This document shows positions 1 through 64,000 of a DNA stretch of 64,000 nt, piece by piece. Source of the stretch: Clavibacter sp. A6099 (lineage in GTDB: Bacteria; Actinomycetota; Actinomycetes; Actinomycetales; Microbacteriaceae); assembly GCF_021919125.1 (NCBI RefSeq), contig NZ_CP083439.1:310001-374000 (forward strand), given 5' to 3'. Both the position numbers and the translations under genes were made by a program. Within the stretch, counting starts at the first letter, position 1. Each line of letters opens with the position of its first letter. Below the pieces are notes generated by a model that had not been told where the DNA came from, searched no databases, and saw only the letters and a list, made by a program, of their open reading frames with translations.

Positions 1-1
1 C

Positions 2-988
2 GAGCCCGCCGCCGCACTCGTGCCCGAGCCCGCGCCCGACCGCCCCGGCATCGCCGATCCCGAGGACGGCCGTGCGCGCTACCTCGCCGCGGTCGCGTCG
101 GGCGTCGCCGCCATCCAGGCGGGGGAGCTGCAGAAGGTCGTCGTGTCGCGCCGGGTGCCCGTCACGGGCGAGGTGGACCTGCCCGCCACCTTCGTGCGCG
201 GACGCCGGGCGAACACGCCCGCCCGCTCCTACCTGCTGGGCCTCGGCGGGATCGAGGCGGTGGGCTTCAGCCCCGAGATCGTCGTGGCGGTGGACGCCTC
301 TGGCACCGTGCGCACCCAGCCGCTCGCCGGCACGCGGGCGCTCGTGGCCGACCCCGTCGAGTCCCGGCGGCTGCGCGAGGAGCTCCTGTCGGACGCGAAG
401 GAGATCCACGAGCACGCGATCTCGGTGAAGCTCGCGGTCGAGGAGATGGCGCCCGTGTGCCGCGCGGGCAGCGTGCGCGTCGAGGAGTTCATGGTCGTGG
501 AGGAGCGCGGCACGGTGCAGCACCTGGGCTCCCGGGTGGCGGGCGAGCTCGCGGAAGGCCTCACGTGCTGGGACGCTCTGGCCGCGCTGTTCCCGGCCGT
601 CACCGCGTCGGGCGTGCCCAAGCGCGCCGCGTTCGACCTCATCCGCCGGCTGGAGGGGCACGACCGCGGCCTCTATGCCGGCGCGGTCCTCCGGATCGAC
701 GCGGACGGCGCGCTCGACGCGGCCCTGGTGCTGCGCACGCTCTTCCGGCGTGGCGAGGCGACGTGGCTGCAGGTCGGCGCGGGCGTCGTGGGGGCCTCGT
801 CTCCGGCTCGCGAGCTCGAGGAGACGCGCGAGAAGCTGGCGAGCATCGCGGACCACGTGGTGCGCGACCCGGGACCCGGCCGCGCGGCGCAGGCGGCGGC
901 GGCGGATGCGGGCGACCTCGGCGCGGGCGCGGGCGCGAGCGCGAGCGCCCGCGCCCGCGCTCCGCGGGGAGCCGCCGCCGGCCGGTGA
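2..988 (+). CDS. mbtI: Salicylate synthase (MbtI/Irp9-type chorismate-utilising enzyme), 5' end outside window
   Basis: The gene is open at the left edge; about the last 328 codons are visible. The enzyme should turn chorismate into isochorismate and then salicylate plus pyruvate, the entry step to aryl-capped siderophores. Visible motifs in order are KVVVSRR (contains the general-base lysine of this fold), NTPARSYLLGLGGIEAVGFSPE, PLAGTRA, KEIHEHAISVK, VQHLGSRV, FPAVTASGVPK, LYAGAV and EETREKLASI. The NTPxRS...LGGI and VQHLGS segments fit MbtI-type salicylate synthases better than MenF, TrpE or PabB. A GTG at 20 is available, but conserved sequence of the family should start well upstream, so it is not taken as the start. 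The last ~35 residues are an Ala/Arg/Gly tail that encodes a perfect hairpin. A menaquinone-type isochorismate synthase is the less likely alternative. Confidence 0.5.
   Translation, partial: EPAAALVPEPAPDRPGIADPEDGRARYLAAVASGVAAIQAGELQKVVVSRRVPVTGEVDLPATFVRGRRANTPARSYLLGLGGIEAVGFSPEIVVAVDASGTVRTQPLAGTRALVADPVESRRLREELLSDAKEIHEHAISVKLAVEEMAPVCRAGSVRVEEFMVVEERGTVQHLGSRVAGELAEGLTCWDALAALFPAVTASGVPKRAAFDLIRRLEGHDRGLYAGAVLRIDADGALDAALVLRTLFRRGEATWLQVGAGVVGASSPARELEETREKLASIADHVVRDPGPGRAAQAAAADAGDLGAGAGASASARARAPRGAAAGR
921..960 (+). terminator. Perfect 16-bp hairpin inside the 3' end of the salicylate synthase gene
   Basis: Bases 921-936 and 945-960 are exact reverse complements with an 8-base loop. 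It lies 26 bases before the stop codon, and the next gene converges with only 12 bases between the two stops, so a terminator would have to sit in coding sequence. There is no U-tract. It could also be a by-product of a GC repeat in a low-complexity tail. Confidence 0.5.
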
Positions 989-1000
989 CGGCTCCGCGGC

Positions 1001-2815
1001 TCAGACCCCGCCGCCCCCGCCTCCTCCACCGCCGCCGCCGGAGGTCGTGCCTCCCGTGGATCCGCCGCTCGAGCTGGAGCCGGAGTACGTGCCGTGCATG
1101 CTCGACGACACCGAGCCGAGGCTCGAGGCGAACACGGCGGGCGCGAACGGCGTCTGCCCCGCGTACCAGCCCGGCCGGTCCCGCGCGTGCTCGTAGCGGC
1201 GGCCGAGCTCGTCGGCCCACTCCTCCTCCTGGCCGAACATGGCGGCGTACGGCAGCAGCTCCTCGGTCAGGCGCAGCACGTCGCGGTCGTCGCGCGGGAG
1301 GTCTCGCCGCTCGGCGCCCTCGGGCGACTGCAGCATGCGGATCCGGTCGGCCTCGGCCAGCCGGATGAACTCGCGGAGCCCCGCGAGGTGGTCGCGCAGC
1401 ACCACGCCGCGCTCGGTGAGCGGGTGCTTCACGAGCGCCGCGATCGTCACGCCGAGCGCGAGCACGGCAGCGACGAGGAACGCGATCACGACCGGCCCGC
1501 CGTACGCGTCCACCAGCGACAGCACCGCGAAGACGATCGCGGCGACCATGCCGAGCGTGGCCGCGACGATCAGCAGGACGATGGACCCCACAGGCAGCGG
1601 CTTCCGCAGGCCGTCCGCGACCGTGCGCTTCGTGACGGCGGCCATCAGCTTCTGGATCCGCGCGGTCGCCTTCGCGTCGGTGCGCGCCAGGTCCTTCACC
1701 GCGCCGGGCCCCGCGCCGTCGCCGAAGACGGCCGCCACGAAGCGCCGCTCGTCGGGGTCGGTGACGCGCGACGGATCCACGAGCTCCAGCGAGAACGTCG
1801 GCTTCTTCCGGCCGCCATCCCGCTCCAGGATCCGCACCGCCCCGCGCACCGCGAGGTCGAGCAGGAGCGCGGTGGTCGCGCGCGCGGAGTTCCCCGAGAT
1901 GACGGATGCGACCAGCACGCCGACGCCCTCGGGCGGGTCGTACTGGGCGACGATCGTGCCGCGGCCGGGCGCGTCGGACAGGCGGCGGCGTCGCAGCACG
2001 AGGGCGCCCGCGGCGGCGGCCAGCGCGAGCAGCGCGCCCGCCAGCGACAGGCTCGGCCAGGGCGCGGCGAGGAACGACGAGTCCCGCGGCGTGAACGTGC
2101 CGGACTCGAACCCGATGCTGAAGCTGAGGTTCTCGCGCGGGCCGAGATCATCAGCGACGGCCGTGAAGCCGGTCTCCGTGCGCTGCATGTCCGCCGGGCC
2201 GTCCGCGCCCGCGGGTCCGGCCGCCGCGTCCGCCCCGCCGGTCGACCGCGGGAGGAGCTCAGGCGCGATCTCGACGGTCGCCGTCACCCGCCCGAACGGC
2301 TGCGCCCAGCCGAGCCCGTTGACGTCCCAGTAGAACTCGTCGGCCGCCGTGTCCGCGTAGGCGCGGGTCACGTCGTGCTGCTCGTACTCGATGACGTAGG
2401 TCTGCTCGCCGCGCACGTACGCGTCGTCGTCGGCGATGGTGAGCACGAGCGCGCCGTCGTCCGTCTCGGACTCGTAGGCGCGCGGATCCCCGGCGCCGTC
2501 GGTCACGGAGAGCACGCGGAGCCCGGTCGGGTGGCCGTCGTAGTCGCGCACGAGCTCGCGGCGGATCCCGCGGTTCTGGTCCCGGTCGGGGAACTCCGCC
2601 ACGAGCGTCTCGGTGGTGCGGAGCACCGAGCGGCCGTCCGCGTCGGCCGACAGCCGGTAGACGGCGTCGAACGAGCGGAAGGAGAAGTCGTCCACGTCGG
2701 CGTGCGCCGGGGCGGCGAGCCCGAGCGGGATCGCGAGCGCGGTGAGCAGCGCGGCGACGACCGCCAGGCGGATCCGGGCGGCGCGGCCGGCGCGGATCCC
2801 CGCGCGCTCACGCAC
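1001..2815 (-). CDS. DUF2207 family exported membrane protein
   Basis: A 604-residue protein of the DUF2207 family, whose biochemical role is not established. The GTG at 2815 is chosen because it is followed directly by a signal peptide (hydrophobic core AVVAALLTALAIPLGLAA, AHA cleavage site near residue 39) and because it overlaps the previous stop by 8 bases, suggesting translational coupling. An extracytoplasmic domain (about residues 40-250) is followed by a membrane helix near 250-272 ending in RRRR, a cytoplasmic region with a predicted winged-helix-like segment, a two-helix hairpin near 408-461, and a Ser/Gly tail ending in 11 consecutive glycines, a tail style common in this family. 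Longer upstream starts in the same frame run through the preceding gene and are rejected. Confidence 0.5.
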   Translation of the reverse strand: MRERAGIRAGRAARIRLAVVAALLTALAIPLGLAAPAHADVDDFSFRSFDAVYRLSADADGRSVLRTTETLVAEFPDRDQNRGIRRELVRDYDGHPTGLRVLSVTDGAGDPRAYESETDDGALVLTIADDDAYVRGEQTYVIEYEQHDVTRAYADTAADEFYWDVNGLGWAQPFGRVTATVEIAPELLPRSTGGADAAAGPAGADGPADMQRTETGFTAVADDLGPRENLSFSIGFESGTFTPRDSSFLAAPWPSLSLAGALLALAAAAGALVLRRRRLSDAPGRGTIVAQYDPPEGVGVLVASVISGNSARATTALLLDLAVRGAVRILERDGGRKKPTFSLELVDPSRVTDPDERRFVAAVFGDGAGPGAVKDLARTDAKATARIQKLMAAVTKRTVADGLRKPLPVGSIVLLIVAATLGMVAAIVFAVLSLVDAYGGPVVIAFLVAAVLALGVTIAALVKHPLTERGVVLRDHLAGLREFIRLAEADRIRMLQSPEGAERRDLPRDDRDVLRLTEELLPYAAMFGQEEEWADELGRRYEHARDRPGWYAGQTPFAPAVFASSLGSVSSSMHGTYSGSSSSGGSTGGTTSGGGGGGGGGGGV

Positions 2816-3218
2816 CGGTCGGTCCCGTGCTCGTGCCCGGCGTGGATCCGGGCCCCGCGTCGACAAGCCGCCACTCGGCGACGAAGTCGCGGACGCCCAT
2901 GGTCTCGAGGTCGAGCCGCACGCGCTGCAGCAGCCGGTCCGCCTCGTCGAGGTCGCCGGCGTCCGTGCGCATGACCTCGCGGCCCGTGTCGATCCGGCGG
3001 ACGACGAGCTGCGCCTCCCGGCCGAAGCGGCCGAGCTCGCCGCCCAGGCCCACGACCGTGAGCGCGACCGCGCCGAGCGCGCGCACCGTCCGCCGCACGG
3101 GTCGGCGCGGGCCGGCGTCCAGCAGCGCCTCGAGGACCTCGGCGGCAGCGGCCTCGTCTCCGCCACCCTCGGCCGGGCCGCCCTCGTCCCCCGTGCCGGA
3201 TGCGTCAGCGCTCGTCAT
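2808..3218 (-). CDS. Hypothetical protein upstream of DUF2207 gene
   Basis: A 136-residue protein that I do not recognise. The ATG at 3218 is chosen because the sequence gaggggag lies 4 bases upstream, a strong ribosome-binding site; an ATG ten codons earlier lacks this. The N-terminal 30 residues are acidic and Gly/Ala rich. A short hydrophobic stretch (ALGAVALTVVGLGGELG, about residues 50-66) follows, then a charged, probably helical segment rich in Arg, Asp and Leu that ends in a Gly/Ser/Thr/Pro tail. Its last codons overlap the GTG of the DUF2207 gene by 8 bases, so the two proteins are probably made together and may act together at the membrane. No catalytic motif was seen. Confidence 0.5.
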   Translation of the reverse strand: MTSADASGTGDEGGPAEGGGDEAAAAEVLEALLDAGPRRPVRRTVRALGAVALTVVGLGGELGRFGREAQLVVRRIDTGREVMRTDAGDLDEADRLLQRVRLDLETMGVRDFVAEWRLVDAGPGSTPGTSTGPTGA

Positions 3219-3254
3219 CGTGCTCCCCTCGCGCGGCCCCCGCCGCACTCGGAG

Positions 3255-4682
3255 TCAACCACGGGATCCGCCCGCCAGCAGGGCCGCGGCGTCGGCGGCC
3301 AGGCCCGCGTAGGCCGACTGCCGCTCGAGCCCCGACGCCTCGCGCGCCGCGGCCTGCACCACCACGGTCCATGCGTCGTCCCCGTCCTCGACGAGGTACG
3401 AGAGCGCGAGCGTGCCCACCGAGCTGCCGCCCTTGAACGCCACGTGGTCGAAGCGCTCCGGCTCGGGCAGGCCAGGGTTCGCCCCGAGGATCCCGCGCAC
3501 GGGCTCCCCGGCGGGCGTCGCCGCCAGCTCGGCGAGGCGCACGTGCGCGCGGGCGATGTCGTCGGGCGTCGCGAACCAGTCGGCGCCCTCGGTCCAGACG
3601 ACGTCCGTGAGCGCGGTGACGGGCACGTCGACGACACCGCCCGGCATCGCGTCGAGGAGCGCGCGCCGCTCGGCCGCGTCCCCGTCGGCCCAGTCGTCGC
3701 GGAGCGCGCCGCCGTCCTGCCAGCCGATGCGGAAGAGGTCGCGCGTGCTCAGGAGCGGGACGTTCCGCGGCGGATCCGAGTGGCCGAGGTCCGCGAGCGC
3801 CGCCTCCACGCGCTCCCGCCCGACGGCCTGGATGAGCATGTCGGTGGCCGTGTTGTCGCTGATCGCGATCATCTTCTCGGCGGTGTCGCGGACGCTGACG
3901 ACGGTGCCGGTCGGGGCGTCCTGCAGCTCGCCGGAGGGGAGGCTGCGCACGTCGTCGGTCACGGTGAGCGGGTCGTCCCAGCCGATGCGGCCCTCCTCGA
4001 CCGCCTGCACGAGCGCGCCCAGCACGTAGAGCTTGACGATGGATCCGATGGGCCGCGCGTCGGTCGCGGCGACGCCGTCGGGCAGCACCTCGAGGACCCG
4101 CTCGCCCAGCTCCCCGTCGGATGCGCGCGTGACCGTGAGCGACACGTCGCCGCCGAGAGCCGCGGCCTGCTCCTCGAGCTCGGCCCAGCTGGTCGCGGGC
4201 TCCCGGTCGCCCTCCGGCTCGCCGAAGAACAGGCCCTCGATGAGCCCGGCATCGTCGACCGCGACCTCCATGTCGAAGGTGCCCGCGGCCTCGCTCGCGA
4301 TGGTGGTGACGGACTGCCCGCCCTGCTCCTCGTGCGCGGTCGCGGTCCACGGGCGGCCGGCGCGCACCTGCTCGAGCACGGCGGCGAGCTCCTCCGCAGA
4401 CGCTGCGTCGAGCATCACCTGCGCCAGGCGCTCGCCGGTCTCCTGCACGGGAACCGCGTCATCGGCGTTGACGGTGTCGAGCAGCCACTGCGCCTGTTGG
4501 CCGACGGGCGATCCCGGAAGGACGACGGGCTGGGCGACGGGCGTCGACGCCGCGGGATCCGCGGGGGACGCCGAGCACGCGGCCGTGAGGGCGGTGACGG
4601 CGGCGATCGCGAGGGCGAGCGCGGCGCGCGCGGGACGGCGCGGACGGGATGGACGGGTCGGTCGGAGCGGTGACGAGGCCAT
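3255..4682 (-). CDS. Class A beta-lactamase-like serine hydrolase lipoprotein
   Basis: A 475-residue predicted lipoprotein: basic N-terminus, hydrophobic core and lipobox TAAC with the lipidated cysteine at residue 36. The C-terminal half has the penicillin-recognising fold motifs in order: S214-I-V-K217 (nucleophile and general base), S275-D-N277, and K417-G-G. The first ~190 residues include a domain resembling the Cpe/LpqF-type N-terminal region of actinobacterial serine hydrolases, which fits a cell-envelope hydrolase or a divergent beta-lactamase. I could not confidently place the Glu166-type residue, so true beta-lactamase activity is uncertain. It is separated from the previous gene by a hairpin and is probably transcribed on its own. 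Confidence 0.5.
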   Translation of the reverse strand: MASSPLRPTRPSRPRRPARAALALAIAAVTALTAACSASPADPAASTPVAQPVVLPGSPVGQQAQWLLDTVNADDAVPVQETGERLAQVMLDAASAEELAAVLEQVRAGRPWTATAHEEQGGQSVTTIASEAAGTFDMEVAVDDAGLIEGLFFGEPEGDREPATSWAELEEQAAALGGDVSLTVTRASDGELGERVLEVLPDGVAATDARPIGSIVKLYVLGALVQAVEEGRIGWDDPLTVTDDVRSLPSGELQDAPTGTVVSVRDTAEKMIAISDNTATDMLIQAVGRERVEAALADLGHSDPPRNVPLLSTRDLFRIGWQDGGALRDDWADGDAAERRALLDAMPGGVVDVPVTALTDVVWTEGADWFATPDDIARAHVRLAELAATPAGEPVRGILGANPGLPEPERFDHVAFKGGSSVGTLALSYLVEDGDDAWTVVVQAAAREASGLERQSAYAGLAADAAALLAGGSRG

Positions 4683-4700
4683 GCGTCCATCAGACGGGAA

Positions 4701-4750
4701 CGGGGCCGCCCGGGCGTCCCCCAGGAGGGGGAATCGTCCGGACGGCCCCG
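4701..4750 (-). terminator. Nested hairpin downstream of the DUF1906 gene
   Basis: Bases 4701-4713 pair with 4738-4750 with one mismatch, and an inner stem TCCCCC/GGGGGA sits inside the loop. It lies 26 bases after the end of the leftward DUF1906 gene and before the start of the next leftward gene, the expected place for an intrinsic-type terminator, although no U-tract is present. Confidence 0.5.
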
Positions 4751-4775
4751 TGGGTCGCCTGCTGGCGGGGGCGGA

Positions 4776-6020
4776 TCAGCCGCGCGGCTCGACCCGGACC
4801 TGGCCCGCGTCGCGACCGGAGACGACGTTCGTGTCGATGTCGAACTCCTGGTCGCCCGTGCCGATGGTGTGCTCGAGGATCTGGTCGAACGCCCAGTTCT
4901 CCGGGATCTTGACGCCGAGGTTCGCGCCCCAGCCGGTGGACATGTCGGCCACGTAGCTGAGCTCGGTGAGGTGCGCGGCCGCGAGGGTGCAGCAGATGCG
5001 GCGGCCGGCGTACACGCCCACGCGGTAGGCGCTGCCACGGCGCTTCAGCTCCGCGTGGATCCCGCGGAAGTACGGCTCGAGGTACGTCTCGACCTCGTCG
5101 CCCGTGGCGTCGAAGTCGACCGCGTAGTAGATGGGCGTGCCCGGCAGGAAGCCGAGGCGGCGGGCCGCGTCGTCGGCGCGGCCGGCCGCGCGCACCCCGA
5201 GGTCGTACGAGAAGTACGTGGTGTCGGTGCCGCCTTCCTGGAAGATCGGGAACACCTTGAGGCCGCCCGCGAAGATCGCGTCGAGCTCGCCGTCCACGAT
5301 GCGCTTCGCCAGCGCGTCCGGGCGGTCGGAGTCGGTGAGGTAGCGGCCGACGATCGTGTAGCCGGCGTCCTTCATGGTCTTGGCGCGCTCGGCGGTGATG
5401 ACGGTGATGCCGTCGGCCGCGTTGCCCGGTCGCGTCGGGTCGCCGTTGCTGGCGAGGAGCGCGGACCACGTGCGGTAGTCGCCGCGACCGGTCTCGGGGA
5501 GCGCCACCGTGCGCTGGAACTGGGAGATGCGCACGCCCTGCTCGGCGGAGAACGTGCCGTCGACCGGCCCGTCCCACGTGCTCATGACCACGAGCGACGC
5601 CTGGAGCAGGTGCACGAGGTAGCCGGTGGTGTCGGCGGATCCCACGGTGAGGGTCGCCTGCTTCTGCAGCGTCGTGCGGGTGAGCGGGCCCATCACGCCG
5701 TTGGCGGTGGCCTCGTCGATGCCCATCTCCAGCTGGAGCGCGTGGATGAGGGCCTTGTGCGAGTCGCCCGTCCAGACGCCGTCGGTGGTGACGGCGGGGA
5801 AGCCGGTGCGGGCGCCGTAGCGCGCGACGAGCTGCTTCTGGATGTCGCGGACGACCGGGCGGCCGTTCGACGCGAGCGGGACCTCGGGGATCGGGGCTGC
5901 GGGGGTGGTGGCCTCGTCGGCGTGCGCGGGACCCGCGGCGACCAGGGCGACGGGGACGGCGGCGAGTGCGCCGCCCAGGACGGAGCGTCGGGACAGGACG
6001 GAGCGTCGGGACTGGTTCAT
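4776..6020 (-). CDS. Tat-exported DUF1906 (glycoside-hydrolase-like) protein with peptidoglycan-binding-like region
   Basis: A 414-residue secreted protein. The ATG at 6020 is chosen because gggaggcac lies 5 bases upstream; an ATG five codons earlier lacks a site. The N-terminus holds two successive twin-arginine motifs (SRRSVLSRRSVLGG) and an AHA signal-peptidase site. Residues ~60-200 contain repeated segments like peptidoglycan-binding domain 1 (GVWTGDSHKALIHALQ; GTFSAEQGVRISQFQ). Residues ~215-400 match the DUF1906 / Rv2525c-like TIM-barrel family (VITAERAKTMKDAGYTIVGRYL; PIYYAVDFDAT; YRVGVYAG). DUF1906 proteins are linked to cell-wall processes in mycobacteria, but their substrate is not settled. 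The gene stands alone between hairpins. Confidence 0.5.
   Translation of the reverse strand: MNQSRRSVLSRRSVLGGALAAVPVALVAAGPAHADEATTPAAPIPEVPLASNGRPVVRDIQKQLVARYGARTGFPAVTTDGVWTGDSHKALIHALQLEMGIDEATANGVMGPLTRTTLQKQATLTVGSADTTGYLVHLLQASLVVMSTWDGPVDGTFSAEQGVRISQFQRTVALPETGRGDYRTWSALLASNGDPTRPGNAADGITVITAERAKTMKDAGYTIVGRYLTDSDRPDALAKRIVDGELDAIFAGGLKVFPIFQEGGTDTTYFSYDLGVRAAGRADDAARRLGFLPGTPIYYAVDFDATGDEVETYLEPYFRGIHAELKRRGSAYRVGVYAGRRICCTLAAAHLTELSYVADMSTGWGANLGVKIPENWAFDQILEHTIGTGDQEFDIDTNVVSGRDAGQVRVEPRG
5976..6011 (-). repeat. Perfect 18-bp tandem duplication in the Tat signal
   Basis: Bases 5976-5993 and 5994-6011 are identical, duplicating six codons (SRRSVL) so that the signal peptide carries two RR motifs in frame. 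Confidence 0.5.
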
Positions 6021-6208
6021 TCGTGTGCCTCCCATGCCGGACCACCGAGCAGACCGCCCGCGAGGCGGGCGATGGATCCGGTGGATGGCGGTCTGCGATT
6101 GTCCGACGGCCTGATGGCGACGCGTGGTGCCGCCGGGCCGAGCGGGCGTGAACGGCCACCGTACGTGAGGCCGATGCGCGAGGCCTCCCGGCGTTCACAG
6201 GGGAAGCC

Positions 6209-6221
6209 GGGGGGGGGGGGG
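6209..6221. repeat. Run of 13 guanines between genes
   Basis: An uninterrupted G13 tract lies in the 247-base gap between the DUF1906 start (6020) and the end of the next leftward gene (6268). It is the longest homopolymer I saw in the window. Nothing else is recognisable in this gap apart from the presumed promoter of the DUF1906 gene. Confidence 0.5.
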
Positions 6222-6267
6222 CGGCGCGGGCGGGCGGCGCGGGCGGTGCCGCGCGGTGCGGCGTGCG

Positions 6268-6729
6268 TCAGCCGGCGGAGGGCGCCGATGCCGCGGGGCC
6301 GGCCGGCCCGTCGGGTGCGCCGTCGCCCGTGCCCCGGTCGCCCGGGCGCATGCGGTCGCGCGCGTGGTGCAGCGTGTCCGACGGCACGGGCGGCACGCCG
6401 CGGGACAGCCGCGCGATGCCGACCCGCACGACGACCGCGGTCGCGATCCCGAACAGCGCCAGCGTGATCAGCGTCGCCGCCCACAGCGGCAGCGCGAGCA
6501 GCAGGAGCGCCACGATCACCGCGGCGAGGAGCCCCAGCGAGACGAGCGCGAGCGCGACGCCCGCGCCGAGCATGATGGCGCCCGAGCGGGCGGACCTGGC
6601 GCGCTCGCCGATCTCGCGCTTGGCGGAGTCGATCTCGGCGCGCACCGCGCGGAGCAGGGGGTCGATGGCCTTCTGGGCGAAGGATCCGCCCAGCCAGCTG
6701 CCGCGGGAGGAGCTGTCGTCGTCGGTCAT
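6268..6729 (-). CDS. Holin-X-like (phage holin superfamily III) membrane protein
   Basis: A 153-residue protein. Residues 1-50 are hydrophilic, with an amphipathic segment (PLLRAVRAEIDSAKREIGERA). Two long membrane helices follow (about 50-75 and 78-105), then a proline- and glycine-rich cytoplasmic tail. This layout matches the actinobacterial putative holin-X / DUF1469-like family, which is often found next to envelope-stress genes and not in prophages. No phage genes are nearby. It lies 89 bases after the Asp23 cluster on the same strand and may be its last member. Its start ATG follows an agaagagac-type purine-rich sequence. Confidence 0.5.
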   Translation of the reverse strand: MTDDDSSSRGSWLGGSFAQKAIDPLLRAVRAEIDSAKREIGERARSARSGAIMLGAGVALALVSLGLLAAVIVALLLLALPLWAATLITLALFGIATAVVVRVGIARLSRGVPPVPSDTLHHARDRMRPGDRGTGDGAPDGPAGPAASAPSAG

Positions 6730-6817
6730 GGTGCGTCTCTTCTCTCGTGCAGGCGTAGCAGACGACCGCCCCGGTGCGAATCGCGGAGGATCCGTGCCGG
6801 GGCGGCCGCGGGATGGA

Positions 6818-7423
6818 TCAGGCCAGGCGGGTCTCGCTCGACATGCTCGAGCGGAGGCCGCCGGTGATCTGGATGACGACCGGCACCTCGGTGCCGAGCA
6901 CCGCGTCGAGCCGGGTCACGGCCTCGTCGACCGTGCGGCGGACCGCGACGGGCGAGACGCCGCGGCGGGCGACCGCGGTGACGCGCAGCGTGGTGGCGTG
7001 CGCCACCTCGAACGCGGTGACGTCGACGGACACGATCGCGGAGTCGTCGCGCAGGGCGTCCCCGAGCAGCTGCTCGGCGACCTTCGCGTCGATGACGACG
7101 GATCCGCCTGTGGGGGTGGACGCGTCGCGCCCGCCCTCGAGCCGCACGAGCGTGCCGGTGCGGCCGTGCCCCTGGCGGAGCGCGAACCAGGCGAGGACCA
7201 CGATGAGGACGAGCGCCACGAGGGCGACGACCCAGAGGATCCACGGCTGCCCGCCGGAGATCGCGTCGGCGACGGGCTGCTTCGCGTCGGACGCCGCCCC
7301 GGAGACCGTCGACTGCACGTCGGGCAGCAGGCTGCCGGCGCCGAGCGCGACGCCCGCGGCGATCAGGACGAGCCCGACCACGATGACGAGGAGGCGGTTC
7401 AGCGCCCTGTTCGTGCTGGTCAT
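6818..7423 (-). CDS. AmaP-like alkaline-shock membrane anchor protein
   Basis: A 201-residue protein with two N-terminal membrane helices (about residues 9-30 and 62-82), separated by a ~30-residue outside loop, then a soluble domain with the Asp23-like beta pattern (VSVDVTAFEVAHATTLRVTAVARRGVSP). In Gram-positive bacteria AmaP anchors Asp23 to the membrane, and this arrangement fits that role. Its ATG overlaps the stop of the upstream DUF6286 gene by 4 bases (ATGA), so the genes are translated as a unit. The function is inferred from layout and neighbours, not from strong sequence identity. Confidence 0.5.
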   Translation of the reverse strand: MTSTNRALNRLLVIVVGLVLIAAGVALGAGSLLPDVQSTVSGAASDAKQPVADAISGGQPWILWVVALVALVLIVVLAWFALRQGHGRTGTLVRLEGGRDASTPTGGSVVIDAKVAEQLLGDALRDDSAIVSVDVTAFEVAHATTLRVTAVARRGVSPVAVRRTVDEAVTRLDAVLGTEVPVVIQITGGLRSSMSSETRLA

Positions 7424-7998
7424 GAGCCCACCTTCCCGTCCTTCGCGAGCGTCACCTTGGCGGTGAGCTTCGGCGTGTAGTCGTAGCCGTCGAGCTCGGC
7501 GCGCACGGCCTGCTCGATGGCGGCCCTGTCCGGCGTGTATCCCGATGAGGGGGTGAGTCGGACGAGCACCTGGCGCTTGGAGACGGAGACGTCGACCTGG
7601 TCGGGCGACACCTCGCCCGCGTAGCTCGCCGTGAGGGCGACCGAGCGGGCGATCACGCGGTCGTCGACGACGGCGGCCGTGCGTCCGAGGCTCGCGCCGC
7701 GGCGTCCGCGGCTGCCGGGCGAGATCCCCACCATGACGAGGATCAGGCCGACGATCGCGACCACGACGCCGATCGCGACGAGCGCGCCGGCCGGGGCCGA
7801 TGCGGCGTCGAGGGTCGCCGACGCGAGGTCGGCGGGCGCGAGCAGCAGCGGCGCGGTGCCGATGGCCGCGAGGACCGACTCGGTGCCGAGCCAGGCCAGC
7901 ACGAGGATCAGCAGCACGGCGAGCGTGATGGCGATCCCGGCGCGCGACGAGTGCGTCTCCCGCCGCACGAGGCGGCGGTAGGTGCTGTCGGTGCTCAT
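7420..7998 (-). CDS. DUF6286 family membrane protein
   Basis: A 192-residue protein with two membrane helices (about residues 20-40 and 68-90) joined by an Ala-rich loop, followed by a ~95-residue soluble domain (VIARSVALTASYAGEVSPDQVDVSV...). This fits the DUF6286 family found in actinobacterial Asp23/Gls24 clusters. It overlaps both neighbours by 4 bases and so belongs to the same operon. It probably acts in envelope homeostasis together with the Asp23 proteins; no enzymatic motif is visible. Confidence 0.5.
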   Translation of the reverse strand: MSTDSTYRRLVRRETHSSRAGIAITLAVLLILVLAWLGTESVLAAIGTAPLLLAPADLASATLDAASAPAGALVAIGVVVAIVGLILVMVGISPGSRGRRGASLGRTAAVVDDRVIARSVALTASYAGEVSPDQVDVSVSKRQVLVRLTPSSGYTPDRAAIEQAVRAELDGYDYTPKLTAKVTLAKDGKVGS

Positions 7999-8369
7999 GA
8001 GACCCTCCTGCGTTCCTGGATGCGCGCGCCCGTGATCCGGAGGTCGACCCGGCCCACGGTGGATCCCGTGAGGCCGAGCACGCGCTCGCGGACCTCGGTC
8101 TGCGCTGCGGTGAGGCGCTCCACCAGCGACCCCTCGCGGACCGGGCGGTCCGAGAGCGCGGGGACGCGGATGGGGGTGCGCGCCTCGACGGTGAGCTTGC
8201 CGCCGGCGTCCGTCAGCGTGACGGAGACGTCGCCGGCCGGCACCTCGAGGGCGTCCGCCGTGACGGCGGACACCACCCGGCGCACCGCGCGGGACGTGAT
8301 CGTGGTGCGGCCGCGGGTCGCCTGCGACGCGGTGCCGGGCGTCCCGGGGGCCGCGATCGCGGAGCTCAC
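7995..8369 (-). CDS. Asp23/Gls24-like soluble protein
   Basis: A 124-residue protein without membrane helices. The pattern TTITSRAVRRVVSAVTADALEV...VSVTLTDAGGKLTVEARTPIRV resembles the Asp23/Gls24 fold, in which paired beta strands surround a helix. It is shorter and more divergent than the copy at 8551-8988. It starts with an ATG overlapping the stop of the DUF2273 gene and ends by overlapping the DUF6286 gene, so it is translationally coupled on both sides. A partner of the other Asp23-type protein is the likely role. Confidence 0.5.
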   Translation of the reverse strand: MSSAIAAPGTPGTASQATRGRTTITSRAVRRVVSAVTADALEVPAGDVSVTLTDAGGKLTVEARTPIRVPALSDRPVREGSLVERLTAAQTEVRERVLGLTGSTVGRVDLRITGARIQERRRVS

Positions 8370-8554
8370 GACGACCGGCGCCCGCGGAGGGCGTCGGCGA
8401 GGCCGCGGACGTCCAGCTTGCCCTCGAGGACGCGGCCGACGCCGAAGCCGACGGCCATGAAGATCAGGACGAGGAGGAAGCCCCCGAAGCCGAATGCGAG
8501 CCCGGAGAGCGCGAGGACCGCGCCGACGAGGAGGCCCGTGACGGTGGGGGTCAC
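8366..8554 (-). CDS. Small DUF2273-like membrane protein
   Basis: A 62-residue protein that starts with GTG at 8554 and shares the bases GTGA with the stop of the upstream Asp23 gene; its own stop overlaps the next ATG. It has two adjacent hydrophobic stretches (TVTGLLVGAVLALSGLAFGF and GFLLVLIFMAVGFGVGRVLE) and a basic tail ending RGRRSS. The size, the helical hairpin and the cluster position match DUF2273, a small membrane protein in Asp23 clusters. It is easily missed because a longer open frame in the same reading frame runs through the neighbour. Confidence 0.5.
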   Translation of the reverse strand: MTPTVTGLLVGAVLALSGLAFGFGGFLLVLIFMAVGFGVGRVLEGKLDVRGLADALRGRRSS

Positions 8555-8988
8555 TGGACGCGCTTCTCGGCCGCGTCGTCGTCGGACGACTTGTCGTTGG
8601 GCAGGTTCACGTCGGTGATCGTGACGTTGACCTCGGTGACCTCCATGCCGACGACCTGGTCGATGGCGTCGGTGATGGCGGAGCGCACGTCGTCGGCGAC
8701 CTGCTGCAGGTCGACCGGGTACTCGGCGATGAGCGTGACGTCGACGGCGACCTGGGTCTCGCCGACCTCGACGGAGATGCCCTGGCCGCGGTCCTGCTGG
8801 CCGATGACGTTGCGGATCGCGCCGACGGCACGGGCCGCGCCGTTGCCGAGGTCGTGGACGCCGGCCACCTGGCGCGCCGCGATGCCGGCGACCTTCTCGA
8901 TGACGCCGTCGGCGATGGTGTTCTTGCCGCCGGTGGTCCCGGTGCCCGTGACGCCGGTGGACGGGGACGTGGGGGTGATGCTCGACAT
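8551..8988 (-). CDS. Asp23/Gls24 family envelope stress response protein
   Basis: A 145-residue soluble protein and the best-conserved Asp23/Gls24 member of the cluster: IADGVIEKVAGIAARQVAGVHDLG, then VEVGETQVAVDVTLIAEYPVDLQQVADDVRSAITDAIDQVVGMEVTEVNVTI in overlapping segments. The ATG at 8988 is preferred over one 33 codons earlier because the extra residues have no family character and a gagagagac purine stretch precedes 8988. It is the first gene of the operon and is followed without gaps by DUF2273, Asp23-like, DUF6286 and AmaP-like genes. Asp23 proteins form membrane-tethered clusters under cell-wall stress; the partners here are exactly those expected. Confidence 0.5.
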   Translation of the reverse strand: MSSITPTSPSTGVTGTGTTGGKNTIADGVIEKVAGIAARQVAGVHDLGNGAARAVGAIRNVIGQQDRGQGISVEVGETQVAVDVTLIAEYPVDLQQVADDVRSAITDAIDQVVGMEVTEVNVTITDVNLPNDKSSDDDAAEKRVQ

Positions 8989-9194
8989 GGTGTCTCTCTC
9001 TCGTGGTGGTCGGACGGTGATGGTGCTGCTGCTCCATGGCGCGGATCCGAGGGTGCCCCGCGATCCCGCCTCGTCATTCAGACGCATGCGCCGGGTGGTT
9101 CGGCACGCGGTTCAGGTGACTCCCAGGGAGCGCGATCACCGCTTCGCCTCCCGGACACCGATCGGGGCGGGAGCGGACACCGCGCCGACACCCG

Positions 9195-10388
9195 TCAGCC
9201 GCGCAGCGTCGCGCTCGGCAGCTCGCCGAAGCGCTCCGCGTAGGACGCGGCGAACCGGCCGAGGTGGCCGAAGCCCCACTGCTCGGCGACCGCCCGCACG
9301 GTGGTCGCGGTGGGCGACGCGTCGCGCAGCTCGGCGTGCACGCGGTCGAGCCGGATCCCGCGGAGCAGCGCGCTCGGGGTCGTGTCCTCGTGGCGGCGCA
9401 CGGCGAGCTGGAGCACGCGCGTGCTGATCCCCGCGGCCCGGGCCGCGTCCGCCGGCGTGATGGGCCGGTCGGCGTGGTGGTGCAGGTACTCGATGGCGGC
9501 GCGGACGGCGCTCATGCGTGGCGCCCGCATCTCCGCGCTGAACGGCACGTCGTGCCACGGGAACAGCTGGAGGGTGGCGCGCGCGACGAGGAGGCCGGCC
9601 TGCATCCTCAGCAGCGGGCTCGACGTGGCGTCCTGCAGCACGGGGCTGGCCTCGCCGACCGCGCCACGCCATGCGGCGGTCTGCTCGGGCGACGGCGGAC
9701 GGGTGTGGTCGAAGACGAGGGGGCGCGAGCGGCCCTCGTGCAGCTCCGCGGCTGTCTCCTCGAGGAAGGTCGCGTCGATGTGCACGAGGTTCTGCACGGC
9801 CGGCTCCGAGCGGAAGCTGAACGACCGGCCGGAGGGCAGGAGGAAGGGACGGGATCCGCTCGAGCGCACCTCGTGCGAGCCGACGTCGACCGCGCCCGAC
9901 CCCTCGCGCCACCAGGCGACGACGTAGTCGGGCAGCACGGGGATCCGACCCCAGTGCTCGGCCGGGAACACCGACGAGCGGAGGGTCACGTTCTCGTCGC
10001 CGACGAACGAGTACCGGTACGAGAAGTCGCCGGGTCCCTTCGCGGCGCGGAAGTCGGTGCCGGGGAAGAGGGCGCCGTAGCGCGCGACGGCCTCGTCGAT
10101 GTCCGTGCCGGCCATGTGGCCCCGGCGGAGCGCGGGCGCGGGGGCCTCGGCGGCCCAGTCGGAGAGGTCGGCGGTCCGCTCGTCGGAGCGCGCGCCGCCC
10201 TCGTGGGGCGCGATGGTGTCGACGGTCGCGTGGCCGTCCTGCGGGCGAGCCTGGCGTCCGGGGCGTCCCGGCGTCGCCTGACCGGCGTCGTCGCCGGCCC
10301 GCTCGTCGTCCGATGCGGGCAGCGCGTGCAGGGCGTGCAGGGGGGACGCGGTGCGGTGACGCCCGTCGGGCGCGGTGGCGGTGCTCAT
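9195..10388 (-). CDS. AraC family transcriptional regulator
   Basis: A 397-residue regulator. The ATG at 10388 is chosen because ggagg lies 5 bases upstream. The first ~110 residues are low-complexity and probably disordered. Residues ~120-290 form an AraC-binding-like cupin/sensor region of the type fused to AraC_binding_2 domains (FSYRYSFVGDENVTLRSSVFP). The C-terminal ~100 residues carry two helix-turn-helix motifs (ITPADAARAAGISTRVLQLAVRRHEDTTPSALLRGIRLDRV, then VRAVAEQWGFGHLGRFAASYAERFGELPSATL, written here in parts). No obvious target gene adjoins it. It stands alone between the Asp23 operon and the ferritin-like gene. Confidence 0.5.
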   Translation of the reverse strand: MSTATAPDGRHRTASPLHALHALPASDDERAGDDAGQATPGRPGRQARPQDGHATVDTIAPHEGGARSDERTADLSDWAAEAPAPALRRGHMAGTDIDEAVARYGALFPGTDFRAAKGPGDFSYRYSFVGDENVTLRSSVFPAEHWGRIPVLPDYVVAWWREGSGAVDVGSHEVRSSGSRPFLLPSGRSFSFRSEPAVQNLVHIDATFLEETAAELHEGRSRPLVFDHTRPPSPEQTAAWRGAVGEASPVLQDATSSPLLRMQAGLLVARATLQLFPWHDVPFSAEMRAPRMSAVRAAIEYLHHHADRPITPADAARAAGISTRVLQLAVRRHEDTTPSALLRGIRLDRVHAELRDASPTATTVRAVAEQWGFGHLGRFAASYAERFGELPSATLRG

Positions 10389-10505
10389 GGATCCTCCGTC
10401 CTGCGCGACCGGGATCCGATCGCGTGTCATGGAGTGGACGTTCCCGGCGGCGCGTTCGTCACGCTTCTCGGTGTGGTCCCGCGTCCACCGGTCGGGCCGG
10501 ACGCG

Positions 10506-10540
10506 GCCGGTCGGGACGCCCAGACGGCGTCCCGACCGGC
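10506..10540 (-). terminator. Strong hairpin after the ferritin-like gene
   Basis: Bases 10506-10520 and 10526-10540 are perfect 15-base complements with a 5-base loop (cagac). It begins 10 bases after the stop of the leftward ferritin-like gene. No U-tract is present, as usual in high-GC actinobacteria. Confidence 0.5.
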
Positions 10541-10549
10541 GCGCTGCCG

Positions 10550-11491
10550 CTAGTTCGCGGCGCTGGTGGTGATGCTGCCGTTGATGCCGGCCGGGTAGAA
10601 CCCGCCGCGGTTCACGGCCTTGCTGTTCAGGTACACGATGTTGAGCACCTGGCCGGTCGTGCGGCTGAACGCGATGCTGTTCGCGTCCGTGGGCACGAGG
10701 TTCGCGCCGCCCGAGACCGTGATGCCCTGGTCGAGGTCGGTGCGCCCGTCGAGCGAGTCGCGCGCGTTCGAGATCGCGTTGGCGGGTGCCGCAAGGCCGC
10801 GGGCGAACAGCTGCGAGCGGATGATGCCCGCGTGGTAGGCCTCGACCGCGAGGATGCCGGCGGCCGCCTCGAGGTAGGTCTTGTTCGTGATGAGCGGCGC
10901 GGCGCCCTTGTACGCGGTCACTCCGACGTCCTCGAAGATGAAGGAGGCCAGCAGGAAGTTCTCCTGGTTGGCGAACGCGTCGAAGGTCTGGGTGCCGCTG
11001 ATGAGGCCGGCGGCGCGGGCCGCGGCCGTGAACGCGGCATCCAGGTTGATCGCGGGACGCGCGACCCGCGCGGAGCCGAGGGCGGCGCGCAGGAACTTGA
11101 CGTGCGCCTTCTCGTCCTGCGCGATCTCGTACGCGTACTGGCGGATCGCGTAGTCCTGGAACTGGACCGCGCGGCCGCCGGTCACGGCGCCAAGGGTGCC
11201 GACGCCCGTGGTGTCGTTCGGGACGAGGCCGTTGCCGGTCACGGCGCGGAGGTAGAACTCGGCCTCGAGGTACTCGAGGTTGAGCGCGAAGTTGAGGACG
11301 GCGGCGTCCGTCACCGCTCCCGCGTCGGCCTCGGCCTGGGCGTCGGCCGCCTGGGCTCCGGTGGCGGGGATCAGGGCCGCGGCGCCGACGCCGAGTCCCG
11401 CGATGCCCGCGGCGCTGAAGAAGCGACGGCGATCCAGGGGCGACTGCGCGCTCCGGTCGATGGCCTGGGTGATGAACTGCTTGTCGAACAT
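10550..11491 (-). CDS. Tat-exported ferritin-like domain protein (Ferritin_2 type)
   Basis: A 313-residue protein. The ATG at 11491 is preferred because ggag lies 7 bases upstream; a GTG two codons earlier is possible. Residues 18-45 are a Tat signal ([23 protein letters not shown]) with an AQA cleavage site. The mature part has the ferritin-like four-helix pattern: [21 protein letters not shown], then [18 protein letters not shown] (Glu...ExxH-type metal ligands), then [20 protein letters not shown]. Such exported ferritin-like proteins occur in desiccation- and stress-tolerant bacteria; whether iron is bound is not shown here. It is a single-gene unit with a strong terminator. Confidence 0.5.
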
Positions 11492-11629
11492 GGGCACGCT
11501 CCGAGGAGGTCGGCGGTGCGCCTGGCTAGTCCAAGGGCATCCGCGGTGCTCACGATCCGCCCGAATCTTCTTGTGCGCAATGGCTTAGCCCCCGCCTTCT
11601 GCTGGGATCCGATCCCGGGCTACCGGTAT

Positions 11630-11646
11630 GCGGGGCCAGGCCCCGC
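11630..11646 (-). terminator. Short GC hairpin after the membrane protein gene
   Basis: gcggggcc-a-ggccccgc is a perfect inverted repeat 73 bases after the stop of the leftward gene at 11719. A second small inverted repeat (gggatccgatccc, 11604-11616) lies next to it. Weak evidence for termination. Confidence 0.5.
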
Positions 11647-11718
11647 GTCCGGGGGTGGCGCCCCGGCAGCACGACGGCGAGGCGCCCGTGGGCACCCCGC
11701 CGCCGTCCGGTGTCGCGA

Positions 11719-12261
11719 CTAGCTGCGGAAGCGGTCGACCCAGCCGGCGATCGGGCGCTGCTGCTCGCCCTGCTGAGCAGCGAGGATCACGAGCACCGCC
11801 GTGAGCGCGGGGATCGCCCACTGCAGCGCCTTCTGCTGCTTCTGCGCGCTGGCCAGCTCGTCCGAGGTGCCGGCGCCGGGCTCGGTCGTGCCCGCGGCGC
11901 CCTCGTCGGCGTGCTTCGCCATGCGCGCGCCGACGAGCGCGGAGTACAGCGTCACGCCCGCTGCGCCGAGCGTCAGCACGGTCTTGGCCTTCGTGTTGGT
12001 GCGGGCCTCGCCCTGGAACTTCAGGCGGTCCTTGTTGGCGGCGATGAGGCCGAGCCCGCCGATGGCGTGCGCGCCGAGGGCGGCGAGCTGCACGGGCGCC
12101 CAGCGGGCCCAGCCGATGGACGCCAGGCGCACGCGCTCCTGCGGCTGCTTCGCCTTCGCGGCCGCGCCGTTGAGGCCGACGGCGCCCATGAGGGATCCGC
12201 CGAACCAGGCCGCGAGGCCGAGGTCGTGCATGCTCCTGATGACGGTGTTGCGTTCTGACAT
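11719..12261 (-). CDS. Conserved-looking four-helix membrane protein, unknown function
   Basis: A 180-residue integral membrane protein that I cannot name. Four hydrophobic stretches are visible: AAWFGGSLMGAVGLNG (about 17-33), WAPVQLAALGAHAIGGLGLIAA (about 54-75), VLTLGAAGVTLYSALVGA (about 94-111) and ALQWAIPALTAVLVILAA (about 144-161). A charged loop (KHADEGAAGTTEPGAGTSDE) separates the last two. The ATG at 12261 has gggagaagcacc directly upstream, a good ribosome-binding site. It is a single gene between the ferritin-like gene and the alpha-mannosidase terminator. Confidence 0.5.
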   Translation of the reverse strand: MSERNTVIRSMHDLGLAAWFGGSLMGAVGLNGAAAKAKQPQERVRLASIGWARWAPVQLAALGAHAIGGLGLIAANKDRLKFQGEARTNTKAKTVLTLGAAGVTLYSALVGARMAKHADEGAAGTTEPGAGTSDELASAQKQQKALQWAIPALTAVLVILAAQQGEQQRPIAGWVDRFRS

Positions 12262-12420
12262 GGTGCTTCTCCCGGTCGTCGTCGTGGCCGCCCGCCGGGC
12301 GACCGCTGTCTGTGAGCTGGACGCTACGCCCGGGATCGCGCAGTGTGTCGGCGGGCGGCGGATGCTCAGCCGGAGGGGGCGCGATGCTTCGCCAGGAGGA
12401 CCTCGAGCCGCCCCTGACGA

Positions 12421-12464
12421 CGACGAGGGCGCGACCCGGCACCTGCCGGATCGCGCCCTCGTCG
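12421..12464 (-). terminator. 21-bp hairpin after the GH38 gene
   Basis: Bases 12421-12441 pair with 12444-12464, with one mismatch. It lies 18 bases after the stop of the leftward alpha-mannosidase gene and closes the deoR-GH4-GH38 operon. Confidence 0.5.
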
Positions 12465-12481
12465 CATGAGCGGATCGCGCG

Positions 12482-15400
12482 TCAGGCCCGGTGGATCCGC
12501 ACCGTGATCACCTGGAACGCCCGCAGCACGAGCCGCACGCCGCGGCCGTCGGCCTCGGGCTCGAATGCGATGGAACGCGGGAAGCCCTCGCCGAGCGGGC
12601 GCTCCAGCACGTCGACCTCGGTGAAGCGGTCGGCGGCGAGGTGCGCCTCGAGCCGCGTGGCGGCGCGCGCGCCCGTGGACTCGTAGAGCCGCACGATCAC
12701 GTCGCCCGAGCCGTCGTCGGCGAGCTTGAGCGCCTCGATCCGCACCGTGCCGCCGTGCACCGAGACGAGGCCCGCGGCTGTGGGCAGCGAGGTCGGGACG
12801 ACGCCGGCGGCCGGGGCGGCCGCGACGGCGGGCGCCGCCTCGGTCGCGTCGCCAGGCCGCACCACGCGCACGGGCAGGTTCTGCTCGAGCCCCGCGTCCA
12901 CCGCGCCCTCGATGCCGACGCCGGGCACGAGCGCGTACTCGAACCGGTGGTGGCCGATGTCCTGCACGGGGTCGGGGGAGCGCGCGGCCCGGACCAGGCT
13001 GATCCGCAGCTCCGTCTCGACCTCGCCCGTCGCGCCGACCGAGCGCGTGATGTCGTGGCCGTAGCTGCCCGCGTTGGTGAGCGCGACGCCGTAGCCGGGC
13101 TCCTCCACGTGCACGAAGCGGTGCGCCATGACCTCGAAGCGCGCCTCGTCCCACGACGTGTTCGTGTGCGTGGGCCGGCGGACGTGCCCGAACTGGATCT
13201 CCGCGCTGTGGTGCTGCGCGTGGATCGTGAGCGGGAAGGTCACCTTGAGGAGCTTCTCGTCCTCGAGCCAGTCGAGGTCGGCCGTGGCGTGGATCCGGGC
13301 GTCGTCGGCGTGCAGCGACACCCGCTGCACGACGCGCGAGCGCCCGAACTGGCGGACCACCTCGACGGTCGCGCGCAGCGGCGAGTCCTCGACGAGCTCG
13401 ACCGACGCCGCCTCGACGAGGTCGGTGCGGCTCGCGCGGTAGTGCGCGTCGACGTCCCACGCGTCCCACGCGGTGGGGATGTCCTCGTGCAGCTGGAGCA
13501 GGTTCGCGGCGCGGCCCTCGGGCACGAGCTCGCGGTCGGCGTGCCGCAGGTCGACGATCGAGGTGATGAGGCCGTGCGCGTCGAGCGTGACGCGCAGCAG
13601 GCCGTTGTCGAGCACCGTGCCGCCGTCGGCGCGCGTGGTGACGACCGGCGAGACGGGCTCCACCGCGACGAGCGGCGCGATCCCGCTGCCCGGCACCGCG
13701 ACGAGCGCGGACGCGGATCCGTCCGCCGCCTCCACGAGCGCCGTGCGCGCGTGGCCGGTCGAGTTCACCGCGAACGCGCCGGATCCGTCGCCCTCGCCGT
13801 CCGCGACCGCCTGCGCCGTGACGCGCGCGATGGCGTCGGCCACGAGCGCGTCGAGCTCGGCGAGGCTGCGGGCGTAGTCCTCCTCGTTCTCCCGGTGCAC
13901 CCACGTGATGGATGAGCCGGGGAGGATGTCGTGGAACTGCTGCAGCAGCGTCTGCTTCCAGAGCCGGTCGAGCGCCGCGTACGGGTACTCGGCGCCCGTG
14001 CGGACGGCCGCGATGGTCCACCACAGCTCGGCCTCGCGCAGGCGGTGCTCGGCCTGGCGGTTGCCGCGCTTCTCGCGCGCGTGCGACGTGAACGTGCCGC
14101 GGTGCAGCTCGAGGTACAGCTCGCCGACCCACACGGGCGCGTCCGGGTACTCGGCCTCGGCCTTGCGGAAGAACTCGTCCGGGTGCTCGACGATGACCTT
14201 CGGCGACCCCTCGAGGTCGGCCGTGCGGCGCTGGCGCTCCATCATGTCGCGCGTGGGCCCGCCGCCGCCGTCGCCGTAGCCGAAGGGCGCGAGCGACATC
14301 GTCGCCTTCCCCTTCTCCCGGAACTGCCGCACGGCGTGGTGCGTCTCCTCGGCCTCGAGCGTGGAGTTGTAGGTGTCGATGGGCGGGAAGTGCGTGAAGA
14401 TCCGCGACCCGTCGATGCCCTCCCAGAAGAAGGTGTGGTGCGGGAACGTGTTCGTCTGGTTCCAGGACAGCTTCTGCGTGAGGAACCAGTCGAGCCCCGC
14501 GAGCTTCGCGATCTGCGGGAACGACGCCGTGTAGCCGAACGAGTCCGGCAGCCACACGCCGTGGGTCTCGACGCCGAGCTCCTCCTGGAAGAAGCGCATG
14601 CCGTGGGTGAGCTGGCGGATCATCGCCTCGCCGCCCGGGAGGTTGCCGTCGGGCTCGATCCACATGGATCCGACCGGGTACCAGGTGCCGTCGGCGATGG
14701 CCTGCTTGATCCCCTCGAACACCGTCGGGTAGTTCTCCTTCACCCACACGTACTGCTGCGCCTGCGAGCACGCGAAGCGGAAGTCGGGGTACTGCTCGGC
14801 GAGCCGGAGCACGTTGGAGAAGGTGCGCGCGGTCTTGCGCTTCGTCTCGCGGATGGGCCAGAGCCACGCGCTGTCGATGTGGGCGTGGCCGACGCCGCTC
14901 AGCGTGTGGGCGCTCGGGACGGCGGGGCGGGAGAGCACGTCGGCGAGCTCGGCGCGGGCGGCCGCGGCGGTGCCGACGATGTCGTCCATCGCGAGCACGT
15001 CGAGCGCGCGCTCGATGGCGCGCAGCACCTCGTGGCGGCGGGGCTCGGTCTCGGGCAGCTCCATCAGCAGCTGGTAGAGCACCTCGACGTCGAAGCGCAG
15101 CGCCCACACCTCGGGCTCGAACACGGCGAGCTCGGCCTGCCGGAAGCGGTAGATGGGCTCGGCGGGCGCGGTCGCCTTGTCGCCGTAGGGCGTGGGCACG
15201 AACTCGTTGACGAGGATGTCCGGGTTGCCCGCGGCCTCGACGAGGAAGCGCACCTGCTCGCCGCCCGCGGCCTCGTCGGCGAGGCGCACGTAGGTGTTGC
15301 GCGGGTGGATCCCCTTGACCGGCACGCCGTCCATGGTGTGCACGAGGCACTCGGCCTGGTTGCCCGGCCAGTCGCCGATGAAGCCGGGGTCGATGAGCAG

Positions 15401-15661
15401 CTCGACCGTGCGGCCGGCCCACTCCGCGGGGATCTCGCCGGTCACCTCGAACCACCACGTGGACCACGCGCGGCCCCACGGCTCGCCGAGCGCGAAGGGC
15501 GCGTACTCCTGCTGCATGGCCTCGGCGACGGGCACGGGCTCGTCGGGTGCCATCCAGGCGCGGAGGGTCACGGGCGTCTTCGACGAGTAGACGGCGGGTG
15601 TGATCCGCTCGTCCAGCGCGCGGAGGATGCGCTCCTGGACGAGCTTCTGGTTCTGGTGCAT
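12482..15661 (-). CDS. Alpha-mannosidase, glycoside hydrolase family 38
   Basis: A 1059-residue enzyme, full length for bacterial GH38. The catalytic domain holds GHAHIDSAWLWPIRETKRK near residue 258, where His and Asp bind the metal, and MWIEPDGNLPGGE near residue 330, whose Asp is the nucleophile. WLPDSFGYTASFPQIAKLAG follows. The C-terminal ~450 residues form the beta-rich GH38 C-domain. There is no signal peptide, so the enzyme works in the cytoplasm on imported oligosaccharides. It is the last gene of a leftward operon after deoR and GH4, and is divergent from a kinase/ABC transporter/NagB/GH2 operon. Together these suggest use of mannose- and hexosamine-containing glycans, though the exact substrate is not shown. 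Confidence 0.5.
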   Translation of the reverse strand: MHQNQKLVQERILRALDERITPAVYSSKTPVTLRAWMAPDEPVPVAEAMQQEYAPFALGEPWGRAWSTWWFEVTGEIPAEWAGRTVELLIDPGFIGDWPGNQAECLVHTMDGVPVKGIHPRNTYVRLADEAAGGEQVRFLVEAAGNPDILVNEFVPTPYGDKATAPAEPIYRFRQAELAVFEPEVWALRFDVEVLYQLLMELPETEPRRHEVLRAIERALDVLAMDDIVGTAAAARAELADVLSRPAVPSAHTLSGVGHAHIDSAWLWPIRETKRKTARTFSNVLRLAEQYPDFRFACSQAQQYVWVKENYPTVFEGIKQAIADGTWYPVGSMWIEPDGNLPGGEAMIRQLTHGMRFFQEELGVETHGVWLPDSFGYTASFPQIAKLAGLDWFLTQKLSWNQTNTFPHHTFFWEGIDGSRIFTHFPPIDTYNSTLEAEETHHAVRQFREKGKATMSLAPFGYGDGGGGPTRDMMERQRRTADLEGSPKVIVEHPDEFFRKAEAEYPDAPVWVGELYLELHRGTFTSHAREKRGNRQAEHRLREAELWWTIAAVRTGAEYPYAALDRLWKQTLLQQFHDILPGSSITWVHRENEEDYARSLAELDALVADAIARVTAQAVADGEGDGSGAFAVNSTGHARTALVEAADGSASALVAVPGSGIAPLVAVEPVSPVVTTRADGGTVLDNGLLRVTLDAHGLITSIVDLRHADRELVPEGRAANLLQLHEDIPTAWDAWDVDAHYRASRTDLVEAASVELVEDSPLRATVEVVRQFGRSRVVQRVSLHADDARIHATADLDWLEDEKLLKVTFPLTIHAQHHSAEIQFGHVRRPTHTNTSWDEARFEVMAHRFVHVEEPGYGVALTNAGSYGHDITRSVGATGEVETELRISLVRAARSPDPVQDIGHHRFEYALVPGVGIEGAVDAGLEQNLPVRVVRPGDATEAAPAVAAAPAAGVVPTSLPTAAGLVSVHGGTVRIEALKLADDGSGDVIVRLYESTGARAATRLEAHLAADRFTEVDVLERPLGEGFPRSIAFEPEADGRGVRLVLRAFQVITVRIHRA

Positions 15662-15728
15662 GGGGTGTCCTTCGGGAGGTCGGGATGCAGGCAGTCGGGT
15701 GGGCGCGGCGGGCCGGGAGGGCCGGGCG

Positions 15729-17072
15729 TCAGCGCAGGTAGGAGAGCGCCGGGAACGCGTGCATCGCGTCCTCCAGCAGGGAGCGCGCGACCGTGACGGA
15801 GTCGACGAGCGGGTGGTGCGCGAGCGCGCGGACGGCGGCGGCGCGGGATCCGCCGAGGCCGGCCTCGATGGTCTGCCGCTCCACGTACTTGGCGTTTGTC
15901 ACGAGGCCCACGCCGAAGTCGGGCAGCTCCGTGCCGGCGACCGGATGCGCGCCCGAGGCGTCGACCACGCACGGCACCTCGACCACGGCGTCGGCATCGA
16001 GGGCCGCGAGCGTGCCGCGGTTCCGCACGTTGAGGATCAGCCGGGCGCTCTGGTCGTACGCGATGCCGCGCATGAGCGCGATCGCGACGTCCTCGTAGCC
16101 GCCGGAGACGAGGTCGTCCTCGTCGCGGTCGCCCATGCCGGCCGACTGCCGGTTCGTGGCCATGTAGGTGGTCTCGCGGTCGAGCCGGGTGCGCTCCCAC
16201 AGCGCGAGCGCGGACACGTCGTGCCGGTGCTCGAGCTGCTCGTAGAACCGGCCCTGCTGCTCCACGAGGAACGCGCCCCGGGTCTGCGCGGCGAGCTGAT
16301 CCGCGTGCCGCACCTCGCGCTTGAAGTAGTAGTAGTGCAGGTACTCGTTCGGCACGGCGCCGAGCTCGGTGACCCACTCGGCGCCGAAGAGCCGGCCCTC
16401 CTCGAACGTGCCGATGAGGTCGGGCCGGGCCATGAGGTCCGGCAGCACGTCGCGGCCGTCGACGCGGAGGCCGCGCAGCCAGCCGAGGTGGTTGAGGCCC
16501 GCGTAGTCGATGACCACGTCGTCGCCCGCGACGCCGAGCGCCCCGAGCACGCGGCGGGCGAGGCCGATGGGGGAGTCGCAGATGCCGATGACGCGGTCGC
16601 CGAGCACGCGCGACATGGCCTCGGTGACGACGCCCGCCGGGTTCGTGAAGTTGATGACCCAGGCGTCGGGGGCCTGCACGCGGATCCGCTCGGCCAGGTC
16701 CATGACGACCGGCAGCGTCCGCAGCGCGTACGAGATGCCGCCGTATCCGACGGTCTCCTGCCCGATGACGCCGTGCGCCATGCCGAGCCGCTCGTCGCAC
16801 GAGCGCCCGGCCATGCCGCCCACGCGGATCGCCGAGAACACGAACGCGGCGCCCGCGAGCGCCTCGTCGAGGTCGGTGTGCAGCGTGATCACGGGGGCGT
16901 CCGCGTAGGCCGCCGCCTGCTCGGCGAGCACGCGCGCGACGGCCGTCAGGCGCACCTCGTCGGTGTCGTAGAGGGCCACGTGGTCGACGCGACCGGCCTC
17001 GTGGTCGCGCAGCAGCGCCGAGTAGACGAGCGGGACGCGGAAGCCGCCCCCGCCCAGGATCGTGAGCCTCAT
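15729..17072 (-). CDS. Glycoside hydrolase family 4 (6-phospho-beta-glucosidase-like), NAD- and metal-dependent
   Basis: A 447-residue GH4 enzyme. Residues 1-20 form the NAD-binding loop (MRLTILGGGGFRVPLVYSA, glycine-rich). Further family motifs are INFTNPAGVVTEAMSR, GICDSPIGLARR (metal-ligand cysteine) and YAGLNHLGWL (metal-ligand histidine). GH4 enzymes cleave phosphorylated or free glycosides by an oxidation-elimination route. The ATG at 17072 overlaps the deoR stop (ATGA); a longer frame upstream only covers deoR. No PTS is nearby. The substrate may therefore be phosphorylated by the neighbouring PfkB kinase, or the enzyme may act on an unphosphorylated glycoside. Confidence 0.5.
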   Translation of the reverse strand: MRLTILGGGGFRVPLVYSALLRDHEAGRVDHVALYDTDEVRLTAVARVLAEQAAAYADAPVITLHTDLDEALAGAAFVFSAIRVGGMAGRSCDERLGMAHGVIGQETVGYGGISYALRTLPVVMDLAERIRVQAPDAWVINFTNPAGVVTEAMSRVLGDRVIGICDSPIGLARRVLGALGVAGDDVVIDYAGLNHLGWLRGLRVDGRDVLPDLMARPDLIGTFEEGRLFGAEWVTELGAVPNEYLHYYYFKREVRHADQLAAQTRGAFLVEQQGRFYEQLEHRHDVSALALWERTRLDRETTYMATNRQSAGMGDRDEDDLVSGGYEDVAIALMRGIAYDQSARLILNVRNRGTLAALDADAVVEVPCVVDASGAHPVAGTELPDFGVGLVTNAKYVERQTIEAGLGGSRAAAVRALAHHPLVDSVTVARSLLEDAMHAFPALSYLR

Positions 17073-17815
17073 GCGACGGTCACCGACACTCCCTTGTCCG
17101 CGAGGCCCTGCGACACCCGCTCGTGCGGGGCGGCCTCGGTGATCAGCTGCGTCAACGACGCGGTGGGGGCGACACGGCCGGCGCCGGTGCCCGGGAACTT
17201 GGAGGAGTCGGCGAGCACCGTGACCCGGTCGCTCATCTCGGCCATCGCGCGCTTGATGGGCACCTGGGCCATCGTCGTGTCGCGCAGGTCGCCGTTGTCG
17301 GCGATGCCGCTCACGCCCACGAACGCGTGGTCGGCGTGCAGCATCCGCAGGCTCTCGGCCGTGAGCGGTCCGGACACCGAGCGGTAGACCGGATCCCAAT
17401 CGCCCGGCAGCAGGATGAGCCGGACGCTCCGGTCGTCGCGCAGCACGTCGAACGCGGCGACGTTGGCGGTGATCACCGTGAGGGCCCGGCCGCGCAGCTG
17501 CTCGGCGAGGTGCAGCGTGGTGGTGCCGATGTCGAGCACGACCGACTGGCCGTCCTGGATCTGCGCCGCGGCGGTCCGCGCGATGCGCTCCTTGGCCTCG
17601 CGGTTGACCTGCTCGACCTCGGCGAAGGGCGCGTCGACCTCCACGAGCACGGCGCCGCCGTGGGTGCGCCGGAGCGCGCCCTGCTCGTCGAGGCGGGCCA
17701 GGTCGCGGCGGATGGTCGCGTCGCTCGTGCCGGCGGCCTCGGCGAGCTCGGCGACCGTGGCGCTGCGGGTGGCGCGCAACCGGTCGAGGATCACGAACTC
17801 TCGGGCGTCTCTCAT
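17069..17815 (-). CDS. DeoR family transcriptional regulator
   Basis: A 248-residue DeoR-type repressor. The N-terminal helix-turn-helix (TVAELAEAAGTSDATIRRDLARLDEQGALRRTHGGAVL) is followed by the DeoR sensor domain (KERIARTAAAQIQDGQSVVLDIGTT, then HADHAFVGVSGI...GDLRDTT), which binds a sugar phosphate. It is first in the leftward operon with GH4 and GH38 and is divergent from the kinase/transporter operon, so it probably controls both sides. Its promoter (TTGTTT-N18-TAATGT) ends 7 bases before the ATG and no ribosome-binding site is seen, which suggests a leaderless mRNA. Confidence 0.5.
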   Translation of the reverse strand: MRDAREFVILDRLRATRSATVAELAEAAGTSDATIRRDLARLDEQGALRRTHGGAVLVEVDAPFAEVEQVNREAKERIARTAAAQIQDGQSVVLDIGTTTLHLAEQLRGRALTVITANVAAFDVLRDDRSVRLILLPGDWDPVYRSVSGPLTAESLRMLHADHAFVGVSGIADNGDLRDTTMAQVPIKRAMAEMSDRVTVLADSSKFPGTGAGRVAPTASLTQLITEAAPHERVSQGLADKGVSVTVA

Positions 17816-17822
17816 GAAGTGA

Positions 17823-17852
17823 ACATTAGCGCGCAGGATCAGTCAGAAACAA
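17823..17852 (-). promoter_or_regulatory. Promoter of the deoR-GH4-GH38 operon
   Basis: Reading leftward, TTGTTT (17852-17847), an 18-base spacer and TAATGT (17828-17823) form a good -35/-10 pair. Transcription would start at or just before the deoR ATG at 17815. Confidence 0.5.
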
Positions 17853-17877
17853 TCTCGTAATGAACAAGGTCTTCCAT

Positions 17878-17893
17878 CCATGTGCTCACATGG
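17878..17893. promoter_or_regulatory. Perfect inverted repeat in the divergent deoR/kinase region
   Basis: CCATGTG-CT-CACATGG is a perfect 16-base inverted repeat in the 206-base gap between the divergent operons. Four short GAA(A)C elements (17821, 17846, 17862 and 17898) surround it, a pattern seen in DeoR targets. It is the best operator candidate for the DeoR protein or for a second regulator. Confidence 0.5.
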
Positions 17894-18021
17894 GCTAGAA
17901 ACGTCACTACCGGTCGGCGGGCACCCGTCGACCTCGTCCCGCTGGCAGCGTCGCCGTCGGCGGACCCGCACCGCTCGCCGCCGAGGCAGCGTCGCGGCCC
18001 ACCCGAAGGAATGAGGTCCTC

Positions 18022-19044
18022 GTGCCCGCAGCCACGCGTACCGAGCAGGCTCCCGCCGACCGGACCCCCGCCGGGCTGCTCGTCGTCGGACAGCTCTTCG
18101 CGGACGTCGTGTTCGGCGAGCTGCCGGGCGGACCGCGGCCGGGCCACGAGATCTGGACATCGTCCTTCGGGCACGGCCCCGGCGGCATCGCGAACTTCGC
18201 GGTCGCCGGCGCGCGCCTCGGGGTGCCGACCGCCATCGCGGCCGCCGTGGGCAGGGATCCCTTCTCCCTCCTCGTGCGCGCCGCGCTCGCCGCCGAGGGC
18301 GTGACGCTCGACCACCTGGTGACACTCGAGGACTGGGCGCTGCCCGTCACCGCGTCGCTGAGCTACGACGACGACCGCGCGCTCGTCACGGGCGGAGTGC
18401 CCTGCCCGCTCGACTCCGACGAGCTGGTGCCGGGGGAGGTGCCGGCCGCCGCCGCGGCGCTCGTGCACCTGGATCCGCACCGCAGCTCCTGGATCGGCCG
18501 TGCCGCCGCCGCGGGCACCGACGTCTACGCCGACGTCGGCTGGGACCCGTCCGAGCGCTGGGACCCCGCCATCCTCGACCAGCTCGACGACTGCCACGCC
18601 TTCATCCCCAACGAGCTCGAGGCCGCCGCGTACACGGGCACCGGCTCTGCCGTGCAGGCCGCCCGGGCGCTCGCCGCCCGCGTGCCGCTCAGCGTCGTGA
18701 CGTCCGGATCCCGCGGCGTCGTCGCCGTCGACGCGGCCCGCGGCGAGGAGGTCGTGCGGCCGCCGCTCGCCGTCCGCGCGATCGACGCGACCGGCGCGGG
18801 CGACGTGTTCGGAGCCGCGCTCGCCGCCTCGGCCCGTGCGCCGTGGACGCTGACCCAGCGCATCGACTTCGCGTGCCTCGTGGCGGGGATCACGGTCACG
18901 CGCCCCGGCGGCGCGTCCGGAGCCCCGCGGCTCGACGAGCTCGTGCCCTGGCTGCGCGCGCATCCCGAGGCCGCCGAGCCCGGCCGCTACGACTACCTCG
19001 CCGACGCCCTCGAGCATCCCGACGGCGCCCGCCTCCTCGCCTGA
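18022..19044 (+). CDS. PfkB family carbohydrate kinase
   Basis: A 340-residue ribokinase-type sugar kinase. The N-terminal GHGPGGIANFAVAGARLG motif forms part of the substrate site. The C-terminal signature AIDATGAGDVFGAALAA (about residues 253-269) holds the anion hole and catalytic Asp. It should phosphorylate a sugar or aminosugar entering through the importer encoded next. The GTG at 18022 is preceded by ggaatgagg, a plausible ribosome-binding site. It is the first gene of the rightward operon kinase-binding protein-permeases-NagB-GH2, divergent from deoR. The sugar specificity cannot be read from the sequence. Confidence 0.5.
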   Translation: MPAATRTEQAPADRTPAGLLVVGQLFADVVFGELPGGPRPGHEIWTSSFGHGPGGIANFAVAGARLGVPTAIAAAVGRDPFSLLVRAALAAEGVTLDHLVTLEDWALPVTASLSYDDDRALVTGGVPCPLDSDELVPGEVPAAAAALVHLDPHRSSWIGRAAAAGTDVYADVGWDPSERWDPAILDQLDDCHAFIPNELEAAAYTGTGSAVQAARALAARVPLSVVTSGSRGVVAVDAARGEEVVRPPLAVRAIDATGAGDVFGAALAASARAPWTLTQRIDFACLVAGITVTRPGGASGAPRLDELVPWLRAHPEAAEPGRYDYLADALEHPDGARLLA

Positions 19045-19120
19045 CGCGGGCCGCCCCGCGCGGCCCACCCCTCCGACACCCGCTCCCGACACCCTCATCC
19101 CCACCGAATCGAGAACCACC

Positions 19121-20407
19121 ATGTCCCTGCCCCCCACTCGCCGCTCCCGCGCCCGGCGCATCGTCGTCGGCGTCGCGACCCTCGCGCTCCTCGCGCCGGT
19201 CCTCGCCTCCTGCTCGTCCACGTCGGGGTCCTCGGCGGGCGGCCAGCTCGACCTGTGGATCTGGCCGGACGGCCTCAGCCAGACGGTGCTCGACAAGGTC
19301 CCCGCCGAGGTGCCCGGCACGACGCTCAACGTGTCCACCATCGGCGGGGACTTCAAGCAGAAGCTCGTCACCACGTTCACGGGCCGCTCGGGCCTCCCGT
19401 CCGTCACGGGCGTCAAGGGCGAGGACATGCCGTACTTCCTCAGCGAGGACGGCCTCTTCGAGGACCTCGACCAGCTCGGCGCGAAGGACGTGACCGACCA
19501 GTACCCCGCGTGGAAGCTCAAGGAGGCGACCACGAAGGACGGCCAGCTCATCGGCCTCCCCATCGACATCGGCCCCACCGCCCTCTACTACCGCGCGGAC
19601 GTGTTCAAGAAGGCCGGCCTGCCGAGCGAGCCCGCCGACGTCGCCGCGGCCACCGCCACCTGGGACGACTACTTCGCGTTCGGCAAGAAGCTCAAGGCGG
19701 CCACCGGCGGCGCGATCTTCGTGGACGCGTCCGACGTGTTCACCAAGTCGCTCGGCCAGGGCACCACCCGCTTCGTCGACGAGGACGGGGACTTCACGGG
19801 CGACAGCGACACCGTCAAGACCGCCTGGGACCGCGCCGTGCTCGCCTGGAAGGACGGCCTCACCGCGAACGTCACCGACGGCAGCCCGGACTGGGCCTCG
19901 GCCATCAGCAACGGATCCCTCCCCGCGCTCCTCGGCGCCTCCTGGTACCAGGCCGACCTCAAGAGCGCGACCGCGGACACCTCGGGCGACTGGCGCGTGG
20001 CGCCCATGCCCGGCGGCCCGGCCAACATCGGCGGCTCCTTCCTCTCCATCCCGTCCGGCACCAAGGACCCGCAGGCGGCCTTCGCCGTGATCAAGGACGT
20101 GCTGAGCGAGGACAACCAGGTCACCGCGTACGCCGACAAGGGCATCTTCCCGTCGGCCACCGCCGCCTACGACTCCCCGGAGCTGCAGAAGGGCGACGAC
20201 TTCTTCGGCGGCCAGTCGACCGTCGGGATCTTCGCCGACGCCGCCGCCAAGATGCCCACCGCCTACACGAGCCCCTACGACAACCAGGTGCAGGCCGCGT
20301 TCGTCACCGAGCTGCAGAACGTGACGTCGCTCGGCAAGGACCCCGACCAGGCCTGGACCGACGCCGTCGCCGCCGGCGAGGCCGCCCTGAAGACCGCGAA
20401 GCAGTGA
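19121..20407 (+). CDS. Sugar ABC transporter substrate-binding lipoprotein
   Basis: A 428-residue extracytoplasmic solute-binding protein of the family-1 (MalE-like) type. A basic start and hydrophobic core end in the lipobox LASC, with the lipidated cysteine at residue 31. Typical segments include the early LDLWIWPDG strand and LPIDIGPTALYYRADVFKKAG in the hinge region, and GTKDPQAAFAVIKDVLS near the C-terminus. It follows the kinase by 76 bases and shares the bases GTGA with the first permease gene, so binding protein and permeases are coupled. No ATP-binding subunit is encoded nearby. Confidence 0.5.
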   Translation: MSLPPTRRSRARRIVVGVATLALLAPVLASCSSTSGSSAGGQLDLWIWPDGLSQTVLDKVPAEVPGTTLNVSTIGGDFKQKLVTTFTGRSGLPSVTGVKGEDMPYFLSEDGLFEDLDQLGAKDVTDQYPAWKLKEATTKDGQLIGLPIDIGPTALYYRADVFKKAGLPSEPADVAAATATWDDYFAFGKKLKAATGGAIFVDASDVFTKSLGQGTTRFVDEDGDFTGDSDTVKTAWDRAVLAWKDGLTANVTDGSPDWASAISNGSLPALLGASWYQADLKSATADTSGDWRVAPMPGGPANIGGSFLSIPSGTKDPQAAFAVIKDVLSEDNQVTAYADKGIFPSATAAYDSPELQKGDDFFGGQSTVGIFADAAAKMPTAYTSPYDNQVQAAFVTELQNVTSLGKDPDQAWTDAVAAGEAALKTAKQ

Positions 20408-21402
20408 TCCCCGTCGCCGTCCGCCCGGGAGGGCGTCCACCCGCGCCCTCCCGGGCGGGCGCGGGCACCCGCGGGCTCCGCCGCACGTGGCCGTACTACG
20501 TCGCCATCGCGCCGTTCTTCGTGCTGTTCGCGATCTTCGGCCTGTTCCCGGCGCTCTACTCGCTCGTGCTCTCGTTCCAGGACTGGAACGGGCTCGGCAC
20601 GGCCAAGTGGGTGGGCCTCGCGAACTTCCAGGCCCTCGCGGCCGACGCCACGTTCTGGCTGTCGATCAAGAACACGCTCATCATCTTCGCGCTGTCGACG
20701 TTCCCGATGATGGCGATCGCCGTGGTCGTCGCGGCCATGCTCAACTCGGCGAAGCGGCTCAGCACCTTCTACAAGATCAGCTACTTCGTGCCGAACGTCA
20801 CGAGCGTGGTCGCGATGGCGGTGCTCTTCGGATCCATCTTCGGCGACAGCTTCGGGCTCGTGAATGCGGGGCTCCGCGCGATCGGCCTCGATGGGGTGGC
20901 GTGGCTCTCGACGCCGTGGGCGATCCAGGTGACCATCGCGATCCTCATCACGTACCAGTGGACCGGCTACAACGCGATCATCTTCCTCGCGGGCATGCAG
21001 GCCATCGGCACCGAGGTCTACGAGGCCGCCAAGCTCGACGGCGCGGGCGCCATCCGCACCTTCTGGTCGGTGACGCTGCCGCTGCTGCGCCCCACGATCC
21101 TCTTCGTGCTCGTGGTCTCGACCATCACGGGCCTGCAGAGCTTCACCGAGGCGCAGGTGCTCACGGCCTCGTCCAGCACGACGAACCCGAACTCGGGCGG
21201 CGCGGGCCAGGCCGGCCTCACGACCGTCCTGTACTTCTACCAGCAGGCCTTCAACTACAACCGCTTCGGCTACGGCGCCGCCATCGCGTGGGGCGTCTTC
21301 CTGCTCGTGGTGATCTTCTCCATCATCAGCTTCCGGCTCGGGTCGGAGAAGAAGGAGAAGGTCGTGCGCGCGCCCGGCACGAGGAAGGGGCACCGCGCAT
21401 GA
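20404..21402 (+). CDS. Carbohydrate ABC transporter permease (MalF-like)
   Basis: A 332-residue permease. The GTG at 20404 overlaps the binding-protein stop. The ~30-residue basic start is followed by six membrane helices, the first being YYVAIAPFFVLFAIFGLFPAL. The cytoplasmic EAA loop reads EVYEAAKLDGAGAIRTFWSVTLPLL (helix contact to the ATPase). It should pair with the permease that starts in its last codon (ATGA overlap). A much longer frame starting inside the binding-protein gene is an artefact of GC-rich sequence and is rejected. Confidence 0.5.
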   Translation: MIPVAVRPGGRPPAPSRAGAGTRGLRRTWPYYVAIAPFFVLFAIFGLFPALYSLVLSFQDWNGLGTAKWVGLANFQALAADATFWLSIKNTLIIFALSTFPMMAIAVVVAAMLNSAKRLSTFYKISYFVPNVTSVVAMAVLFGSIFGDSFGLVNAGLRAIGLDGVAWLSTPWAIQVTIAILITYQWTGYNAIIFLAGMQAIGTEVYEAAKLDGAGAIRTFWSVTLPLLRPTILFVLVVSTITGLQSFTEAQVLTASSSTTNPNSGGAGQAGLTTVLYFYQQAFNYNRFGYGAAIAWGVFLLVVIFSIISFRLGSEKKEKVVRAPGTRKGHRA

Positions 21403-22322
21403 GCGCCACCGTCCACGCCGCGGGATCCGCCGCGGCCCGGGTCGCCGACCAGGCATCCGGGCGTCCGCGCGCCGAGCGCACCGGCCGGCCCGCGGGTCGG
21501 CGCCAGCTGCCGCCCGGCCGGGTGATCCTGCACGGGATCCTCTTCGCCGGATCCATCGTCAGCCTCTTCCCGCTGTACTGGCTCGTCGTGATGGCGAGCA
21601 ACACCACGAGCGACATCTACAAGTCGCCTCCGGTGCTCGTGCCGGGGCCGTACCTGTGGGACAACATCCAGGCCGTGTTCCGCACGATCGACTTCGGCGG
21701 ATCGCTCATGAACACCGTGATCGTCGCGGTCTCCGTCACGGTGCTCGTGCTGTTCTTCGACTCGATCGCCGCGTTCACGTTCGCGAAGTACGAGTTCCCC
21801 GGCCGGCGCGCGCTGTTCGCGCTGCTGCTCGTGACCTTCATGCTGCCCGCGCAGCTGTCGGTGATCCCGCAGTTCGTCACGATGATCAACCTCGGCTGGG
21901 TCGGCCAGCTGCAGGCGCTCATCGTGCCGGCGGCGGCGAACGCGTTCGGCATCTTCTGGCTGCGGCAGTTCATCATCTCGAGCGTGCCGGACGAGCTCAT
22001 CGACGCGGCCCGCATCGACGGCGCCGGGTTCTTCCGGCAGTACCTCACGGTGTGCCTGCCGCTCATCCGGCCGGGCCTCGGGTTCCTCGGGATCTTCACC
22101 TTCATCGCCGCGTGGAACGACTACCTCTGGCCGCTCATCGTGCTGAACGACCCGGGCACGCTGACGCTGCAGGTGGCGATGAGCCAGCTGAACAGCGCCC
22201 ACGGCAAGGACTACGGCATGGTCATGGCGGGCGCCCTGCTCGCGGTGATCCCGCTCATCGTCGTGTTCCTCATCGGCGCGAAGCAGTTCATCGGCGACAT
22301 CGCGAAGGGCGCGCTGAAGTGA
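21399..22322 (+). CDS. Carbohydrate ABC transporter permease (MalG-like)
   Basis: A 307-residue permease. The ATG at 21399 overlaps the stop of the previous gene. The first ~40 residues are hydrophilic. Membrane helices start with ILHGILFAGSIVSLFPLYWLVV, and the EAA loop is ELIDAARIDGAGFFRQYLTVCLPLI. It forms the transmembrane pore with the preceding permease. Its stop codon is shared with the GTG of the NagB gene, so transport and the next catabolic step are translated in one unit. Confidence 0.5.
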   Translation: MSATVHAAGSAAARVADQASGRPRAERTGRPAGRRQLPPGRVILHGILFAGSIVSLFPLYWLVVMASNTTSDIYKSPPVLVPGPYLWDNIQAVFRTIDFGGSLMNTVIVAVSVTVLVLFFDSIAAFTFAKYEFPGRRALFALLLVTFMLPAQLSVIPQFVTMINLGWVGQLQALIVPAAANAFGIFWLRQFIISSVPDELIDAARIDGAGFFRQYLTVCLPLIRPGLGFLGIFTFIAAWNDYLWPLIVLNDPGTLTLQVAMSQLNSAHGKDYGMVMAGALLAVIPLIVVFLIGAKQFIGDIAKGALK

Positions 22323-23083
22323 CGGCGGCGTCGGCACGGCCGCCGCGGATCGTGACCGTGGAGGACCAGGCGGCCCTCGGCGACGCGGCGGCCGACGTGG
22401 TCCAGGCGTTCCTCGGCGAGGACCCGGCCGGCGTGCTGGGGGTGGCGACCGGATCCAGCCCCGAGCCGCTCTACGCCGAGCTCGCCCGGCGGCACCGGGA
22501 GCGCGGCCTCGTCACCGACGGCCTCTCGCTCGTGGCGCTCGACGAGTACGTGGGGCTCCCGGCCAGGCACCCGCAGTCGTACCTCGCGTTCGTGCTCGCG
22601 CGCATCGCCGGGCCGCTCGGCGTGCCGAGCGCCCGCGTGATCGTGCCCGACGGCACGGCGGCCGACCCGCGCGAGGCGGCGCACGAGCACGAGCGGCGGA
22701 TCCTGCGGCTCGGCGGCGCGGGCCTGCAGATCGTGGGCATCGGCGCCAACGGGCACCTCGGCTTCAACGAGCCGGGGTCGCCGTTCGACGGGGTCAGCCG
22801 CGTGGTCCGCCTCGCGGAGGGCACGCGGCGCGACAACGCGCGGTACTTCGGCGGGGATCCCCGCCGCGTGCCGACGCACGCCATCACGCAGGGGATCGCG
22901 ACGATCATGTCGGCCGGGCGGATCCTGCTGGTCGCCTCGGGCGCGCGGAAGGCCGACGCGCTCGCGGCGGCGCTCGCCGGGCCGGTCACGGAGGACGTGC
23001 CCGCCTCGATCCTGCAGCGGCACCCGCGCGTGACCGTCGTCGCCGACCGGGCCGCGCTCGCGGGCCTCGTGGCGCTCGCCTGA
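22319..23083 (+). CDS. nagB: Glucosamine-6-phosphate deaminase (NagB family)
   Basis: A 254-residue enzyme starting at GTG 22319 (GTGA overlap). Family motifs are GVATGSSPEPLYAEL (phosphate loop), LVALDEYVGL (catalytic Asp region), GIGANGHLGFNEPGSPFDGVSR (catalytic His in NGH; the usual D of DGH is N) and SAGRILLVASGARKADALAAAL. It should convert glucosamine-6-phosphate to fructose-6-phosphate and ammonia. Its place between a sugar importer and a GH2 glycosidase indicates that the imported glycan contains a hexosamine. A related sugar-phosphate isomerase activity cannot be excluded. Confidence 0.5.
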   Translation: MTAASARPPRIVTVEDQAALGDAAADVVQAFLGEDPAGVLGVATGSSPEPLYAELARRHRERGLVTDGLSLVALDEYVGLPARHPQSYLAFVLARIAGPLGVPSARVIVPDGTAADPREAAHEHERRILRLGGAGLQIVGIGANGHLGFNEPGSPFDGVSRVVRLAEGTRRDNARYFGGDPRRVPTHAITQGIATIMSAGRILLVASGARKADALAAALAGPVTEDVPASILQRHPRVTVVADRAALAGLVALA

Positions 23084-23170
23084 CCCTCACCGCACTGCAA
23101 GGCACAGCACCGGCCGATCCGCACCCGCCGCCCCTCGCGCCTCGGCGCACCGACCTGCACGGGAGACCGC

Positions 23171-26161
23171 ATGTCCCACCTCGACGACGTCGCCCCCGGA
23201 TCCGCCTCGAGGCTCGAGCCGCGCGCCCGGTTCGCGACAGATGCGCCCGTCCACTCCCTCGACGGCGACTGGCGGTTCCGCCTGCTGCCCGAGGCTCCGG
23301 TCGACGCCGCCGACCGCGCGCCCGAGGTCGCGGATCCGGCGCTCGACGACGCCGCGCTCGACGCGGCCGGCTGGACCACGCTGCCCGTCCCGTCGCACTG
23401 GGTGCTGCACGGCCACGGATCTCCCGCGTACACGAACCTGCAGTACCCGTTCCCCATCGACCCGCCGCACGTGCCCGACGCGAACCCGACCGGCGAGCAC
23501 CGGCGGACCTTCGAGCTGCCGGCGTCGTTCGCGGACGCCGAGCGCGTGCTGCTGCGCACCGACGGGATCGAGGGGCTCGCCACGTTCTGGGTCAACGGCG
23601 TCGAGGCGGGCTGGACCACCGGCAGCCGCCTCGCGACCGAGCTCGACGTGACGGAGCTGCTCGTGCCCGGCGAGAACGTGCTCGGGATCCGCGTGCACCA
23701 GTGGTCCGCCGCCTCCTACCTGGAGGACCAGGACCAGTGGTGGCTGCCCGGCGTCTTCCGCCCGGTCGAGCTGCTCGCGCGGCCCGCCGGCGCGCTCGAC
23801 GACGTGCGCGTGCGGGCCGACCGCGACCCGGCCGACGGATCCGGCCGCCTCGACGTGCAGGTGGACGGCGCTTTCCCCGTCATGGTGCGCGTGCCGGAGC
23901 TCGGGATCCACGTGACGTGGGAGACCGCGGCCGACGTCGGGCCCGTCGCGATCCCCGCGGTCGACGCGTGGAGCGCCGAGCGGCCGCGCCTCTACGACGC
24001 GACCGTGTCGTCGCCCGGGGAGACGGCGAGCCTGCGGATCGGCTTCCGCACGGTGCGCATCGACGGCGACGCGCTCCTCGTCGACGGCCGGCTCCTCACC
24101 TTCCGCGGCGTCAACCGGCACGAGTCGCACCCCGAGCGCGGTCGCGTGTTCGACGAGGCCGAGGCGCGCGCCGACCTCGAGCTGATGAAGCGGAACGGCG
24201 TGAACGCGATCCGCACCTCCCACTACCCGCCGCACCCGCGCCTCCTCGACATCGCCGACGAGCTCGGCTTCTGGGTCGTGCTCGAGTGCGACCTCGAGAC
24301 GCACGGCTTCTGGGACGTCGAGTGGCGGGACAACCCCTCCGACGACCCGCGCTGGCGCGACGCCTACCTCGACCGCATCGCGCGCACGGTGGGCCGCGAC
24401 CGCAACCACCCGTCGATCGTGATGTGGTCGCTCGGCAACGAGTCCGGCACAGGGCGCAACATCGCCGCCATGTCGGCGTGGGTCAGGCGCGCGGATCCCA
24501 CCCGGCCCGTGCACTACGAGGGCGACCTCACGGGCGAGCACACCGACGTCTACTCGCGCATGTACCCGACGCTCGAGGAGATCGACTCGGTGTGCGGCAC
24601 GCCCGTCGCGAGCATCCACGAGACCACGGGCGCGACCGGCGCGAAGCAGCGCGCGAAGCCGTTCATCCTGTGCGAGTACGGGCACGCGATGGGCAACGGC
24701 CCCGGATCCCTCGCCGACTACGAGGACGCGATCGACCGCTGGCCGCGCCTGCACGGCGGCTTCGTGTGGGAGTGGCGCGACCACGGGCTGCTCGCGCGCA
24801 CGGCCGACGGGCGCCCCTTCCACGCGTACGGCGGCGACTTCGGCGAGCCCGTGCACGACGGGCCCTTCGTGATGGACGGACTGCTGCTCTCCGACGGGAC
24901 GCCCACGCCGGGCCTCACCGAGCTCGCGGCGGTCATCGCGCCCGTGCGCGTGCGGGTCGCGGCCGACGGCTCCGGCGTGCGCGTCGAGAACCGGCGGCAC
25001 AGCGCATCCACCGACGACGTCGACCTGGTCTGGATCCTCGCCCACGACGGCAGGCCCGTCGCCCGCGGGATCCTCGAGCACGCGCCGCTCGACGCCGGTG
25101 ATGCGGCGACGATCCCGCTGCCCGTCGAGGCGCGCGCCGCCGGCCACGCCGAGGAGGCGCACGTTACCGTGCAGGTCGTCACGCGCCACGACGCGCCCTG
25201 GGCCGAGGCGGGGCACGTCGTGTCGTCGCACCAGGCGCTCGTGCGCGACCGGCCCGCGCCCCGGCCGCGTCCCGCCGGGCGCTGGCGCGGGGACGCCCTC
25301 GGCGCCGGGACCTTCGACGCGCGCGGCGACCTCGTCGCGTGGAACGGCGTGCCCGTGCGCGGCCCGCGGCTGGAGCTGTGGCGCGCGCCCACCGAGAACG
25401 ACCGCGGAGCCGGCCAGGGATCCTACGAGCTGGCCGAGCCCGAGCTCACCCGCGGCCGCGGCGCCGAGGAGACTCCGCCGTCGGCGGACCGCTGGCGGGA
25501 GCGCGGGCTGCACCGCCTCACCCACCGGCTCCTCGGCACGAGCCGCACCGACGTCGGCCTGGAGACGCGCATGCGCGTGCAGGCCGCGCACTCGGGCGCG
25601 GGCGTCGACGTCGCCTTCCGCTGGACCGCGACCGACCGCGGCCTGCTGCTCGCCACCGAGGTCGTGCCCTTCGGCACCTGGGACTGCACGTGGCCGCGGG
25701 TCGGCGTGCGCATCGATCTGCCGGCCGCGCTCGCCGAGCATCCGGTCGCCTGGCACGGCACCGGACCGGGGGAGTCCTACGCCGACAGCAGCACGGCCTC
25801 GCGCGTCGGCCGCTTCGCGTCGAGCGTCGACGGCCTCGCGGTCGCCTACGCCCGTCCGCAGGAGAATGGCCACCGGCCGGAGCTGCGGTCGCTCGCGATC
25901 GGCGACGGATCCGCGACGCCGCTGACCGTGACGACGGTGCCCGACGCATCAGGACACCGCGCGGGCTTCCAGCTCTCCCGCTGGACGCCGCAGCAGATGA
26001 CCGGCGTCGGCCACCCGCACGAGCTGCCCGCCTCCGACGGCCTGCACCTGTTCCTCGACGACGCCCAGCACGGCCTCGGATCCCGCGCGTGCGGCCCCGA
26101 CGTGCTGCCGCGCCACGCGCTCTGGCCGTCGCTGCGCACGTGGGAGGTGCTGCTGGGGTGA
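23171..26161 (+). CDS. Glycoside hydrolase family 2 (LacZ-type beta-galactosidase)
   Basis: A 996-residue cytoplasmic enzyme with the LacZ domain order: sugar-binding domain (~45-215), Ig-like domain, TIM barrel (~290-590), second Ig-like domain and the C-terminal beta-sandwich (DUF4981/Bgal_small_N). The acid/base glutamate is E424 in WSLGNESGTG and the nucleophile is E502 in ILCEYGHAMGNG. It starts with an ATG after a gggaga sequence, 88 bases after nagB, and is probably the last gene of the operon. The beta-galactosidase label rests on the C-terminal domain; the true substrate could be another beta-galactoside in a host glycan. Confidence 0.5.
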   Translation: MSHLDDVAPGSASRLEPRARFATDAPVHSLDGDWRFRLLPEAPVDAADRAPEVADPALDDAALDAAGWTTLPVPSHWVLHGHGSPAYTNLQYPFPIDPPHVPDANPTGEHRRTFELPASFADAERVLLRTDGIEGLATFWVNGVEAGWTTGSRLATELDVTELLVPGENVLGIRVHQWSAASYLEDQDQWWLPGVFRPVELLARPAGALDDVRVRADRDPADGSGRLDVQVDGAFPVMVRVPELGIHVTWETAADVGPVAIPAVDAWSAERPRLYDATVSSPGETASLRIGFRTVRIDGDALLVDGRLLTFRGVNRHESHPERGRVFDEAEARADLELMKRNGVNAIRTSHYPPHPRLLDIADELGFWVVLECDLETHGFWDVEWRDNPSDDPRWRDAYLDRIARTVGRDRNHPSIVMWSLGNESGTGRNIAAMSAWVRRADPTRPVHYEGDLTGEHTDVYSRMYPTLEEIDSVCGTPVASIHETTGATGAKQRAKPFILCEYGHAMGNGPGSLADYEDAIDRWPRLHGGFVWEWRDHGLLARTADGRPFHAYGGDFGEPVHDGPFVMDGLLLSDGTPTPGLTELAAVIAPVRVRVAADGSGVRVENRRHSASTDDVDLVWILAHDGRPVARGILEHAPLDAGDAATIPLPVEARAAGHAEEAHVTVQVVTRHDAPWAEAGHVVSSHQALVRDRPAPRPRPAGRWRGDALGAGTFDARGDLVAWNGVPVRGPRLELWRAPTENDRGAGQGSYELAEPELTRGRGAEETPPSADRWRERGLHRLTHRLLGTSRTDVGLETRMRVQAAHSGAGVDVAFRWTATDRGLLLATEVVPFGTWDCTWPRVGVRIDLPAALAEHPVAWHGTGPGESYADSSTASRVGRFASSVDGLAVAYARPQENGHRPELRSLAIGDGSATPLTVTTVPDASGHRAGFQLSRWTPQQMTGVGHPHELPASDGLHLFLDDAQHGLGSRACGPDVLPRHALWPSLRTWEVLLG

Positions 26162-26228
26162 GCCCGCGCTGTCCGCGGACCGCGGGCGCCGTGAGCGTCG
26201 TGGCGACGCCCATCCGCCGGCGCTAAGC

Positions 26229-26246
26229 TCCATGCGCGCGCATGGA
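26229..26246. promoter_or_regulatory. Perfect 18-bp palindrome upstream of the FMN reductase
   Basis: TCCATGCGCGCGCATGGA is a perfect palindrome ending 28 bases before the ATG at 26274. A TAAGCT -10-like box (26224-26229) abuts it. This is a likely operator for an unknown repressor. Confidence 0.5.
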
Positions 26247-26273
26247 AGTGATCCGTGCGAGAAGGAGCACCCC

Positions 26274-26846
26274 ATGAGCACCACCTACCGCGTCGGCTAC
26301 CTCGTCGGCAGCCTGTCGTCCACCTCCATCAACCGGGCCCTGTCGCTCGCGCTCAAGCGCCTCGGCGCCCAGGCCGACCTCGAGCTCACCGAGATCCCGA
26401 TCCAGCCGCTCCCCTTCTACAGCGCGGACATGGACGGCGACTACCCCGAGGTCGCGAACGCGTTCAAGGCGCAGATCGCCGACGTCGACGCCGTCATGAT
26501 CGTCACGCCCGAGTACAACCGCTCGGTGCCCGGCGTGCTGAAGAACGCGCTCGACTTCGCGAGCCGCCCCTACGGCGAGAACGCGTTCCAGGGCAAGCCC
26601 AGCGCGGTCATCGGCACGTCCATCGGGGCGGTCGGCACGGCCGTCGCGCAGCAGCACCTGCGCAGCATCCTGTCGTTCCTCGCGTCGCCCGAGCTCTCGC
26701 AGCCCGAGGCGTACATCCAGACCACCGAGGGCCTCATCTCGCCCGAGGGCGAGATCTCGAACGCCGGCACCGAGGAGTTCCTCGTCGGCTGGCTGCAGGC
26801 GTTCCACGCGCACATCGAGAAGAACCTGCAGGCCGTCTCCGCGTAG
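26274..26846 (+). CDS. NADPH-dependent FMN reductase
   Basis: A 190-residue flavodoxin-fold reductase. The FMN phosphate loop GSLSSTSINRAL lies at residues ~11-22, and TPEYNRSVPGVLKNALDFASRP at ~80-101 is the signature of the NADPH-dependent FMN reductase / azoreductase-like family. The ATG at 26274 has gaaggag 6 bases upstream; an earlier ATG in frame lacks this. It should reduce flavin or quinone-like compounds in the cytoplasm. It is a single-gene unit with a palindromic operator candidate before it and a hairpin terminator after it. Confidence 0.5.
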   Translation: MSTTYRVGYLVGSLSSTSINRALSLALKRLGAQADLELTEIPIQPLPFYSADMDGDYPEVANAFKAQIADVDAVMIVTPEYNRSVPGVLKNALDFASRPYGENAFQGKPSAVIGTSIGAVGTAVAQQHLRSILSFLASPELSQPEAYIQTTEGLISPEGEISNAGTEEFLVGWLQAFHAHIEKNLQAVSA

Positions 26847-26864
26847 CGGACGCGACGCACGACG

Positions 26865-26897
26865 CGAGGGGCCCGGGCGGATCGTCCGGGCCCCTCG
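26865..26897 (+). terminator. Hairpin terminator after the FMN reductase gene
   Basis: cgaggggcccgg (26865-26876) pairs perfectly with 26886-26897 across a 9-base loop, 19 bases after the stop codon. Confidence 0.5.
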
Positions 26898-27010
26898 TCG
26901 TGCGCGGCCCTCGGCGGCGGGCGCGCGCCCCGGCGAGGTCGGCCGAGCGGATCGAGGCGCTCGTCGTCCGCTGGCCGAGCGCGCCCGCGCATGCTGGGTA
27001 CCCTGAGCGC

Positions 27011-28060
27011 ATGGTGACCATCCGCGACGTCGCTGCCGACGCGGGCGTCGCGCGCAGCACGGTCTCCTACGTCCTCTCGGGCAAGAAGAAGCTGCCCGAC
27101 GCCACCCGCGAGCGCGTGCTCGCGAGCGTCAGCAAGCTCGGCTACCGGCCGGATCCCGCCGCCCGCGCGCTCGCGCTCCGGCGCACCAACATCCTCGGGT
27201 TCCTCGCCTCCATCGACCCGGCGTCGCGCGAGTCCGACATCGAGGTCTTCATGCGCTTCGTGCGGGCCGGGATGTACGAGGCCAACACGCGCGGGTTCGA
27301 CCTGCTCATCATGGGCAAGGGCGAGGACGAGCTGCGCGGGGACGTGCTGGCGGACGCGCTCGTGGTGATGGACATCCGCGACGACGACCCCCGGATCCCC
27401 GTGCTCCAGGCCATCGGCCTCCCCACCGTCCTCGTCGGGCATCCGGGCCGCTCGTCCGCGTTCAGCGCGGTGGACCTCGACTTCGAGGAGGCCGGCCGCG
27501 TCGCCGTCGACCACCTGGTCGCGCTCGGGCACCGGGGGATCGCCCTGCTCGGATCGGGCGCGCCCGCCGCCCGGACGGAGATGGGCTTCGCCGTGCGCTT
27601 CCGCCGCGGCTTCACCGAGCGATGCGCGCACCACGGCATCCGGGGCGCGGTCGTCCCCGCCGCGGGCGGCGGCGACGACGCGGCCGAGCGCTGGCTCGAC
27701 GCGGCCCGCGCGGCCCTGCCCGACGCGAGCGCGATCGTCGCCCACACGCCCGGCGAGCTCGAGCCGATCGCGGCGGCGCTCCGAGCGCGCGGCATCCGGA
27801 TCCCCCGGGACTGCTCCCTCATCACGGTCGCGCCCGAGGCGGTCATGCGCCAGGCCGCGCTGCCGCTCACCGTGATCGACCTGCCCGGCGACGAGATGGT
27901 GCGCCGCGCCACCGGCCTCGCGGTCGACGAGCTCGCGGGCACGGCCGAGCCCGGCGTCCTCGAGCTGCTGCCCGCGGTGCTCGTCGAGCTCGGATCAACC
28001 GGGCCGCACGTGCCCGGCGCGAGCGGATCCGCGTTCCGCCCCGCTGGCGCCTCCGCCTGA
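27011..28060 (+). CDS. LacI family transcriptional regulator
   Basis: A 349-residue repressor. The helix-turn-helix is residues 2-24 (TIRDVAADAGVARSTVSYVL), followed by the hinge helix region (GYRPDPAARALALRR) and a periplasmic-binding-protein-like sensor domain (DLDFEEAGRVAVDHLVALGHRGIALLG). The ATG at 27011 follows a TACCCT box by 6 bases with no ribosome-binding site, suggesting a leaderless mRNA; a longer frame upstream only overlaps the FMN reductase gene. Two copies of a LacI-type operator lie downstream at the promoter of the importer operon, so this protein most likely represses that operon. Confidence 0.5.
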   Translation: MVTIRDVAADAGVARSTVSYVLSGKKKLPDATRERVLASVSKLGYRPDPAARALALRRTNILGFLASIDPASRESDIEVFMRFVRAGMYEANTRGFDLLIMGKGEDELRGDVLADALVVMDIRDDDPRIPVLQAIGLPTVLVGHPGRSSAFSAVDLDFEEAGRVAVDHLVALGHRGIALLGSGAPAARTEMGFAVRFRRGFTERCAHHGIRGAVVPAAGGGDDAAERWLDAARAALPDASAIVAHTPGELEPIAAALRARGIRIPRDCSLITVAPEAVMRQAALPLTVIDLPGDEMVRRATGLAVDELAGTAEPGVLELLPAVLVELGSTGPHVPGASGSAFRPAGASA

Positions 28061-28123
28061 GCCGCGGCCCGGCACCCGCGCGCCCGGCGCACCGATTCCC
28101 GACTCACGATCATCACGATCGGA

Positions 28124-28133
28124 GAACCGGTTC
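28124..28133. promoter_or_regulatory. LacI-type operator 1
   Basis: GAACCGGTTC is a perfect 10-base palindrome with a central CG, typical of LacI-family sites. It is one of two copies whose centres are 22 bases apart, about two helical turns. Confidence 0.5.
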
Positions 28134-28143
28134 GCCGAAAGTG

Positions 28144-28172
28144 TTGAACCGGTTCTCCAAACCGCCTAGGCT
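28144..28172 (+). promoter_or_regulatory. Promoter of the importer/GH31 operon with operator 2 over the -35 box
   Basis: TTGAAC (28144-28149), a 17-base spacer and TAGGCT (28167-28172) form a good sigma-70-type promoter. The second operator copy GAACCGGTTC (28146-28155) covers the -35 box, so a bound LacI protein would block polymerase. Confidence 0.5.
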
Positions 28173-28269
28173 CGCCGCGAAGCCGCCGTGACGGGCCGCT
28201 CCTCCCGGCACCGCCGCCGTGGGCGGAGACGGCTCCCGGCGCACCGGTACGTATTCAGAGAGGAATACC

Positions 28270-29484
28270 GTGATCAACACGCGCACCCGCGCCGCCCTGG
28301 CGGCCACCGTCGTCGTCACCGCAGGCCTGGCCCTCACCGGCTGCTCAACGGGGGGAGGCGGCTCGTCGGATGCGAACTCGCTCACCCTCTGGGACAGCTT
28401 CACCCAGTACGACGCGTCGTCGCCGTACGGGAAGCTCATCAGCGGCTGCGAGACCAGCACCGGCATCACCATCGACCGCACGCAGAACCCGGACAACGAG
28501 ACCAAGTTCCTGCAGGCCGCCTCGTCGAAGACCACGCCGAACCTCATCGTGCTCGACAACCCGGCCATCGCCCGCTTCGCCGACACGGGCCTCCTCGTCG
28601 CCAACGACGAGTCGGGCCTCGACACCTCGAAGGTGCTGCCGAACGTGCTGGCCGCCGGTCAGCTGGACGGGAAGACCTACGGATCCTCGATCGGCGCGAA
28701 CACGCTCGCGCTGTTCTACGACAAGGCCAAGCTCGCGGCCGCCGGCGTGCAGCCGCCCACCGACTGGGCGAGCCTCCAGGACGCCGCCGCGAAGACCACG
28801 CAGGGCGACGTGAAGGGCCTCGGCTTCTCCGCGATCGGCACCGAGGAGGGCACCTTCCAGTTCCTGCCCTTCTTCTGGGGAGCCGGCGCCGACCTGTCCG
28901 ACATCTCCTCGCCCGCCGCCGTGCGCGCGCTCACCCTCTGGACCGACATGGTGAAGGACGGGCAGGCGTCGAGCGCCAACGTCAACGCCAACCAGCAGGA
29001 CATCCGCGACCAGTTCCTCGCCGGGAAGCTCGCCATGATGGTCAACGGCACGTGGCAGCTCTCCGCCCTCGACCAGGCGGGCGTCGACTACGGCGTCGTG
29101 CCGCTCCCCGCGGAGGACGGCGGCGCCGCGCCCAGCCCCCTCGGCGGCGAGTTCGTCGAGGTCGTCGTGAGCGACAAGGCGAAGCAGGACGCCGCGGCGA
29201 AGTTCGCGCAGTGCATGATCGACCCCGCCAACCTGGCCGACTGGACCGCCGGGCAGTCGTACATCTCCCCGTATGCCGACGCGGCCGCCCAGCAGGCGTC
29301 CACGGATCCGGAGCTCGTGCCGTGGGTCGACGCCGTCTCGGTCGCGCAGGGCCGCACCGCCGACCTCGGCATCGCCTACCCGGACACCTCGAAGGCGCTG
29401 TACCAGGCCATCCAGGAGGCGTTGACCGGCAGCAAGACGCCGCAGGCCGCGCTCGACGACGCCGCGGCGAGCCTCAAGAAGTGA
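28270..29484 (+). CDS. Sugar ABC transporter substrate-binding lipoprotein
   Basis: A 404-residue family-1 solute-binding protein. The GTG at 28270 is chosen because the signal peptide starts right after it and agaggaa lies upstream; an earlier ATG adds residues without signal character. The lipobox is LTGC, with the cysteine at residue 25, then a Gly/Ser linker. SLTLWDSFTQYD and YGSSIGANTLALFYDKAKLAAAG are typical of this family. It is the first gene of the LacI-controlled operon and shares the bases GTGA with the next permease. The GH31 gene at the end of the operon points to an alpha-xyloside or related alpha-glycoside as ligand. Confidence 0.5.
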   Translation: MINTRTRAALAATVVVTAGLALTGCSTGGGGSSDANSLTLWDSFTQYDASSPYGKLISGCETSTGITIDRTQNPDNETKFLQAASSKTTPNLIVLDNPAIARFADTGLLVANDESGLDTSKVLPNVLAAGQLDGKTYGSSIGANTLALFYDKAKLAAAGVQPPTDWASLQDAAAKTTQGDVKGLGFSAIGTEEGTFQFLPFFWGAGADLSDISSPAAVRALTLWTDMVKDGQASSANVNANQQDIRDQFLAGKLAMMVNGTWQLSALDQAGVDYGVVPLPAEDGGAAPSPLGGEFVEVVVSDKAKQDAAAKFAQCMIDPANLADWTAGQSYISPYADAAAQQASTDPELVPWVDAVSVAQGRTADLGIAYPDTSKALYQAIQEALTGSKTPQAALDDAAASLKK

Positions 29485-30440
29485 GCGGCCGCGTGATCGA
29501 CCGCCCCCTCGCCCCCACCCGGGGCGCGGGGGCGGCGGGCCCGGCCGAGGAGCGGCCCCCGCGCCGCCGGCCGTACCGGACGGTGAGCATCGTCGCCGCG
29601 ATCGGGTTCATGGCCCCGGTCGTCGCGTTCCTCGCGATCTTCTTCGTCTACCCGATCATCCGCGGCTTCCTGCTGAGCCTCCAGGAGTACGGGCCGCGCG
29701 CGTTCGTGACGGGCGAGGCGCCCTACGTGGGCTTCCAGAACTACGTGACGATCCTCAGCGACAGCCTCTTCGCCACCATCGCGTGGCACACGGTCGTCTT
29801 CACGGTGGTCTCGCTCGCCGGGCAGTTCGCCATCGGCCTCGCGCTCGCCGTGTTCTTCACGCGCCGGTTCCCGCTGTCGACGACGTTCCGGTCGCTCATC
29901 CTGCTGCCGTGGCTGCTGCCGCTCATCGTCTCGGCGACGGCCTGGCGGTGGATGTTCGACCAGCAGTTCGGCATCATCAACTCGGTGCTCGGCACGCCGA
30001 TCGGCTGGCTGAGCGACCCGTCGGTGTCGCTGTGGTCGGTCATCATCGCCAACATCTGGCTCGGGATCCCGTTCAACATGATCCTGCTCTACGGCGGCCT
30101 GCAGGGCATCCCCGAGAACCTCTACGAGGCCGCCGCGCTCGACGGCGCCGGCCGCTGGCGCACCTTCCGCAGCATCACCTGGCCGCTGCTGCGCCCCGTC
30201 ACCGCGGTGACGCTGCTGCTCGGCCTCGTCTACACGATCAAGGTCTTCGACGTGATCTGGATCCTCACCAAGGGCGGCCCCGCCAACAGCTCCCACACCC
30301 TCAGCACGTGGGCCTACGAGAAGTCGTTCACCGACCTCGACTTCGGCGTCGGCGCCGCGGCCGGGGAGATCCTCGTGGTCGTCGCCCTCGTCTTCGGCCT
30401 CATCTACGTCCGGGCCCAGCGCAAGGAGGCGCAGTCGTGA
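29481..30440 (+). CDS. Sugar ABC transporter permease (MalF-like)
   Basis: A 319-residue permease starting at GTG 29481, which overlaps the binding-protein stop by 4 bases. A basic ~35-residue start is followed by about six membrane helices (first: IVAAIGFMAPVVAFLAIFFVYP). The EAA loop is NLYEAAALDGAGRWRTFRSITWPLL. It pairs with the permease encoded next. As in the other sugar operon of this window, no ATPase gene is present, so a shared MsiK-type ATPase encoded elsewhere is likely. Confidence 0.5.
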   Translation: MSGRVIDRPLAPTRGAGAAGPAEERPPRRRPYRTVSIVAAIGFMAPVVAFLAIFFVYPIIRGFLLSLQEYGPRAFVTGEAPYVGFQNYVTILSDSLFATIAWHTVVFTVVSLAGQFAIGLALAVFFTRRFPLSTTFRSLILLPWLLPLIVSATAWRWMFDQQFGIINSVLGTPIGWLSDPSVSLWSVIIANIWLGIPFNMILLYGGLQGIPENLYEAAALDGAGRWRTFRSITWPLLRPVTAVTLLLGLVYTIKVFDVIWILTKGGPANSSHTLSTWAYEKSFTDLDFGVGAAAGEILVVVALVFGLIYVRAQRKEAQS

Positions 30441-31267
30441 ACACCGTCGACACCCCCGTCCGCCGGTGGACGAACGCCGCCATCGGCCTCGTCATCTGCG
30501 CGGTCCTGCTGTTCCCCCTCTACTGGATGCTCAACGTCTCGCTGACGAAGCCCCAGGACCTCATCTCGAGCACGCCGAGCCTGTTCCCCGCGGATCCCAC
30601 GCTCGACGGGTACGCGCAGGCCATCTCGACGCAGCTGCCGAACCTGGTCACGAGCCTGGTCATCTCGATCGGCTGCGTGATCCTCACCCTCCTCATCTCG
30701 CTCCCCGCGGCCTACGCCATGGCGAAGTTCCGGGTGCGGGGCACGGGCGCGGTGATGTTCGTGTTCCTGCTCGCGCAGATGATCCCGGGCATCGTGCTCG
30801 TGACCGCCCTGTTCGCGATCTACAACGCGCTCGGGCTGCTCAACACGTACCCCGGGCTGATCCTCGCCGACGCCACGGCGTCCGTCCCGTTCGCGGTCAT
30901 CGTGCTGCGCGCCTTCATGCTCGGGATCCCCGACGAGCTGCTCGAGGCCGCCCGCATCGACGGCGCCTCGAGCTGGCGCGCGTTCGTCTCGATCGTCGTG
31001 CCGCTCAGCCGGAACGCCATCGTCACGGCCGCGCTGTTCTCGTTCCTGTTCGCCTGGGCGGACTTCCTCAACGCGAACTCGCTCACCTCGGGCAACAGCA
31101 TCGTGCCGTTCACGCTCGGGCTCTACCGCTACATCGGGTCCACGACGACGAACTGGAACGGGATCATGGCGACCGCCGTCATCGCGTCCATCCCCGCCGC
31201 CGTCCTGCTGGTCGTCGCGCAGCGGTTCGTCGCCGCGGGCGTCACCGCCGGGGCCGTGAAGGACTGA
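30437..31267 (+). CDS. Sugar ABC transporter permease (MalG-like)
   Basis: A 276-residue permease starting at GTG 30437, overlapping the previous stop. It has about six membrane helices, beginning with AAIGLVICAVLLFPLYWMLNV. The EAA loop is ELLEAARIDGASSWRAFVSIVVPLS. The sequence MAKFRVRGTGAVMFVFLLAQMIPG is typical of MalG-like permeases. It completes the membrane pore of the LacI-controlled importer and is followed after 74 bases by the GH31 gene of the same operon. Confidence 0.5.
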   Translation: MNTVDTPVRRWTNAAIGLVICAVLLFPLYWMLNVSLTKPQDLISSTPSLFPADPTLDGYAQAISTQLPNLVTSLVISIGCVILTLLISLPAAYAMAKFRVRGTGAVMFVFLLAQMIPGIVLVTALFAIYNALGLLNTYPGLILADATASVPFAVIVLRAFMLGIPDELLEAARIDGASSWRAFVSIVVPLSRNAIVTAALFSFLFAWADFLNANSLTSGNSIVPFTLGLYRYIGSTTTNWNGIMATAVIASIPAAVLLVVAQRFVAAGVTAGAVKD

Positions 31268-31341
31268 GCGGGGCGCGCCCGGCGCCGCATCCGGGCACGA
31301 CGACACGACACGACGCACGACGACACCGAGGACGAGCACGC

Positions 31342-33390
31342 ATGATCGACGACGACCAGCACTTCACGACCGACGGGACGCGCCTCGTCTGGCGCGGCGA
31401 CGGGGAGACCCTCGTCGTGGAGCCGTGGGGGCCCGACAGCCTCCGCGTGCGCTCCCGGATCATGGCGCCCGTGGCCGACGCCGACTGGGCGCTGCTGCCG
31501 CAGCCCGCGGCCGACCCGCGCATCGAGGTCGACGGCCCGACGGCCCGGATCACGAACGGCGGCATCACGGCCGTGCTCGTCTCCGAGTCCTCCTACGGCT
31601 ACCAGACGGGGTACGAGGAGAACCGCTGCCACGTGACGTTCCTCGACCGGCACGGCGAGGTGCTGCTCGAGGAGATCGGCACGGGCGGCGCCCTGCACCT
31701 CCGGGCGCGCGAGCAGCGGCCGCACCTCGGCGGCGACTTCCGCATCACGGCCTCGTTCGCGACCGGGCCGGACGAGCGGCTGTACGGCATGGGCCTGTAC
31801 CAGCAGGACATCCTCGACCTCGCCGGATCCACCTTCGAGCTCGCGCACCGCAACTCGCAGGCGAGCGTTCCGTTCGTGATGTCGAGCCGCGGCTACGGGT
31901 TCCTCTGGCACGACCCGGCGATCGGCCGCGCGACCTTCGCGGCGAACCGCATCGAGTGGACGGCGGAGACGAGCGAGCAGCTCGACTACTGGATCACCGC
32001 GGGCGACACCCCGGCCGACATCAGCCGCGCGTACGCCCGGGCCACCGGATCCGCGCCCATGATGCCCGAGCACGGCCTCGGCTTCTGGCAGTGCCGGCTG
32101 CGCTACTGGAACCAGGAGCAGCTGCTCGAGGTGGCGCGCGAGCACACCAGGCGCGGGCTGCCGATGGACGTGATCGTCGCCGACTTCTTCCACTGGCCGA
32201 AGATGGGCGACCTCCGCTTCGAGGAGGAGTTCTGGCCGGATCCGACCGCCATGGTCGAGGAGCTGCGCGGCATGGGCATCGAGCTGATGGTCTCCATCTG
32301 GCCGCAGGTGTCGCTCGAGTCGGAGAACTACGCGCGCATGAAGAAGGAGAACCTCCTCGTGCGCAGCGAGCGGGGCATCGACGTGCAGATGCAGTTCGAG
32401 GGGCCGAGCGCCTTCGTCGACGTGACCAACCCGGACGCGCGCCGGTACCTCTGGGAGACGGCGCAGCGGGGCTACGGCGCGCACGGGATCCGGCTGTTCT
32501 GGCTCGACGAGGCGGAGCCCGAGTACGGCGTCTACGACTACGACAACTACCGGTACCACGCGGGCCCCAACGTGCGGGTCGGCAACGTGTACCCGCAGAT
32601 GTTCTCCCGCGCGATGCACGAGGGTCGGATCCAGGCGGGGCAGGAGCCGGGCGTCGACCTGGTCCGCGCGGCGTGGGCGGGCAGCCAGCGCTACGGCGCG
32701 CTCGTGTGGTCGGGCGACATCCACTCCACGTTCGAGGCGCTCGCCCGGCAGGTGACCGCGGGGATCCACATGGGCGTCGCCGGCATCCCCTGGTTCACGA
32801 CCGACATCGGCGGGTTCGCGGGCGCCCGCACCGACGACCCGGCGTTCCACGAGCTGCTCGTGCGCTGGTTCCAGTTCGGCGCCTTCTCGCCCGTGATGCG
32901 GCTGCACGGCGACCGCGGGCCGAGCGTCGAGGTGCGCGCGGCGGACGGGTCGCGTCGGGCTCCGAGCGGATCCGGCAACGAGCTCTGGAGCTTCGGCGAG
33001 GAGGTCTACGGGATCCTCGCCGGCTACGTGCACCTGCGCGAGCGGATGCGGCCGTACCTCCGCGACGTGATGCGCGAGGCTCACGAGGACGGCCAGCCGG
33101 TGATGCGCGGCATGTTCCACGTCTTCCCGGACGACGCGGAGAGCTGGTCGCTCGGCGACCAGTACATGCTCGGCGCCGACGTGCTCGTCGCGCCCGTGCT
33201 CGAGGCGGGCGCGCGGTCGCGGAGCGTGCACCTGCCGGAGGGGACGTCGTGGATCGAGGCGTCGACGGGCGCGCGGCACGCGGGCGGCCAGCGGGTGGTC
33301 GCGGACGCGCCGCTGCACGTGATCCCCGTGTTCGTGCGCGAGGGCGCGGCGGTGGAGGTGCGGCTGCCGGAGGGCGGCGCGGTCGCCTGA
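31342..33390 (+). CDS. Glycoside hydrolase family 31, alpha-xylosidase-like
   Basis: A 682-residue cytoplasmic enzyme. The GH31 catalytic barrel contains the nucleophile D389 in LFWLDEAEPEYG and the predicted acid/base D459 in VWSGDIHSTF, then GIPWFTTDIGGFAGA. The region GLGFWQCRLRYWNQEQLLEVAREH is typical of alpha-xylosidases (YicI-like). It should release xylose or glucose from the non-reducing end of an imported oligosaccharide such as a xyloglucan fragment; an alpha-glucosidase or another GH31 activity remains possible. It is the last gene of the LacI-controlled operon, with gacgag before the ATG as a weak ribosome-binding site. Confidence 0.5.
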   Translation: MIDDDQHFTTDGTRLVWRGDGETLVVEPWGPDSLRVRSRIMAPVADADWALLPQPAADPRIEVDGPTARITNGGITAVLVSESSYGYQTGYEENRCHVTFLDRHGEVLLEEIGTGGALHLRAREQRPHLGGDFRITASFATGPDERLYGMGLYQQDILDLAGSTFELAHRNSQASVPFVMSSRGYGFLWHDPAIGRATFAANRIEWTAETSEQLDYWITAGDTPADISRAYARATGSAPMMPEHGLGFWQCRLRYWNQEQLLEVAREHTRRGLPMDVIVADFFHWPKMGDLRFEEEFWPDPTAMVEELRGMGIELMVSIWPQVSLESENYARMKKENLLVRSERGIDVQMQFEGPSAFVDVTNPDARRYLWETAQRGYGAHGIRLFWLDEAEPEYGVYDYDNYRYHAGPNVRVGNVYPQMFSRAMHEGRIQAGQEPGVDLVRAAWAGSQRYGALVWSGDIHSTFEALARQVTAGIHMGVAGIPWFTTDIGGFAGARTDDPAFHELLVRWFQFGAFSPVMRLHGDRGPSVEVRAADGSRRAPSGSGNELWSFGEEVYGILAGYVHLRERMRPYLRDVMREAHEDGQPVMRGMFHVFPDDAESWSLGDQYMLGADVLVAPVLEAGARSRSVHLPEGTSWIEASTGARHAGGQRVVADAPLHVIPVFVREGAAVEVRLPEGGAVA

Positions 33391-33395
33391 CGCGC

Positions 33396-33421
33396 GGCCG
33401 TCCGCGGGGTCGGCGACGGCC
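33396..33421 (+). terminator. Possible hairpin after the GH31 gene
   Basis: GGCCGTC (33396-33402) pairs with GACGGCC (33415-33421) across a 12-base loop, 6 bases after the stop. It is a short stem, so the call is weak. Confidence 0.5.
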
Positions 33422-33537
33422 TTCCGCCGGGCGACGGGGCCGGATAGGGTGCCGGTGGTCGCCGGGCGGGCGCCAACGAGCAGCCGCCGGTGCGAACCGT
33501 CGCCCGGATCGTGTCGCAGATCAGGAGGAGCACGGAC

Positions 33538-33704
33538 ATGGACCGCAAGCCCGTCCCGACCTGGATCGCCGTCCTCGTCCTCGGCGTCTGCGAGGTCATC
33601 TGCTTCGCGCTCGTCAGATCCGAGTGGTCGCTCGTGCTCTTCGCCGTCCTCACCTGGGCATCGCCGTGGTCTACCGCGTCGTGTCCCGGCGACCGCGGCG
33701 GTAG
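33538..33704 (+). pseudogene. Small two-helix membrane protein, apparently frameshifted
   Basis: The ATG at 33538 has a perfect aggaggag site 8 bases upstream. The frame reads MDRKPVPTWIAVLVLGVCEVICFALV, then RSEWSLVLFAVLTW, and continues into hydrophilic nonsense to a stop at 33747. Inserting one base in the GGG run at 33656-33658 switches to a frame that reads GIAVVYRVVSRRPRR and stops at 33704, giving a natural ~55-residue protein with two membrane helices and a basic tail. A one-base deletion in the genome or a sequencing error in a G run would both explain this. The family is unknown. Confidence 0.5.
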
Positions 33705-33742
33705 GCCCACTCGGCGTGGAGACAGGTCGAGGCGGCCGGTGA

Positions 33743-33760
33743 GGTAAGGCTATGCTTACC
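33743..33760. promoter_or_regulatory. Candidate iron box (DtxR/IdeR-type) over a -10 element
   Basis: GGTAAG-GCTATG-CTTACC is an inverted repeat with 6-base arms. Aligned to the IdeR/DtxR consensus it agrees at about 14 of 19 positions (AGGTAAGGCTA core). A TATGCT -10-like box lies inside (33751-33756). The gene downstream encodes a ferric-siderophore-type binding protein, so iron repression is likely. Confidence 0.5.
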
Positions 33761-33812
33761 CGCGGCCCGGGCTCCCCGCCGGGCCGACGCCGGCCTCGAC
33801 CCCAGGAGACCC

Positions 33813-34862
33813 ATGCCCCGCGCCCTCGCCCGCCTCACCGCCACCGCCGTGACGGGCCTCGTGCTCGTCGCCCTCACCGGGTGCGGCGCCTCCGAGGAGG
33901 TGCCGGCCGCATCCGTCGCCGACGCAGGCGAGGGGACGACGGCCTACCCGCTGACGCTCTCGAACTGCGGCCACGACGTGACGATCGACCGGGCGCCGCA
34001 GCGCGTGGTGTCGCTCGACCAGGACTCCACGGAGATCCTGCTGTCGCTCGGCCTGCAGGACCGCATGGTCGGCACGGCCTCGTGGACCGATCCCGTGCTC
34101 GACTCCCTCACCGACGCGAACGCGCAGGTGCCGCGCCTCGCCGACAACGCGCCCACCTACGAGGTGCTCCTGGACGCGGATCCGGACTTCGTCACCGCCT
34201 CCTTCGGCCGCCACTACGGCACCGGCGGCGTCGTCACGCGCGACCGGCTCGCCGAGACGGGGATCCCCTCGTACCTCTCTCCCACCGACTGCGACTCCGA
34301 CATCAGCATCAACGGCGGCGGCCAGCGCACGACCGCGCTCACGGTCGACGCGCTGTACCAGGAGATCCGCGAGATGGCCGAGGTCTTCGACGTGCAGGAC
34401 CGCGGCGAGGCGCTCGTCTCCTCCCTCCAGCAGCGCGCGGCCGCGGCGACCGACGGCATGGACCTCGGCGGGGCGAAGATCATGTACTGGTTCGCCGACA
34501 CGAAGACGCCGTACATGGGCGGCGGATTCGGCGCCACGTCGCTCCTGTCGCGCCAGATCGGCGCCACGGACTCCTTCCCCGAGGTCCGCGACGACTTCAT
34601 CGCGACCGGGTGGGAGACCGTGGTCGACCGCGACCCGGACATCCTCGTGCTCGGCGACCTGCAGCGCGACCGGTTCCCGGGCGACCGGCTGCAGGACAAG
34701 ATCGACTTCCTCACGAGCGACCCGCTGACGCGCGACCTCACGGCCGTGAAGGAGGACCGCATGGTGGCGCTGCACGGAGCCGAGCTCAACCCGTCGATCC
34801 GGTTCGTGGACGGGCTCGAGAAGATCCGCGCCTGGTGGGACGCGCGCGGGGGGAAGCTCTGA
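33813..34862 (+). CDS. Iron-siderophore-type ABC transporter substrate-binding lipoprotein (FecB/BtuF class III)
   Basis: A 349-residue lipoprotein with lipobox LTGC (cysteine at residue 24). The PeripBP_2 domain is visible as VTIDRAPQRVVSLDQDSTEILLSLGLQDRMVGTASW, then YEVLLDADPDFVTAS, and near the C-terminus FVDGLEKIRAWWD. This class binds ferric siderophores, heme or cobalamin. The candidate iron box just upstream and the salicylate synthase elsewhere in the window favour a ferric-siderophore ligand, but the two loci are 33 kb apart. The FecCD-type permease and the ATPase follow in the same operon. Confidence 0.5.
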   Translation: MPRALARLTATAVTGLVLVALTGCGASEEVPAASVADAGEGTTAYPLTLSNCGHDVTIDRAPQRVVSLDQDSTEILLSLGLQDRMVGTASWTDPVLDSLTDANAQVPRLADNAPTYEVLLDADPDFVTASFGRHYGTGGVVTRDRLAETGIPSYLSPTDCDSDISINGGGQRTTALTVDALYQEIREMAEVFDVQDRGEALVSSLQQRAAAATDGMDLGGAKIMYWFADTKTPYMGGGFGATSLLSRQIGATDSFPEVRDDFIATGWETVVDRDPDILVLGDLQRDRFPGDRLQDKIDFLTSDPLTRDLTAVKEDRMVALHGAELNPSIRFVDGLEKIRAWWDARGGKL

Positions 34863-34879
34863 GCGCGGCGGCCCAGCGG

Positions 34880-35934
34880 GTGCCGTTCGCGTCCGCCGCC
34901 GCCGCACGGGTGCGCGCCCTCCCGCACGCGCTCCGCGTCGTGCTGCTGGTCGTGCTCGGGATCGTCGCGCTCGCGCTCTCCGTGGGCGTCGCCGTCACCC
35001 TCGGACCGGCCGACGTGTCACTCGTGAACGTGCGCGACATCCTGCTCAACCACGCCGGGCTCGCGAGCATCCCGGTGCGGGTCTCCGAGGACGCGATCGT
35101 CTGGCAGGAGCGCCTCCCGCGCGCGCTCGTCGCGGCGGCGTGCGGCGCGGGACTCGGCCTCTGCGGGGTCGTGCTGCAGTCGCTGCTGCGGAACCCGCTC
35201 GCGGATCCGTTCGTGCTCGGCGTCTCGTCCGGCGCCTCCACGGGCGCGGTGCTCATCGGCGTGCTCGGCTTCGGCGGCGGCGCGATCGGCATGTCCGGCG
35301 GCGCCTTCATCGGCGCGCTCGTGGCGTTCGGCTTCGTGCTCCTGCTCGCGCGGTTCTCGTCCGCGGGCACGGCCGGCGTGATCCTCGCTGGCGTCGCGAG
35401 CACGCAGCTGTTCTCCGCGCTCACCTCGCTCGTCGTGTTCGCGTTCGCCGACTCCGACGAGACGCGCGGCATCACGTTCTGGCTCCTCGGATCGCTCGAG
35501 GGCATGCGCTGGGACGAGGTCGGGCTCAGCGTCTCCGTGGTCGCGATCGGCGCGGTCGTCTGCCTCGCGTACGCCCGCTCGCTCGACGCCTTCGCGTTCG
35601 GGGAGGAGGTGGCGTCGTCGCTCGGGATCCACGTGGGCCGCACCCGCACGATCCTCCTGGTGGTCACCGCCCTCCTCACGGCGACGCTCGTGAGCATCGC
35701 GGGCGCCATCGGATTCGTCGGCCTGGTGCTCCCGCACGCGGCGCGCCTGCTCCTCGGCCAGCGGCACGCGCGCGTCGTGCCCGCCACGATCGTGCTCGGC
35801 GCCGTCTTCATGGTGTGGGTCGACGCGTTCTCGCGCCTCGCCTTCGCGCCGACGCCGCTGCCCGTGGGCGTCGGCACCGCGCTCGTCGGCGTGCCCGTCT
35901 TCATGCTGCTGCTGATGCGCAACCGGGGGCGCGC

Positions 35935-35938
<4 letters not shown>
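34880..35938 (+). CDS. FecCD-type iron-siderophore ABC transporter permease
   Basis: A permease of about 352 residues in the BtuC/FecCD family. Recognisable segments are WQERLPRALVAAACGAGLGLCGVVLQSLLRNPLADPFVLGVSSGAS and GFVGLVLPHAARLLLG (the ATPase-contact loop), with about ten membrane helices. The start is uncertain. GTG 34880 is the first ordinary start after the previous stop but has no good ribosome-binding site. GTG 34835 would overlap the binding-protein gene by 28 bases, and a CTG at 34859 sits after a gggggaag stretch. It probably works as a homodimer. The stop overlaps the ATG of the ATPase gene. Confidence 0.5.
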
Positions 35939-36705
<767 letters not shown>

Positions 36706-36779
36706 GCGGGGCCCCGCCCGTCGCCCAGGATGGGAGGACGGCCGCGGGAGCGCGGCGCGTCGACGACGAGGGAGTCCGC

Positions 36780-37580
36780 ATGGCCACGATCACGATCACG
36801 GGAGGATCCGGGCGCATCGCCACGAGCATCCGCCCCCTCCTCGTCGCAGCCGGGCACGAGCTGCGGCTGCTCGACGTGGTGGCGCCGCCGACGCCGCTCG
36901 CGTCGGGGGAGACCTCGGCCATCGTCGACACGACCGACGTCGACGCGTGCACGGAGGCGTTCCGCGGATCCGACCTCGTGGTGCACCTCGCGGCGCACGC
37001 GGCCGAGCGGCCGTGGGAGGCGATCCAGGCCGTGAACAACGACGGCGCCCATGCGGTGCACGAGGCGGTCGTGCGTGCGGGGGTGCCCCGGATCCTCGCG
37101 GCCAGCTCCATCCACGCCGTCGGCTTCCTCCCCGCGACCGAGGCCGCGCGCGAGGACGTGCCCGCGCCGCGCCCCGACACCTTCTACGGCCTGAGCAAGG
37201 TGCTGCTCGAGGGGCTCGGCAGCCTCTACGCCGACCGGCACGGGCACGTCGTGGTGAGCGTCCGGATCATGACGGCCGAGCCCGAGCCGTCGCAGGCCCG
37301 CAGCGTCTCGACCTGGCTCTCGGCGGGCGACGCGGCGCGGCTGGTGGAGGCCGTGCTGCGGTGGGACGAGCCCGGCCACCGCATCGTGTGGGGCGTCTCG
37401 CGGAACACCCGGCGCTGGGTGTCGCTCGCCGCGGGCGAGGCGATCGGCTACCACCCCGAGGACGACGCGGAGGTCTTCGCGCACCGCTTCCCGGAGCTCG
37501 GCGCGGACACGTCGCCGCCGGCGGGCGTGCTGCTCGGGTCGATCTTCACGGAGGTCGAGCTGGGATCCGACATGGGCTGA
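36780..37580 (+). CDS. NAD-dependent epimerase/dehydratase family protein, uronate dehydrogenase-like
   Basis: A 266-residue extended-SDR-type enzyme. The NAD-binding loop is TITGGSGRIATSI (residues 4-16), LVVHLAAHA follows, and the catalytic YxxxK is in FYGLSKVLLEG near residue 140. The short length and the wording AASSIHAVGF...FYGLSK resemble uronate dehydrogenase, which oxidises galacturonate or glucuronate to the lactone. That would suit a plant-associated lifestyle, but other sugar dehydrogenase roles are possible. The ATG has gagggag 6 bases upstream. It stands alone between the iron importer and phnD. Confidence 0.5.
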   Translation: MATITITGGSGRIATSIRPLLVAAGHELRLLDVVAPPTPLASGETSAIVDTTDVDACTEAFRGSDLVVHLAAHAAERPWEAIQAVNNDGAHAVHEAVVRAGVPRILAASSIHAVGFLPATEAAREDVPAPRPDTFYGLSKVLLEGLGSLYADRHGHVVVSVRIMTAEPEPSQARSVSTWLSAGDAARLVEAVLRWDEPGHRIVWGVSRNTRRWVSLAAGEAIGYHPEDDAEVFAHRFPELGADTSPPAGVLLGSIFTEVELGSDMG

Positions 37581-37601
37581 GGGCGGCTGCCGAGGACGGA
37601 G

Positions 37602-37621
37602 ATGTCTGCTCTTCCGGACAA
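37602..37621. promoter_or_regulatory. Candidate PhnF operator upstream of phnD
   Basis: Half-sites ATGTCT and GGACAA are separated by 8 bases. The site and its flank (37603-37623) match the site between phnF and phnG (50326-50346) at 16 of 21 positions with identical half-site spacing. It lies 114 bases before the phnD ATG. Confidence 0.5.
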
Positions 37622-37735
37622 GTTCACGGATCCGCCACCTGACCACCACGGCGGTTCCATCCCGCGTTCCTAGCTTCGAGATCGACCCGCGCATCCCCCT
37701 CACCGCTCGCGGGTACCGACTCGAGAGGCACGTCC

Positions 37736-38707
37736 ATGTCCCTGTCCCCCCGCACCCGCATCGGAGCCCTCGCGGCGTCCGCGCTCGTCGCCGCCCTCGC
37801 GCTGTCCGGCTGCTCCGCCGGCGGCTCCGACGCGTCGGCCGCATCCGCCGACACCTCGGGAACCTGGGCCAAGACCGAGGGCACCCTCGTCTTCGGCGCC
37901 ACGCCCGACCAGGCCGGCTCCGACTCGAACAACAAGCCGCTCGAGGACTACATCGCCAAGGAGACCGGGCTCAAGGTCGAGTACTACCCCACGGCCGACT
38001 ACACCGCGCTCATCGCGGCCGCCGTCGCCGGCAAGATCGACCTGATGAGCTCGGGTGCCCTGCAGTACGTCATGGCCTCGAACAAGGGCGCCGAGATCGA
38101 GCCCGTCGCCGCGGCCCTCACCTCGAAGGACGTCACCGACCCCGGCTACTACTCCGAGGCGATCGTGCCGAAGGGCTCCTCGATCACCGACCTCGCGGGC
38201 GCCAAGGGCAAGACCGTCTGCTTCGTTGACCCGAACTCGACCTCCGGCTTCCTCTTCGGCCTGTACCAGCTGCAGAAGGCGGGCCTCGACGTCACGAGCA
38301 CGGGCTCCGACGCCAACGGCAACCCGCAGTTCGCGGACTTCACGCCCTACTTCGCGGGCGCGCACGACAAGTCGGCGCAGGCCGTCGCATCGGGCCAGTG
38401 CGACGTCGGGTTCGCCGAGGACTCGATCGTCGAGCCCGATGCGGCCGCCGGCAAGCTGACCGTCATCGGCAAGGAGTACGTGCCCGGCGGGCCGCTCTCG
38501 ATCTCGTCGGCTCTGCCGGCCGACGTCAAGGCGAAGCTCACCACGGCGCTCCAGGGCGCGACGCTCGACGCGATCACGGCCTCAGGCGTGCCGCTGACCG
38601 ACGGCTTCACGAAGGGCTACTTCGGCGCCCAGCCGGAGGACGTCTCCTACTACAAGGGCATCGCGGACCTCTGCGACTCCATCGCCGCCGCCAAGTGCGC
38701 GAAGTGA
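37736..38707 (+). CDS. phnD: Phosphonate ABC transporter substrate-binding lipoprotein PhnD
   Basis: A 323-residue lipoprotein with lipobox LSGC (cysteine at residue 26) and a PhnD-type binding domain: LVFGATPDQAGSDSN near the start, DLMSSGALQYVMA, then GKTVCFVDPNSTSGFLFGLYQLQKAG and AVASGQCDVGFAEDS. This family captures phosphonates or phosphite outside the cell. It leads the rightward operon phnD-phnC-phnE-PanE-like. A candidate PhnF operator upstream suggests joint control with the C-P lyase operon that converges on it. The exact ligand is not predictable. Confidence 0.5.
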   Translation: MSLSPRTRIGALAASALVAALALSGCSAGGSDASAASADTSGTWAKTEGTLVFGATPDQAGSDSNNKPLEDYIAKETGLKVEYYPTADYTALIAAAVAGKIDLMSSGALQYVMASNKGAEIEPVAAALTSKDVTDPGYYSEAIVPKGSSITDLAGAKGKTVCFVDPNSTSGFLFGLYQLQKAGLDVTSTGSDANGNPQFADFTPYFAGAHDKSAQAVASGQCDVGFAEDSIVEPDAAAGKLTVIGKEYVPGGPLSISSALPADVKAKLTTALQGATLDAITASGVPLTDGFTKGYFGAQPEDVSYYKGIADLCDSIAAAKCAK

Positions 38708-38728
38708 CCCGGACGGACTGATCCGACC

Positions 38729-39628
38729 ATGACCGGCACCACGACCTCCCCGCTCGTCTCCGTCTCCGGCGTCACCAAGGACTTCGGCGGCACGCGGGCG
38801 CTCCACGACGTCGACCTGACAGTCGAGCGCGGGGAGGTCGTGGTGCTCCTCGGCCTGTCCGGCTCGGGCAAGTCGACCCTCCTCCGGCACCTGGACGGCC
38901 TCGAGCTGCCGACCGCGGGCAGCGTCCGCGTCTTCGACCAGGACGTCGCATCCCTCGGCCAGCAGGACCTCCGCGCCCTGCGCGGCCGGGTGGCGATGAT
39001 CTTCCAGCAGTTCGAGCTCGTGCCCTCGCTGACCGTGCTCGAGAACGTGCTCACGGGCGCGCTCGGCCGCCTCAGTGGCCCGCGCCTCGGCATCTGGACC
39101 TACCCCCGAGCCGCGCGCACCGAGGCGCTCGGCCACCTCGACCGCGTGGGCCTGCTCGAGAAGGCCTACGAGCGGGCCGACCAGCTCTCCGGCGGCCAGC
39201 AGCAGCGCGTCGCGATCGCGCGGGCGCTCATGCAGCGGCCCGAGATCCTGCTCGCGGACGAGCCCGTCGCGAGCCTCGACCCCGAGTCCAGCGAGCAGGT
39301 GATGCGCCTCATCCGCGAGATCGCCGCCGACGACGGCCTCACGGTCGTGTGCAGCCTGCACCAGGTGGACCTCGCGCTCGGCTGGGGCGACCGCATCGTC
39401 GGGCTCCGGCACGGCGAGGTCGTGCTCGACACCCCCACGCGCGGCATCGGCAAGGCCGAGGTGATGGAGATCTACGGCCGCGTGGCGTCGACGACGTCCG
39501 CGCTCGCCGCCATCGCGACCGAGCTCGGCGACGTGCTGCCGCTCGACGAGCCCGTCGGGGTGCGCTCCGTCGGCGCGGTCGGCGACCAGGGCCTCGCCCG
39601 CGGCCGGCGCGCGGACGGCACCCGGTGA
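38729..39628 (+). CDS. phnC: Phosphonate ABC transporter ATP-binding protein PhnC
   Basis: A 299-residue ATPase. Walker A is GLSGSGKSTLLRHL, the signature LSGGQQQRVAIARAL, Walker B ILLADEPVASLDPES, and the switch His lies in CSLHQVDLALGWGDRIVGL. PhnC hallmarks include FQQFELVPSLTVLENVLTGALGR. The C-terminal ~55 residues are an extra Ala/Gly/Arg-rich tail beyond the usual ~250-residue length. It starts 21 bases after phnD, and its stop shares the bases GTGA with the phnE start. Confidence 0.5.
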   Translation: MTGTTTSPLVSVSGVTKDFGGTRALHDVDLTVERGEVVVLLGLSGSGKSTLLRHLDGLELPTAGSVRVFDQDVASLGQQDLRALRGRVAMIFQQFELVPSLTVLENVLTGALGRLSGPRLGIWTYPRAARTEALGHLDRVGLLEKAYERADQLSGGQQQRVAIARALMQRPEILLADEPVASLDPESSEQVMRLIREIAADDGLTVVCSLHQVDLALGWGDRIVGLRHGEVVLDTPTRGIGKAEVMEIYGRVASTTSALAAIATELGDVLPLDEPVGVRSVGAVGDQGLARGRRADGTR

Positions 39629-41373
39629 CCGCTGTCGCCGAGCGCCCGGGCGAGGCCCCGCCCGGCGTCCGACCCGGCGTCGACGAGCGCGCGCCGCGCC
39701 GGCGGCCCGACCGGCAGAAGGCGCTCGCGCTGGTCGTGGTCCTCGCCATGGTCGCCTTCGCGATCCACGCGCTGACGACGCTCGACTTCACCTGGTCGAA
39801 CGTCCTCCGCAGCGTCGGCAACGCCGCGAAGGTGTTCTCGCGCATGGACCCGATCAGCTTCCCGGCGCCCGGCGACCTCGCGTACCTCATCGGGCTGACC
39901 CTCGGGATCGTCGTGCTCGGCACGCTCGCGGCCGCGCTCGTCTCCGTGCCCGTCGCGTACGCGTCCGCGCGCAACACGACGCCGGCGCCGTGGCTGCGCG
40001 GCCTCGGCCGCACGATCGGCGTGGTGACGCGCGCGGTCCCCGACGTGCTGCTCGCCCTCGCGTTCGCGCTCGCCTTCGCCCTCGGGAGCCCGCTGCCCGG
40101 CATCCTCGCCATCGGGATCCACTCGATCGGCATGATCTCGAAGCTCTTCGCCGACGCCATCGAGCAGGTCGACGAGGGGCCGCAGCGCGCGATCCGCACC
40201 ACGGGCGGCACGCGCGCGCAGGAGTTCTGGGCGGGCGTCTTCCCGCAGGTGCTGCCGTCGTGGATCGCCACGGTGCTGCACCGCTTCGACATCAACCTCC
40301 GCGGCTCCGCGATCCTCGGCTACGCCGGCGTGGGCGGGCTCGGCTACGCGATGAAGGTCGCGTTCGGGCAGTTCCCGGAGGGCTACGGCCGCGGGATCGG
40401 CATCGCGATCGTCATCTTCGCGCTGTGCGTGCTGCTGGAGGTCGTGTCGTCGTCCATCCGCCGCAGCGCCCTCGGGGTGCGGCCGGCCGGACGCGGGCTG
40501 GGCGACCGGATCGTGCGGCGCCTCACGCGGGACCGCGCCCTGCCCGAGCGGGCCGGGAGCGCCGGGACCGCGCGCGCCGTGACCGTCGAGTCGATGCAGC
40601 GGCGGCCGTGGACGCCCGACCGGGTGCGCACCGTCGCGTGGTCGGCGCTCGCCGTGGTGGTCATCGTGGGCGGCTACCTCATGGCCGACATCGACCTCGG
40701 CCAGATCACGTGGGAGTACGTCTTCCCCACCTTCCAGAGCTTCTGGCCGCCGAGCACCGGGTCGCACACGTTCGGCGAGTTCGCCGAGGCGCTGCTGGTG
40801 ACGATCCAGGTGGCGTTCGCCGCGGCGCTGCTGTCGGTCGTGCTCGCGCTCGTCGTCGGATCCCTCGCCGCGCGCAACGTCGCGCCGAGCCCCGCCGTGC
40901 GGAACGCCGCGCGCACCGTGCTCGTCGTGTTCCGCGGGGTGCCCGAGCTGGTGCTCGCGATCCTGCTGATCATGATCACCGGGCTCGGCAACCAGGCGGG
41001 CGTCGTGGCGCTCGCGTTCGGCGGCGTCGGGCTCCTCGGCAAGCTCATCGCCGACTCCTTCGAGGAGGTGGGCGCCGGACCCGAGCGCGCCCTCACCGCG
41101 GTCGGCGCGACCCGCGGGCAGCGCTTCCTCGCGGCGACGTGGCCGCAGGGGCTGCCGTCGCTCGTCGGCAACTCGCTCTACCTCGTGGACACGAACATCC
41201 GGGCGGCCACGATCCTCGGCATCGTCGGCGGCAGCGGGATCGGGTTCCACCTGACGAACGCCTCCTCCGTGATGACGCTGCACGGGCAGGTGACGACGCT
41301 CGTGGCGATGGTCTTCGTGAGCGTGCTCGCGGTCGAGGCGCTCGCCGCCTGGCTGCGCCGCGTGTTCCGGTGA
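39625..41373 (+). CDS. phnE: Phosphonate ABC transporter permease, two PhnE domains fused
   Basis: A 582-residue protein from GTG 39625 (overlap with the phnC stop). It contains two complete PhnE-type permease domains, about residues 35-295 and 330-580. Each has the ATPase-contact loop: GIHSIGMISKLFADAIEQVDEGPQRAIRTTG in the first, GGVGLLGKLIADSFEEVGAGPERALTAVG in the second. Each also has a conserved late segment (INLRGSAILGYAGVGGLGY and TNIRAATILGIVGGSGIGF). E. coli PhnE is a single domain that dimerises; here the dimer appears to be made as one chain. About twelve membrane helices are expected. Its stop overlaps the start of the PanE-like gene. Confidence 0.5.
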   Translation: MTAVAERPGEAPPGVRPGVDERAPRRRPDRQKALALVVVLAMVAFAIHALTTLDFTWSNVLRSVGNAAKVFSRMDPISFPAPGDLAYLIGLTLGIVVLGTLAAALVSVPVAYASARNTTPAPWLRGLGRTIGVVTRAVPDVLLALAFALAFALGSPLPGILAIGIHSIGMISKLFADAIEQVDEGPQRAIRTTGGTRAQEFWAGVFPQVLPSWIATVLHRFDINLRGSAILGYAGVGGLGYAMKVAFGQFPEGYGRGIGIAIVIFALCVLLEVVSSSIRRSALGVRPAGRGLGDRIVRRLTRDRALPERAGSAGTARAVTVESMQRRPWTPDRVRTVAWSALAVVVIVGGYLMADIDLGQITWEYVFPTFQSFWPPSTGSHTFGEFAEALLVTIQVAFAAALLSVVLALVVGSLAARNVAPSPAVRNAARTVLVVFRGVPELVLAILLIMITGLGNQAGVVALAFGGVGLLGKLIADSFEEVGAGPERALTAVGATRGQRFLAATWPQGLPSLVGNSLYLVDTNIRAATILGIVGGSGIGFHLTNASSVMTLHGQVTTLVAMVFVSVLAVEALAAWLRRVFR

Positions 41374-42263
41374 CGGCGGACCGACCCGCCGTCGCCGTCG
41401 TCGGGCCGGGCGCGATCGGCACGTCCGTCGCCGCGGCGCTGCACGAGGCGGGGGTGCCCGTCGTCCTCTGCGGGCGCAATGCGCGCGATCGGCTCGTGCT
41501 GGTCGCCGACGACGCGACCGTCGTGGTCCCGGGGCCCGTGCGGACGGATCCGGCGGGGATCAGCGCGCCCGTCGACCTGGTGCTCCTCGCCGTGAAGGCG
41601 ACGCAGGTCGAGGCGGCGGCACCGTGGCTCGCCGCCCTGTGCCACGCGGGCACGGTGGTCGTGGTGCTGCAGAACGGGATCGAGCAGGTCGGGGACGTCG
41701 CGCCGCACGTCCCGGGCTGTCCCGTCGTGCCCGCGGTGGTGTGGTTCCCCGCGGAGGCGCGGGGCGATGGATCCGTGCTCCTCCGCGGCGACCCGCGCCT
41801 CACGCTGCCGGACGTGCCGGCCTCGCGCGTGGCCGTGGACGCGCTCGCCGGCGGGCGGTGCCGGGTCGAGCTCGCGGGCGACTTCCGGACCGTCGCCTGG
41901 CGGAAGCTCGTGCAGAACGCGGTCGCGGGGATCATGGCCGCCACCGGCAGGCGGGCCGGCGTGTTCCTGCGGGACGACGTGGCGACGCTCGCCCGGGCCT
42001 ACGCGCGCGAGTGCCTCGATGTCGCTCGCGCCGAGGGCGCCGTGCTCGACGATGACGTGGCCGACCGGATCGTGGACGACTTCGCCGCGGCCCCCGCCGA
42101 CCAGGGCACCTCGATCCTCGCCGACCGGGAGGCGGGCCGGCCGCTCGAGTGGGAGGCGCGCAACGGCGTGATCCTGCGCCGGGCCAGGGCGCACGGCCTG
42201 CCCACGCCGATCGGCGACGTCCTCGTGCCGCTGCTGGCGGCGGCGGGCGACGGACCCGGCTGA
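41370..42263 (+). CDS. 2-dehydropantoate 2-reductase (PanE/ketopantoate reductase) family protein
   Basis: A 297-residue protein from GTG 41370, sharing GTGA with phnE. The N-terminal NADP-binding loop AVVGPGAIGTSVAAAL (residues 8-23), DLVLLAVKATQVEAA and VVVLQNGIEQ are ApbA/PanE hallmarks. The C-terminal helical domain has RTVAWRKLVQNAVAGIMAATG with the catalytic lysine region. The tight coupling to phosphonate transporter genes suggests reduction of a keto-phosphonate or of a phosphonate breakdown product more than pantothenate synthesis, but this is inference from position only. It is the last gene before the converging C-P lyase operon, 21 bases away. Confidence 0.5.
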   Translation: MTADRPAVAVVGPGAIGTSVAAALHEAGVPVVLCGRNARDRLVLVADDATVVVPGPVRTDPAGISAPVDLVLLAVKATQVEAAAPWLAALCHAGTVVVVLQNGIEQVGDVAPHVPGCPVVPAVVWFPAEARGDGSVLLRGDPRLTLPDVPASRVAVDALAGGRCRVELAGDFRTVAWRKLVQNAVAGIMAATGRRAGVFLRDDVATLARAYARECLDVARAEGAVLDDDVADRIVDDFAAAPADQGTSILADREAGRPLEWEARNGVILRRARAHGLPTPIGDVLVPLLAAAGDGPG

Positions 42264-42284
42264 GCCCGAGCCCGTCGCGACGCC

Positions 42285-42902
42285 TCAGCCCTCGTACCGC
42301 TCCAGGAACGCCTCCGTCGGCAGCGCGCGGAAGTCGTCCAGGCGCGCGCGGAGGGTCGCGTGGTCCCAGTCCCACCAGGCGAGCAGGCGCAGGCGCGCGG
42401 CGATCTCCGGCGGCTGGCGGAAGCGGATCACGGTGGCGGGGACGCCCGCGACGATCGCGTAGTCCGGCACGTCGCGCGTGACGACGGCGCCCGACGCGAC
42501 GACGGCGCCGTCCCCGACGCGCACGCCCGGCTTGATCATGGCGCCGTGCCCGATCCAGGTGTCGTGCCCGATGGAGGTGCGGCGCGAGCGGCGGTGCTCG
42601 AAGAACTCCGCGTCGTCCTCGACGTCGTCCCAGTACATGGTGCTGCGGTACATGAAGTGGTGCAGCGTCGCGCGGTCGAGCGGGTGGTCGGTGGCGCCGA
42701 CGCGCACGGCGCTCGCGATGTTCGAGAAGCGGCCCACGTCGGTGTGCGCGAAGTCGCAGAGGCGGTCGCAGTAGCTGTAGTCGCCGATCACGGTGTCGAG
42801 CAGGCGCGTGCTCGCGCCGATCTGGGTCCAGCGGCCGAGCTCGCTGCCGGACATCACGACGTCGGGGCCGATCAGGGGCTCCTCGGTGAGCTTCGCGGTC
42901 AT
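42285..42902 (-). CDS. Phosphonate-associated hexapeptide-repeat acetyltransferase
   Basis: A 205-residue left-handed beta-helix transferase. Hexapeptide-type repeats are visible through [37 protein letters not shown] and [31 protein letters not shown] (in overlapping pieces). The pattern [22 protein letters not shown] is typical of the transferase family found next to phn genes. It may acetylate aminoalkylphosphonates, helping their breakdown as PhnO does in E. coli; the substrate is inferred. The ATG at 42902 overlaps the phnN stop, and this is the last gene of the leftward phn operon. Confidence 0.5.
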
Positions 42903-43630
42903 GGGTTCTCCGTCCGTCCGCGGCGCGCGGGGTCGATGGGGTGGGGGAGCGGCGAGGCGGTCGGTGCGGAGGCGGCCGGCGCGGATCCGGCCTGTGCCGA
43001 TCCGGCCAGGGCGGACGCGCGGGCCGCCCGGATGGCGCGGAGCAGGGCCACGCCGCCCTCGGCGACCGTGCCGTGGTTCCGCACCTCGTGGTCGGCCAGC
43101 CTGTCGGGCGCCGGATCCGCGCGGGCGAGCCGCCGGGCGATGTCGTCGGCGGCCTCTCGTCCGCGCTCCCGGAGCCGGGCGGCGCGAACGTCCTCGGACA
43201 CCGTGATCCGCACCACGACCAGCCGGGCATAGCGCGCCTGGAGCACCTCGAGCATGCTGCGGGAGACGTTCGCGACCACGGCCGCGCCCGCGCGGACGGC
43301 GTCGTCGGCCGTGGCGGGGATCCCGTAGGAGAGGCCGTGCGCGCGCCAGGTCACGGCGTAGTCGCCTCGCGCGGCCGCCGCGGCGAACTCCTCGTCGCCG
43401 ACGGCGTCGAAGTCCTCGCCGGGCCCGGGCGGGCGGGTGATGGCGCGGCGGGGGAAGTGCGCGTCCGGTCCGCTGCGCGCACGGGCGGCGCCGAGCAGCG
43501 CGTCCTTGCCGACCCCGCTCGCGCCGACGACGGCGACGAACGGGCCGGGGCCCAGGGGAGCGGGAGCGGGAGCGGGAGCGGCCGGAGAGGCAGCGGCTGG
43601 AGCGGAGCCCGCGGGGACGGCGTCGCTCAC
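42899..43630 (-). CDS. phnN: Ribose 1,5-bisphosphate phosphokinase PhnN
   Basis: A 243-residue kinase from GTG 43630 (GTGA overlap with phnM). After a ~30-residue Ala/Pro-rich leader, the P-loop is G36-A-S-G-V-G-K42-D, followed by [24 protein letters not shown], the guanylate-kinase-like motif typical of PhnN, and [24 protein letters not shown]. PhnN converts ribose 1,5-bisphosphate to PRPP, the last step of the C-P lyase route. A ~45-residue low-complexity C-terminal tail (repeats of GSA/ASAP) is unusual. The stop is shared with the acetyltransferase ATG. Confidence 0.5.
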
Positions 43631-44808
43631 GACACCCGCGCTCCCCGGAGGTGCACGCCGCGGACGACGGGCACGGTGCGGCCGCCGGGGTGCCGCTCGC
43701 TCGCGGGCACGACGTGGCGGTGCACGCGCACGAGGTCGGCGCGCGCGCCCACGCGGATCGCGCCACGGTCGTCGAGCCCGACCGCCCGGGCCGGGTCGCC
43801 GCTGACGAGCCGCACGCCGCGTGTGAGGGGCAGGATCCCGTCGGCGTCGAGCTGCACGATCGCCTGCAGCGGGCTCGCGGGGACGTAGTCGGAGGAGAGC
43901 ACGTCGAGCAGGCCGAGCGCGAGCAGCTCGGCGGCCGCGACGTTGCCGGACTGGCTGCCGCCGCGCACGATGTTCGGCGCGCCCATGACGATCAGCTGCC
44001 CGTGCTCGCGGGCGGCGCGCGCGGCGACCTCGGTGGTCGGGAACTCGGAGATGCGCACCCCGAGCGCCGCGGACTCCTCGACGTGCGCGACCGTGGCGTC
44101 GTCGTGGGCCGCGAGCGTCACGCCGCGCGCGGTGGCGAGCTCGGCGATGGCGATGCGGTTGGGCGTCGAGTGCTCCGCGGCGACGGCCTGCAGCTCCTCC
44201 ATGAGGGCGCCGATCCCGGCCTGGGACACGCGTCCGCGGCCCACCATGTAGCGCGAGAAGGCCTCGACGTCCGCGTACTGGCGCTGCCCGGGCGTGTGGT
44301 CCATGAGGGAGGCCAGGCGCACCGACGCGATGCGGTCGAACTCGCGGAACTCGGCGGCCGTGTCCGGCGCCGCGACCTCGCAGCGCAGGTGGATGAGGTG
44401 CTCCGCGCGCAGCAGCCCGGCGGCCACGGCGTGCTCGATGGCCTCCGCGAGCGAGAGGGACAGCGTGGTGGCGTCGTCGCGGCCCTCGAGGGTGCCGATG
44501 CGGATCGCGTCGAAGACCGTGGTGACGCCGGCGCCGCTCAGCTGGGCGTCGTGCGCGAGGACGGCGGGGATCGGGTCCCAGCGCGTGCCCGGGCGGGGCT
44601 GCGCGTGCGACTCGAGGTGGTCGGTGTGCAGCTCGACGAGGCCGGGGATCAGCAGGTCGCCGTCGAGGTCGTCGCCGATGCCGCCGACCTCGCCGACGGT
44701 GCCGGGGGAGATGTCGGCGACGAGGCCGTCGCGGATCAGGACGGATCCGTGCAGCACCTCGTCGTCGAGGACGATGCGGGCGTTGCGGAGGACGGTCTCG
44801 CGGCTCAT
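43627..44808 (-). CDS. phnM: Alpha-D-ribose 1-methylphosphonate 5-triphosphate diphosphatase PhnM
   Basis: A 393-residue amidohydrolase-superfamily enzyme. The metal site starts with [13 protein letters not shown] (H61 and H64), followed by a long conserved stretch [32 protein letters not shown] and a late aspartate region [13 protein letters not shown]. It removes pyrophosphate from ribose 1-methylphosphonate 5-triphosphate before the PhnJ step. The ATG at 44808 overlaps the stop of the 2H phosphoesterase gene. Length and motifs are those of a normal PhnM. Confidence 0.5.
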
Positions 44809-45620
44809 CGGGGTCCTTCGGGTTCGGGCGCCGGGGTGGCGCGGGGGTGGGGCGGGGTGCGGGGGTCGTGCGAGGTGTCATCGAGCGTGGCGCGGGGGTG
44901 GGGCGGGGTGTCGGGGTGGAGCGGGTGGACGGAGCGCAGGCGGAACGGGGCGCCGGGGGCGTCCTCGATCAGGAGGGCGAGGGCGTCGACGGCGACCGGC
45001 CGGTCCGTCCCGTCGGCGAACCAGGCGGCCAGTGCGGCCTCGGCGCGGGGGCGGTCGGCGGTCGGGATCCGGTCGGTGAGGGTCAGGTGGAAGCGGAACC
45101 GGTCGAGCACGTGCGGGTAGCCCCAGGTCTCGAGGAGCTCGCGCTGCCGCGGGCTGAGGGAGGCGGGATCCCGGCGGGCGGTCTCCGCGTCGGTCGGGGG
45201 CGCGCGGAACCCGTCGAGCCGCATGACGACGTCGGCGGCGAGCGCGTCCAGCGCGGGGACCGGCCCCGTCGGCACGAGCGCGAGGAAGCCGCCGAGCGAG
45301 GCGACCCGGAGGCCGGGCAGCACGACGGGGTCGCGGGAGCCCGCGAGCTCGGCGACCGCGGCCTCGAGCTCGTCGACGTCGCGCCCGTCGGCGAGGCGGA
45401 AGGGCGCCTTGAGCGTCCCGTGGAAGCCGTAGCGCCGGGCGTCGATCGTGATCGCGTCGACCTCGGCGCGCGTCCAGCCGGCGGGCGCTCTTGGCTCGGG
45501 TGCCGCGGATCCGCCGACCACGGACCGCCCGAGCCACGACTCGGCGCGCTCCCGCAGCAGCATCCCGACGGGGTCGTCCGAGCCGATCCCGGGGATGGCG
45601 TAGACCGCGACGCGGGTCAT
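44805..45620 (-). CDS. 2H phosphoesterase-type phosphonate metabolism protein (DUF1045)
   Basis: A 271-residue protein. Two HxT motifs of the 2H phosphoesterase superfamily are visible: H67-G-T69-L in YGFHGTLKAPF and H178-L-T180-L in FRFHLTLTDR. This fits DUF1045, a family tied to phn operons. E. coli uses PhnP to open the cyclic phosphodiester left after C-P cleavage. No phnP is seen here, so this protein is a candidate for that or a related phosphodiester step (inference). The C-terminal ~40 residues are a Pro/His-rich tail with a repeated segment TPPHPRAT. The ATG at 45620 overlaps the phnL stop and its own stop overlaps phnM. Confidence 0.5.
   Translation of the reverse strand: MTRVAVYAIPGIGSDDPVGMLLRERAESWLGRSVVGGSAAPEPRAPAGWTRAEVDAITIDARRYGFHGTLKAPFRLADGRDVDELEAAVAELAGSRDPVVLPGLRVASLGGFLALVPTGPVPALDALAADVVMRLDGFRAPPTDAETARRDPASLSPRQRELLETWGYPHVLDRFRFHLTLTDRIPTADRPRAEAALAAWFADGTDRPVAVDALALLIEDAPGAPFRLRSVHPLHPDTPPHPRATLDDTSHDPRTPPHPRATPAPEPEGPR
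44836..44910 (-). repeat. 24-bp direct repeat in the tail of the 2H phosphoesterase gene
   Basis: Bases 44836-44859 and 44887-44910 are identical and 51 bases apart (17 codons), so the encoded PHPRAT-type segment is repeated in frame. Confidence 0.5.
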
Positions 45621-46375
45621 CGGGCGGCCACCGCGACGGCCGGCACGAACGCCTCCACGTCCACGGCCCGGTCGGCGACCGCGGCCCGCACCTCGGCGTC
45701 GTGGAAGATCCCGAGCATGCCGACGCCGGCGGCGCGCTTCTCGGCGATCAGCTCGACCACGACGTCGCGGTTGCGGGCGTCGAGCGACGCGGTCGGCTCG
45801 TCGAGGAGGAGCAGGGGCAGCTCCGGCAGGAACCCGCGCGCCACGTTCACGCGCTGCTGCTCGCCGCCCGAGAAGGTCGCGGGCGGCAGCGACCACAGCC
45901 GCTCCGGGATCGACAGCCGCGTGAGGATGCGCGCGGCCCGGTCGCGCGCGTCCACCGCGTCGACGCCGCGCTCGACGAGCGGCTCGGCCACCACGTCGAG
46001 CGTGCCGACGCGCGGGACGCAGCGGAGGAACTGGCTCACGTAGCCGACCGCGTCGCGGCGGGCGGCGAGGACGGCGCGCGGCGGGGCGGTCGCCATGTCG
46101 ACGTCGCCGCCCGGAGCGTGCACCACGATGCGGCCGCGGTCGGCGAGGTAGTTGCCGTAGACGAGCTTCAGGACCGTGGACTTCCCGGCCCCGGAGGCGC
46201 CGCCGAGGACGACGGCCTCGGCGCGGCCGACGACGAAGGAGAGGCCGTCCAGCACGGCGAGCCGCTGGCCGCCCTGCAGGTGCATCGTGAAGGTCTTGCC
46301 CACCCCGTCGACGGTGAGGATCGGGGCGGTCGCGGGCACGGGTCCGGGGGTGCTTCCGGTCATGGGGCGGATCAT
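45617..46375 (-). CDS. phnL: Phosphonate C-P lyase system protein PhnL
   Basis: A 252-residue ABC-type ATPase. Walker A is GGASGAGKSTVLKL, the signature FSGGEQQRVNVARG and Walker B LLLLDEPTASLD, with GIFHDAEVR at the switch position. PhnL-specific wording includes KTFTMHLQGGQRLAVLDGLSF and YVSQFLRCVPRVGTLDVVAEPL. It is thought to act with the C-P lyase core complex and not as a transporter part. The ATG at 46375 overlaps the phnK stop; an ATG four codons later is an alternative. The stop overlaps the DUF1045 start. Confidence 0.5.
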   Translation of the reverse strand: MIRPMTGSTPGPVPATAPILTVDGVGKTFTMHLQGGQRLAVLDGLSFVVGRAEAVVLGGASGAGKSTVLKLVYGNYLADRGRIVVHAPGGDVDMATAPPRAVLAARRDAVGYVSQFLRCVPRVGTLDVVAEPLVERGVDAVDARDRAARILTRLSIPERLWSLPPATFSGGEQQRVNVARGFLPELPLLLLDEPTASLDARNRDVVVELIAEKRAAGVGMLGIFHDAEVRAAVADRAVDVEAFVPAVAVAAR

Positions 46376-47154
46376 CCTTGCAGGATCGAGGAGACGAGCA
46401 GCTGGGTGTAGGCGGCCTGCGGGTCGTCGAGGACCCGGTCGGTGAGGCCGGACTCGATGACGCGGCCGTCCTTCATCACGAGCGTGCGATGCGAGATGAG
46501 GCGGGCGACGGCGAGGTCGTGGGTGACGATGACGACCGCGAGGCCGAGCTCCGCGACGAGGCCGCGGATGAGGTCGAGCAGGCGCGCCTGCACGGAGACG
46601 TCGAGGCCGCTCGTGGGCTCGTCCATGAAGACGAGCCGCGGCGAGACGACGAGGTTCCTGGCGATCTGCAGCCGCTGCCGCATGCCGCCGGAGAACGTCG
46701 TCGGGTGGTCGTCGATGCGGTCGACGGGGATCTCCACGTGCCGCAGCCACTCGGCCGCCGTCTCGCGGATCCGCCCGTAGTGCCGCCACCCGTTCGTCAT
46801 GAGCGGCTCGCCGACGTTGCCGCCCGCGCTCACGTGCATGCGCAGGCCGTCGGCCGGATCCTGGTGCACGAAGCCCCACTCGCTCCGCCACAGCCGGCGC
46901 ACGGCGCTCTCGGACAGCTCGGCGAGCTCCACGACCTCGCCGTCGGCCAGCCGGTAGCGGATGCTGCCCTCGCTGAGCGCGAGCCGCTGGGACAGGGTGC
47001 CGAGCAGGGTCGACTTCCCGGATCCCGACTCGCCCACCACCGCGAGCACCTCGCCCGGGTGGAGGTCGAGGTCGACGTCGCGGCAGCCGTAGCGGTCGCC
47101 GTAGCGGTGGGCGGCCCCGCGGACCTCGAGCAGCGGTCGGTCGTCGTCGCTCAT
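46372..47154 (-). CDS. phnK: Phosphonate C-P lyase system protein PhnK
   Basis: A 260-residue ABC-type ATPase. Walker A is GESGSGKSTLLGTL, the signature FSGGMRQRLQIARN, Walker B LVFMDEPTSGLDVS and the switch His lies in IVTHDLAVARL. The phrase WGFVHQDPADGLRMHVSAGGNVGEPLM is characteristic of PhnK. In E. coli PhnK binds the PhnGHIJ core complex. It overlaps phnJ (ATGA) and phnL on either side. Confidence 0.5.
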   Translation of the reverse strand: MSDDDRPLLEVRGAAHRYGDRYGCRDVDLDLHPGEVLAVVGESGSGKSTLLGTLSQRLALSEGSIRYRLADGEVVELAELSESAVRRLWRSEWGFVHQDPADGLRMHVSAGGNVGEPLMTNGWRHYGRIRETAAEWLRHVEIPVDRIDDHPTTFSGGMRQRLQIARNLVVSPRLVFMDEPTSGLDVSVQARLLDLIRGLVAELGLAVVIVTHDLAVARLISHRTLVMKDGRVIESGLTDRVLDDPQAAYTQLLVSSILQG

Positions 47155-48020
47155 GCGCGCGCCTCCTCGTCGTGGGCGCGGGCGGCCTCGACCGTGCGCT
47201 CGCAGTGGTCGGTGTCGGAGCAGACGTGCATCGACGCGCCCCGGTCGTCGGTGATGACCTCGTCGAGGTACACGCCCGTGGATCCGCAGATCGCGCACGG
47301 GTCCTCGAAGGACTGCGGCTCGAACGGGTGGTCCTCGAAGCCGAGGCTCTCGACGCTCGTGTACGGCGGCACCGCGTAGATGCGCTTCTCGCGGCCGGCG
47401 CCGAACAGCTGCAGCGCCGGGCTCATGTGCATCTTCGGGTTGTCGAAGCTCGGGACGGGGGACGGCGCCATCAGGTACCGGCCGGCGACCATCACGGGGT
47501 AGTCGTACGTCTTGGCGACGTGCCCGTAGCGCGCGATGTCCTCGTAGAGCTTCACGTACATCAGCCCGTACTCCTCGAGCGCGTGCAGGCGCCGGGTCTC
47601 CGTCTCGCGGGGCTCGAGGAAGCGCAGCGGCTCCGGCATGGGCACCTGGTAGACGACGACCTGGCCCTCGGCGAGCGGGGTCTCGGGGATCCGGTGCCGG
47701 GTCTGGATCACGGTGGCCTCGTCGGTGCGCGTGGTGGTCGCGACGCCGGCGACGGAGGCGAAGAACTGCCGGATGGAGACGGCGTTCGTGGTGTCGTCCG
47801 CGCCCTGGTCGATGACCTTCAGCACGTCGTCCTCGCCGATCACGGCCGCCGTGACCTGCACGCCGCCCGTGCCCCAGCCGCGCGGCATGGGCACCTCGCG
47901 GCTCGCGAACGGCACCTGGAAGCCGGGGATCGCGACGGCCTTGAGGAGCGCGCGGCGGATCATGCGCTTGGTCTGCTCGTCGAGGTAGCCGAGGTTGTAG
48001 CCGATGAGGGAGGCGCTCAT
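47151..48020 (-). CDS. phnJ: Alpha-D-ribose 1-methylphosphonate 5-phosphate C-P lyase PhnJ
   Basis: A 289-residue radical-SAM-type enzyme that cleaves the carbon-phosphorus bond. The cluster cysteines are C242, C245, C267 and C273 (CAIC, then CSDTDHC), matching the spacing known for PhnJ. The conserved AIPGFQVPFASREVPMPRGWG segment holds G33, equivalent to the glycine reported as the radical site. All key residues are present, so the enzyme should be active. It is coupled to phnI (4-base overlap) and phnK. Confidence 0.5.
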   Translation of the reverse strand: MSASLIGYNLGYLDEQTKRMIRRALLKAVAIPGFQVPFASREVPMPRGWGTGGVQVTAAVIGEDDVLKVIDQGADDTTNAVSIRQFFASVAGVATTTRTDEATVIQTRHRIPETPLAEGQVVVYQVPMPEPLRFLEPRETETRRLHALEEYGLMYVKLYEDIARYGHVAKTYDYPVMVAGRYLMAPSPVPSFDNPKMHMSPALQLFGAGREKRIYAVPPYTSVESLGFEDHPFEPQSFEDPCAICGSTGVYLDEVITDDRGASMHVCSDTDHCERTVEAARAHDEEARA

Positions 48021-49171
48021 GCGCGGGCCCCCGCTCCGGCCGGGACGGCGGTGGGCGCGGCGTCGGTCGCGGCGTCGGTCGCGTCGGCCGGCGACGCCTC
48101 CGGCGCCTCCTGCCGCTCGCGCCACTCGCGGGCCAGCCGACGCACGAGCACGAGCTCGGCCTGGAAGTCCACGTAGTGCGGGAGCTTGAGGTGCTCGACG
48201 AACCCGGTCGCCTGCACGTTGTCGCAGTGGCTGATCACGAACTCCTCGTCCTGCGCGGGGGCGGTCACGCGCTCGCCGAGCTCGTCGGCGCGGAGGGCCC
48301 GGTCGACGAGCGCCATCGACATCGCCTTGCGCTCGCTGCGCCCGAAGGCGAGCCCGTAGCCGCGGGTGAACTGGGCCGGCCGGTCGGCGCTGCCCGTGAA
48401 CTGGTTGACCATCTGGCACTCGGTGACCTCGATCCGGCCGAGCGGCACCGCGAAGCCGAGCTCGGGGGCGTCGATCTCCACCTCGACCTCGCCGACGCGG
48501 ATCTCGCCCGCGAACGGGTGCGTCGTGCCGAAGCCGCGCTGCGTGGAGTAGCCGAGGCCGAGCAGGAAGCCCTCGTCGCCGCGGGCCAGGGCCTGCAGGC
48601 GCTCGGCGCGCGTCATCGGGTGGACGGTGGGCTCGCGCGTGATGTCGGCGGGCTCCTCGTCGTCCTGTCCGGGGTGCGAGTCGGGCTCGATGAGCGCGCT
48701 CTGGCCGAGGAGGTCGGCCACGCGCGGCATGGTGGCGCCCGCGTCGGCCGCGCGCGACGTCACCGCGGCCGGCTCGGCGTCGGTGAAGAGGCGGTGCGTG
48801 TAGTCGAAGGTCGCGCCGAGCTGCTGGCCGCCCGGCAGGTCCTTGAACGTCGCGGAGACGCGGCGCTGGGGCGGGAGCCCGGCGGTGTCGACCGGCAGCG
48901 TGTACCCGAAGCGCGGGAGCGTCGTGCGGTACGAGCGCAGCAGGGTGACGGCCTCGAGCACGTCGCCCTGCGCCTGGATGAGGGCGCGTGCGGCGAGCTC
49001 CGGGTCGTGCAGCGAGCCCTCGGTCATCACGCGGGAGACGAGGACGCCCAGCTGGCCGGTGACCTGGCCGGCCTCGATGCGAGCGGATCCGGGGGCGCCC
49101 CGGCCCTCGGCGGCGAGCAGGGCGTGCGCGGCGGCGATCGCCTTCTCCCCGCCCTTGACGGCGACGTACAT
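48017..49171 (-). CDS. phnI: Carbon-phosphorus lyase complex subunit PhnI
   Basis: A 384-residue protein of normal PhnI length plus an Ala/Thr-rich tail. MYVAVKGGEKAI at the start, QVTGQLGVLVSRVMTEGSL, TLPRFGYTLPVD, LLGLGYSTQRGFGTTHPFAGEIR and HVKLPHY-like EHLKLPHYVDFQAEL are family hallmarks. PhnI displaces the base of a nucleoside triphosphate with the phosphonate, giving the ribose phosphonate triphosphate, with help from PhnG, H and L. The ATG at 49171 shares one base with the phnH stop (TGATG). Confidence 0.5.
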   Translation of the reverse strand: MYVAVKGGEKAIAAAHALLAAEGRGAPGSARIEAGQVTGQLGVLVSRVMTEGSLHDPELAARALIQAQGDVLEAVTLLRSYRTTLPRFGYTLPVDTAGLPPQRRVSATFKDLPGGQQLGATFDYTHRLFTDAEPAAVTSRAADAGATMPRVADLLGQSALIEPDSHPGQDDEEPADITREPTVHPMTRAERLQALARGDEGFLLGLGYSTQRGFGTTHPFAGEIRVGEVEVEIDAPELGFAVPLGRIEVTECQMVNQFTGSADRPAQFTRGYGLAFGRSERKAMSMALVDRALRADELGERVTAPAQDEEFVISHCDNVQATGFVEHLKLPHYVDFQAELVLVRRLAREWRERQEAPEASPADATDAATDAAPTAVPAGAGARA

Positions 49172-49818
49172 CAGGACTCCGATCGGGGGTCGGCCGCCCG
49201 GAGGCGGGTGGTGCGGGGGAGGGCGGCGACGGATACCGCGTCGACGAGCAGGAGGTCGACGCCGCGCGGGAAGCGCTCGCCGTTGGCCCGCCAGGCGTCG
49301 AGGAACGCGTCGTCGGCCCAGGGGGCGTCGGCGATCGCGTGGCCGTCGATGCCGGGGCCCTCGGCCAGGATCCGCACGGTGCCGGCGGCGTCGCGGACGT
49401 CGAGGAGCGCGGTCGCGGAGCGGTGCGGCTCCTCGTCGGTGCCGGCGGCGAGCTCCGCGAGCGGGGGCAGGGACGCCGGGTCGGCGAGCACGAAGTCCGC
49501 GTCCGAGGCCGCGGTGACGAGGCGCACGCCCGTGTGGAAGGTGAGCCAGGAGGTCACCTCGGCGTCGGCCGCGCGACGCGGGTCGAGCCACAGCGCCGAC
49601 TCCTCGTCGAGCACGGTGAGCGCGACGGCGCCGAGCCCCGGGCCGAGACCGGCGGGCGCCTCGGCGGGGCCCGTGAGCGGGTGGATCCGCGTCGGGTGCG
49701 CGAGCGCGTCGAGGAGCGCGCGGAACGCGGCCTGCGCGCCGCGGGTCGCGTCGCCGAACCCCGGAGCGGGGATGCCGGGCGCGGGGACGCCGGGCGCGCG
49801 GCCCGTCGCCGCGGTCAC
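49171..49818 (-). CDS. phnH: Carbon-phosphorus lyase complex subunit PhnH
   Basis: A 215-residue protein from GTG 49818, overlapping the phnG stop (GTGA). Family features are FRALLDALAHPTRIHPL near the start, ALTVLDEESALWLDP, WLTFHTGVRLV and GPGIDGHAIADAP. PhnH forms part of the PhnGHIJ core complex with a structural role. A proline-rich leader (APGVPAPGIPAPGFGDATRG) precedes the family domain. Confidence 0.5.
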   Translation of the reverse strand: MTAATGRAPGVPAPGIPAPGFGDATRGAQAAFRALLDALAHPTRIHPLTGPAEAPAGLGPGLGAVALTVLDEESALWLDPRRAADAEVTSWLTFHTGVRLVTAASDADFVLADPASLPPLAELAAGTDEEPHRSATALLDVRDAAGTVRILAEGPGIDGHAIADAPWADDAFLDAWRANGERFPRGVDLLLVDAVSVAALPRTTRLRAADPRSES

Positions 49819-50306
49819 CCGTTCTCCCGGGCGACCGTGAAGAAGTCCACGAGCGTGCTGCGGGCCTCGGCGGCGCGGACGTCGTCCGCCTCGGCGCGTG
49901 CGCGCTCCAGCGGCGAGACGACCTCGGCGAGCACGCGGTCGTGCAGGCCCGCGTCGAGGAGCATCCCGTCGAACAGGGCGGCGAGGCGGGCGTGCTCGAG
50001 GTCGGATCCGAGGACGTAGGAGCTGCCGAGGGCGTCCGCCGCCATGGCCGGCCCGTGCAGGCGGAGCGTGGCGCGCGTGACGGTGGCCTCGCCGAGGTTG
50101 AAGCGCGCGCCGCCGGCGTCGACGCGGCCGCGCACCATGACGAGCCCGGCCTCGGGGCCGCGGATGTGCTGCACCTCGGGCTTGGGCTCCCAGGCGGTCC
50201 ACGCGGCGTCGAGCGCGCCGACGTCGGCGGCGGAGAGGACGCGCATCCAGCGCTGCCGGGCGGCGACGTCCCCCCGTCCGGTGCTGCTGGTCGTGGTCGT
50301 CGTCAT
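49815..50306 (-). CDS. phnG: Carbon-phosphorus lyase complex subunit PhnG
   Basis: A 163-residue protein and the first gene of the leftward operon. RQRWMRVLSAADVGAL near the start, LVMVRGRVDAGGARFNLGEATVTRATLRL and SSYVLGSDLEHARLAALFDGML are PhnG hallmarks. The ATG at 50306 is preceded by ggaggg at a spacing of 8 bases. A candidate PhnF operator begins 18 bases upstream of the start codon. The operon it opens runs through all C-P lyase core and accessory genes with 1- to 4-base overlaps. Confidence 0.5.
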   Translation of the reverse strand: MTTTTTSSTGRGDVAARQRWMRVLSAADVGALDAAWTAWEPKPEVQHIRGPEAGLVMVRGRVDAGGARFNLGEATVTRATLRLHGPAMAADALGSSYVLGSDLEHARLAALFDGMLLDAGLHDRVLAEVVSPLERARAEADDVRAAEARSTLVDFFTVARENG

Positions 50307-50324
50307 GGCCGCGATCCCTCCAAG

Positions 50325-50344
50325 TTGTCTGCTGATCTAGATAA
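50325..50344. promoter_or_regulatory. Candidate PhnF operator between phnG and phnF
   Basis: TTGTCT-N8-AGATAA is an inverted repeat (one mismatch between arms) lying between the divergent phnG and phnF starts. A related, equally spaced site lies before phnD (37602-37621). Overlapping it is CTGATCTAGATAAG (50332-50345), itself nearly palindromic, so the exact contact bases remain open. Confidence 0.5.
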
Positions 50345-50513
50345 GTCGAACCTAGCGGCCGACGGCAGGCCGGAACCCGCCCGCGCGCGACGAGTCGGAC
50401 GCGAGCAGGTGAACAGGTGGGGAACGCGGGCGGGGGCCGGGCGGGCGGTGGGCCGGGGATCCGCGACCGCGACCGCATCCGTCGCCGCGACCGCCCGGTA
50501 GGGTCGAAGGGAC

Positions 50514-51251
50514 ATGGCGACGCAGAGCAGATCCACGAGCGGGTACTCCGCCTGGCGGCTCATCGCGGAGGAGCTGCGCGCCGAGATCCTGCAGGGCACC
50601 GTGCCGGCCGGGGCGAAGCTCTCGTCGGAGAGCGAGCTCGCCGAGCGCTTCGAGGTCCACCGGCACACCGTGCGCCAGGCCGTCGCGGCCCTCGCGACGG
50701 ACGGGCTCGTCGTCTCGCGGCGCGGCAGCGGCACGTTCGTGACCGCGCACGACGTCATCGTCCACCGCATCGGCCTGCGCACGCGGCTCGGCGACAGCCT
50801 CGCCGGCCGCGGATCCGCGTCCACGGGCGAGCTGCTCGAGTGGGCCGTCGAGGATCCGCCCGCCGACGTCGCCGAGCGCCTCGCCCTCGCCGGCCGCCCC
50901 GCCCTGCGGCTCGAGACGCTGCGGCTCGTCGACGGCCGGCCCGTGGTGCGCGGCACGTCGTGGCTCGTGGAGGAGCTCGTGCCCGGGATCGTCGAGCGCT
51001 ACGGACCCGACGGGTCGATGACGAACGCCCTGCGCGCGGTAGGCGTCGACGACTACCTGCGCTCCGCGACCACCGTCACCGGCCGCCTCGCGACGGCCGC
51101 CGAGTCCGCGGAGCTGCAGCTGCCGTCGGGCGCGGTCGTGCTGGTGGTCCGCGCCCTCAACACCCTGCCCGACGGCACGCCGCTGCTCATCAATGTCACG
51201 CGCTTCGCGGCCGACCGCGTCGAGCTCGACGTGGAGCACAGCAGGGCCTAG
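50514..51251 (+). CDS. phnF: Phosphonate operon regulator PhnF (GntR/HutC family)
   Basis: A 245-residue regulator. The N-terminal winged helix has LSSESELAERFEVHRHTVRQAVAALATDGLVVSRRGSGTFV (read in two parts), typical of GntR. The C-terminal UTRA domain starts near residue 85 and ends VLVVRALNTLPDGTPLLINVTRFAADRVEL, matching PhnF proteins. It is divergent from the C-P lyase operon and probably represses it when phosphate is ample. A TAGGGT box (50499-50504) lies 9 bases before the ATG; a gaaggga ribosome-binding-like stretch lies in between. Confidence 0.5.
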   Translation: MATQSRSTSGYSAWRLIAEELRAEILQGTVPAGAKLSSESELAERFEVHRHTVRQAVAALATDGLVVSRRGSGTFVTAHDVIVHRIGLRTRLGDSLAGRGSASTGELLEWAVEDPPADVAERLALAGRPALRLETLRLVDGRPVVRGTSWLVEELVPGIVERYGPDGSMTNALRAVGVDDYLRSATTVTGRLATAAESAELQLPSGAVVLVVRALNTLPDGTPLLINVTRFAADRVELDVEHSRA

Positions 51252-51290
51252 GCGGCGGGACGGGTCCCGCGCAGCGCGTAATCTGAACGC

Positions 51291-52565
51291 ATGCGCGGTT
51301 TCCGACGTGGGGGATCCGCGAGCACCCCCGGGCCGGGCGACGGCTCGATGCCCGACACCCGCGGCCCCGCCCGGGCACCGCGCGCGAAGCTCCCGCGCGA
51401 CGTGCTCGTCCTCGGCGTCATCGCCTTCTTCGTGATGGTCGGCTTCGGCGTGGTCGTGCCCGTGCTGCCCGTCTACGCCGAGAGCTTCGGGGTCGGCAGC
51501 TTCGAGGTCGGTGCGGTGATCTCCGCGTTCGCGCTCATGCGCTTCGTGATGAGCCCGTTCGTCGCGCGCCTCATCGACTGGAGCGGGGAGCGCACGGTGC
51601 TCGCGGTCGGCATCGGCATCGTCGCCGTCTCCTCTGGCCTCGCCGGCCTCGCGCAGGACTACGTGCAGCTGCTCCTCCTCCGCGGCGCGGGCGGCATCGG
51701 GTCGGCGATGTTCTCGGTGGCCGCGATGACGCTGCTGCTCGGCTCCACGGATCCCACCCGCCGCGCCCGCGCGATCGGCTTCTACCAGGGCGGCTTCCTC
51801 ATCGGCGGCATGGCGGGGCCCGCGCTCGGCGCCCTGCTCGCGCGGATCTCGCTCACCGCTCCCTTCTTCTTCTACGCGGCCACGCTCGCGGTCGCCAGCG
51901 TCATCGGCCTGCTGCTCCTCCGGCCCCGGACGCGCGAGGTCCAGGCGACCGGCGCCGACGAGGTCGTGATCCCGTTCGGCCGCGTGCTGCGCGACCCGCG
52001 CTACCGGGCCGCGCTCCTCGCGAACCTCGGCAACGGGTGGGCGTCGATGGGCGTCCGCAGCGCGCTGATCCCGCTGCTCGTCGTCGCCGTGATCGGCGCG
52101 GATCCGTCGGCGACCGGCATCGCGTTCGCGTGCGCCGCCGTGGTGCAGGCGCTCGCGCTCGCGCTCGCCGCGCGCTTCGTGGACACGGTCGGTCGCCGGC
52201 CCGCGATCATCGGGGCGTACGGGGTCGCCGGGCTGCTGATGATCGCGATCCCGTTCGCGCCCGACATGGTCGTGCTCACGGTGCTGCTCTGCGTCTACGG
52301 AGCGGCGGCCTCGTTCATGGGCACGGCGCCGGCGGCCGCGGTGGGCGACGCCGCGGGCGCCCGCAGCGGCCGGCCCGTCGCGGTGTTCTCGATGGTGTCG
52401 GACCTCGGCGCCATCGTCGGCCCGCTCGTCGCCGGATTCCTCGCGGACGCGTTCTCGTACCCGGTCGCCTTCGCGACGGGCGCCGTGCTGCTGCTCGCCG
52501 CCTCCGCGTACGCGCTGCTGCGGATGCCGCGGGACGAGCGCGCGGTGGCAGCCGCCGCGAGCTGA
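51291..52565 (+). CDS. Major facilitator superfamily transporter
   Basis: A 424-residue integral membrane protein with about twelve helices. The loop between helices 2 and 3 reads RLIDWSGERTVLAVG (weak version of the MFS G-x-x-D-R-x-G-R motif), and the second half repeats it as RFVDTVGRRPAIIGAYG, a good match. It is close to the multidrug/sugar-efflux MFS type (DHA1-like); the substrate is unknown. A TAATCT box 6 bases before the ATG suggests a leaderless mRNA. It follows phnF by 39 bases; co-transcription is possible, but the separate promoter argues against it. Confidence 0.5.
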   Translation: MRGFRRGGSASTPGPGDGSMPDTRGPARAPRAKLPRDVLVLGVIAFFVMVGFGVVVPVLPVYAESFGVGSFEVGAVISAFALMRFVMSPFVARLIDWSGERTVLAVGIGIVAVSSGLAGLAQDYVQLLLLRGAGGIGSAMFSVAAMTLLLGSTDPTRRARAIGFYQGGFLIGGMAGPALGALLARISLTAPFFFYAATLAVASVIGLLLLRPRTREVQATGADEVVIPFGRVLRDPRYRAALLANLGNGWASMGVRSALIPLLVVAVIGADPSATGIAFACAAVVQALALALAARFVDTVGRRPAIIGAYGVAGLLMIAIPFAPDMVVLTVLLCVYGAAASFMGTAPAAAVGDAAGARSGRPVAVFSMVSDLGAIVGPLVAGFLADAFSYPVAFATGAVLLLAASAYALLRMPRDERAVAAAAS

Positions 52566-52669
52566 TCCGGTCGCCCCGCCCACCCTCCACAGCCGGATCC
52601 GCGGTCGGAGCATCCGTCCTCGGACGTCATGCGCAGGATCCGCCGCACGGCTTCCGTATCCTCGACACC

Positions 52670-55402
52670 GTGACGACTCCCCCGAAGAAGCCGCTTCCCC
52701 TCGAGCACGACTCCACCCGCGACGGCACCCGCGACGCCGTCGAGCCGGCGCTCCGGTCCGACGTCAGCCATCTCGGCGGCCTCCTCGGGCAGGTGCTCCG
52801 CGAGTCCGGCGGGGATGACCTGCTGCGCGACGTCGAGCGGCTCCGCGAGCTCGTGATCGACGCGTACGAGAGCGCGCGCGACGCCTCCATCGACGACGCC
52901 GAGCGCCTCGTCGCCACGTTCACGCCCGAGCGCGCCGAGCAGGTCGCCCGCGCGTTCACCTGCTACTTCCACCTCGCCAACCTCGCCGAGGAGCACCACC
53001 GCGTGCGCGTGCTCCGCGAGCGCGAGGCGGCCGCGGGCTTCGTGCCCGACTCCATCCCGGACGCCGTCGGCAAGCTCACCGAGGAGCTCGGCCGCGATGA
53101 GGCCATGCGCCGCCTCGGCGAGATGCGGTTCCACCCAGTGCTCACGGCGCACCCCACCGAGGCGCGTCGGCGGGCGGTGGCCACGGGGATCCGCCGCATC
53201 GGCGACCTGCTCACGGAGCGCGACGGCGCCATGGCCGGCACGCTCACGGGAGCGGACGTCGACCGCCGGCTGCTCGAGGAGATCGACGGCCTGTGGCGCA
53301 CGTCGCCGCTGCGCACCACGCGGCCGACGCCGCTCGACGAGGTGCGCACCGCGATGGGCGTCTTCGACCAGACGCTGTTCGAGGTCGTGCCGCGCGTCTA
53401 CCGCCTGCTCGACGACTGGCTGCTCGGCGACGAGGCCGGCGTGCGCGACGCCGTGGCGCCCGCCTTCTTCCGGCTCGGCAACTGGATCGCCGCGGATCGC
53501 GACGGCAACCCGTACGTCACCGCGGCGGTCACCGAGGAGGCCGCCGGGATCGCGAGCGAGCACATCCTGCTCGGCCTCGAGCGCGTCGCCCTCCGCGTCG
53601 GACGCTCGCTCACGCTCGGCGACGCCGACACGCCGCCGAGCGCGGAGCTCCGCGAGCTGGCCGCCGCGCAGGACGCGCTGGCGCCGCACCTCACCGCCCG
53701 CATCGGCACGCGCGCGCCGGCCGAGCTGCACCGCCGCGTGCTGCTCGTGATCGCCGGCCGTCTCGCCGCCACGCGCGAGCGCCACGACGACCCCATCGCC
53801 TACCCGTCCGCCGCCGAGCTGCTCGCCGACCTCCGCGTGCTGCAGGCCTCGCTCCGGAGCGCCGGTGCGCACCGCATCGCGGGCGGCGAGCTGCAGGGCC
53901 TCGTCTGGCAGGCGGAGACCTTCGGCTTCCACCTCGCCGAGATGGAGGTGCGGCAGCACTCGCAGGTGCACCGCGAGGCGCTCCGCGAGGTCCTCGCCGT
54001 CGCTGCGGCGGATGCGTCCGGCGACCAGGCGCCCGAGCTCGCGCCCATGACGGTCGAGGTGCTCGACGTGTTCCGCACGCTCGCCCGCCTGCAGGAGCGG
54101 CACGGCGTCGCGCCGTTCTCCCGCTTCATCGTCTCGTTCACGCAGTCGGCCGACGACATCCGCACGGTGCACGAGCTGGCCGCGCTGGCCCTCGGCTCGG
54201 CGGAGGAGGCGCCCGTCCTCGACGTCATCCCGCTCTTCGAGACGTTCGCGGATCTCCATGCGAGCACCGAGATCCTCGACGGGATGATCCGTCTGCCCCA
54301 GGTCGCCGCCCGCCTCGCGCAGACGGGCCGGAAGCTCGAGGTCATGCTCGGCTACTCCGACTCCTCGAAGGACGTCGGGCCCGTCTCCGCGACGTTCGCG
54401 CTGTTCGACGCGCAGGCCCGCATCGCCGCGTGGGCGCGTGAGAACGACATCGAGCTCACGCTCTTCCACGGCCGCGGCGGGGCTCTGGGTCGGGGCGGCG
54501 GACCGGCCGACCGCGCCGTGCGGGCCCAGCCGCCGGGATCCGTCGACGGCCGCTTCAAGCTCACCGAGCAGGGCGAGGTGATCTTCGCCCACTACGGCGA
54601 CAAGCGCATCGCCGCCCGCCACATCGAGCAGATGGCCGCCGCGACCCTGCTGGCCTCCGCGCCCTCGAACGAGGAGCGCAACGCGGTGGCCGCGGAGGGA
54701 TCCGCCGAGATGGTGCGCACGATGGACGAGGCCTCGCGCGCCCGCTTCTTCGAGCTCGTGAAGGCGCCCGGCTTCGCGCCGTGGTTCGCGCAGGTCACGC
54801 CCATGGAGGAGATCGGGCTGCTGGCGCTCGGCTCGCGTCCTGCCCGCCGCGGCCTGTCGGTCGAGTCGCTCGAGGACCTGCGGGCGATCCCGTGGGTGTT
54901 CGCGTGGACGCAGGCCCGCATCAACCTCACGGGCTGGTTCGGCCTCGGTTCCGCGCTGGCCGCCGTCGGCGACGAGGCGGTGCTCCGCAAGGCATACGAC
55001 GAGTGGCCGCTGTTCACCTCGATGATCGACAACGTCGAGATGTCTCTCGCCAAGACCGACGGCCGCCTCGCGGAGCGCTACCTCGCCCTCGGGGACCGCC
55101 CGGATCTCGCGGCGCTCGTCACCGAGGAGATGGAGCTCACCCGCGAGTGGGTGCGGAAGGCCACCGGCCGCGACGAGATCCTCGAGGGCCGGCCGGTGCT
55201 GCGCCGCGCGGTGCGCCTCCGCAGCCCGTACGTCGACGCGCTGTCGCTCCTGCAGCTGCGGGCCCTCCGGGCGCTGCGCACGTCGGCGTCCGACGCGGCG
55301 GGCCAGGGCGCTCCCGGCCAGGCCGACCCGACGGATCCGGACCACCGGCTCCTGCTCCTCACGGTCAACGGCATCGCGGCAGGGCTGCAGAACACGGGCT
55401 GA
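52670..55402 (+). CDS. ppc: Phosphoenolpyruvate carboxylase
   Basis: A 910-residue enzyme, full length for bacterial PEPC, which adds bicarbonate to PEP to make oxaloacetate. The catalytic histidine is H161 in VLTAHPTEARRR. The second signature GYSDSSKDVG lies near residue 560, and the glycine-rich loop FHGRGGALGRGGGP near 599-612. The C-terminus ends NTG as in most PEPCs. GTG 52670 is chosen; a TATCCT box lies 7 bases before it with no ribosome-binding site, again suggesting a leaderless mRNA. It stands alone before a strong terminator. Confidence 0.5.
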   Translation: MTTPPKKPLPLEHDSTRDGTRDAVEPALRSDVSHLGGLLGQVLRESGGDDLLRDVERLRELVIDAYESARDASIDDAERLVATFTPERAEQVARAFTCYFHLANLAEEHHRVRVLREREAAAGFVPDSIPDAVGKLTEELGRDEAMRRLGEMRFHPVLTAHPTEARRRAVATGIRRIGDLLTERDGAMAGTLTGADVDRRLLEEIDGLWRTSPLRTTRPTPLDEVRTAMGVFDQTLFEVVPRVYRLLDDWLLGDEAGVRDAVAPAFFRLGNWIAADRDGNPYVTAAVTEEAAGIASEHILLGLERVALRVGRSLTLGDADTPPSAELRELAAAQDALAPHLTARIGTRAPAELHRRVLLVIAGRLAATRERHDDPIAYPSAAELLADLRVLQASLRSAGAHRIAGGELQGLVWQAETFGFHLAEMEVRQHSQVHREALREVLAVAAADASGDQAPELAPMTVEVLDVFRTLARLQERHGVAPFSRFIVSFTQSADDIRTVHELAALALGSAEEAPVLDVIPLFETFADLHASTEILDGMIRLPQVAARLAQTGRKLEVMLGYSDSSKDVGPVSATFALFDAQARIAAWARENDIELTLFHGRGGALGRGGGPADRAVRAQPPGSVDGRFKLTEQGEVIFAHYGDKRIAARHIEQMAAATLLASAPSNEERNAVAAEGSAEMVRTMDEASRARFFELVKAPGFAPWFAQVTPMEEIGLLALGSRPARRGLSVESLEDLRAIPWVFAWTQARINLTGWFGLGSALAAVGDEAVLRKAYDEWPLFTSMIDNVEMSLAKTDGRLAERYLALGDRPDLAALVTEEMELTREWVRKATGRDEILEGRPVLRRAVRLRSPYVDALSLLQLRALRALRTSASDAAGQGAPGQADPTDPDHRLLLLTVNGIAAGLQNTG

Positions 55403-55419
55403 TCGCTGCCCGTGCGACG

Positions 55420-55461
55420 AACGGCGGCGGCCGGCTCCCGAGGGGGCCGGCCGCCGCCGTT
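55420..55461 (+). terminator. Strong hairpin terminator after ppc
   Basis: Bases 55420-55435 and 55446-55461 are perfect 16-base complements with a 10-base loop, 17 bases after the ppc stop. The next gene converges, so it may act from both sides. The surrounding ~85 bases have a related copy near 60.8 kb. Confidence 0.5.
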
Positions 55462-55603
55462 CCGCGCGAGGGGATGACGAGCTCAGAGGGGCGGTGCAGG
55501 CCAGAAATCGGTGGGAGCCGAGGAGCGCAACGCCGCAGCGGGCGGTGAGCTCGTCGCTGTGGTCCTCTCCGGGTCGACGGGCGGGTGCTCGCGGAGGCCG
55601 GCG

Positions 55604-56173
55604 TCAGCCCCCGGCGGTCCAGGCCGCGGCGATGCTGCGGTCGACGACCCGACGCCATCCGTCCGGCGCGGTGGGGTCGTGGCTGGCCATCCCGGCCATC
55701 CACAGCACGCTCATGAGGTCATCCGGTGTGAAGTCCGGCGAGAGCACGCCGGCGTCGTGGGCGTTGTCGATGAGCTCCGCCCCGAGCGCCACGGATCGTT
55801 CGCACGCGTTGATGAGGAGCACCGCGTCGGGATAGCGGCGGAGCATCGCGTCGTTCATGGCGGGATCGCTGCGCTGCAGATCGATCATCTCGGCGATGAA
55901 GGTCTCCAGCTGCGCGCGCGGGGAGCCCTCGGCCAAGGTCCGGTCCCGGAGCGTCGCGAGCTTCGCGCCGGCGATGTCCGGCACGACGGCGTCGATGAGC
56001 TGGTCCCGTGAGCCGATGCGGTTGTAGAGCGTCCCGATGCTCACGCCGGCTTCTCGGGCGATGTCCTCCAGCGGAGCGGACAGCCCTCGTGCGGTGAACA
56101 CCGCCACGGCGGCAGCGCGCAGCTTCTCGACGTTCGCCTGAGCGTCTCGGCGCAGGCCGGGTGCAGGACTCAT
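55604..56173 (-). CDS. TetR family transcriptional regulator
   Basis: A 189-residue repressor. The helix-turn-helix is EDIAREAGVSIGTLYNRIGSRDQLIDAVV (about residues 36-64), and the C-terminal ligand domain contains DDLMSVLWMAGMAS. The ATG at 56173 is chosen because ggag lies upstream; earlier in-frame ATGs run into the operator region. It is divergent from an SDR-type gene, and two matching 16-base inverted repeats lie between the two. It very probably represses both itself and the reductase. Confidence 0.5.
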   Translation of the reverse strand: MSPAPGLRRDAQANVEKLRAAAVAVFTARGLSAPLEDIAREAGVSIGTLYNRIGSRDQLIDAVVPDIAGAKLATLRDRTLAEGSPRAQLETFIAEMIDLQRSDPAMNDAMLRRYPDAVLLINACERSVALGAELIDNAHDAGVLSPDFTPDDLMSVLWMAGMASHDPTAPDGWRRVVDRSIAAAWTAGG

Positions 56174-56184
56174 GGGGGCTCCAC

Positions 56185-56214
56185 TTGATCTTGAGGGCAT
56201 CCTCAACATAGGCT
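56185..56214 (+). promoter_or_regulatory. Promoter of the SDR gene with a TetR operator in its spacer
   Basis: TTGATC (56185-56190), an 18-base spacer and TAGGCT (56209-56214) form the promoter. TTGAGG-GCAT-CCTCAA (56191-56206) fills the spacer, so a bound repressor would block polymerase. Confidence 0.5.
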
Positions 56215-56223
56215 CGGGCGCAC

Positions 56224-56239
56224 TTGAGGACCTACTCAA
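56224..56239. promoter_or_regulatory. Second TetR operator
   Basis: TTGAG-GACCTA-CTCAA has the same arms as the site at 56191-56206, and the starts are 33 bases apart, about three helical turns. Confidence 0.5.
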
Positions 56240-56291
56240 CTTATCGCATCAGGACACGTGGCTCGGCAGCGCGCCACGGGAAGGACGCATC

Positions 56292-56957
56292 ATGCCCCTC
56301 ATCACCATCATCGGAGCGGGGCCGGGACTCGGCCTCGAGATCGCGCGGGCCTTCGGGCGGAAGGGCTTCGACGTCGCCCTCGTGGCGCGTGACCGGTCGA
56401 AGCTGGACGGCTTGGAGCGCACGCTCGGTGCCGATGGCATCACCGCTCGGGGCTTCACTGCCGACGTCACCCGGCCCGACACGATCAGGGACGCGCTCCG
56501 CTCGATCCGCGACGAGCTCGGTCCGATCGACGTGCTCGAGTTCTCCCCGGCGGATCGCGCTCTGGAGTCGGTCGACGCGCTGGATGTGACGATGGAGAAC
56601 CTGCAGCCGCAGATCGACTTCTACCTGGGCGGTGCCGTGGCGGCGATCGGCGCCGTGCTGCCGGACATGATCGCCGCGGGTTCCGGGACGGTCATCGTGA
56701 CCACGGGTGGTGGCTCGCTCGCGCCCACGCCGGCCCGCGGCAACATCAACATCGCCGCGGCGGGACTGCGGAACTGGACGCTGAACCTCCATGCCGCCCT
56801 CGCGGAGCGCGGGGTCTACGTGGCGTTCGTCGCCATCACCGCGCTGATCGGCAGTGGCCGCCCGGATGCCGAGCCCGACGTCATCGCGCAGGCGTACGTC
56901 ACGCTCCACGACGAGCGACGGGACGCCGAGCTGCACTACGTCGCCTACGACGCCTGA
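56292..56957 (+). CDS. Short-chain dehydrogenase/reductase family protein lacking the usual catalytic Tyr-Lys
   Basis: A 221-residue Rossmann-fold protein. The nucleotide loop is GAGPGLGLEIARAFG (residues 8-22), and VALVARD and FTADVTRPD are SDR-like. Where SDRs carry YxxxK, this protein reads NINIAAAGLRN, with Ile and Ala at the two positions. It may have lost dehydrogenase activity or use other residues. The gene is divergent from a TetR regulator with twin operators, an arrangement common for redox or detoxification genes induced by small molecules. The ATG at 56292 follows ggaagga at a spacing of 6 bases. Confidence 0.5.
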   Translation: MPLITIIGAGPGLGLEIARAFGRKGFDVALVARDRSKLDGLERTLGADGITARGFTADVTRPDTIRDALRSIRDELGPIDVLEFSPADRALESVDALDVTMENLQPQIDFYLGGAVAAIGAVLPDMIAAGSGTVIVTTGGGSLAPTPARGNINIAAAGLRNWTLNLHAALAERGVYVAFVAITALIGSGRPDAEPDVIAQAYVTLHDERRDAELHYVAYDA

Positions 56958-56964
56958 CGCGCCT

Positions 56965-56992
56965 CCCGCCCGGGCTCCGCGGCTCGGGCGGG
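56965..56992. terminator. Bidirectional hairpin between convergent genes
   Basis: Bases 56965-56975 pair with 56982-56992 (11-base stem, one mismatch, 6-base loop) between the SDR gene and the converging TetR gene. Confidence 0.5.
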
Positions 56993-57029
56993 TCGGCGTG
57001 CGGCTCCCGGGCCCTGGTGACCGCGCCGT

Positions 57030-57662
57030 CTAGTCGGACGAGGCCGCGGTCGCGGTCGCGGTGGTGGTCGCGGCGGCGAACGCGCGGAGCGTCGCGACCT
57101 GCTGGGCTGTGCTCGGCGGCGCGTCGGCCATCTGCCAGGTCGACACGAGCGCGACCATCCCGCCGATCGCGAAGGTCCGTGCGTCGTCGCTGAGGGCGAT
57201 CCCCGGTCGGGCGTCGTCGTGATGCGACTCCATCAACCAGGTGCTCACCACCGCCGCGATGACCTCGGCGACCCGCTCCCCGCGCGGGATGGCCCGGAGC
57301 TTGTCGAAGAACTCGCGATCCGCTCGCCCGGCGGCCAGCAGCGGTTCGACCCCGTGCTCCCGGACGGCGTCGGTGAGCGCCAGTGCGAGGTTCGCCGCGC
57401 CGTCGGCGGCGGGTGGGCAGTCCTGGAGGAGCCGGCTGATCCAGGCATCCGTCGCGAGGTCGCCGACGTTGTCGTAGTGGTTGTGCAGTGCCTGCCTGCT
57501 GAAGCCCGCCCGCTGCGCCACCGCGCTCATCGAGATCGCCTCGCCCTTCGGCGCCTCGGACACCAGCGCTGTGAGCGCCTGGATCAGGGCGGAGCGGGTG
57601 CGGACGACCCGCGGGTCGACACGGGACGCGCCGTCCGGTACCGCGCCACTCCGATCCGTCAT
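57030..57662 (-). CDS. TetR family transcriptional regulator
   Basis: A 210-residue regulator with the helix-turn-helix ISMSAVAQRAGFSRQALHNHYDNVGDLATD (about residues 43-72). The C-terminal part resembles TetR ligand domains and ends in an Ala/Thr-rich tail (ATTTATATAASSD). The ATG at 57662 is chosen because longer frames reach into the divergent gene. It is divergent from a polytopic membrane protein, with an inverted repeat between them, and presumably controls it. Confidence 0.5.
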   Translation of the reverse strand: MTDRSGAVPDGASRVDPRVVRTRSALIQALTALVSEAPKGEAISMSAVAQRAGFSRQALHNHYDNVGDLATDAWISRLLQDCPPAADGAANLALALTDAVREHGVEPLLAAGRADREFFDKLRAIPRGERVAEVIAAVVSTWLMESHHDDARPGIALSDDARTFAIGGMVALVSTWQMADAPPSTAQQVATLRAFAAATTTATATAASSD

Positions 57663-57694
57663 GCATCCATCTTGCCAGAGGCCGAGGCCTTGTG

Positions 57695-57722
57695 TACAGT
57701 CGTCATCTATTGGACAACTGTA
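57695..57722. promoter_or_regulatory. Inverted repeat in the TetR/membrane-protein divergon
   Basis: TACAGT (57695-57700) and ACTGTA (57717-57722) face each other 16 bases apart in the 69-base divergent gap. Candidate operator for the TetR protein; the wide spacing makes this tentative. Confidence 0.5.
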
Positions 57723-57731
57723 AAGGACATG

Positions 57732-58931
57732 ATGACCCACGTGACCGAGACGGCACATCACCGCGGAGACTCCCCGCAGCACCCCGACTTCGAGGCGGCG
57801 GTCGCGGGGGGCGCGCTCACGTCGGAGGGGCCGGGCTCCATCCATCGCTACCGGAACCTGATCCTCGGCGGGGTCGCGATCCTGCTCCTCGCCATGGCGA
57901 TGCTGGTCAGCTACTCGACCGCGTTCGGCGACCCGACGCCGAACCACATCCACCTCGCGGTGACCGGCGACGCCGACACGATCGTCGCGCTCGAACAGCA
58001 GGGGTCGCTGGAGCTCACCGTGGTGTCGTCCGCCGAGGAGGCCCGGGCCGCCGTGCTCGACCGTGACGTGGACGGCGCTGTCGTCCTGCCCGCACCGGGT
58101 ACCGGCGGCACGGTCTCCACCTACACCGCCAGCGGCGGAGGCCGCGCCGTCGCCCAGGCGGTCTCCGGCATCGGCGCCTCGATCGCGGCGAAGGCGCAGT
58201 CCACGAACCAGACCACCGACCTCGCCCCTCTGCCGGAGGAGGACCCGGTCGGATCGATCGAGTTCTACGCGATCCTCTTCGCGGGGTTGGGCGCGGCTCT
58301 CGGCGCGACGGTGTTCGGGCGCATCCTCGGCACGGTCGACACGGCGCCGAAGTTCGTCGAGCGCAGTGTCGTCCTCGTCATCTACTCCGGCCTGCTCGCC
58401 GGCCTGATCACGCTCTGGATCGACTCCGCGCTGGATGCCGTGACCGTCGGCCCATGGGGCGTGTTCGGGGTCCTCTGGCTGACGGGAGTCGCGATCGGAG
58501 GAGCGGTGACGGGAGTCGCGGCCCTCGGCGGCACCATCGCCGCGCTGGCCATGACGCTGGCCCTGGTGATCTTGGGCAACACGTCCTCCGGTGGGCCGCT
58601 CGGGATCCACGTCCTCAACGACTTCTTCCAGACCCTCTACTACGTCTTCCCCCAGGGGGACGCGCTCGACCTCCTGCGGTCGGTCCAGTACTTCGACGGC
58701 GCGGCCGTGACCGCTCCGATCATCCGGCTGGGGATCTGGGCGGTCGCGGGCATCTTGCTGACCCTGACGGCCATGCTCATCCGCACCCGTCGGGAAGCCG
58801 CGGCCCGCGCGATGGAGGCGCGGCGTCCCGAGTCGGGGACACGCGCGGCGGCCGCGCCCTCGCCCGCCCACGCCCCGCACGCCGCCGTCACCACCAGCTC
58901 GGAATACCTTCCGCTCACGCCGTCACCCTGA
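57732..58931 (+). CDS. YhgE/Pip-like or ABC-2-permease-like membrane protein
   Basis: A ~400-residue membrane protein. Two adjacent ATGs exist (57729 and 57732); 57732 fits the aaagga site better. One N-terminal helix (LILGGVAILLLAMAMLVSYS, about 44-63) is followed by a ~120-residue outside domain and then six helices in the C-terminal half (starting FYAILFAGLGAALGATVFG). This is the layout of ABC-2-type / YhgE-like proteins. DFFQTLYYVFPQGDALDLLR is typical of that group near the last helices. No ATPase is adjacent, so export by an ABC mechanism is not shown. A divergent TetR gene suggests induction by a toxic compound. Confidence 0.5.
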   Translation: MTHVTETAHHRGDSPQHPDFEAAVAGGALTSEGPGSIHRYRNLILGGVAILLLAMAMLVSYSTAFGDPTPNHIHLAVTGDADTIVALEQQGSLELTVVSSAEEARAAVLDRDVDGAVVLPAPGTGGTVSTYTASGGGRAVAQAVSGIGASIAAKAQSTNQTTDLAPLPEEDPVGSIEFYAILFAGLGAALGATVFGRILGTVDTAPKFVERSVVLVIYSGLLAGLITLWIDSALDAVTVGPWGVFGVLWLTGVAIGGAVTGVAALGGTIAALAMTLALVILGNTSSGGPLGIHVLNDFFQTLYYVFPQGDALDLLRSVQYFDGAAVTAPIIRLGIWAVAGILLTLTAMLIRTRREAAARAMEARRPESGTRAAAAPSPAHAPHAAVTTSSEYLPLTPSP

Positions 58932-59036
58932 CCGCGACGCGATCAGCAGCACGGCTCCACCTGACCGGCGGCCATCACGACGATGACCCGCACCACTCGC
59001 ACGTGACATCCACCAACGCAATCGGAGGTTCTTGAC

Positions 59037-60086
59037 ATGCCAGGAAAGATCGACGTCCACCAGCACCTGCTCCCGCCCCTCTACTTCGAGGCGCTGAAGG
59101 CGGCAGGAGAACGGGCCATGGGGAGCGGGGCCGGGTCGGCCGGGGGCGCCCCAGCCGTGTCGGGCGGGTCCGCGCAGTGGAATCCGTGGGCGCCGAACGG
59201 CGACACGGGACCGCGACAGGGTCCGCGCACGATCGGCGGCTGGCAGATGCCGGAATGGGACCCCGACGCGGCCATCGCGATGATGGACGAGGCCGGCATC
59301 CAGACCGGGATCCTGTCGATGAGCGCACCCGGCGTCCACTTCGGTGACGATGCCGCAGCCCGCGCGCTCGCGCGCGAGCTGAACGACTACCAGGCCGAGC
59401 TGGTCCGGTCGCGGCCGGACCGGTTCGGGCACTTCGCCGTGCTGCCGCTGCCGGACTTCGACGGCGCGGTCGCCGAGGCCGTCCGGGCGCTCGACGAGCT
59501 CCACGCCGACGGTGTGCTCCTGCTGTCGAACGCGAACGGGCGCTACCTCGGTGATCCCGCCTACGAGCCGCTGTGGGTGGAGCTCGCGGCGCGCTCGGCC
59601 GTGGTCTTCGTGCACCCCACGTCGCCCCCGATCGCGCAGCTGCCGGGGATGCCGACGGCGCTGCTGGACTTCCCGTTCGACACCACGCGCACCGCCGTGG
59701 ACCTCGTCGCCCACGGCGTGTTCGACCGGCACCCGGACCTGCGCGTGATCCTCTCGCACGCGGGCGGGTTCCTGCCCTACGCCGCCAGCCGCTTCAGCGC
59801 GGCCGCGATGTTCAACCCCGGCACCACGCCGGAGAGCATCCAGGCGGGACTGCGCAAGTTCTACTTCGACACCGCGTTGTCCGCGTCGCCCACGTCCCTG
59901 CCGTCGCTCCTCGCGTTCGCGGAGCCGGGTCACATCCTCTACGGGAGCGACTTCCCGTACGCCGACCCGGAATGGAGCGCGCGCTTCGACCACGAGCTGG
60001 ACATCTATGACGGCCCCGGGGCGGAGCGGCTCGGCGAGGTCGACCGCTCCGCCGCCGAAGCGCTGTTCCCGCGCCTCGCGGGATAG
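59037..60086 (+). CDS. Amidohydrolase family protein (ACMSD-like, PF04909 type)
   Basis: A 349-residue metal-dependent hydrolase or decarboxylase. Metal ligands are visible as H8-x-H10 in DVHQHLLPP, a histidine in VVFVHPTSPP, a histidine in VILSHAGGFLPYAA and an aspartate in ILYGSDFPYADPEW. This order is that of the ACMSD/gamma-resorcylate decarboxylase group, which acts on aromatic carboxylic acids; the substrate is unknown. The ATG follows cggaggttcttgac, a strong ribosome-binding site. It is 105 bases after the membrane protein and possibly in one operon with it under the same TetR. Confidence 0.5.
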   Translation: MPGKIDVHQHLLPPLYFEALKAAGERAMGSGAGSAGGAPAVSGGSAQWNPWAPNGDTGPRQGPRTIGGWQMPEWDPDAAIAMMDEAGIQTGILSMSAPGVHFGDDAAARALARELNDYQAELVRSRPDRFGHFAVLPLPDFDGAVAEAVRALDELHADGVLLLSNANGRYLGDPAYEPLWVELAARSAVVFVHPTSPPIAQLPGMPTALLDFPFDTTRTAVDLVAHGVFDRHPDLRVILSHAGGFLPYAASRFSAAAMFNPGTTPESIQAGLRKFYFDTALSASPTSLPSLLAFAEPGHILYGSDFPYADPEWSARFDHELDIYDGPGAERLGEVDRSAAEALFPRLAG

Positions 60087-60321
60087 CGCAGCGGCCGCTC
60101 CGGATCGCAGGCGCAGCGATGGTCGTGCGATAGGTGGCACGGGTCCATGTGACGGTCGGATGAGCTCCTGACGCGCCTCAGTCGGACTGGATGCGTCGCG
60201 GGATCCACCGCGCGAGACGTGACGCGGGTCCGACCCGCGCTGCTCTCCGGGAGCGGCGCATTCGTCGCCGACGCGCTACGGCGCCGCCTCCACGTGGGTG
60301 AAGACGGCGCCGTGGGGGTGC

Positions 60322-60546
60322 CTAGTCGTCGGATCCGCAGTGGACGCGCGGGGGCCAATCGAAGGTCGGGGTCCCGGAGTAGCACGGGTCGGGACGGACC
60401 TCGGGGTAGTGGTGCCGGACGCCGTCGGTCTCGAGTCCGTGGGTCGAGGCCTGCGCCGACATGGGCGTGAGGACCATGGCCGCGCTCATGGCGCCGAGGA
60501 GGAGGAGGGCTCGTGTCGTCGTGACGCGGGATGTGCGGTTCATCAT
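60322..60546 (-). CDS. Small secreted protein, unknown
   Basis: A 74-residue predicted exported protein. MMNRTSRVTTTR is followed by a signal core (ALLLLGAMSAAMVL) and an AQA cleavage site near residue 33. The mature part of ~41 residues is hydrophilic, with one cysteine pair (DPCYSGTP and VHCGSDD), and could form a disulfide. Two adjacent ATGs (60546, 60543) follow a weak gggac sequence. A longer in-frame ATG adds a basic stretch and is less likely. No family is recognised; it could be a small secreted effector-like or envelope peptide. Confidence 0.5.
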   Translation of the reverse strand: MMNRTSRVTTTRALLLLGAMSAAMVLTPMSAQASTHGLETDGVRHHYPEVRPDPCYSGTPTFDWPPRVHCGSDD

Positions 60547-60970
60547 GTGTGTCCCGTTCTGTTCTGTGCGCTGCATGCTCTGAGGGGAGTCGCGCGTTCC
60601 TCGCCGAGAGCGCCGGAGCCGGCGCCGCACACGGTAGGACTCGGCGCAGAGGACACGGGTGGGCTGTCCTCATCACGGGTAGTCGGCGCGCCATCCGATG
60701 CCGGACGACTCTGCGAGACCACGGCACTCGCGCTGGAGCAGCCCTCACGCGCGGAGGCGCGGCCGGGGAGGGATCGCCTGTCGGACACCTGTCGGGCTGA
60801 TCCGCGCCCGCACGGAACACGGCGGCGGCTGGTCCTCGAGTGGGCCGGCCGCCGCCGCTCGCGGGGGACGACACCGCGGTCCCGCGTTCCCTCCCGTCTT
60901 CGACGAGGCGACCCTCTTCCGGGTCGGGCAGCCGGTCGAGCACCTCTGACGCACCCGAGCCGGTGAGATC
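60547..60970. other. 424-base intergenic region without a supported gene
   Basis: This gap separates a leftward secreted-protein gene from a rightward TetR gene. It holds a hairpin (60820-60857) inside an ~85-base sequence related to the ppc terminator region. Open frames here lack codon bias, signals or ribosome-binding sites. The region must contain the promoters of both flanking genes, but I see no convincing -35/-10 pair. Confidence 0.5.
60794..60880 (+). repeat. Second copy of the ppc-terminator-like repeat
   Basis: Starting at gggctgatc, this stretch matches 55396-55483 at roughly three quarters of positions by eye, including the hairpin (60820-60835 with 60842-60857, two G-U pairs) and the trailing gacga. 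Unlike copy 1 it lies between divergent genes, so a terminator role is not obvious here. Confidence 0.5.
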
Positions 60971-61708
60971 ATGGACGCGAGCCGCGATCCCGCCGGCTCA
61001 CCTGCCCCCTGCCACGAGAGGCGAGCGTTGACCCGTTCGGAGGAGATGCGCGTCCGCATCCTCGACACCGCGCACGATCTCCTGAACGCCGAGGGCCGCG
61101 ACGCGGTCACGACGCGCGCGCTCACCTCGGCCCTGCACATCCAGGCGCCGACGATCTACCGCATCTTCGGCGACAAGCAGGGGCTCCTCGACCAGGTCGC
61201 GCTCCACGGCTTCTCCGCCCACCTCGCGACCTGGACGGGATGGACGCCCGGCGCCGATCCCATCGACTCGCTCCGTCAGGGCTGGGACATGCACATCGAC
61301 TGGGGGCTGCAGCACCCGCAGGTGTACTCGATCGCCTACGGCGGACCGCGCACGGGCTCCTCGTCGCCGGCGGCGGATGCGATCGACGCGATCCTCCGCA
61401 CCCAGTTCGAGGTCGCGGCGAAGGACGGCCTGCTGGCGGTCCCCGTCGCGGACGCCGTCCACCTGATCCGCGCCACCGGTGTGGGCGTCGTGTTCACGCT
61501 CCTCGCGATGCCGGAGGGCTCTCGCGACATGACCCTGTCCACCCGGGCTCGCGAGGCGATGCTCATCGCGATCCTCGCCGAACCGGTGGACGGCGACGAT
61601 CGGGATGGCGCCGCCATGCGACTCCGGCATCGGCTCGAGGACACGACGGCGTTGACGGCGAACGAGCGCGCCCTCTTCGGCGACTGGCTCGACCGCCTCG
61701 TCAGATAG
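60971..61708 (+). CDS. TetR family transcriptional regulator
   Basis: A 245-residue (or shorter) regulator with the helix-turn-helix VTTRALTSALHIQAPTIYRIFGDKQGLLDQV (about residues 46-76) and a TetR_C-type ligand domain (DSLRQGWDMHIDWGLQHPQVYSIAYG). The ATG at 60971 follows ggtgaga. A TTG at 61028 with gagaggcgag upstream would give 226 residues and is a real alternative, because the first 19 residues look unstructured. It converges on an amidohydrolase gene whose upstream region carries a TetR-like palindrome. Confidence 0.5.
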   Translation: MDASRDPAGSPAPCHERRALTRSEEMRVRILDTAHDLLNAEGRDAVTTRALTSALHIQAPTIYRIFGDKQGLLDQVALHGFSAHLATWTGWTPGADPIDSLRQGWDMHIDWGLQHPQVYSIAYGGPRTGSSSPAADAIDAILRTQFEVAAKDGLLAVPVADAVHLIRATGVGVVFTLLAMPEGSRDMTLSTRAREAMLIAILAEPVDGDDRDGAAMRLRHRLEDTTALTANERALFGDWLDRLVR

Positions 61709-61768
61709 GCCGTCCCATCAGGCGACCGCGGCGAGCTCGTCGCCGGGGCGCGCCTGGCCCACGCCTCG

Positions 61769-63004
61769 CTACGCCCCGACCCGGGAGCCGCGGCGCCAGA
61801 TCGCCGCGATGTTCAACGTGTCCGAGATCGTCGACGTCGGGTCCCCGTCGACCAGCAGCAGATCCGCGCGGAGGCCCTCCGCGATCCGGCCCCGGTCGGT
61901 GAGGGCGAAGTGGCGAGCGGGCACCGACGTCGCGGCGGCCAGCGCTTCGGCCGGGCTGAGGCCGGCGCGCACGAGCATCTGGAGCTCGTGGTGCACGCTG
62001 GCGCCGTGCGCGAGGCCGCCGAGCGACGGATCCGGTGCGGATGCGTCCGTGCCGACGAGGATCGGGACGCCGGCCTCGTGCAGCGCGCGGACCGTCGCCA
62101 GGACGTCGTCGACGCTGCCGTCCGGGTAGTGGTCGAACGAGCTCCGCAGCGTCAGGAGCCAGTGCGGATCCAGCCGCGAGCTCACGCGGGTGTCGGTGGC
62201 GAACTCGGCACCGGTGATGCCGATGATCGAGGAGTTCAGGACGACGCACGGGATGACGAACACGCCGGCGGACGCGATGAGGTCGATGATCTCGGGCGTC
62301 GGCGCCTCGTCCACGAACAGGTGCGCGAGGCCGTCGATCCCCGCGGCGAGGGCCATCCGCGTCGCCCCGACCGTGAGCGTGTGCGCCAGCGTCAGCATGC
62401 CGAGACGCCGCGCCTCGGCGACGCCGGCATCCAGCGTCGCCTGGTCGAGCATGGGGAGCCCGGGGGCGTTCGCCGTGGACCCGTCCTCGATTAGGAACTT
62501 GATGTAGTCCGATCCCGACGCGATCAGCTCCGGGATGAAGGACGCGGCCTGCGCGGGCGTCGTGGAGAGCGGCATCACGATGTCGCCGAAGCCCGGTTCG
62601 CCCTCGCCGGGGAAGGCGCCCTCCGGGATGATCTCGAACGGGTGCCCGTCGGGAGGGGTGAGCCCGAATCCGGAGGACCGCACGTCCGCGAGGGCGTCGT
62701 CCGACTCGAGCTCGGCTCGCCGAGGAGCGGTGAGGACCCCGCCCATCTCCAACTCCGTCGTGACCCCGAACCGCAGCGCGAGGCGGAGCGCCTCGGGGGA
62801 CGAGTGAGTGTGGGAGTCGATGAGCCCCGGCAGCAGGGTCCGGCCGGCCCCGTCGATCACCTCATCGCCCTTGTTCCGGGGAGCGTCGTCCGATGCCGTG
62901 GGGCGTACCGAGACGATGTCGGTCCCCTCGATCCGCACCGTCTGGTGCAGGTGGGTGCGTTCGCCGTCGAACACGCGGACGTTCGAGATCGTCGTGGAAG
63001 CCAT
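61769..63004 (-). CDS. Amidohydrolase family protein (imidazolonepropionase/prolidase-like)
   Basis: A 411-residue amidohydrolase. The first metal motif is LLPGLIDSHTHSS (about residues 57-69). Further ligands are the lysine in DYIKFLIEDG, histidines in LTLAHTLTV and DGLAHLFVD, and the aspartate in ILVGTDASAPDP. The C-terminus LRADLLLVDGDPTSTISDTLNIAAIWRRG is typical of this superfamily. No signal peptide is seen. It probably hydrolyses a cyclic amide or small peptide-like compound in the cytoplasm; the substrate is unknown. A 20-base inverted repeat upstream suggests TetR-type control. The ATG is preceded by acagga. Confidence 0.5.
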   Translation of the reverse strand: MASTTISNVRVFDGERTHLHQTVRIEGTDIVSVRPTASDDAPRNKGDEVIDGAGRTLLPGLIDSHTHSSPEALRLALRFGVTTELEMGGVLTAPRRAELESDDALADVRSSGFGLTPPDGHPFEIIPEGAFPGEGEPGFGDIVMPLSTTPAQAASFIPELIASGSDYIKFLIEDGSTANAPGLPMLDQATLDAGVAEARRLGMLTLAHTLTVGATRMALAAGIDGLAHLFVDEAPTPEIIDLIASAGVFVIPCVVLNSSIIGITGAEFATDTRVSSRLDPHWLLTLRSSFDHYPDGSVDDVLATVRALHEAGVPILVGTDASAPDPSLGGLAHGASVHHELQMLVRAGLSPAEALAAATSVPARHFALTDRGRIAEGLRADLLLVDGDPTSTISDTLNIAAIWRRGSRVGA

Positions 63005-63042
63005 GTCGGTCCTGTCTCTGGGTGAGCAGCGACCATGCGGCC

Positions 63043-63062
63043 GCTAACAAAAGAATGTTAGC
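63043..63062. promoter_or_regulatory. 20-base inverted repeat upstream of the amidohydrolase
   Basis: GCTAACA-AAAGAA-TGTTAGC has perfect 7-base arms and an unusually AT-rich centre for this genome. It lies 38 bases before the amidohydrolase ATG and resembles TetR-family operators. A TAACAT -10-like box on the minus strand overlaps it. Confidence 0.5.
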
Positions 63063-63096
63063 AGGCGTGCCTTGTCGACGTTCCGACGTGTTCGGA

Positions 63097-63600
63097 TCAG
63101 GTCCGGCCGTTGGGTCTCGGCTCCGTGCGGTCGCGTGAGAGCGGGAACCGGCGATCCAGGCGCGGGCTGAGGACCACGAGGAACAGGAACATCGCGAGCA
63201 GCCATCCGGCGATCCAGTAGGCGGGGATGAGGAAGATCGCGTGGTTCGCGAACGCGTCCGTCGTGATGCCGACGATCACGGCGATCGTGAGCAGCGCGCC
63301 GACGCCGTAGTAGAGGGCTTCGAGTCCGTCGGTGATCGTGTCGCGACGTTCCTGCTGTCGTGCGGCGCGGGTGTCGAGGGCTGTGACGGCGCGTCCATGG
63401 CCGCTCTCATCCACGGTGGTGAAGAGGTCGCGCACCTGGACCTCGAGCGCCGTGGCCACGCGGGTGAGCGTGTCGAGGCTGGCGTCGTTGCCGGCTTCGA
63501 GGCGTTGCACTGTCCGGACGGTGATGCTGCTGGCCTCCGCCAGTCGTTCCTGGGTCCAGCCGCGCTGCGTGCGGAGGTCGACGATGCGTGTCTCGTTCAT
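63097..63600 (-). CDS. XRE-type helix-turn-helix regulator with C-terminal membrane helices
   Basis: A 167-residue protein. Residues ~5-60 form a Cro/CI-type helix-turn-helix (DLRTQRGWTQERLAEASSITVRTVQRLEAG), with LDTLTRVATALEVQVRDLF closing the domain. Residues ~95-155 hold two membrane helices (YYGVGALLTIAVIVGITTDAF and FLIPAYWIAGWLLAMFLFLVVLS), so this is a membrane-tethered regulator. The ATG at 63600 follows ggagagc and is chosen over longer frames lacking family character. No target is obvious; self-regulation or control of neighbouring envelope genes is possible. Confidence 0.5.
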   Translation of the reverse strand: MNETRIVDLRTQRGWTQERLAEASSITVRTVQRLEAGNDASLDTLTRVATALEVQVRDLFTTVDESGHGRAVTALDTRAARQQERRDTITDGLEALYYGVGALLTIAVIVGITTDAFANHAIFLIPAYWIAGWLLAMFLFLVVLSPRLDRRFPLSRDRTEPRPNGRT

Positions 63601-63896
63601 GCTCTCCACGGTACGGACGGGCGTCCGGGCCGGCCACGACATCCAGCCGACATCGACCCGACATCGACCCGACAGGGCGCGATAGGCGATCGCGGCCACC
63701 CCACGAGGGAGGGGCGGGAGCTCCGGGAGCGGCATCCGGGGAGGGATCGGCGAGCGAGCCGGCTGGACCGGTGCGGCTGCGGTCCCGGTGACCGTCCGGG
63801 GAAGTGCGCGAAGCCGGCGGCACAGGGGAGAACAGGTGGGTGACGTTCGAAGCGCTCGTGGTGCGAGGAGCAGTGCGTCGTGCTTCACTGACCCGC
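63601..63896. other. 296-base divergent intergenic region
   Basis: Lies between the XRE-type gene and the lipoprotein gene. It contains a short direct repeat (catcgacccgaca, near 63651 and 63662). No gene is supported. Confidence 0.5.
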
Positions 63897-64000
63897 ATGA
63901 GGCGGGCGCGGACACCAGGTCCGATGTCAGTCCTCGTCGCGGCCGCCATCGTGTTCAGCGTGAGTGGCTGCGCTGCCGGAGGGTCGGGTTCGGGCGGATC
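63897..64000 (+). CDS. Start of a lipoprotein gene, cut by the window edge
   Basis: The ATG at 63897 opens a frame reading MRRARTPGPM, a hydrophobic core (SVLVAAAIVFSV) and a lipobox SGC with the cysteine at residue 25, then a Gly/Ser linker. This is a convincing lipoprotein signal, but only ~34 codons are visible and no ribosome-binding site is clear (cactgacccgc before the ATG). A second ATG at residue 10 is also possible. The function cannot be judged. Confidence 0.5.
   Translation, partial: MRRARTPGPMSVLVAAAIVFSVSGCAAGGSGSGG

What the first reader, a model, noticed from the sequence alone, without database searches (positions are those of the whole stretch)
37602..50346. Shared operator links phosphonate uptake and C-P lyase operons
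An inverted repeat TTGTCT-N8-AGATAA (50325-50344) sits between phnF and phnG. A site with the same half-site spacing (ATGTCT-N8-GGACAA, 37602-37621) sits before phnD, 12.7 kb away. Over 21 positions the two agree at 16. The match by eye is seen in the sequence. PhnF as the binding protein is inferred from GntR/HutC family knowledge. This would define a two-operon PhnF regulon in this lineage with a motif that may differ from the mycobacterial one.
Basis: partly seen in the sequence, partly recalled or inferred. Interest (0 to 1): 0.7.

Follow-up and report, generated by a model that had tools for sequence, protein, structure and literature searches.

The report
Paired repressor sites for phosphonate genes
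The same DNA docking site, most likely for the repressor PhnF, sits in front of both the phosphonate-uptake genes and the phosphonate-breaking genes of a plant-associated bacterium, and it is a stretched version of the site seen beside the same repressor in other bacteria.

Summary
A 26-bp matrix trained only on phnG-side sites outside Clavibacter ranks them first (29.0) and second (12.9) in the window; third is 1.2. The phnG-side site is strong: present in 21 of 21 actinobacterial loci with a divergent phnF, before phnG in 0 of 5 without. The phnD-side site is weak by sequence alone: 2 of 399,500 background positions score as high. Its position rescues it: kept in 9 of 9 Clavibacter phnD orthologues, it starts 72 bp before a -10-like hexamer, as in seven other genera. 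A two-operon PhnF regulon is thus well supported by comparison; binding is untested. New detail: with the same half-sites, the actinobacterial operator is 8 bp longer (GT-N12-AC) than the compact one of most proteobacterial PhnF loci examined. At phnG it abuts the -10-like element; at phnD in Clavibacter it overlaps a candidate PHO box. Whether one stretched dimer or two overlapping dimers bind is open. New variant of a known kind.

The parts
50322..50347 (.). phnG-side operator (26 bp): AAGTTGTCTGCTGATCTAGATAAGTC on +, matrix score 29.0
   Evidence: Top hit of the window with a matrix that holds no Clavibacter site; kept in the 9 Clavibacter phnG promoter rows aligned (8 distinct genomes: L011 and L102 are the same contig) and in G015; present in 21 of 21 phnF-bearing actinobacterial loci
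37599..37624 (.). phnD-side operator (26 bp): GAGATGTCTGCTCTTCCGGACAAGTT on +, matrix score 12.9
   Evidence: Second hit of the window; 23 of 26 columns invariant in 9 Clavibacter genomes, against 2 of 30 columns just upstream and 28 of 46 downstream (whose frame is shifted by one base); same 72-bp distance to a -10-like hexamer as in seven other genera
50349..50354 (-). candidate -10 element TAGGTT of the phnG promoter, 1 bp from the operator
   Evidence: TAnnnT ends 1-2 bp before the 26-mer in 19 of 21 loci
37671..37676 (+). candidate -10 element TAGCTT of the phnD promoter, 72 bp from operator start
   Evidence: TAnnnT at +72 in 16 of 18 phnD promoters (9 of 9 Clavibacter, 7 of 9 others), +73 in one, none in Gordonia
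50404..50425 (-). candidate PHO box, two 11-nt units GTTCCCCACCT GTTCACCTGCT
   Evidence: Only hit of GTTCAC-N5-GTTCA with 1 mismatch in the window, but 28 of 100 shuffles have one too; GTTC[AC][CT] occurs within 90 bp upstream of the operator in 19 of 21 loci, at 67-69 bp in 15 and at 77-80 bp in 11
37622..37643 (+). candidate PHO box GTTCACGGATC CGCCACCTGAC, overlapping the phnD operator by 3 bp; second unit degenerate
   Evidence: Sequence; GTTCAC at this place in 9 of 9 Clavibacter promoters, but GTTCA[CT] in only 2 of 9 other genomes (L144, L148)
50514..51251 (+). phnF, GntR/HutC-type regulator
   Evidence: TIGR02325 231.2 bits, cut-off 156.8; GntR and UTRA domains
49815..50306 (-). phnG, first gene of the C-P lyase operon
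   Evidence: PF06754
42285..49764 (-). rest of the C-P lyase operon: phnH, phnI, phnJ, phnK, phnL, DUF1045/TIGR03223 gene, phnM, hexapeptide transferase (TIGR03308); gene starts not refined
   Evidence: Pfam and NCBIfam matches
37736..38707 (+). phnD-type substrate-binding protein
   Evidence: PF12974, TIGR01098; below the TIGR03431 PhnD equivalog cut-off (137.5 against 261.1)
38729..39628 (+). phnC, ATP-binding protein
   Evidence: TIGR02315 292.3 bits, cut-off 266.1
39715..41373 (+). two PhnE permease domains in one reading frame (start not determined; first domain from about 39715)
   Evidence: TIGR01097, two stretches in ORF 39349-41373

Best explanation
PhnF, encoded divergently from phnG, binds a 26-bp operator before phnG and a weaker copy before phnD, and so couples phosphonate uptake (phnDCE) with the C-P lyase operon (phnGHIJKLM and accessory genes). 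Shown by sequence comparison: both sites, their conservation, their fixed places in the two promoters, and the link with phnF. Inferred: PhnF is the binder, and a repressor released by a phosphonate or a breakdown product (HutC-family knowledge). Proposed mechanism: at phnG the operator starts 1-2 bp after the -10-like element, so bound PhnF blocks RNA polymerase at the start site. At phnD it is centred about 59 bp upstream of the -10-like element and, in Clavibacter, overlaps a candidate PHO box, so bound PhnF may keep off the phosphate-starvation activator PhoP. Phosphonate genes would then need both phosphate hunger and an inducer. The operator is an actinobacterial variant: the same outer half-sites as the proteobacterial PhnF site (AAGTTGTCT...AGACAACTT), moved 8 bp apart.
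For: In 26 actinobacterial loci, 21 of 21 with divergent phnF have a site of 25.9 or more; 0 of 5 without one have it before phnG. phnD side: 9 of 22 phnD-like rows in 20 genomes have a site of 15.5-35.8 just upstream of phnD, and all 9 Clavibacter orthologues carry one (6.8-15.3). Operator start to TAnnnT is 72 bp in 16 of 18 phnD promoters, although the 46-bp spacer is only 0.42 identical on average between nine genomes. A score of 12.9 or more at one given position has a background rate of about 5e-6. 12 of 12 genomes searched with model R1 had hits at E<=1; 14 of 15 distinct places are phn promoters. Half-sites agree in both phyla, and so does the helix-turn-helix stretch V(H/N)R(H/N)TxR of PhnF.
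Against: No binding or expression data. The phnD-side site scores low in Clavibacter, 6.8 in two genomes, and 2 of 399,500 background positions score 12.9 or more, some 17 per genome. Model R1 found no phnD-side site in 18 Clavibacter genomes and only one of the six that the matrix finds in the 12 genomes, where often only 150 of up to 500 candidates were scored; it also missed the phnG-side site of G015, which the matrix scores 27.7. Two Pseudofrankia phnD genes (58-62% identical) and the 11 other phnD-like rows below about 52% lack a site (best 9.5). 16 of the 21 co-occurrence loci gave sites to the matrix, and L030 and L033 share the sequence of one of them; only the three Clavibacter loci are independent. 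The PHO boxes are judged by consensus; outside Clavibacter GTTCA[CT] overlaps the phnD operator in only 2 of 9 genomes, which weakens the PhoP-blocking step. An activating role of PhnF at phnD is not excluded.
Confidence: 0.78

Rival explanations
1. Two overlapping compact operators. The 20-bp core is two 12-bp HutC sites offset by 8 bp, each bound by a PhnF dimer; in most actinobacteria the inner half-sites have decayed and the outer ones are kept. (A refinement of the best explanation: the binder is the same, the stoichiometry differs.)
For: Two betaproteobacterial MAG loci (L062, L063) have TTGTGTAGAYGTCTATACAA, and a locus of another actinobacterial family with a PhnF over the cut-off (L187, neighbours judged by eye) has TTGTCTAGACGTCTGTACAA: both compact sites complete. 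On the phnG side the inner partner of H1 matches 4.32 of 6 on average, H1 4.86, H3 5.5. PMC4494728 (passages and one section read) reports extra half-sites 7-12 nt from the centre in this family; PMC8012715 (passages, abstract among them) reports three NanR dimers side by side.
Against: The other inner half-site matches only 2.23 of 6 on the phnG side, and the two inner ones 2.89 and 3.0 of 6 on the phnD side; the key C of the inner half is variable.
Confidence: 0.45
2. One PhnF dimer spans the stretched palindrome, its DNA-binding domains held further apart, perhaps by the longer linker of actinobacterial PhnF. (Also a refinement of the best explanation.)
For: Outer halves are the best kept; spacing 8 is best in 20 of 21 actinobacterial loci (one a tie), spacing 0 best or tied in 17 of 18 proteobacterial ones (5 ties). 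21 of 21 actinobacterial PhnF aligned have one more linker residue than 17 of 17 proteobacterial ones (L030 and L087 were not aligned). Large domain movements are reported for this family (PMC4918961, passages).
Against: Eight more base pairs add about 27 A and three quarters of a turn (my estimate). Linker length is confounded with phylogeny, and L062/L063 have a short linker with an offset-8 double site.
Confidence: 0.35
3. The phnD-side site is a chance match or part of the PHO box, and only the C-P lyase operon is under PhnF.
For: Low score, background hits as high, right half overlaps GTTCAC, no hit with R1 in the genus.
Against: Conserved in 9 of 9, same 72-bp geometry as sites in seven other genera, and 0 of 200 column-shuffled matrices reached 12.9 in the 300 bp before phnD (best 6.1).
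Confidence: 0.1
4. The inverted repeat acts as an RNA hairpin in the 5' leader of phnG, not as a DNA site.
For: AAGTTGTCTA...TAGACAACTT could form a 10-bp stem; 83.2% of cells pair, a value reached by 20 of 500 shuffles.
Against: Pair 6-21 is not formed in 12 of 22 sequences; 59 of 500 shuffles reach the covariation score and 224 of 500 the number of two-sided changes. The phnD-side copy lies upstream of the candidate promoter.
Confidence: 0.03

Closest known systems
PhnF (TIGR02325) and its compact operator in proteobacterial phnF-phnG divergons
   Same: Equivalog family, divergent phnF-phnG layout, half-sites AAGTTGTCT/AGACAACTT, helix-turn-helix stretch
   Different: Most proteobacterial operators examined are GT-N4-AC, the actinobacterial ones GT-N12-AC, and the latter also precede a separate phnD operon
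Mycobacterium smegmatis PhnF / phnDCE (PMC7866108, passages read; primary papers not held)
   Same: A GntR repressor of phnDCE, said to bind two sequences in a divergent promoter region
   Different: The passages describe no C-P lyase operon under it; the protein matches this PhnF with 48.0 bits, less than YvoA (52.9); its motif is recalled as TGGTATAGACCA, from no call
HutC-subfamily operators (NagR/DasR dre-sites; survey PMC4494728)
   Same: GntR/HutC domains, palindromic sites around GT...AC
   Different: The survey states that GT and AC are mostly 4 nt apart, with FarR, NagQ and SdhR among the exceptions; here 12
NanR (GGTATA)3 operator (PMC8012715)
   Same: GntR-family dimers packed side by side on closely spaced half-sites
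   Different: Direct repeats and a 32-residue N-terminal extension; FadR-type by recall

Membership tests
PhnF (TIGR02325) | Score over the curated equivalog cut-off | tested here: met
   231.2 against 156.8 bits; 8 of 8 relatives submitted, 4 of each phylum, also pass
PhnF (TIGR02325) | Next to C-P lyase genes | tested here: met
   phnG to phnM on the other strand
GntR/HutC subfamily | GntR DNA-binding domain plus UTRA domain | tested here: met
   PF00392 and PF07702
Canonical HutC operator | GT and AC 4 nt apart | tested here: not met
   Spacing 8 between 9-bp arms (GT-N12-AC) best in 20 of 21 actinobacterial loci, one of them a tie; L018 fits the compact form better by one match
PhnF operator | Bound by PhnF | not testable with these tools
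   Needs gel shift or footprint
Pho regulon | PhoP-bound PHO box of 11-nt direct repeats | tested here: inconclusive
   GTTC[AC][CT] in 19 of 21 phnG promoters; beside the phnD operator in 9 of 9 Clavibacter but GTTCA[CT] in 2 of 9 others; 11-nt repeat layout from PMC7866108, letters recalled, no model used, binding untested

The most novel reading that the evidence does not exclude
One orthologous repressor has changed operator length by 8 bp between phyla while keeping its half-sites, through an intermediate with two complete overlapping 12-bp sites; the actinobacterial form is read either by two dimers or by one stretched dimer with a longer linker, and works by two different routes: blocking the start site at phnG, and blocking PhoP at phnD.
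Probability: 0.33. Interest if true: 0.6.

Novelty: new variant of a known kind. Interest (0 to 1): 0.47.

Why it matters
It turns a by-eye match into a defined regulon for phosphonate use in actinobacteria, whose members include reported degraders of phosphonates such as glyphosate (PMC7866108, passages). It also offers a case of an orthologous repressor whose half-sites stay constant while operator spacing shifts by 8 bp, with candidate intermediates. In the held library I found no paper describing this operator. RegPrecise itself, supplementary files (including the regulon tables of PMC4494728) and most subscription journals could not be searched; PMC5299692 (passage read) says that comparison with RegPrecise gave a PhnF regulon for a pseudomonad.

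Tried and rejected
Genome-wide uniqueness as proof: rejected, since 2-mismatch pattern hits and the reversed control are alike in number and two background sites outscore the phnD-side site. RNA hairpin: disfavoured. Model R1 as a genome-wide finder: too insensitive for phnD-side sites. Literature: eight searches, none listing a paper on an actinobacterial C-P lyase PhnF operator that I could see. The one R1 hit outside phn promoters (Sinomonas, G407:C32:231631, matrix 21.2) was looked at only through its open frames, by eye; two weaker R1 hits in the genus (G013:C10, G005:C3, E 4.7 and 5.9) and the background site of 17.9 (L183:3160) were not followed. The E. coli phn region was fetched and not used. 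The phylum search with TIGR02325 (2 of 396 genomes over the cut-off, G000 and G591) gave one useful locus, L187. A structure model of PhnF could not be had: the machine was busy three times.
Full report
Setting. The window lies in a 3.33-Mb Clavibacter genome (window = G000:C1:310001-374000; PhnG 93-94% identical to that of named Clavibacter records). It holds a C-P lyase operon on the minus strand (phnG to phnM with accessory genes), phnF divergent from phnG, and a phnDCE operon on the plus strand 12.7 kb away.

Observation. Both sites exist as described, 16 of 21 positions agreeing in the best register. By pattern alone they are not exceptional.

The phnG-side site. Upstream sequences of phnG from 26 actinobacterial loci show one motif, consensus AAGTTATCTAGATAACTAGACAACTT (22 sites). 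The 21 loci with a divergent phnF (49% identity or more) have it in 21 of 21. The 5 others (L024, L026, L027, L031, L034) do not have it before phnG; L027 and L034 show a 13.1 hit 1.7-1.8 kb upstream, and L026 has a GntR-family gene of 31% identity beside phnG. Sixteen of the 21 loci gave sites to the matrix and two more share such a sequence; the three Clavibacter loci did not, and score 25.9 to 26.2. The window's own site scores 29.0, above every one of 399,500 background positions (best 17.9).

The phnD-side site. With the same matrix it scores 12.9, second in the window, but two background positions score higher (14.6 and 17.9), so sequence alone would not carry the claim. Three further results do. 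First, in 9 of 9 Clavibacter phnD orthologues, the window's included, it is among the best conserved stretches of the upstream region, while three Clavibacter with a phnD only about 46% identical lack it. Second, phnD was sought in 20 phnF-bearing genomes (19 with a match, 22 rows). Scanning upstream showed sites of 15.5 to 35.8 in nine rows, all at about 52% identity or more; the other 13 rows, including two Pseudofrankia at 58-62%, had none above 9.5. Third, the distance from operator start to a TAnnnT hexamer is 72 bp in 16 of 18 promoters and 73 in one, with none in Gordonia, while the spacer itself is poorly conserved (0.42 mean pairwise identity among nine genomes). A score of this height at one given position has a background rate of about 5 in a million.

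Promoter anatomy. At phnG a TAnnnT ends 1-2 bp before the 26-mer in 19 of 21 loci; its frequency in the own-genome sample is about 0.0004 per position. PHO-box-like GTTC[AC][CT] units lie further up in 19 of 21, at 67-69 bp from the operator in 15. At phnD a GTTCAC unit overlaps the operator's 3' end by 3 bp in the window and in the other Clavibacter; outside the genus GTTCA[CT] stands there in 2 of 9 genomes, with looser forms in some. From this I infer start-site blocking at phnG and, less surely, interference with PhoP at phnD. An activating role of PhnF at phnD, from roughly -70, is not excluded.

Operator length. Arms AAGTTGTCT and AGACAACTT were placed at gaps of 0 to 16 bp. Actinobacteria: gap 8 best in 20 of 21 (one a tie), gap 0 in one (L018). 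Proteobacteria with divergent phnF (18 of the 54 other loci): gap 0 best in 12 and tied in 5; L057 had no good site. The regulators submitted are equivalogs in both groups (8 of 8) and share the stretch V(H/N)R(H/N)TxR, which I take to be the recognition helix. The actinobacterial ones carry one extra linker residue (21 of 21 against 0 of 17), which is confounded with descent. L062, L063 and L187 carry two complete compact sites offset by 8 bp, a possible intermediate. Three loci (L017, L019, L022) carry two phnG operators 47 bp apart.

Specificity. Model R1 in 12 genomes gave 15 distinct places at E<=1: 13 phnF-phnG, one phnD, one unrelated (the genome of L028 was not held, and in most genomes only 150 first-look candidates were scored). 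In 18 Clavibacter genomes it gave the phnG-side place in 8 and two weak hits elsewhere, missed the site of G015, and found no phnD-side site. So at high score the operator is largely confined to phn promoters, but weak copies cannot be told from background without context.

Known or new. PMC4494728 (passages and one section read) puts GT and AC mostly 4 nt apart in HutC sites and names PhnF once in its main text, without an operator; its supplementary tables could not be read. PMC7866108 (passages) describes the M. smegmatis phnFDCE system, and separate phnDCE and phnF-phnN clusters in Arthrobacter, without operators in what I saw. PMC10574752 and PMC7735965 (passages) call PhnF a repressor. 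I found no description of this operator in the searches named. The regulator and the idea of a PhnF regulon are known; the stretched operator, the two-promoter geometry and the phylum split look new. Verdict: new variant of a known kind.

Noticed in passing
window 39349-41373 (+): Two PhnE permease domains in one open reading frame (TIGR01097, two stretches): a fused or tandem PhnE.
   Followed up: no
window 39990-42263 (+), domains in its 3' part: A ketopantoate-reductase-like gene (PF02558/PF08546) follows phnE.
   Followed up: no
L017:9928 and 9975; L019:9893 and 9940; L022:4602 and 4649: Two phnG operators exactly 47 bp apart in three loci.
   Followed up: partly
L062, L063 phnF-phnG intergenic; L187:1454-1479: Operators made of two complete compact HutC sites offset by 8 bp.
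   Followed up: partly
L024, L026, L027, L031, L034: Actinobacterial phnG operons without a divergent phnF (L026 has only a 31% GntR-family gene beside phnG) and without the operator, with GTTCAC-like boxes by eye.
   Followed up: no
L050, L066, L085 phnF-phnG intergenic: Gap 11 ties with gap 0: the compact site seems to be followed by a further half-site.
   Followed up: no
L183:3160-3185 (G000:C1 near 2653160): Palindrome GTGTCGTCCACAGGTGTGGACAACTC scores 17.9, above the phnD-side site.
   Followed up: no
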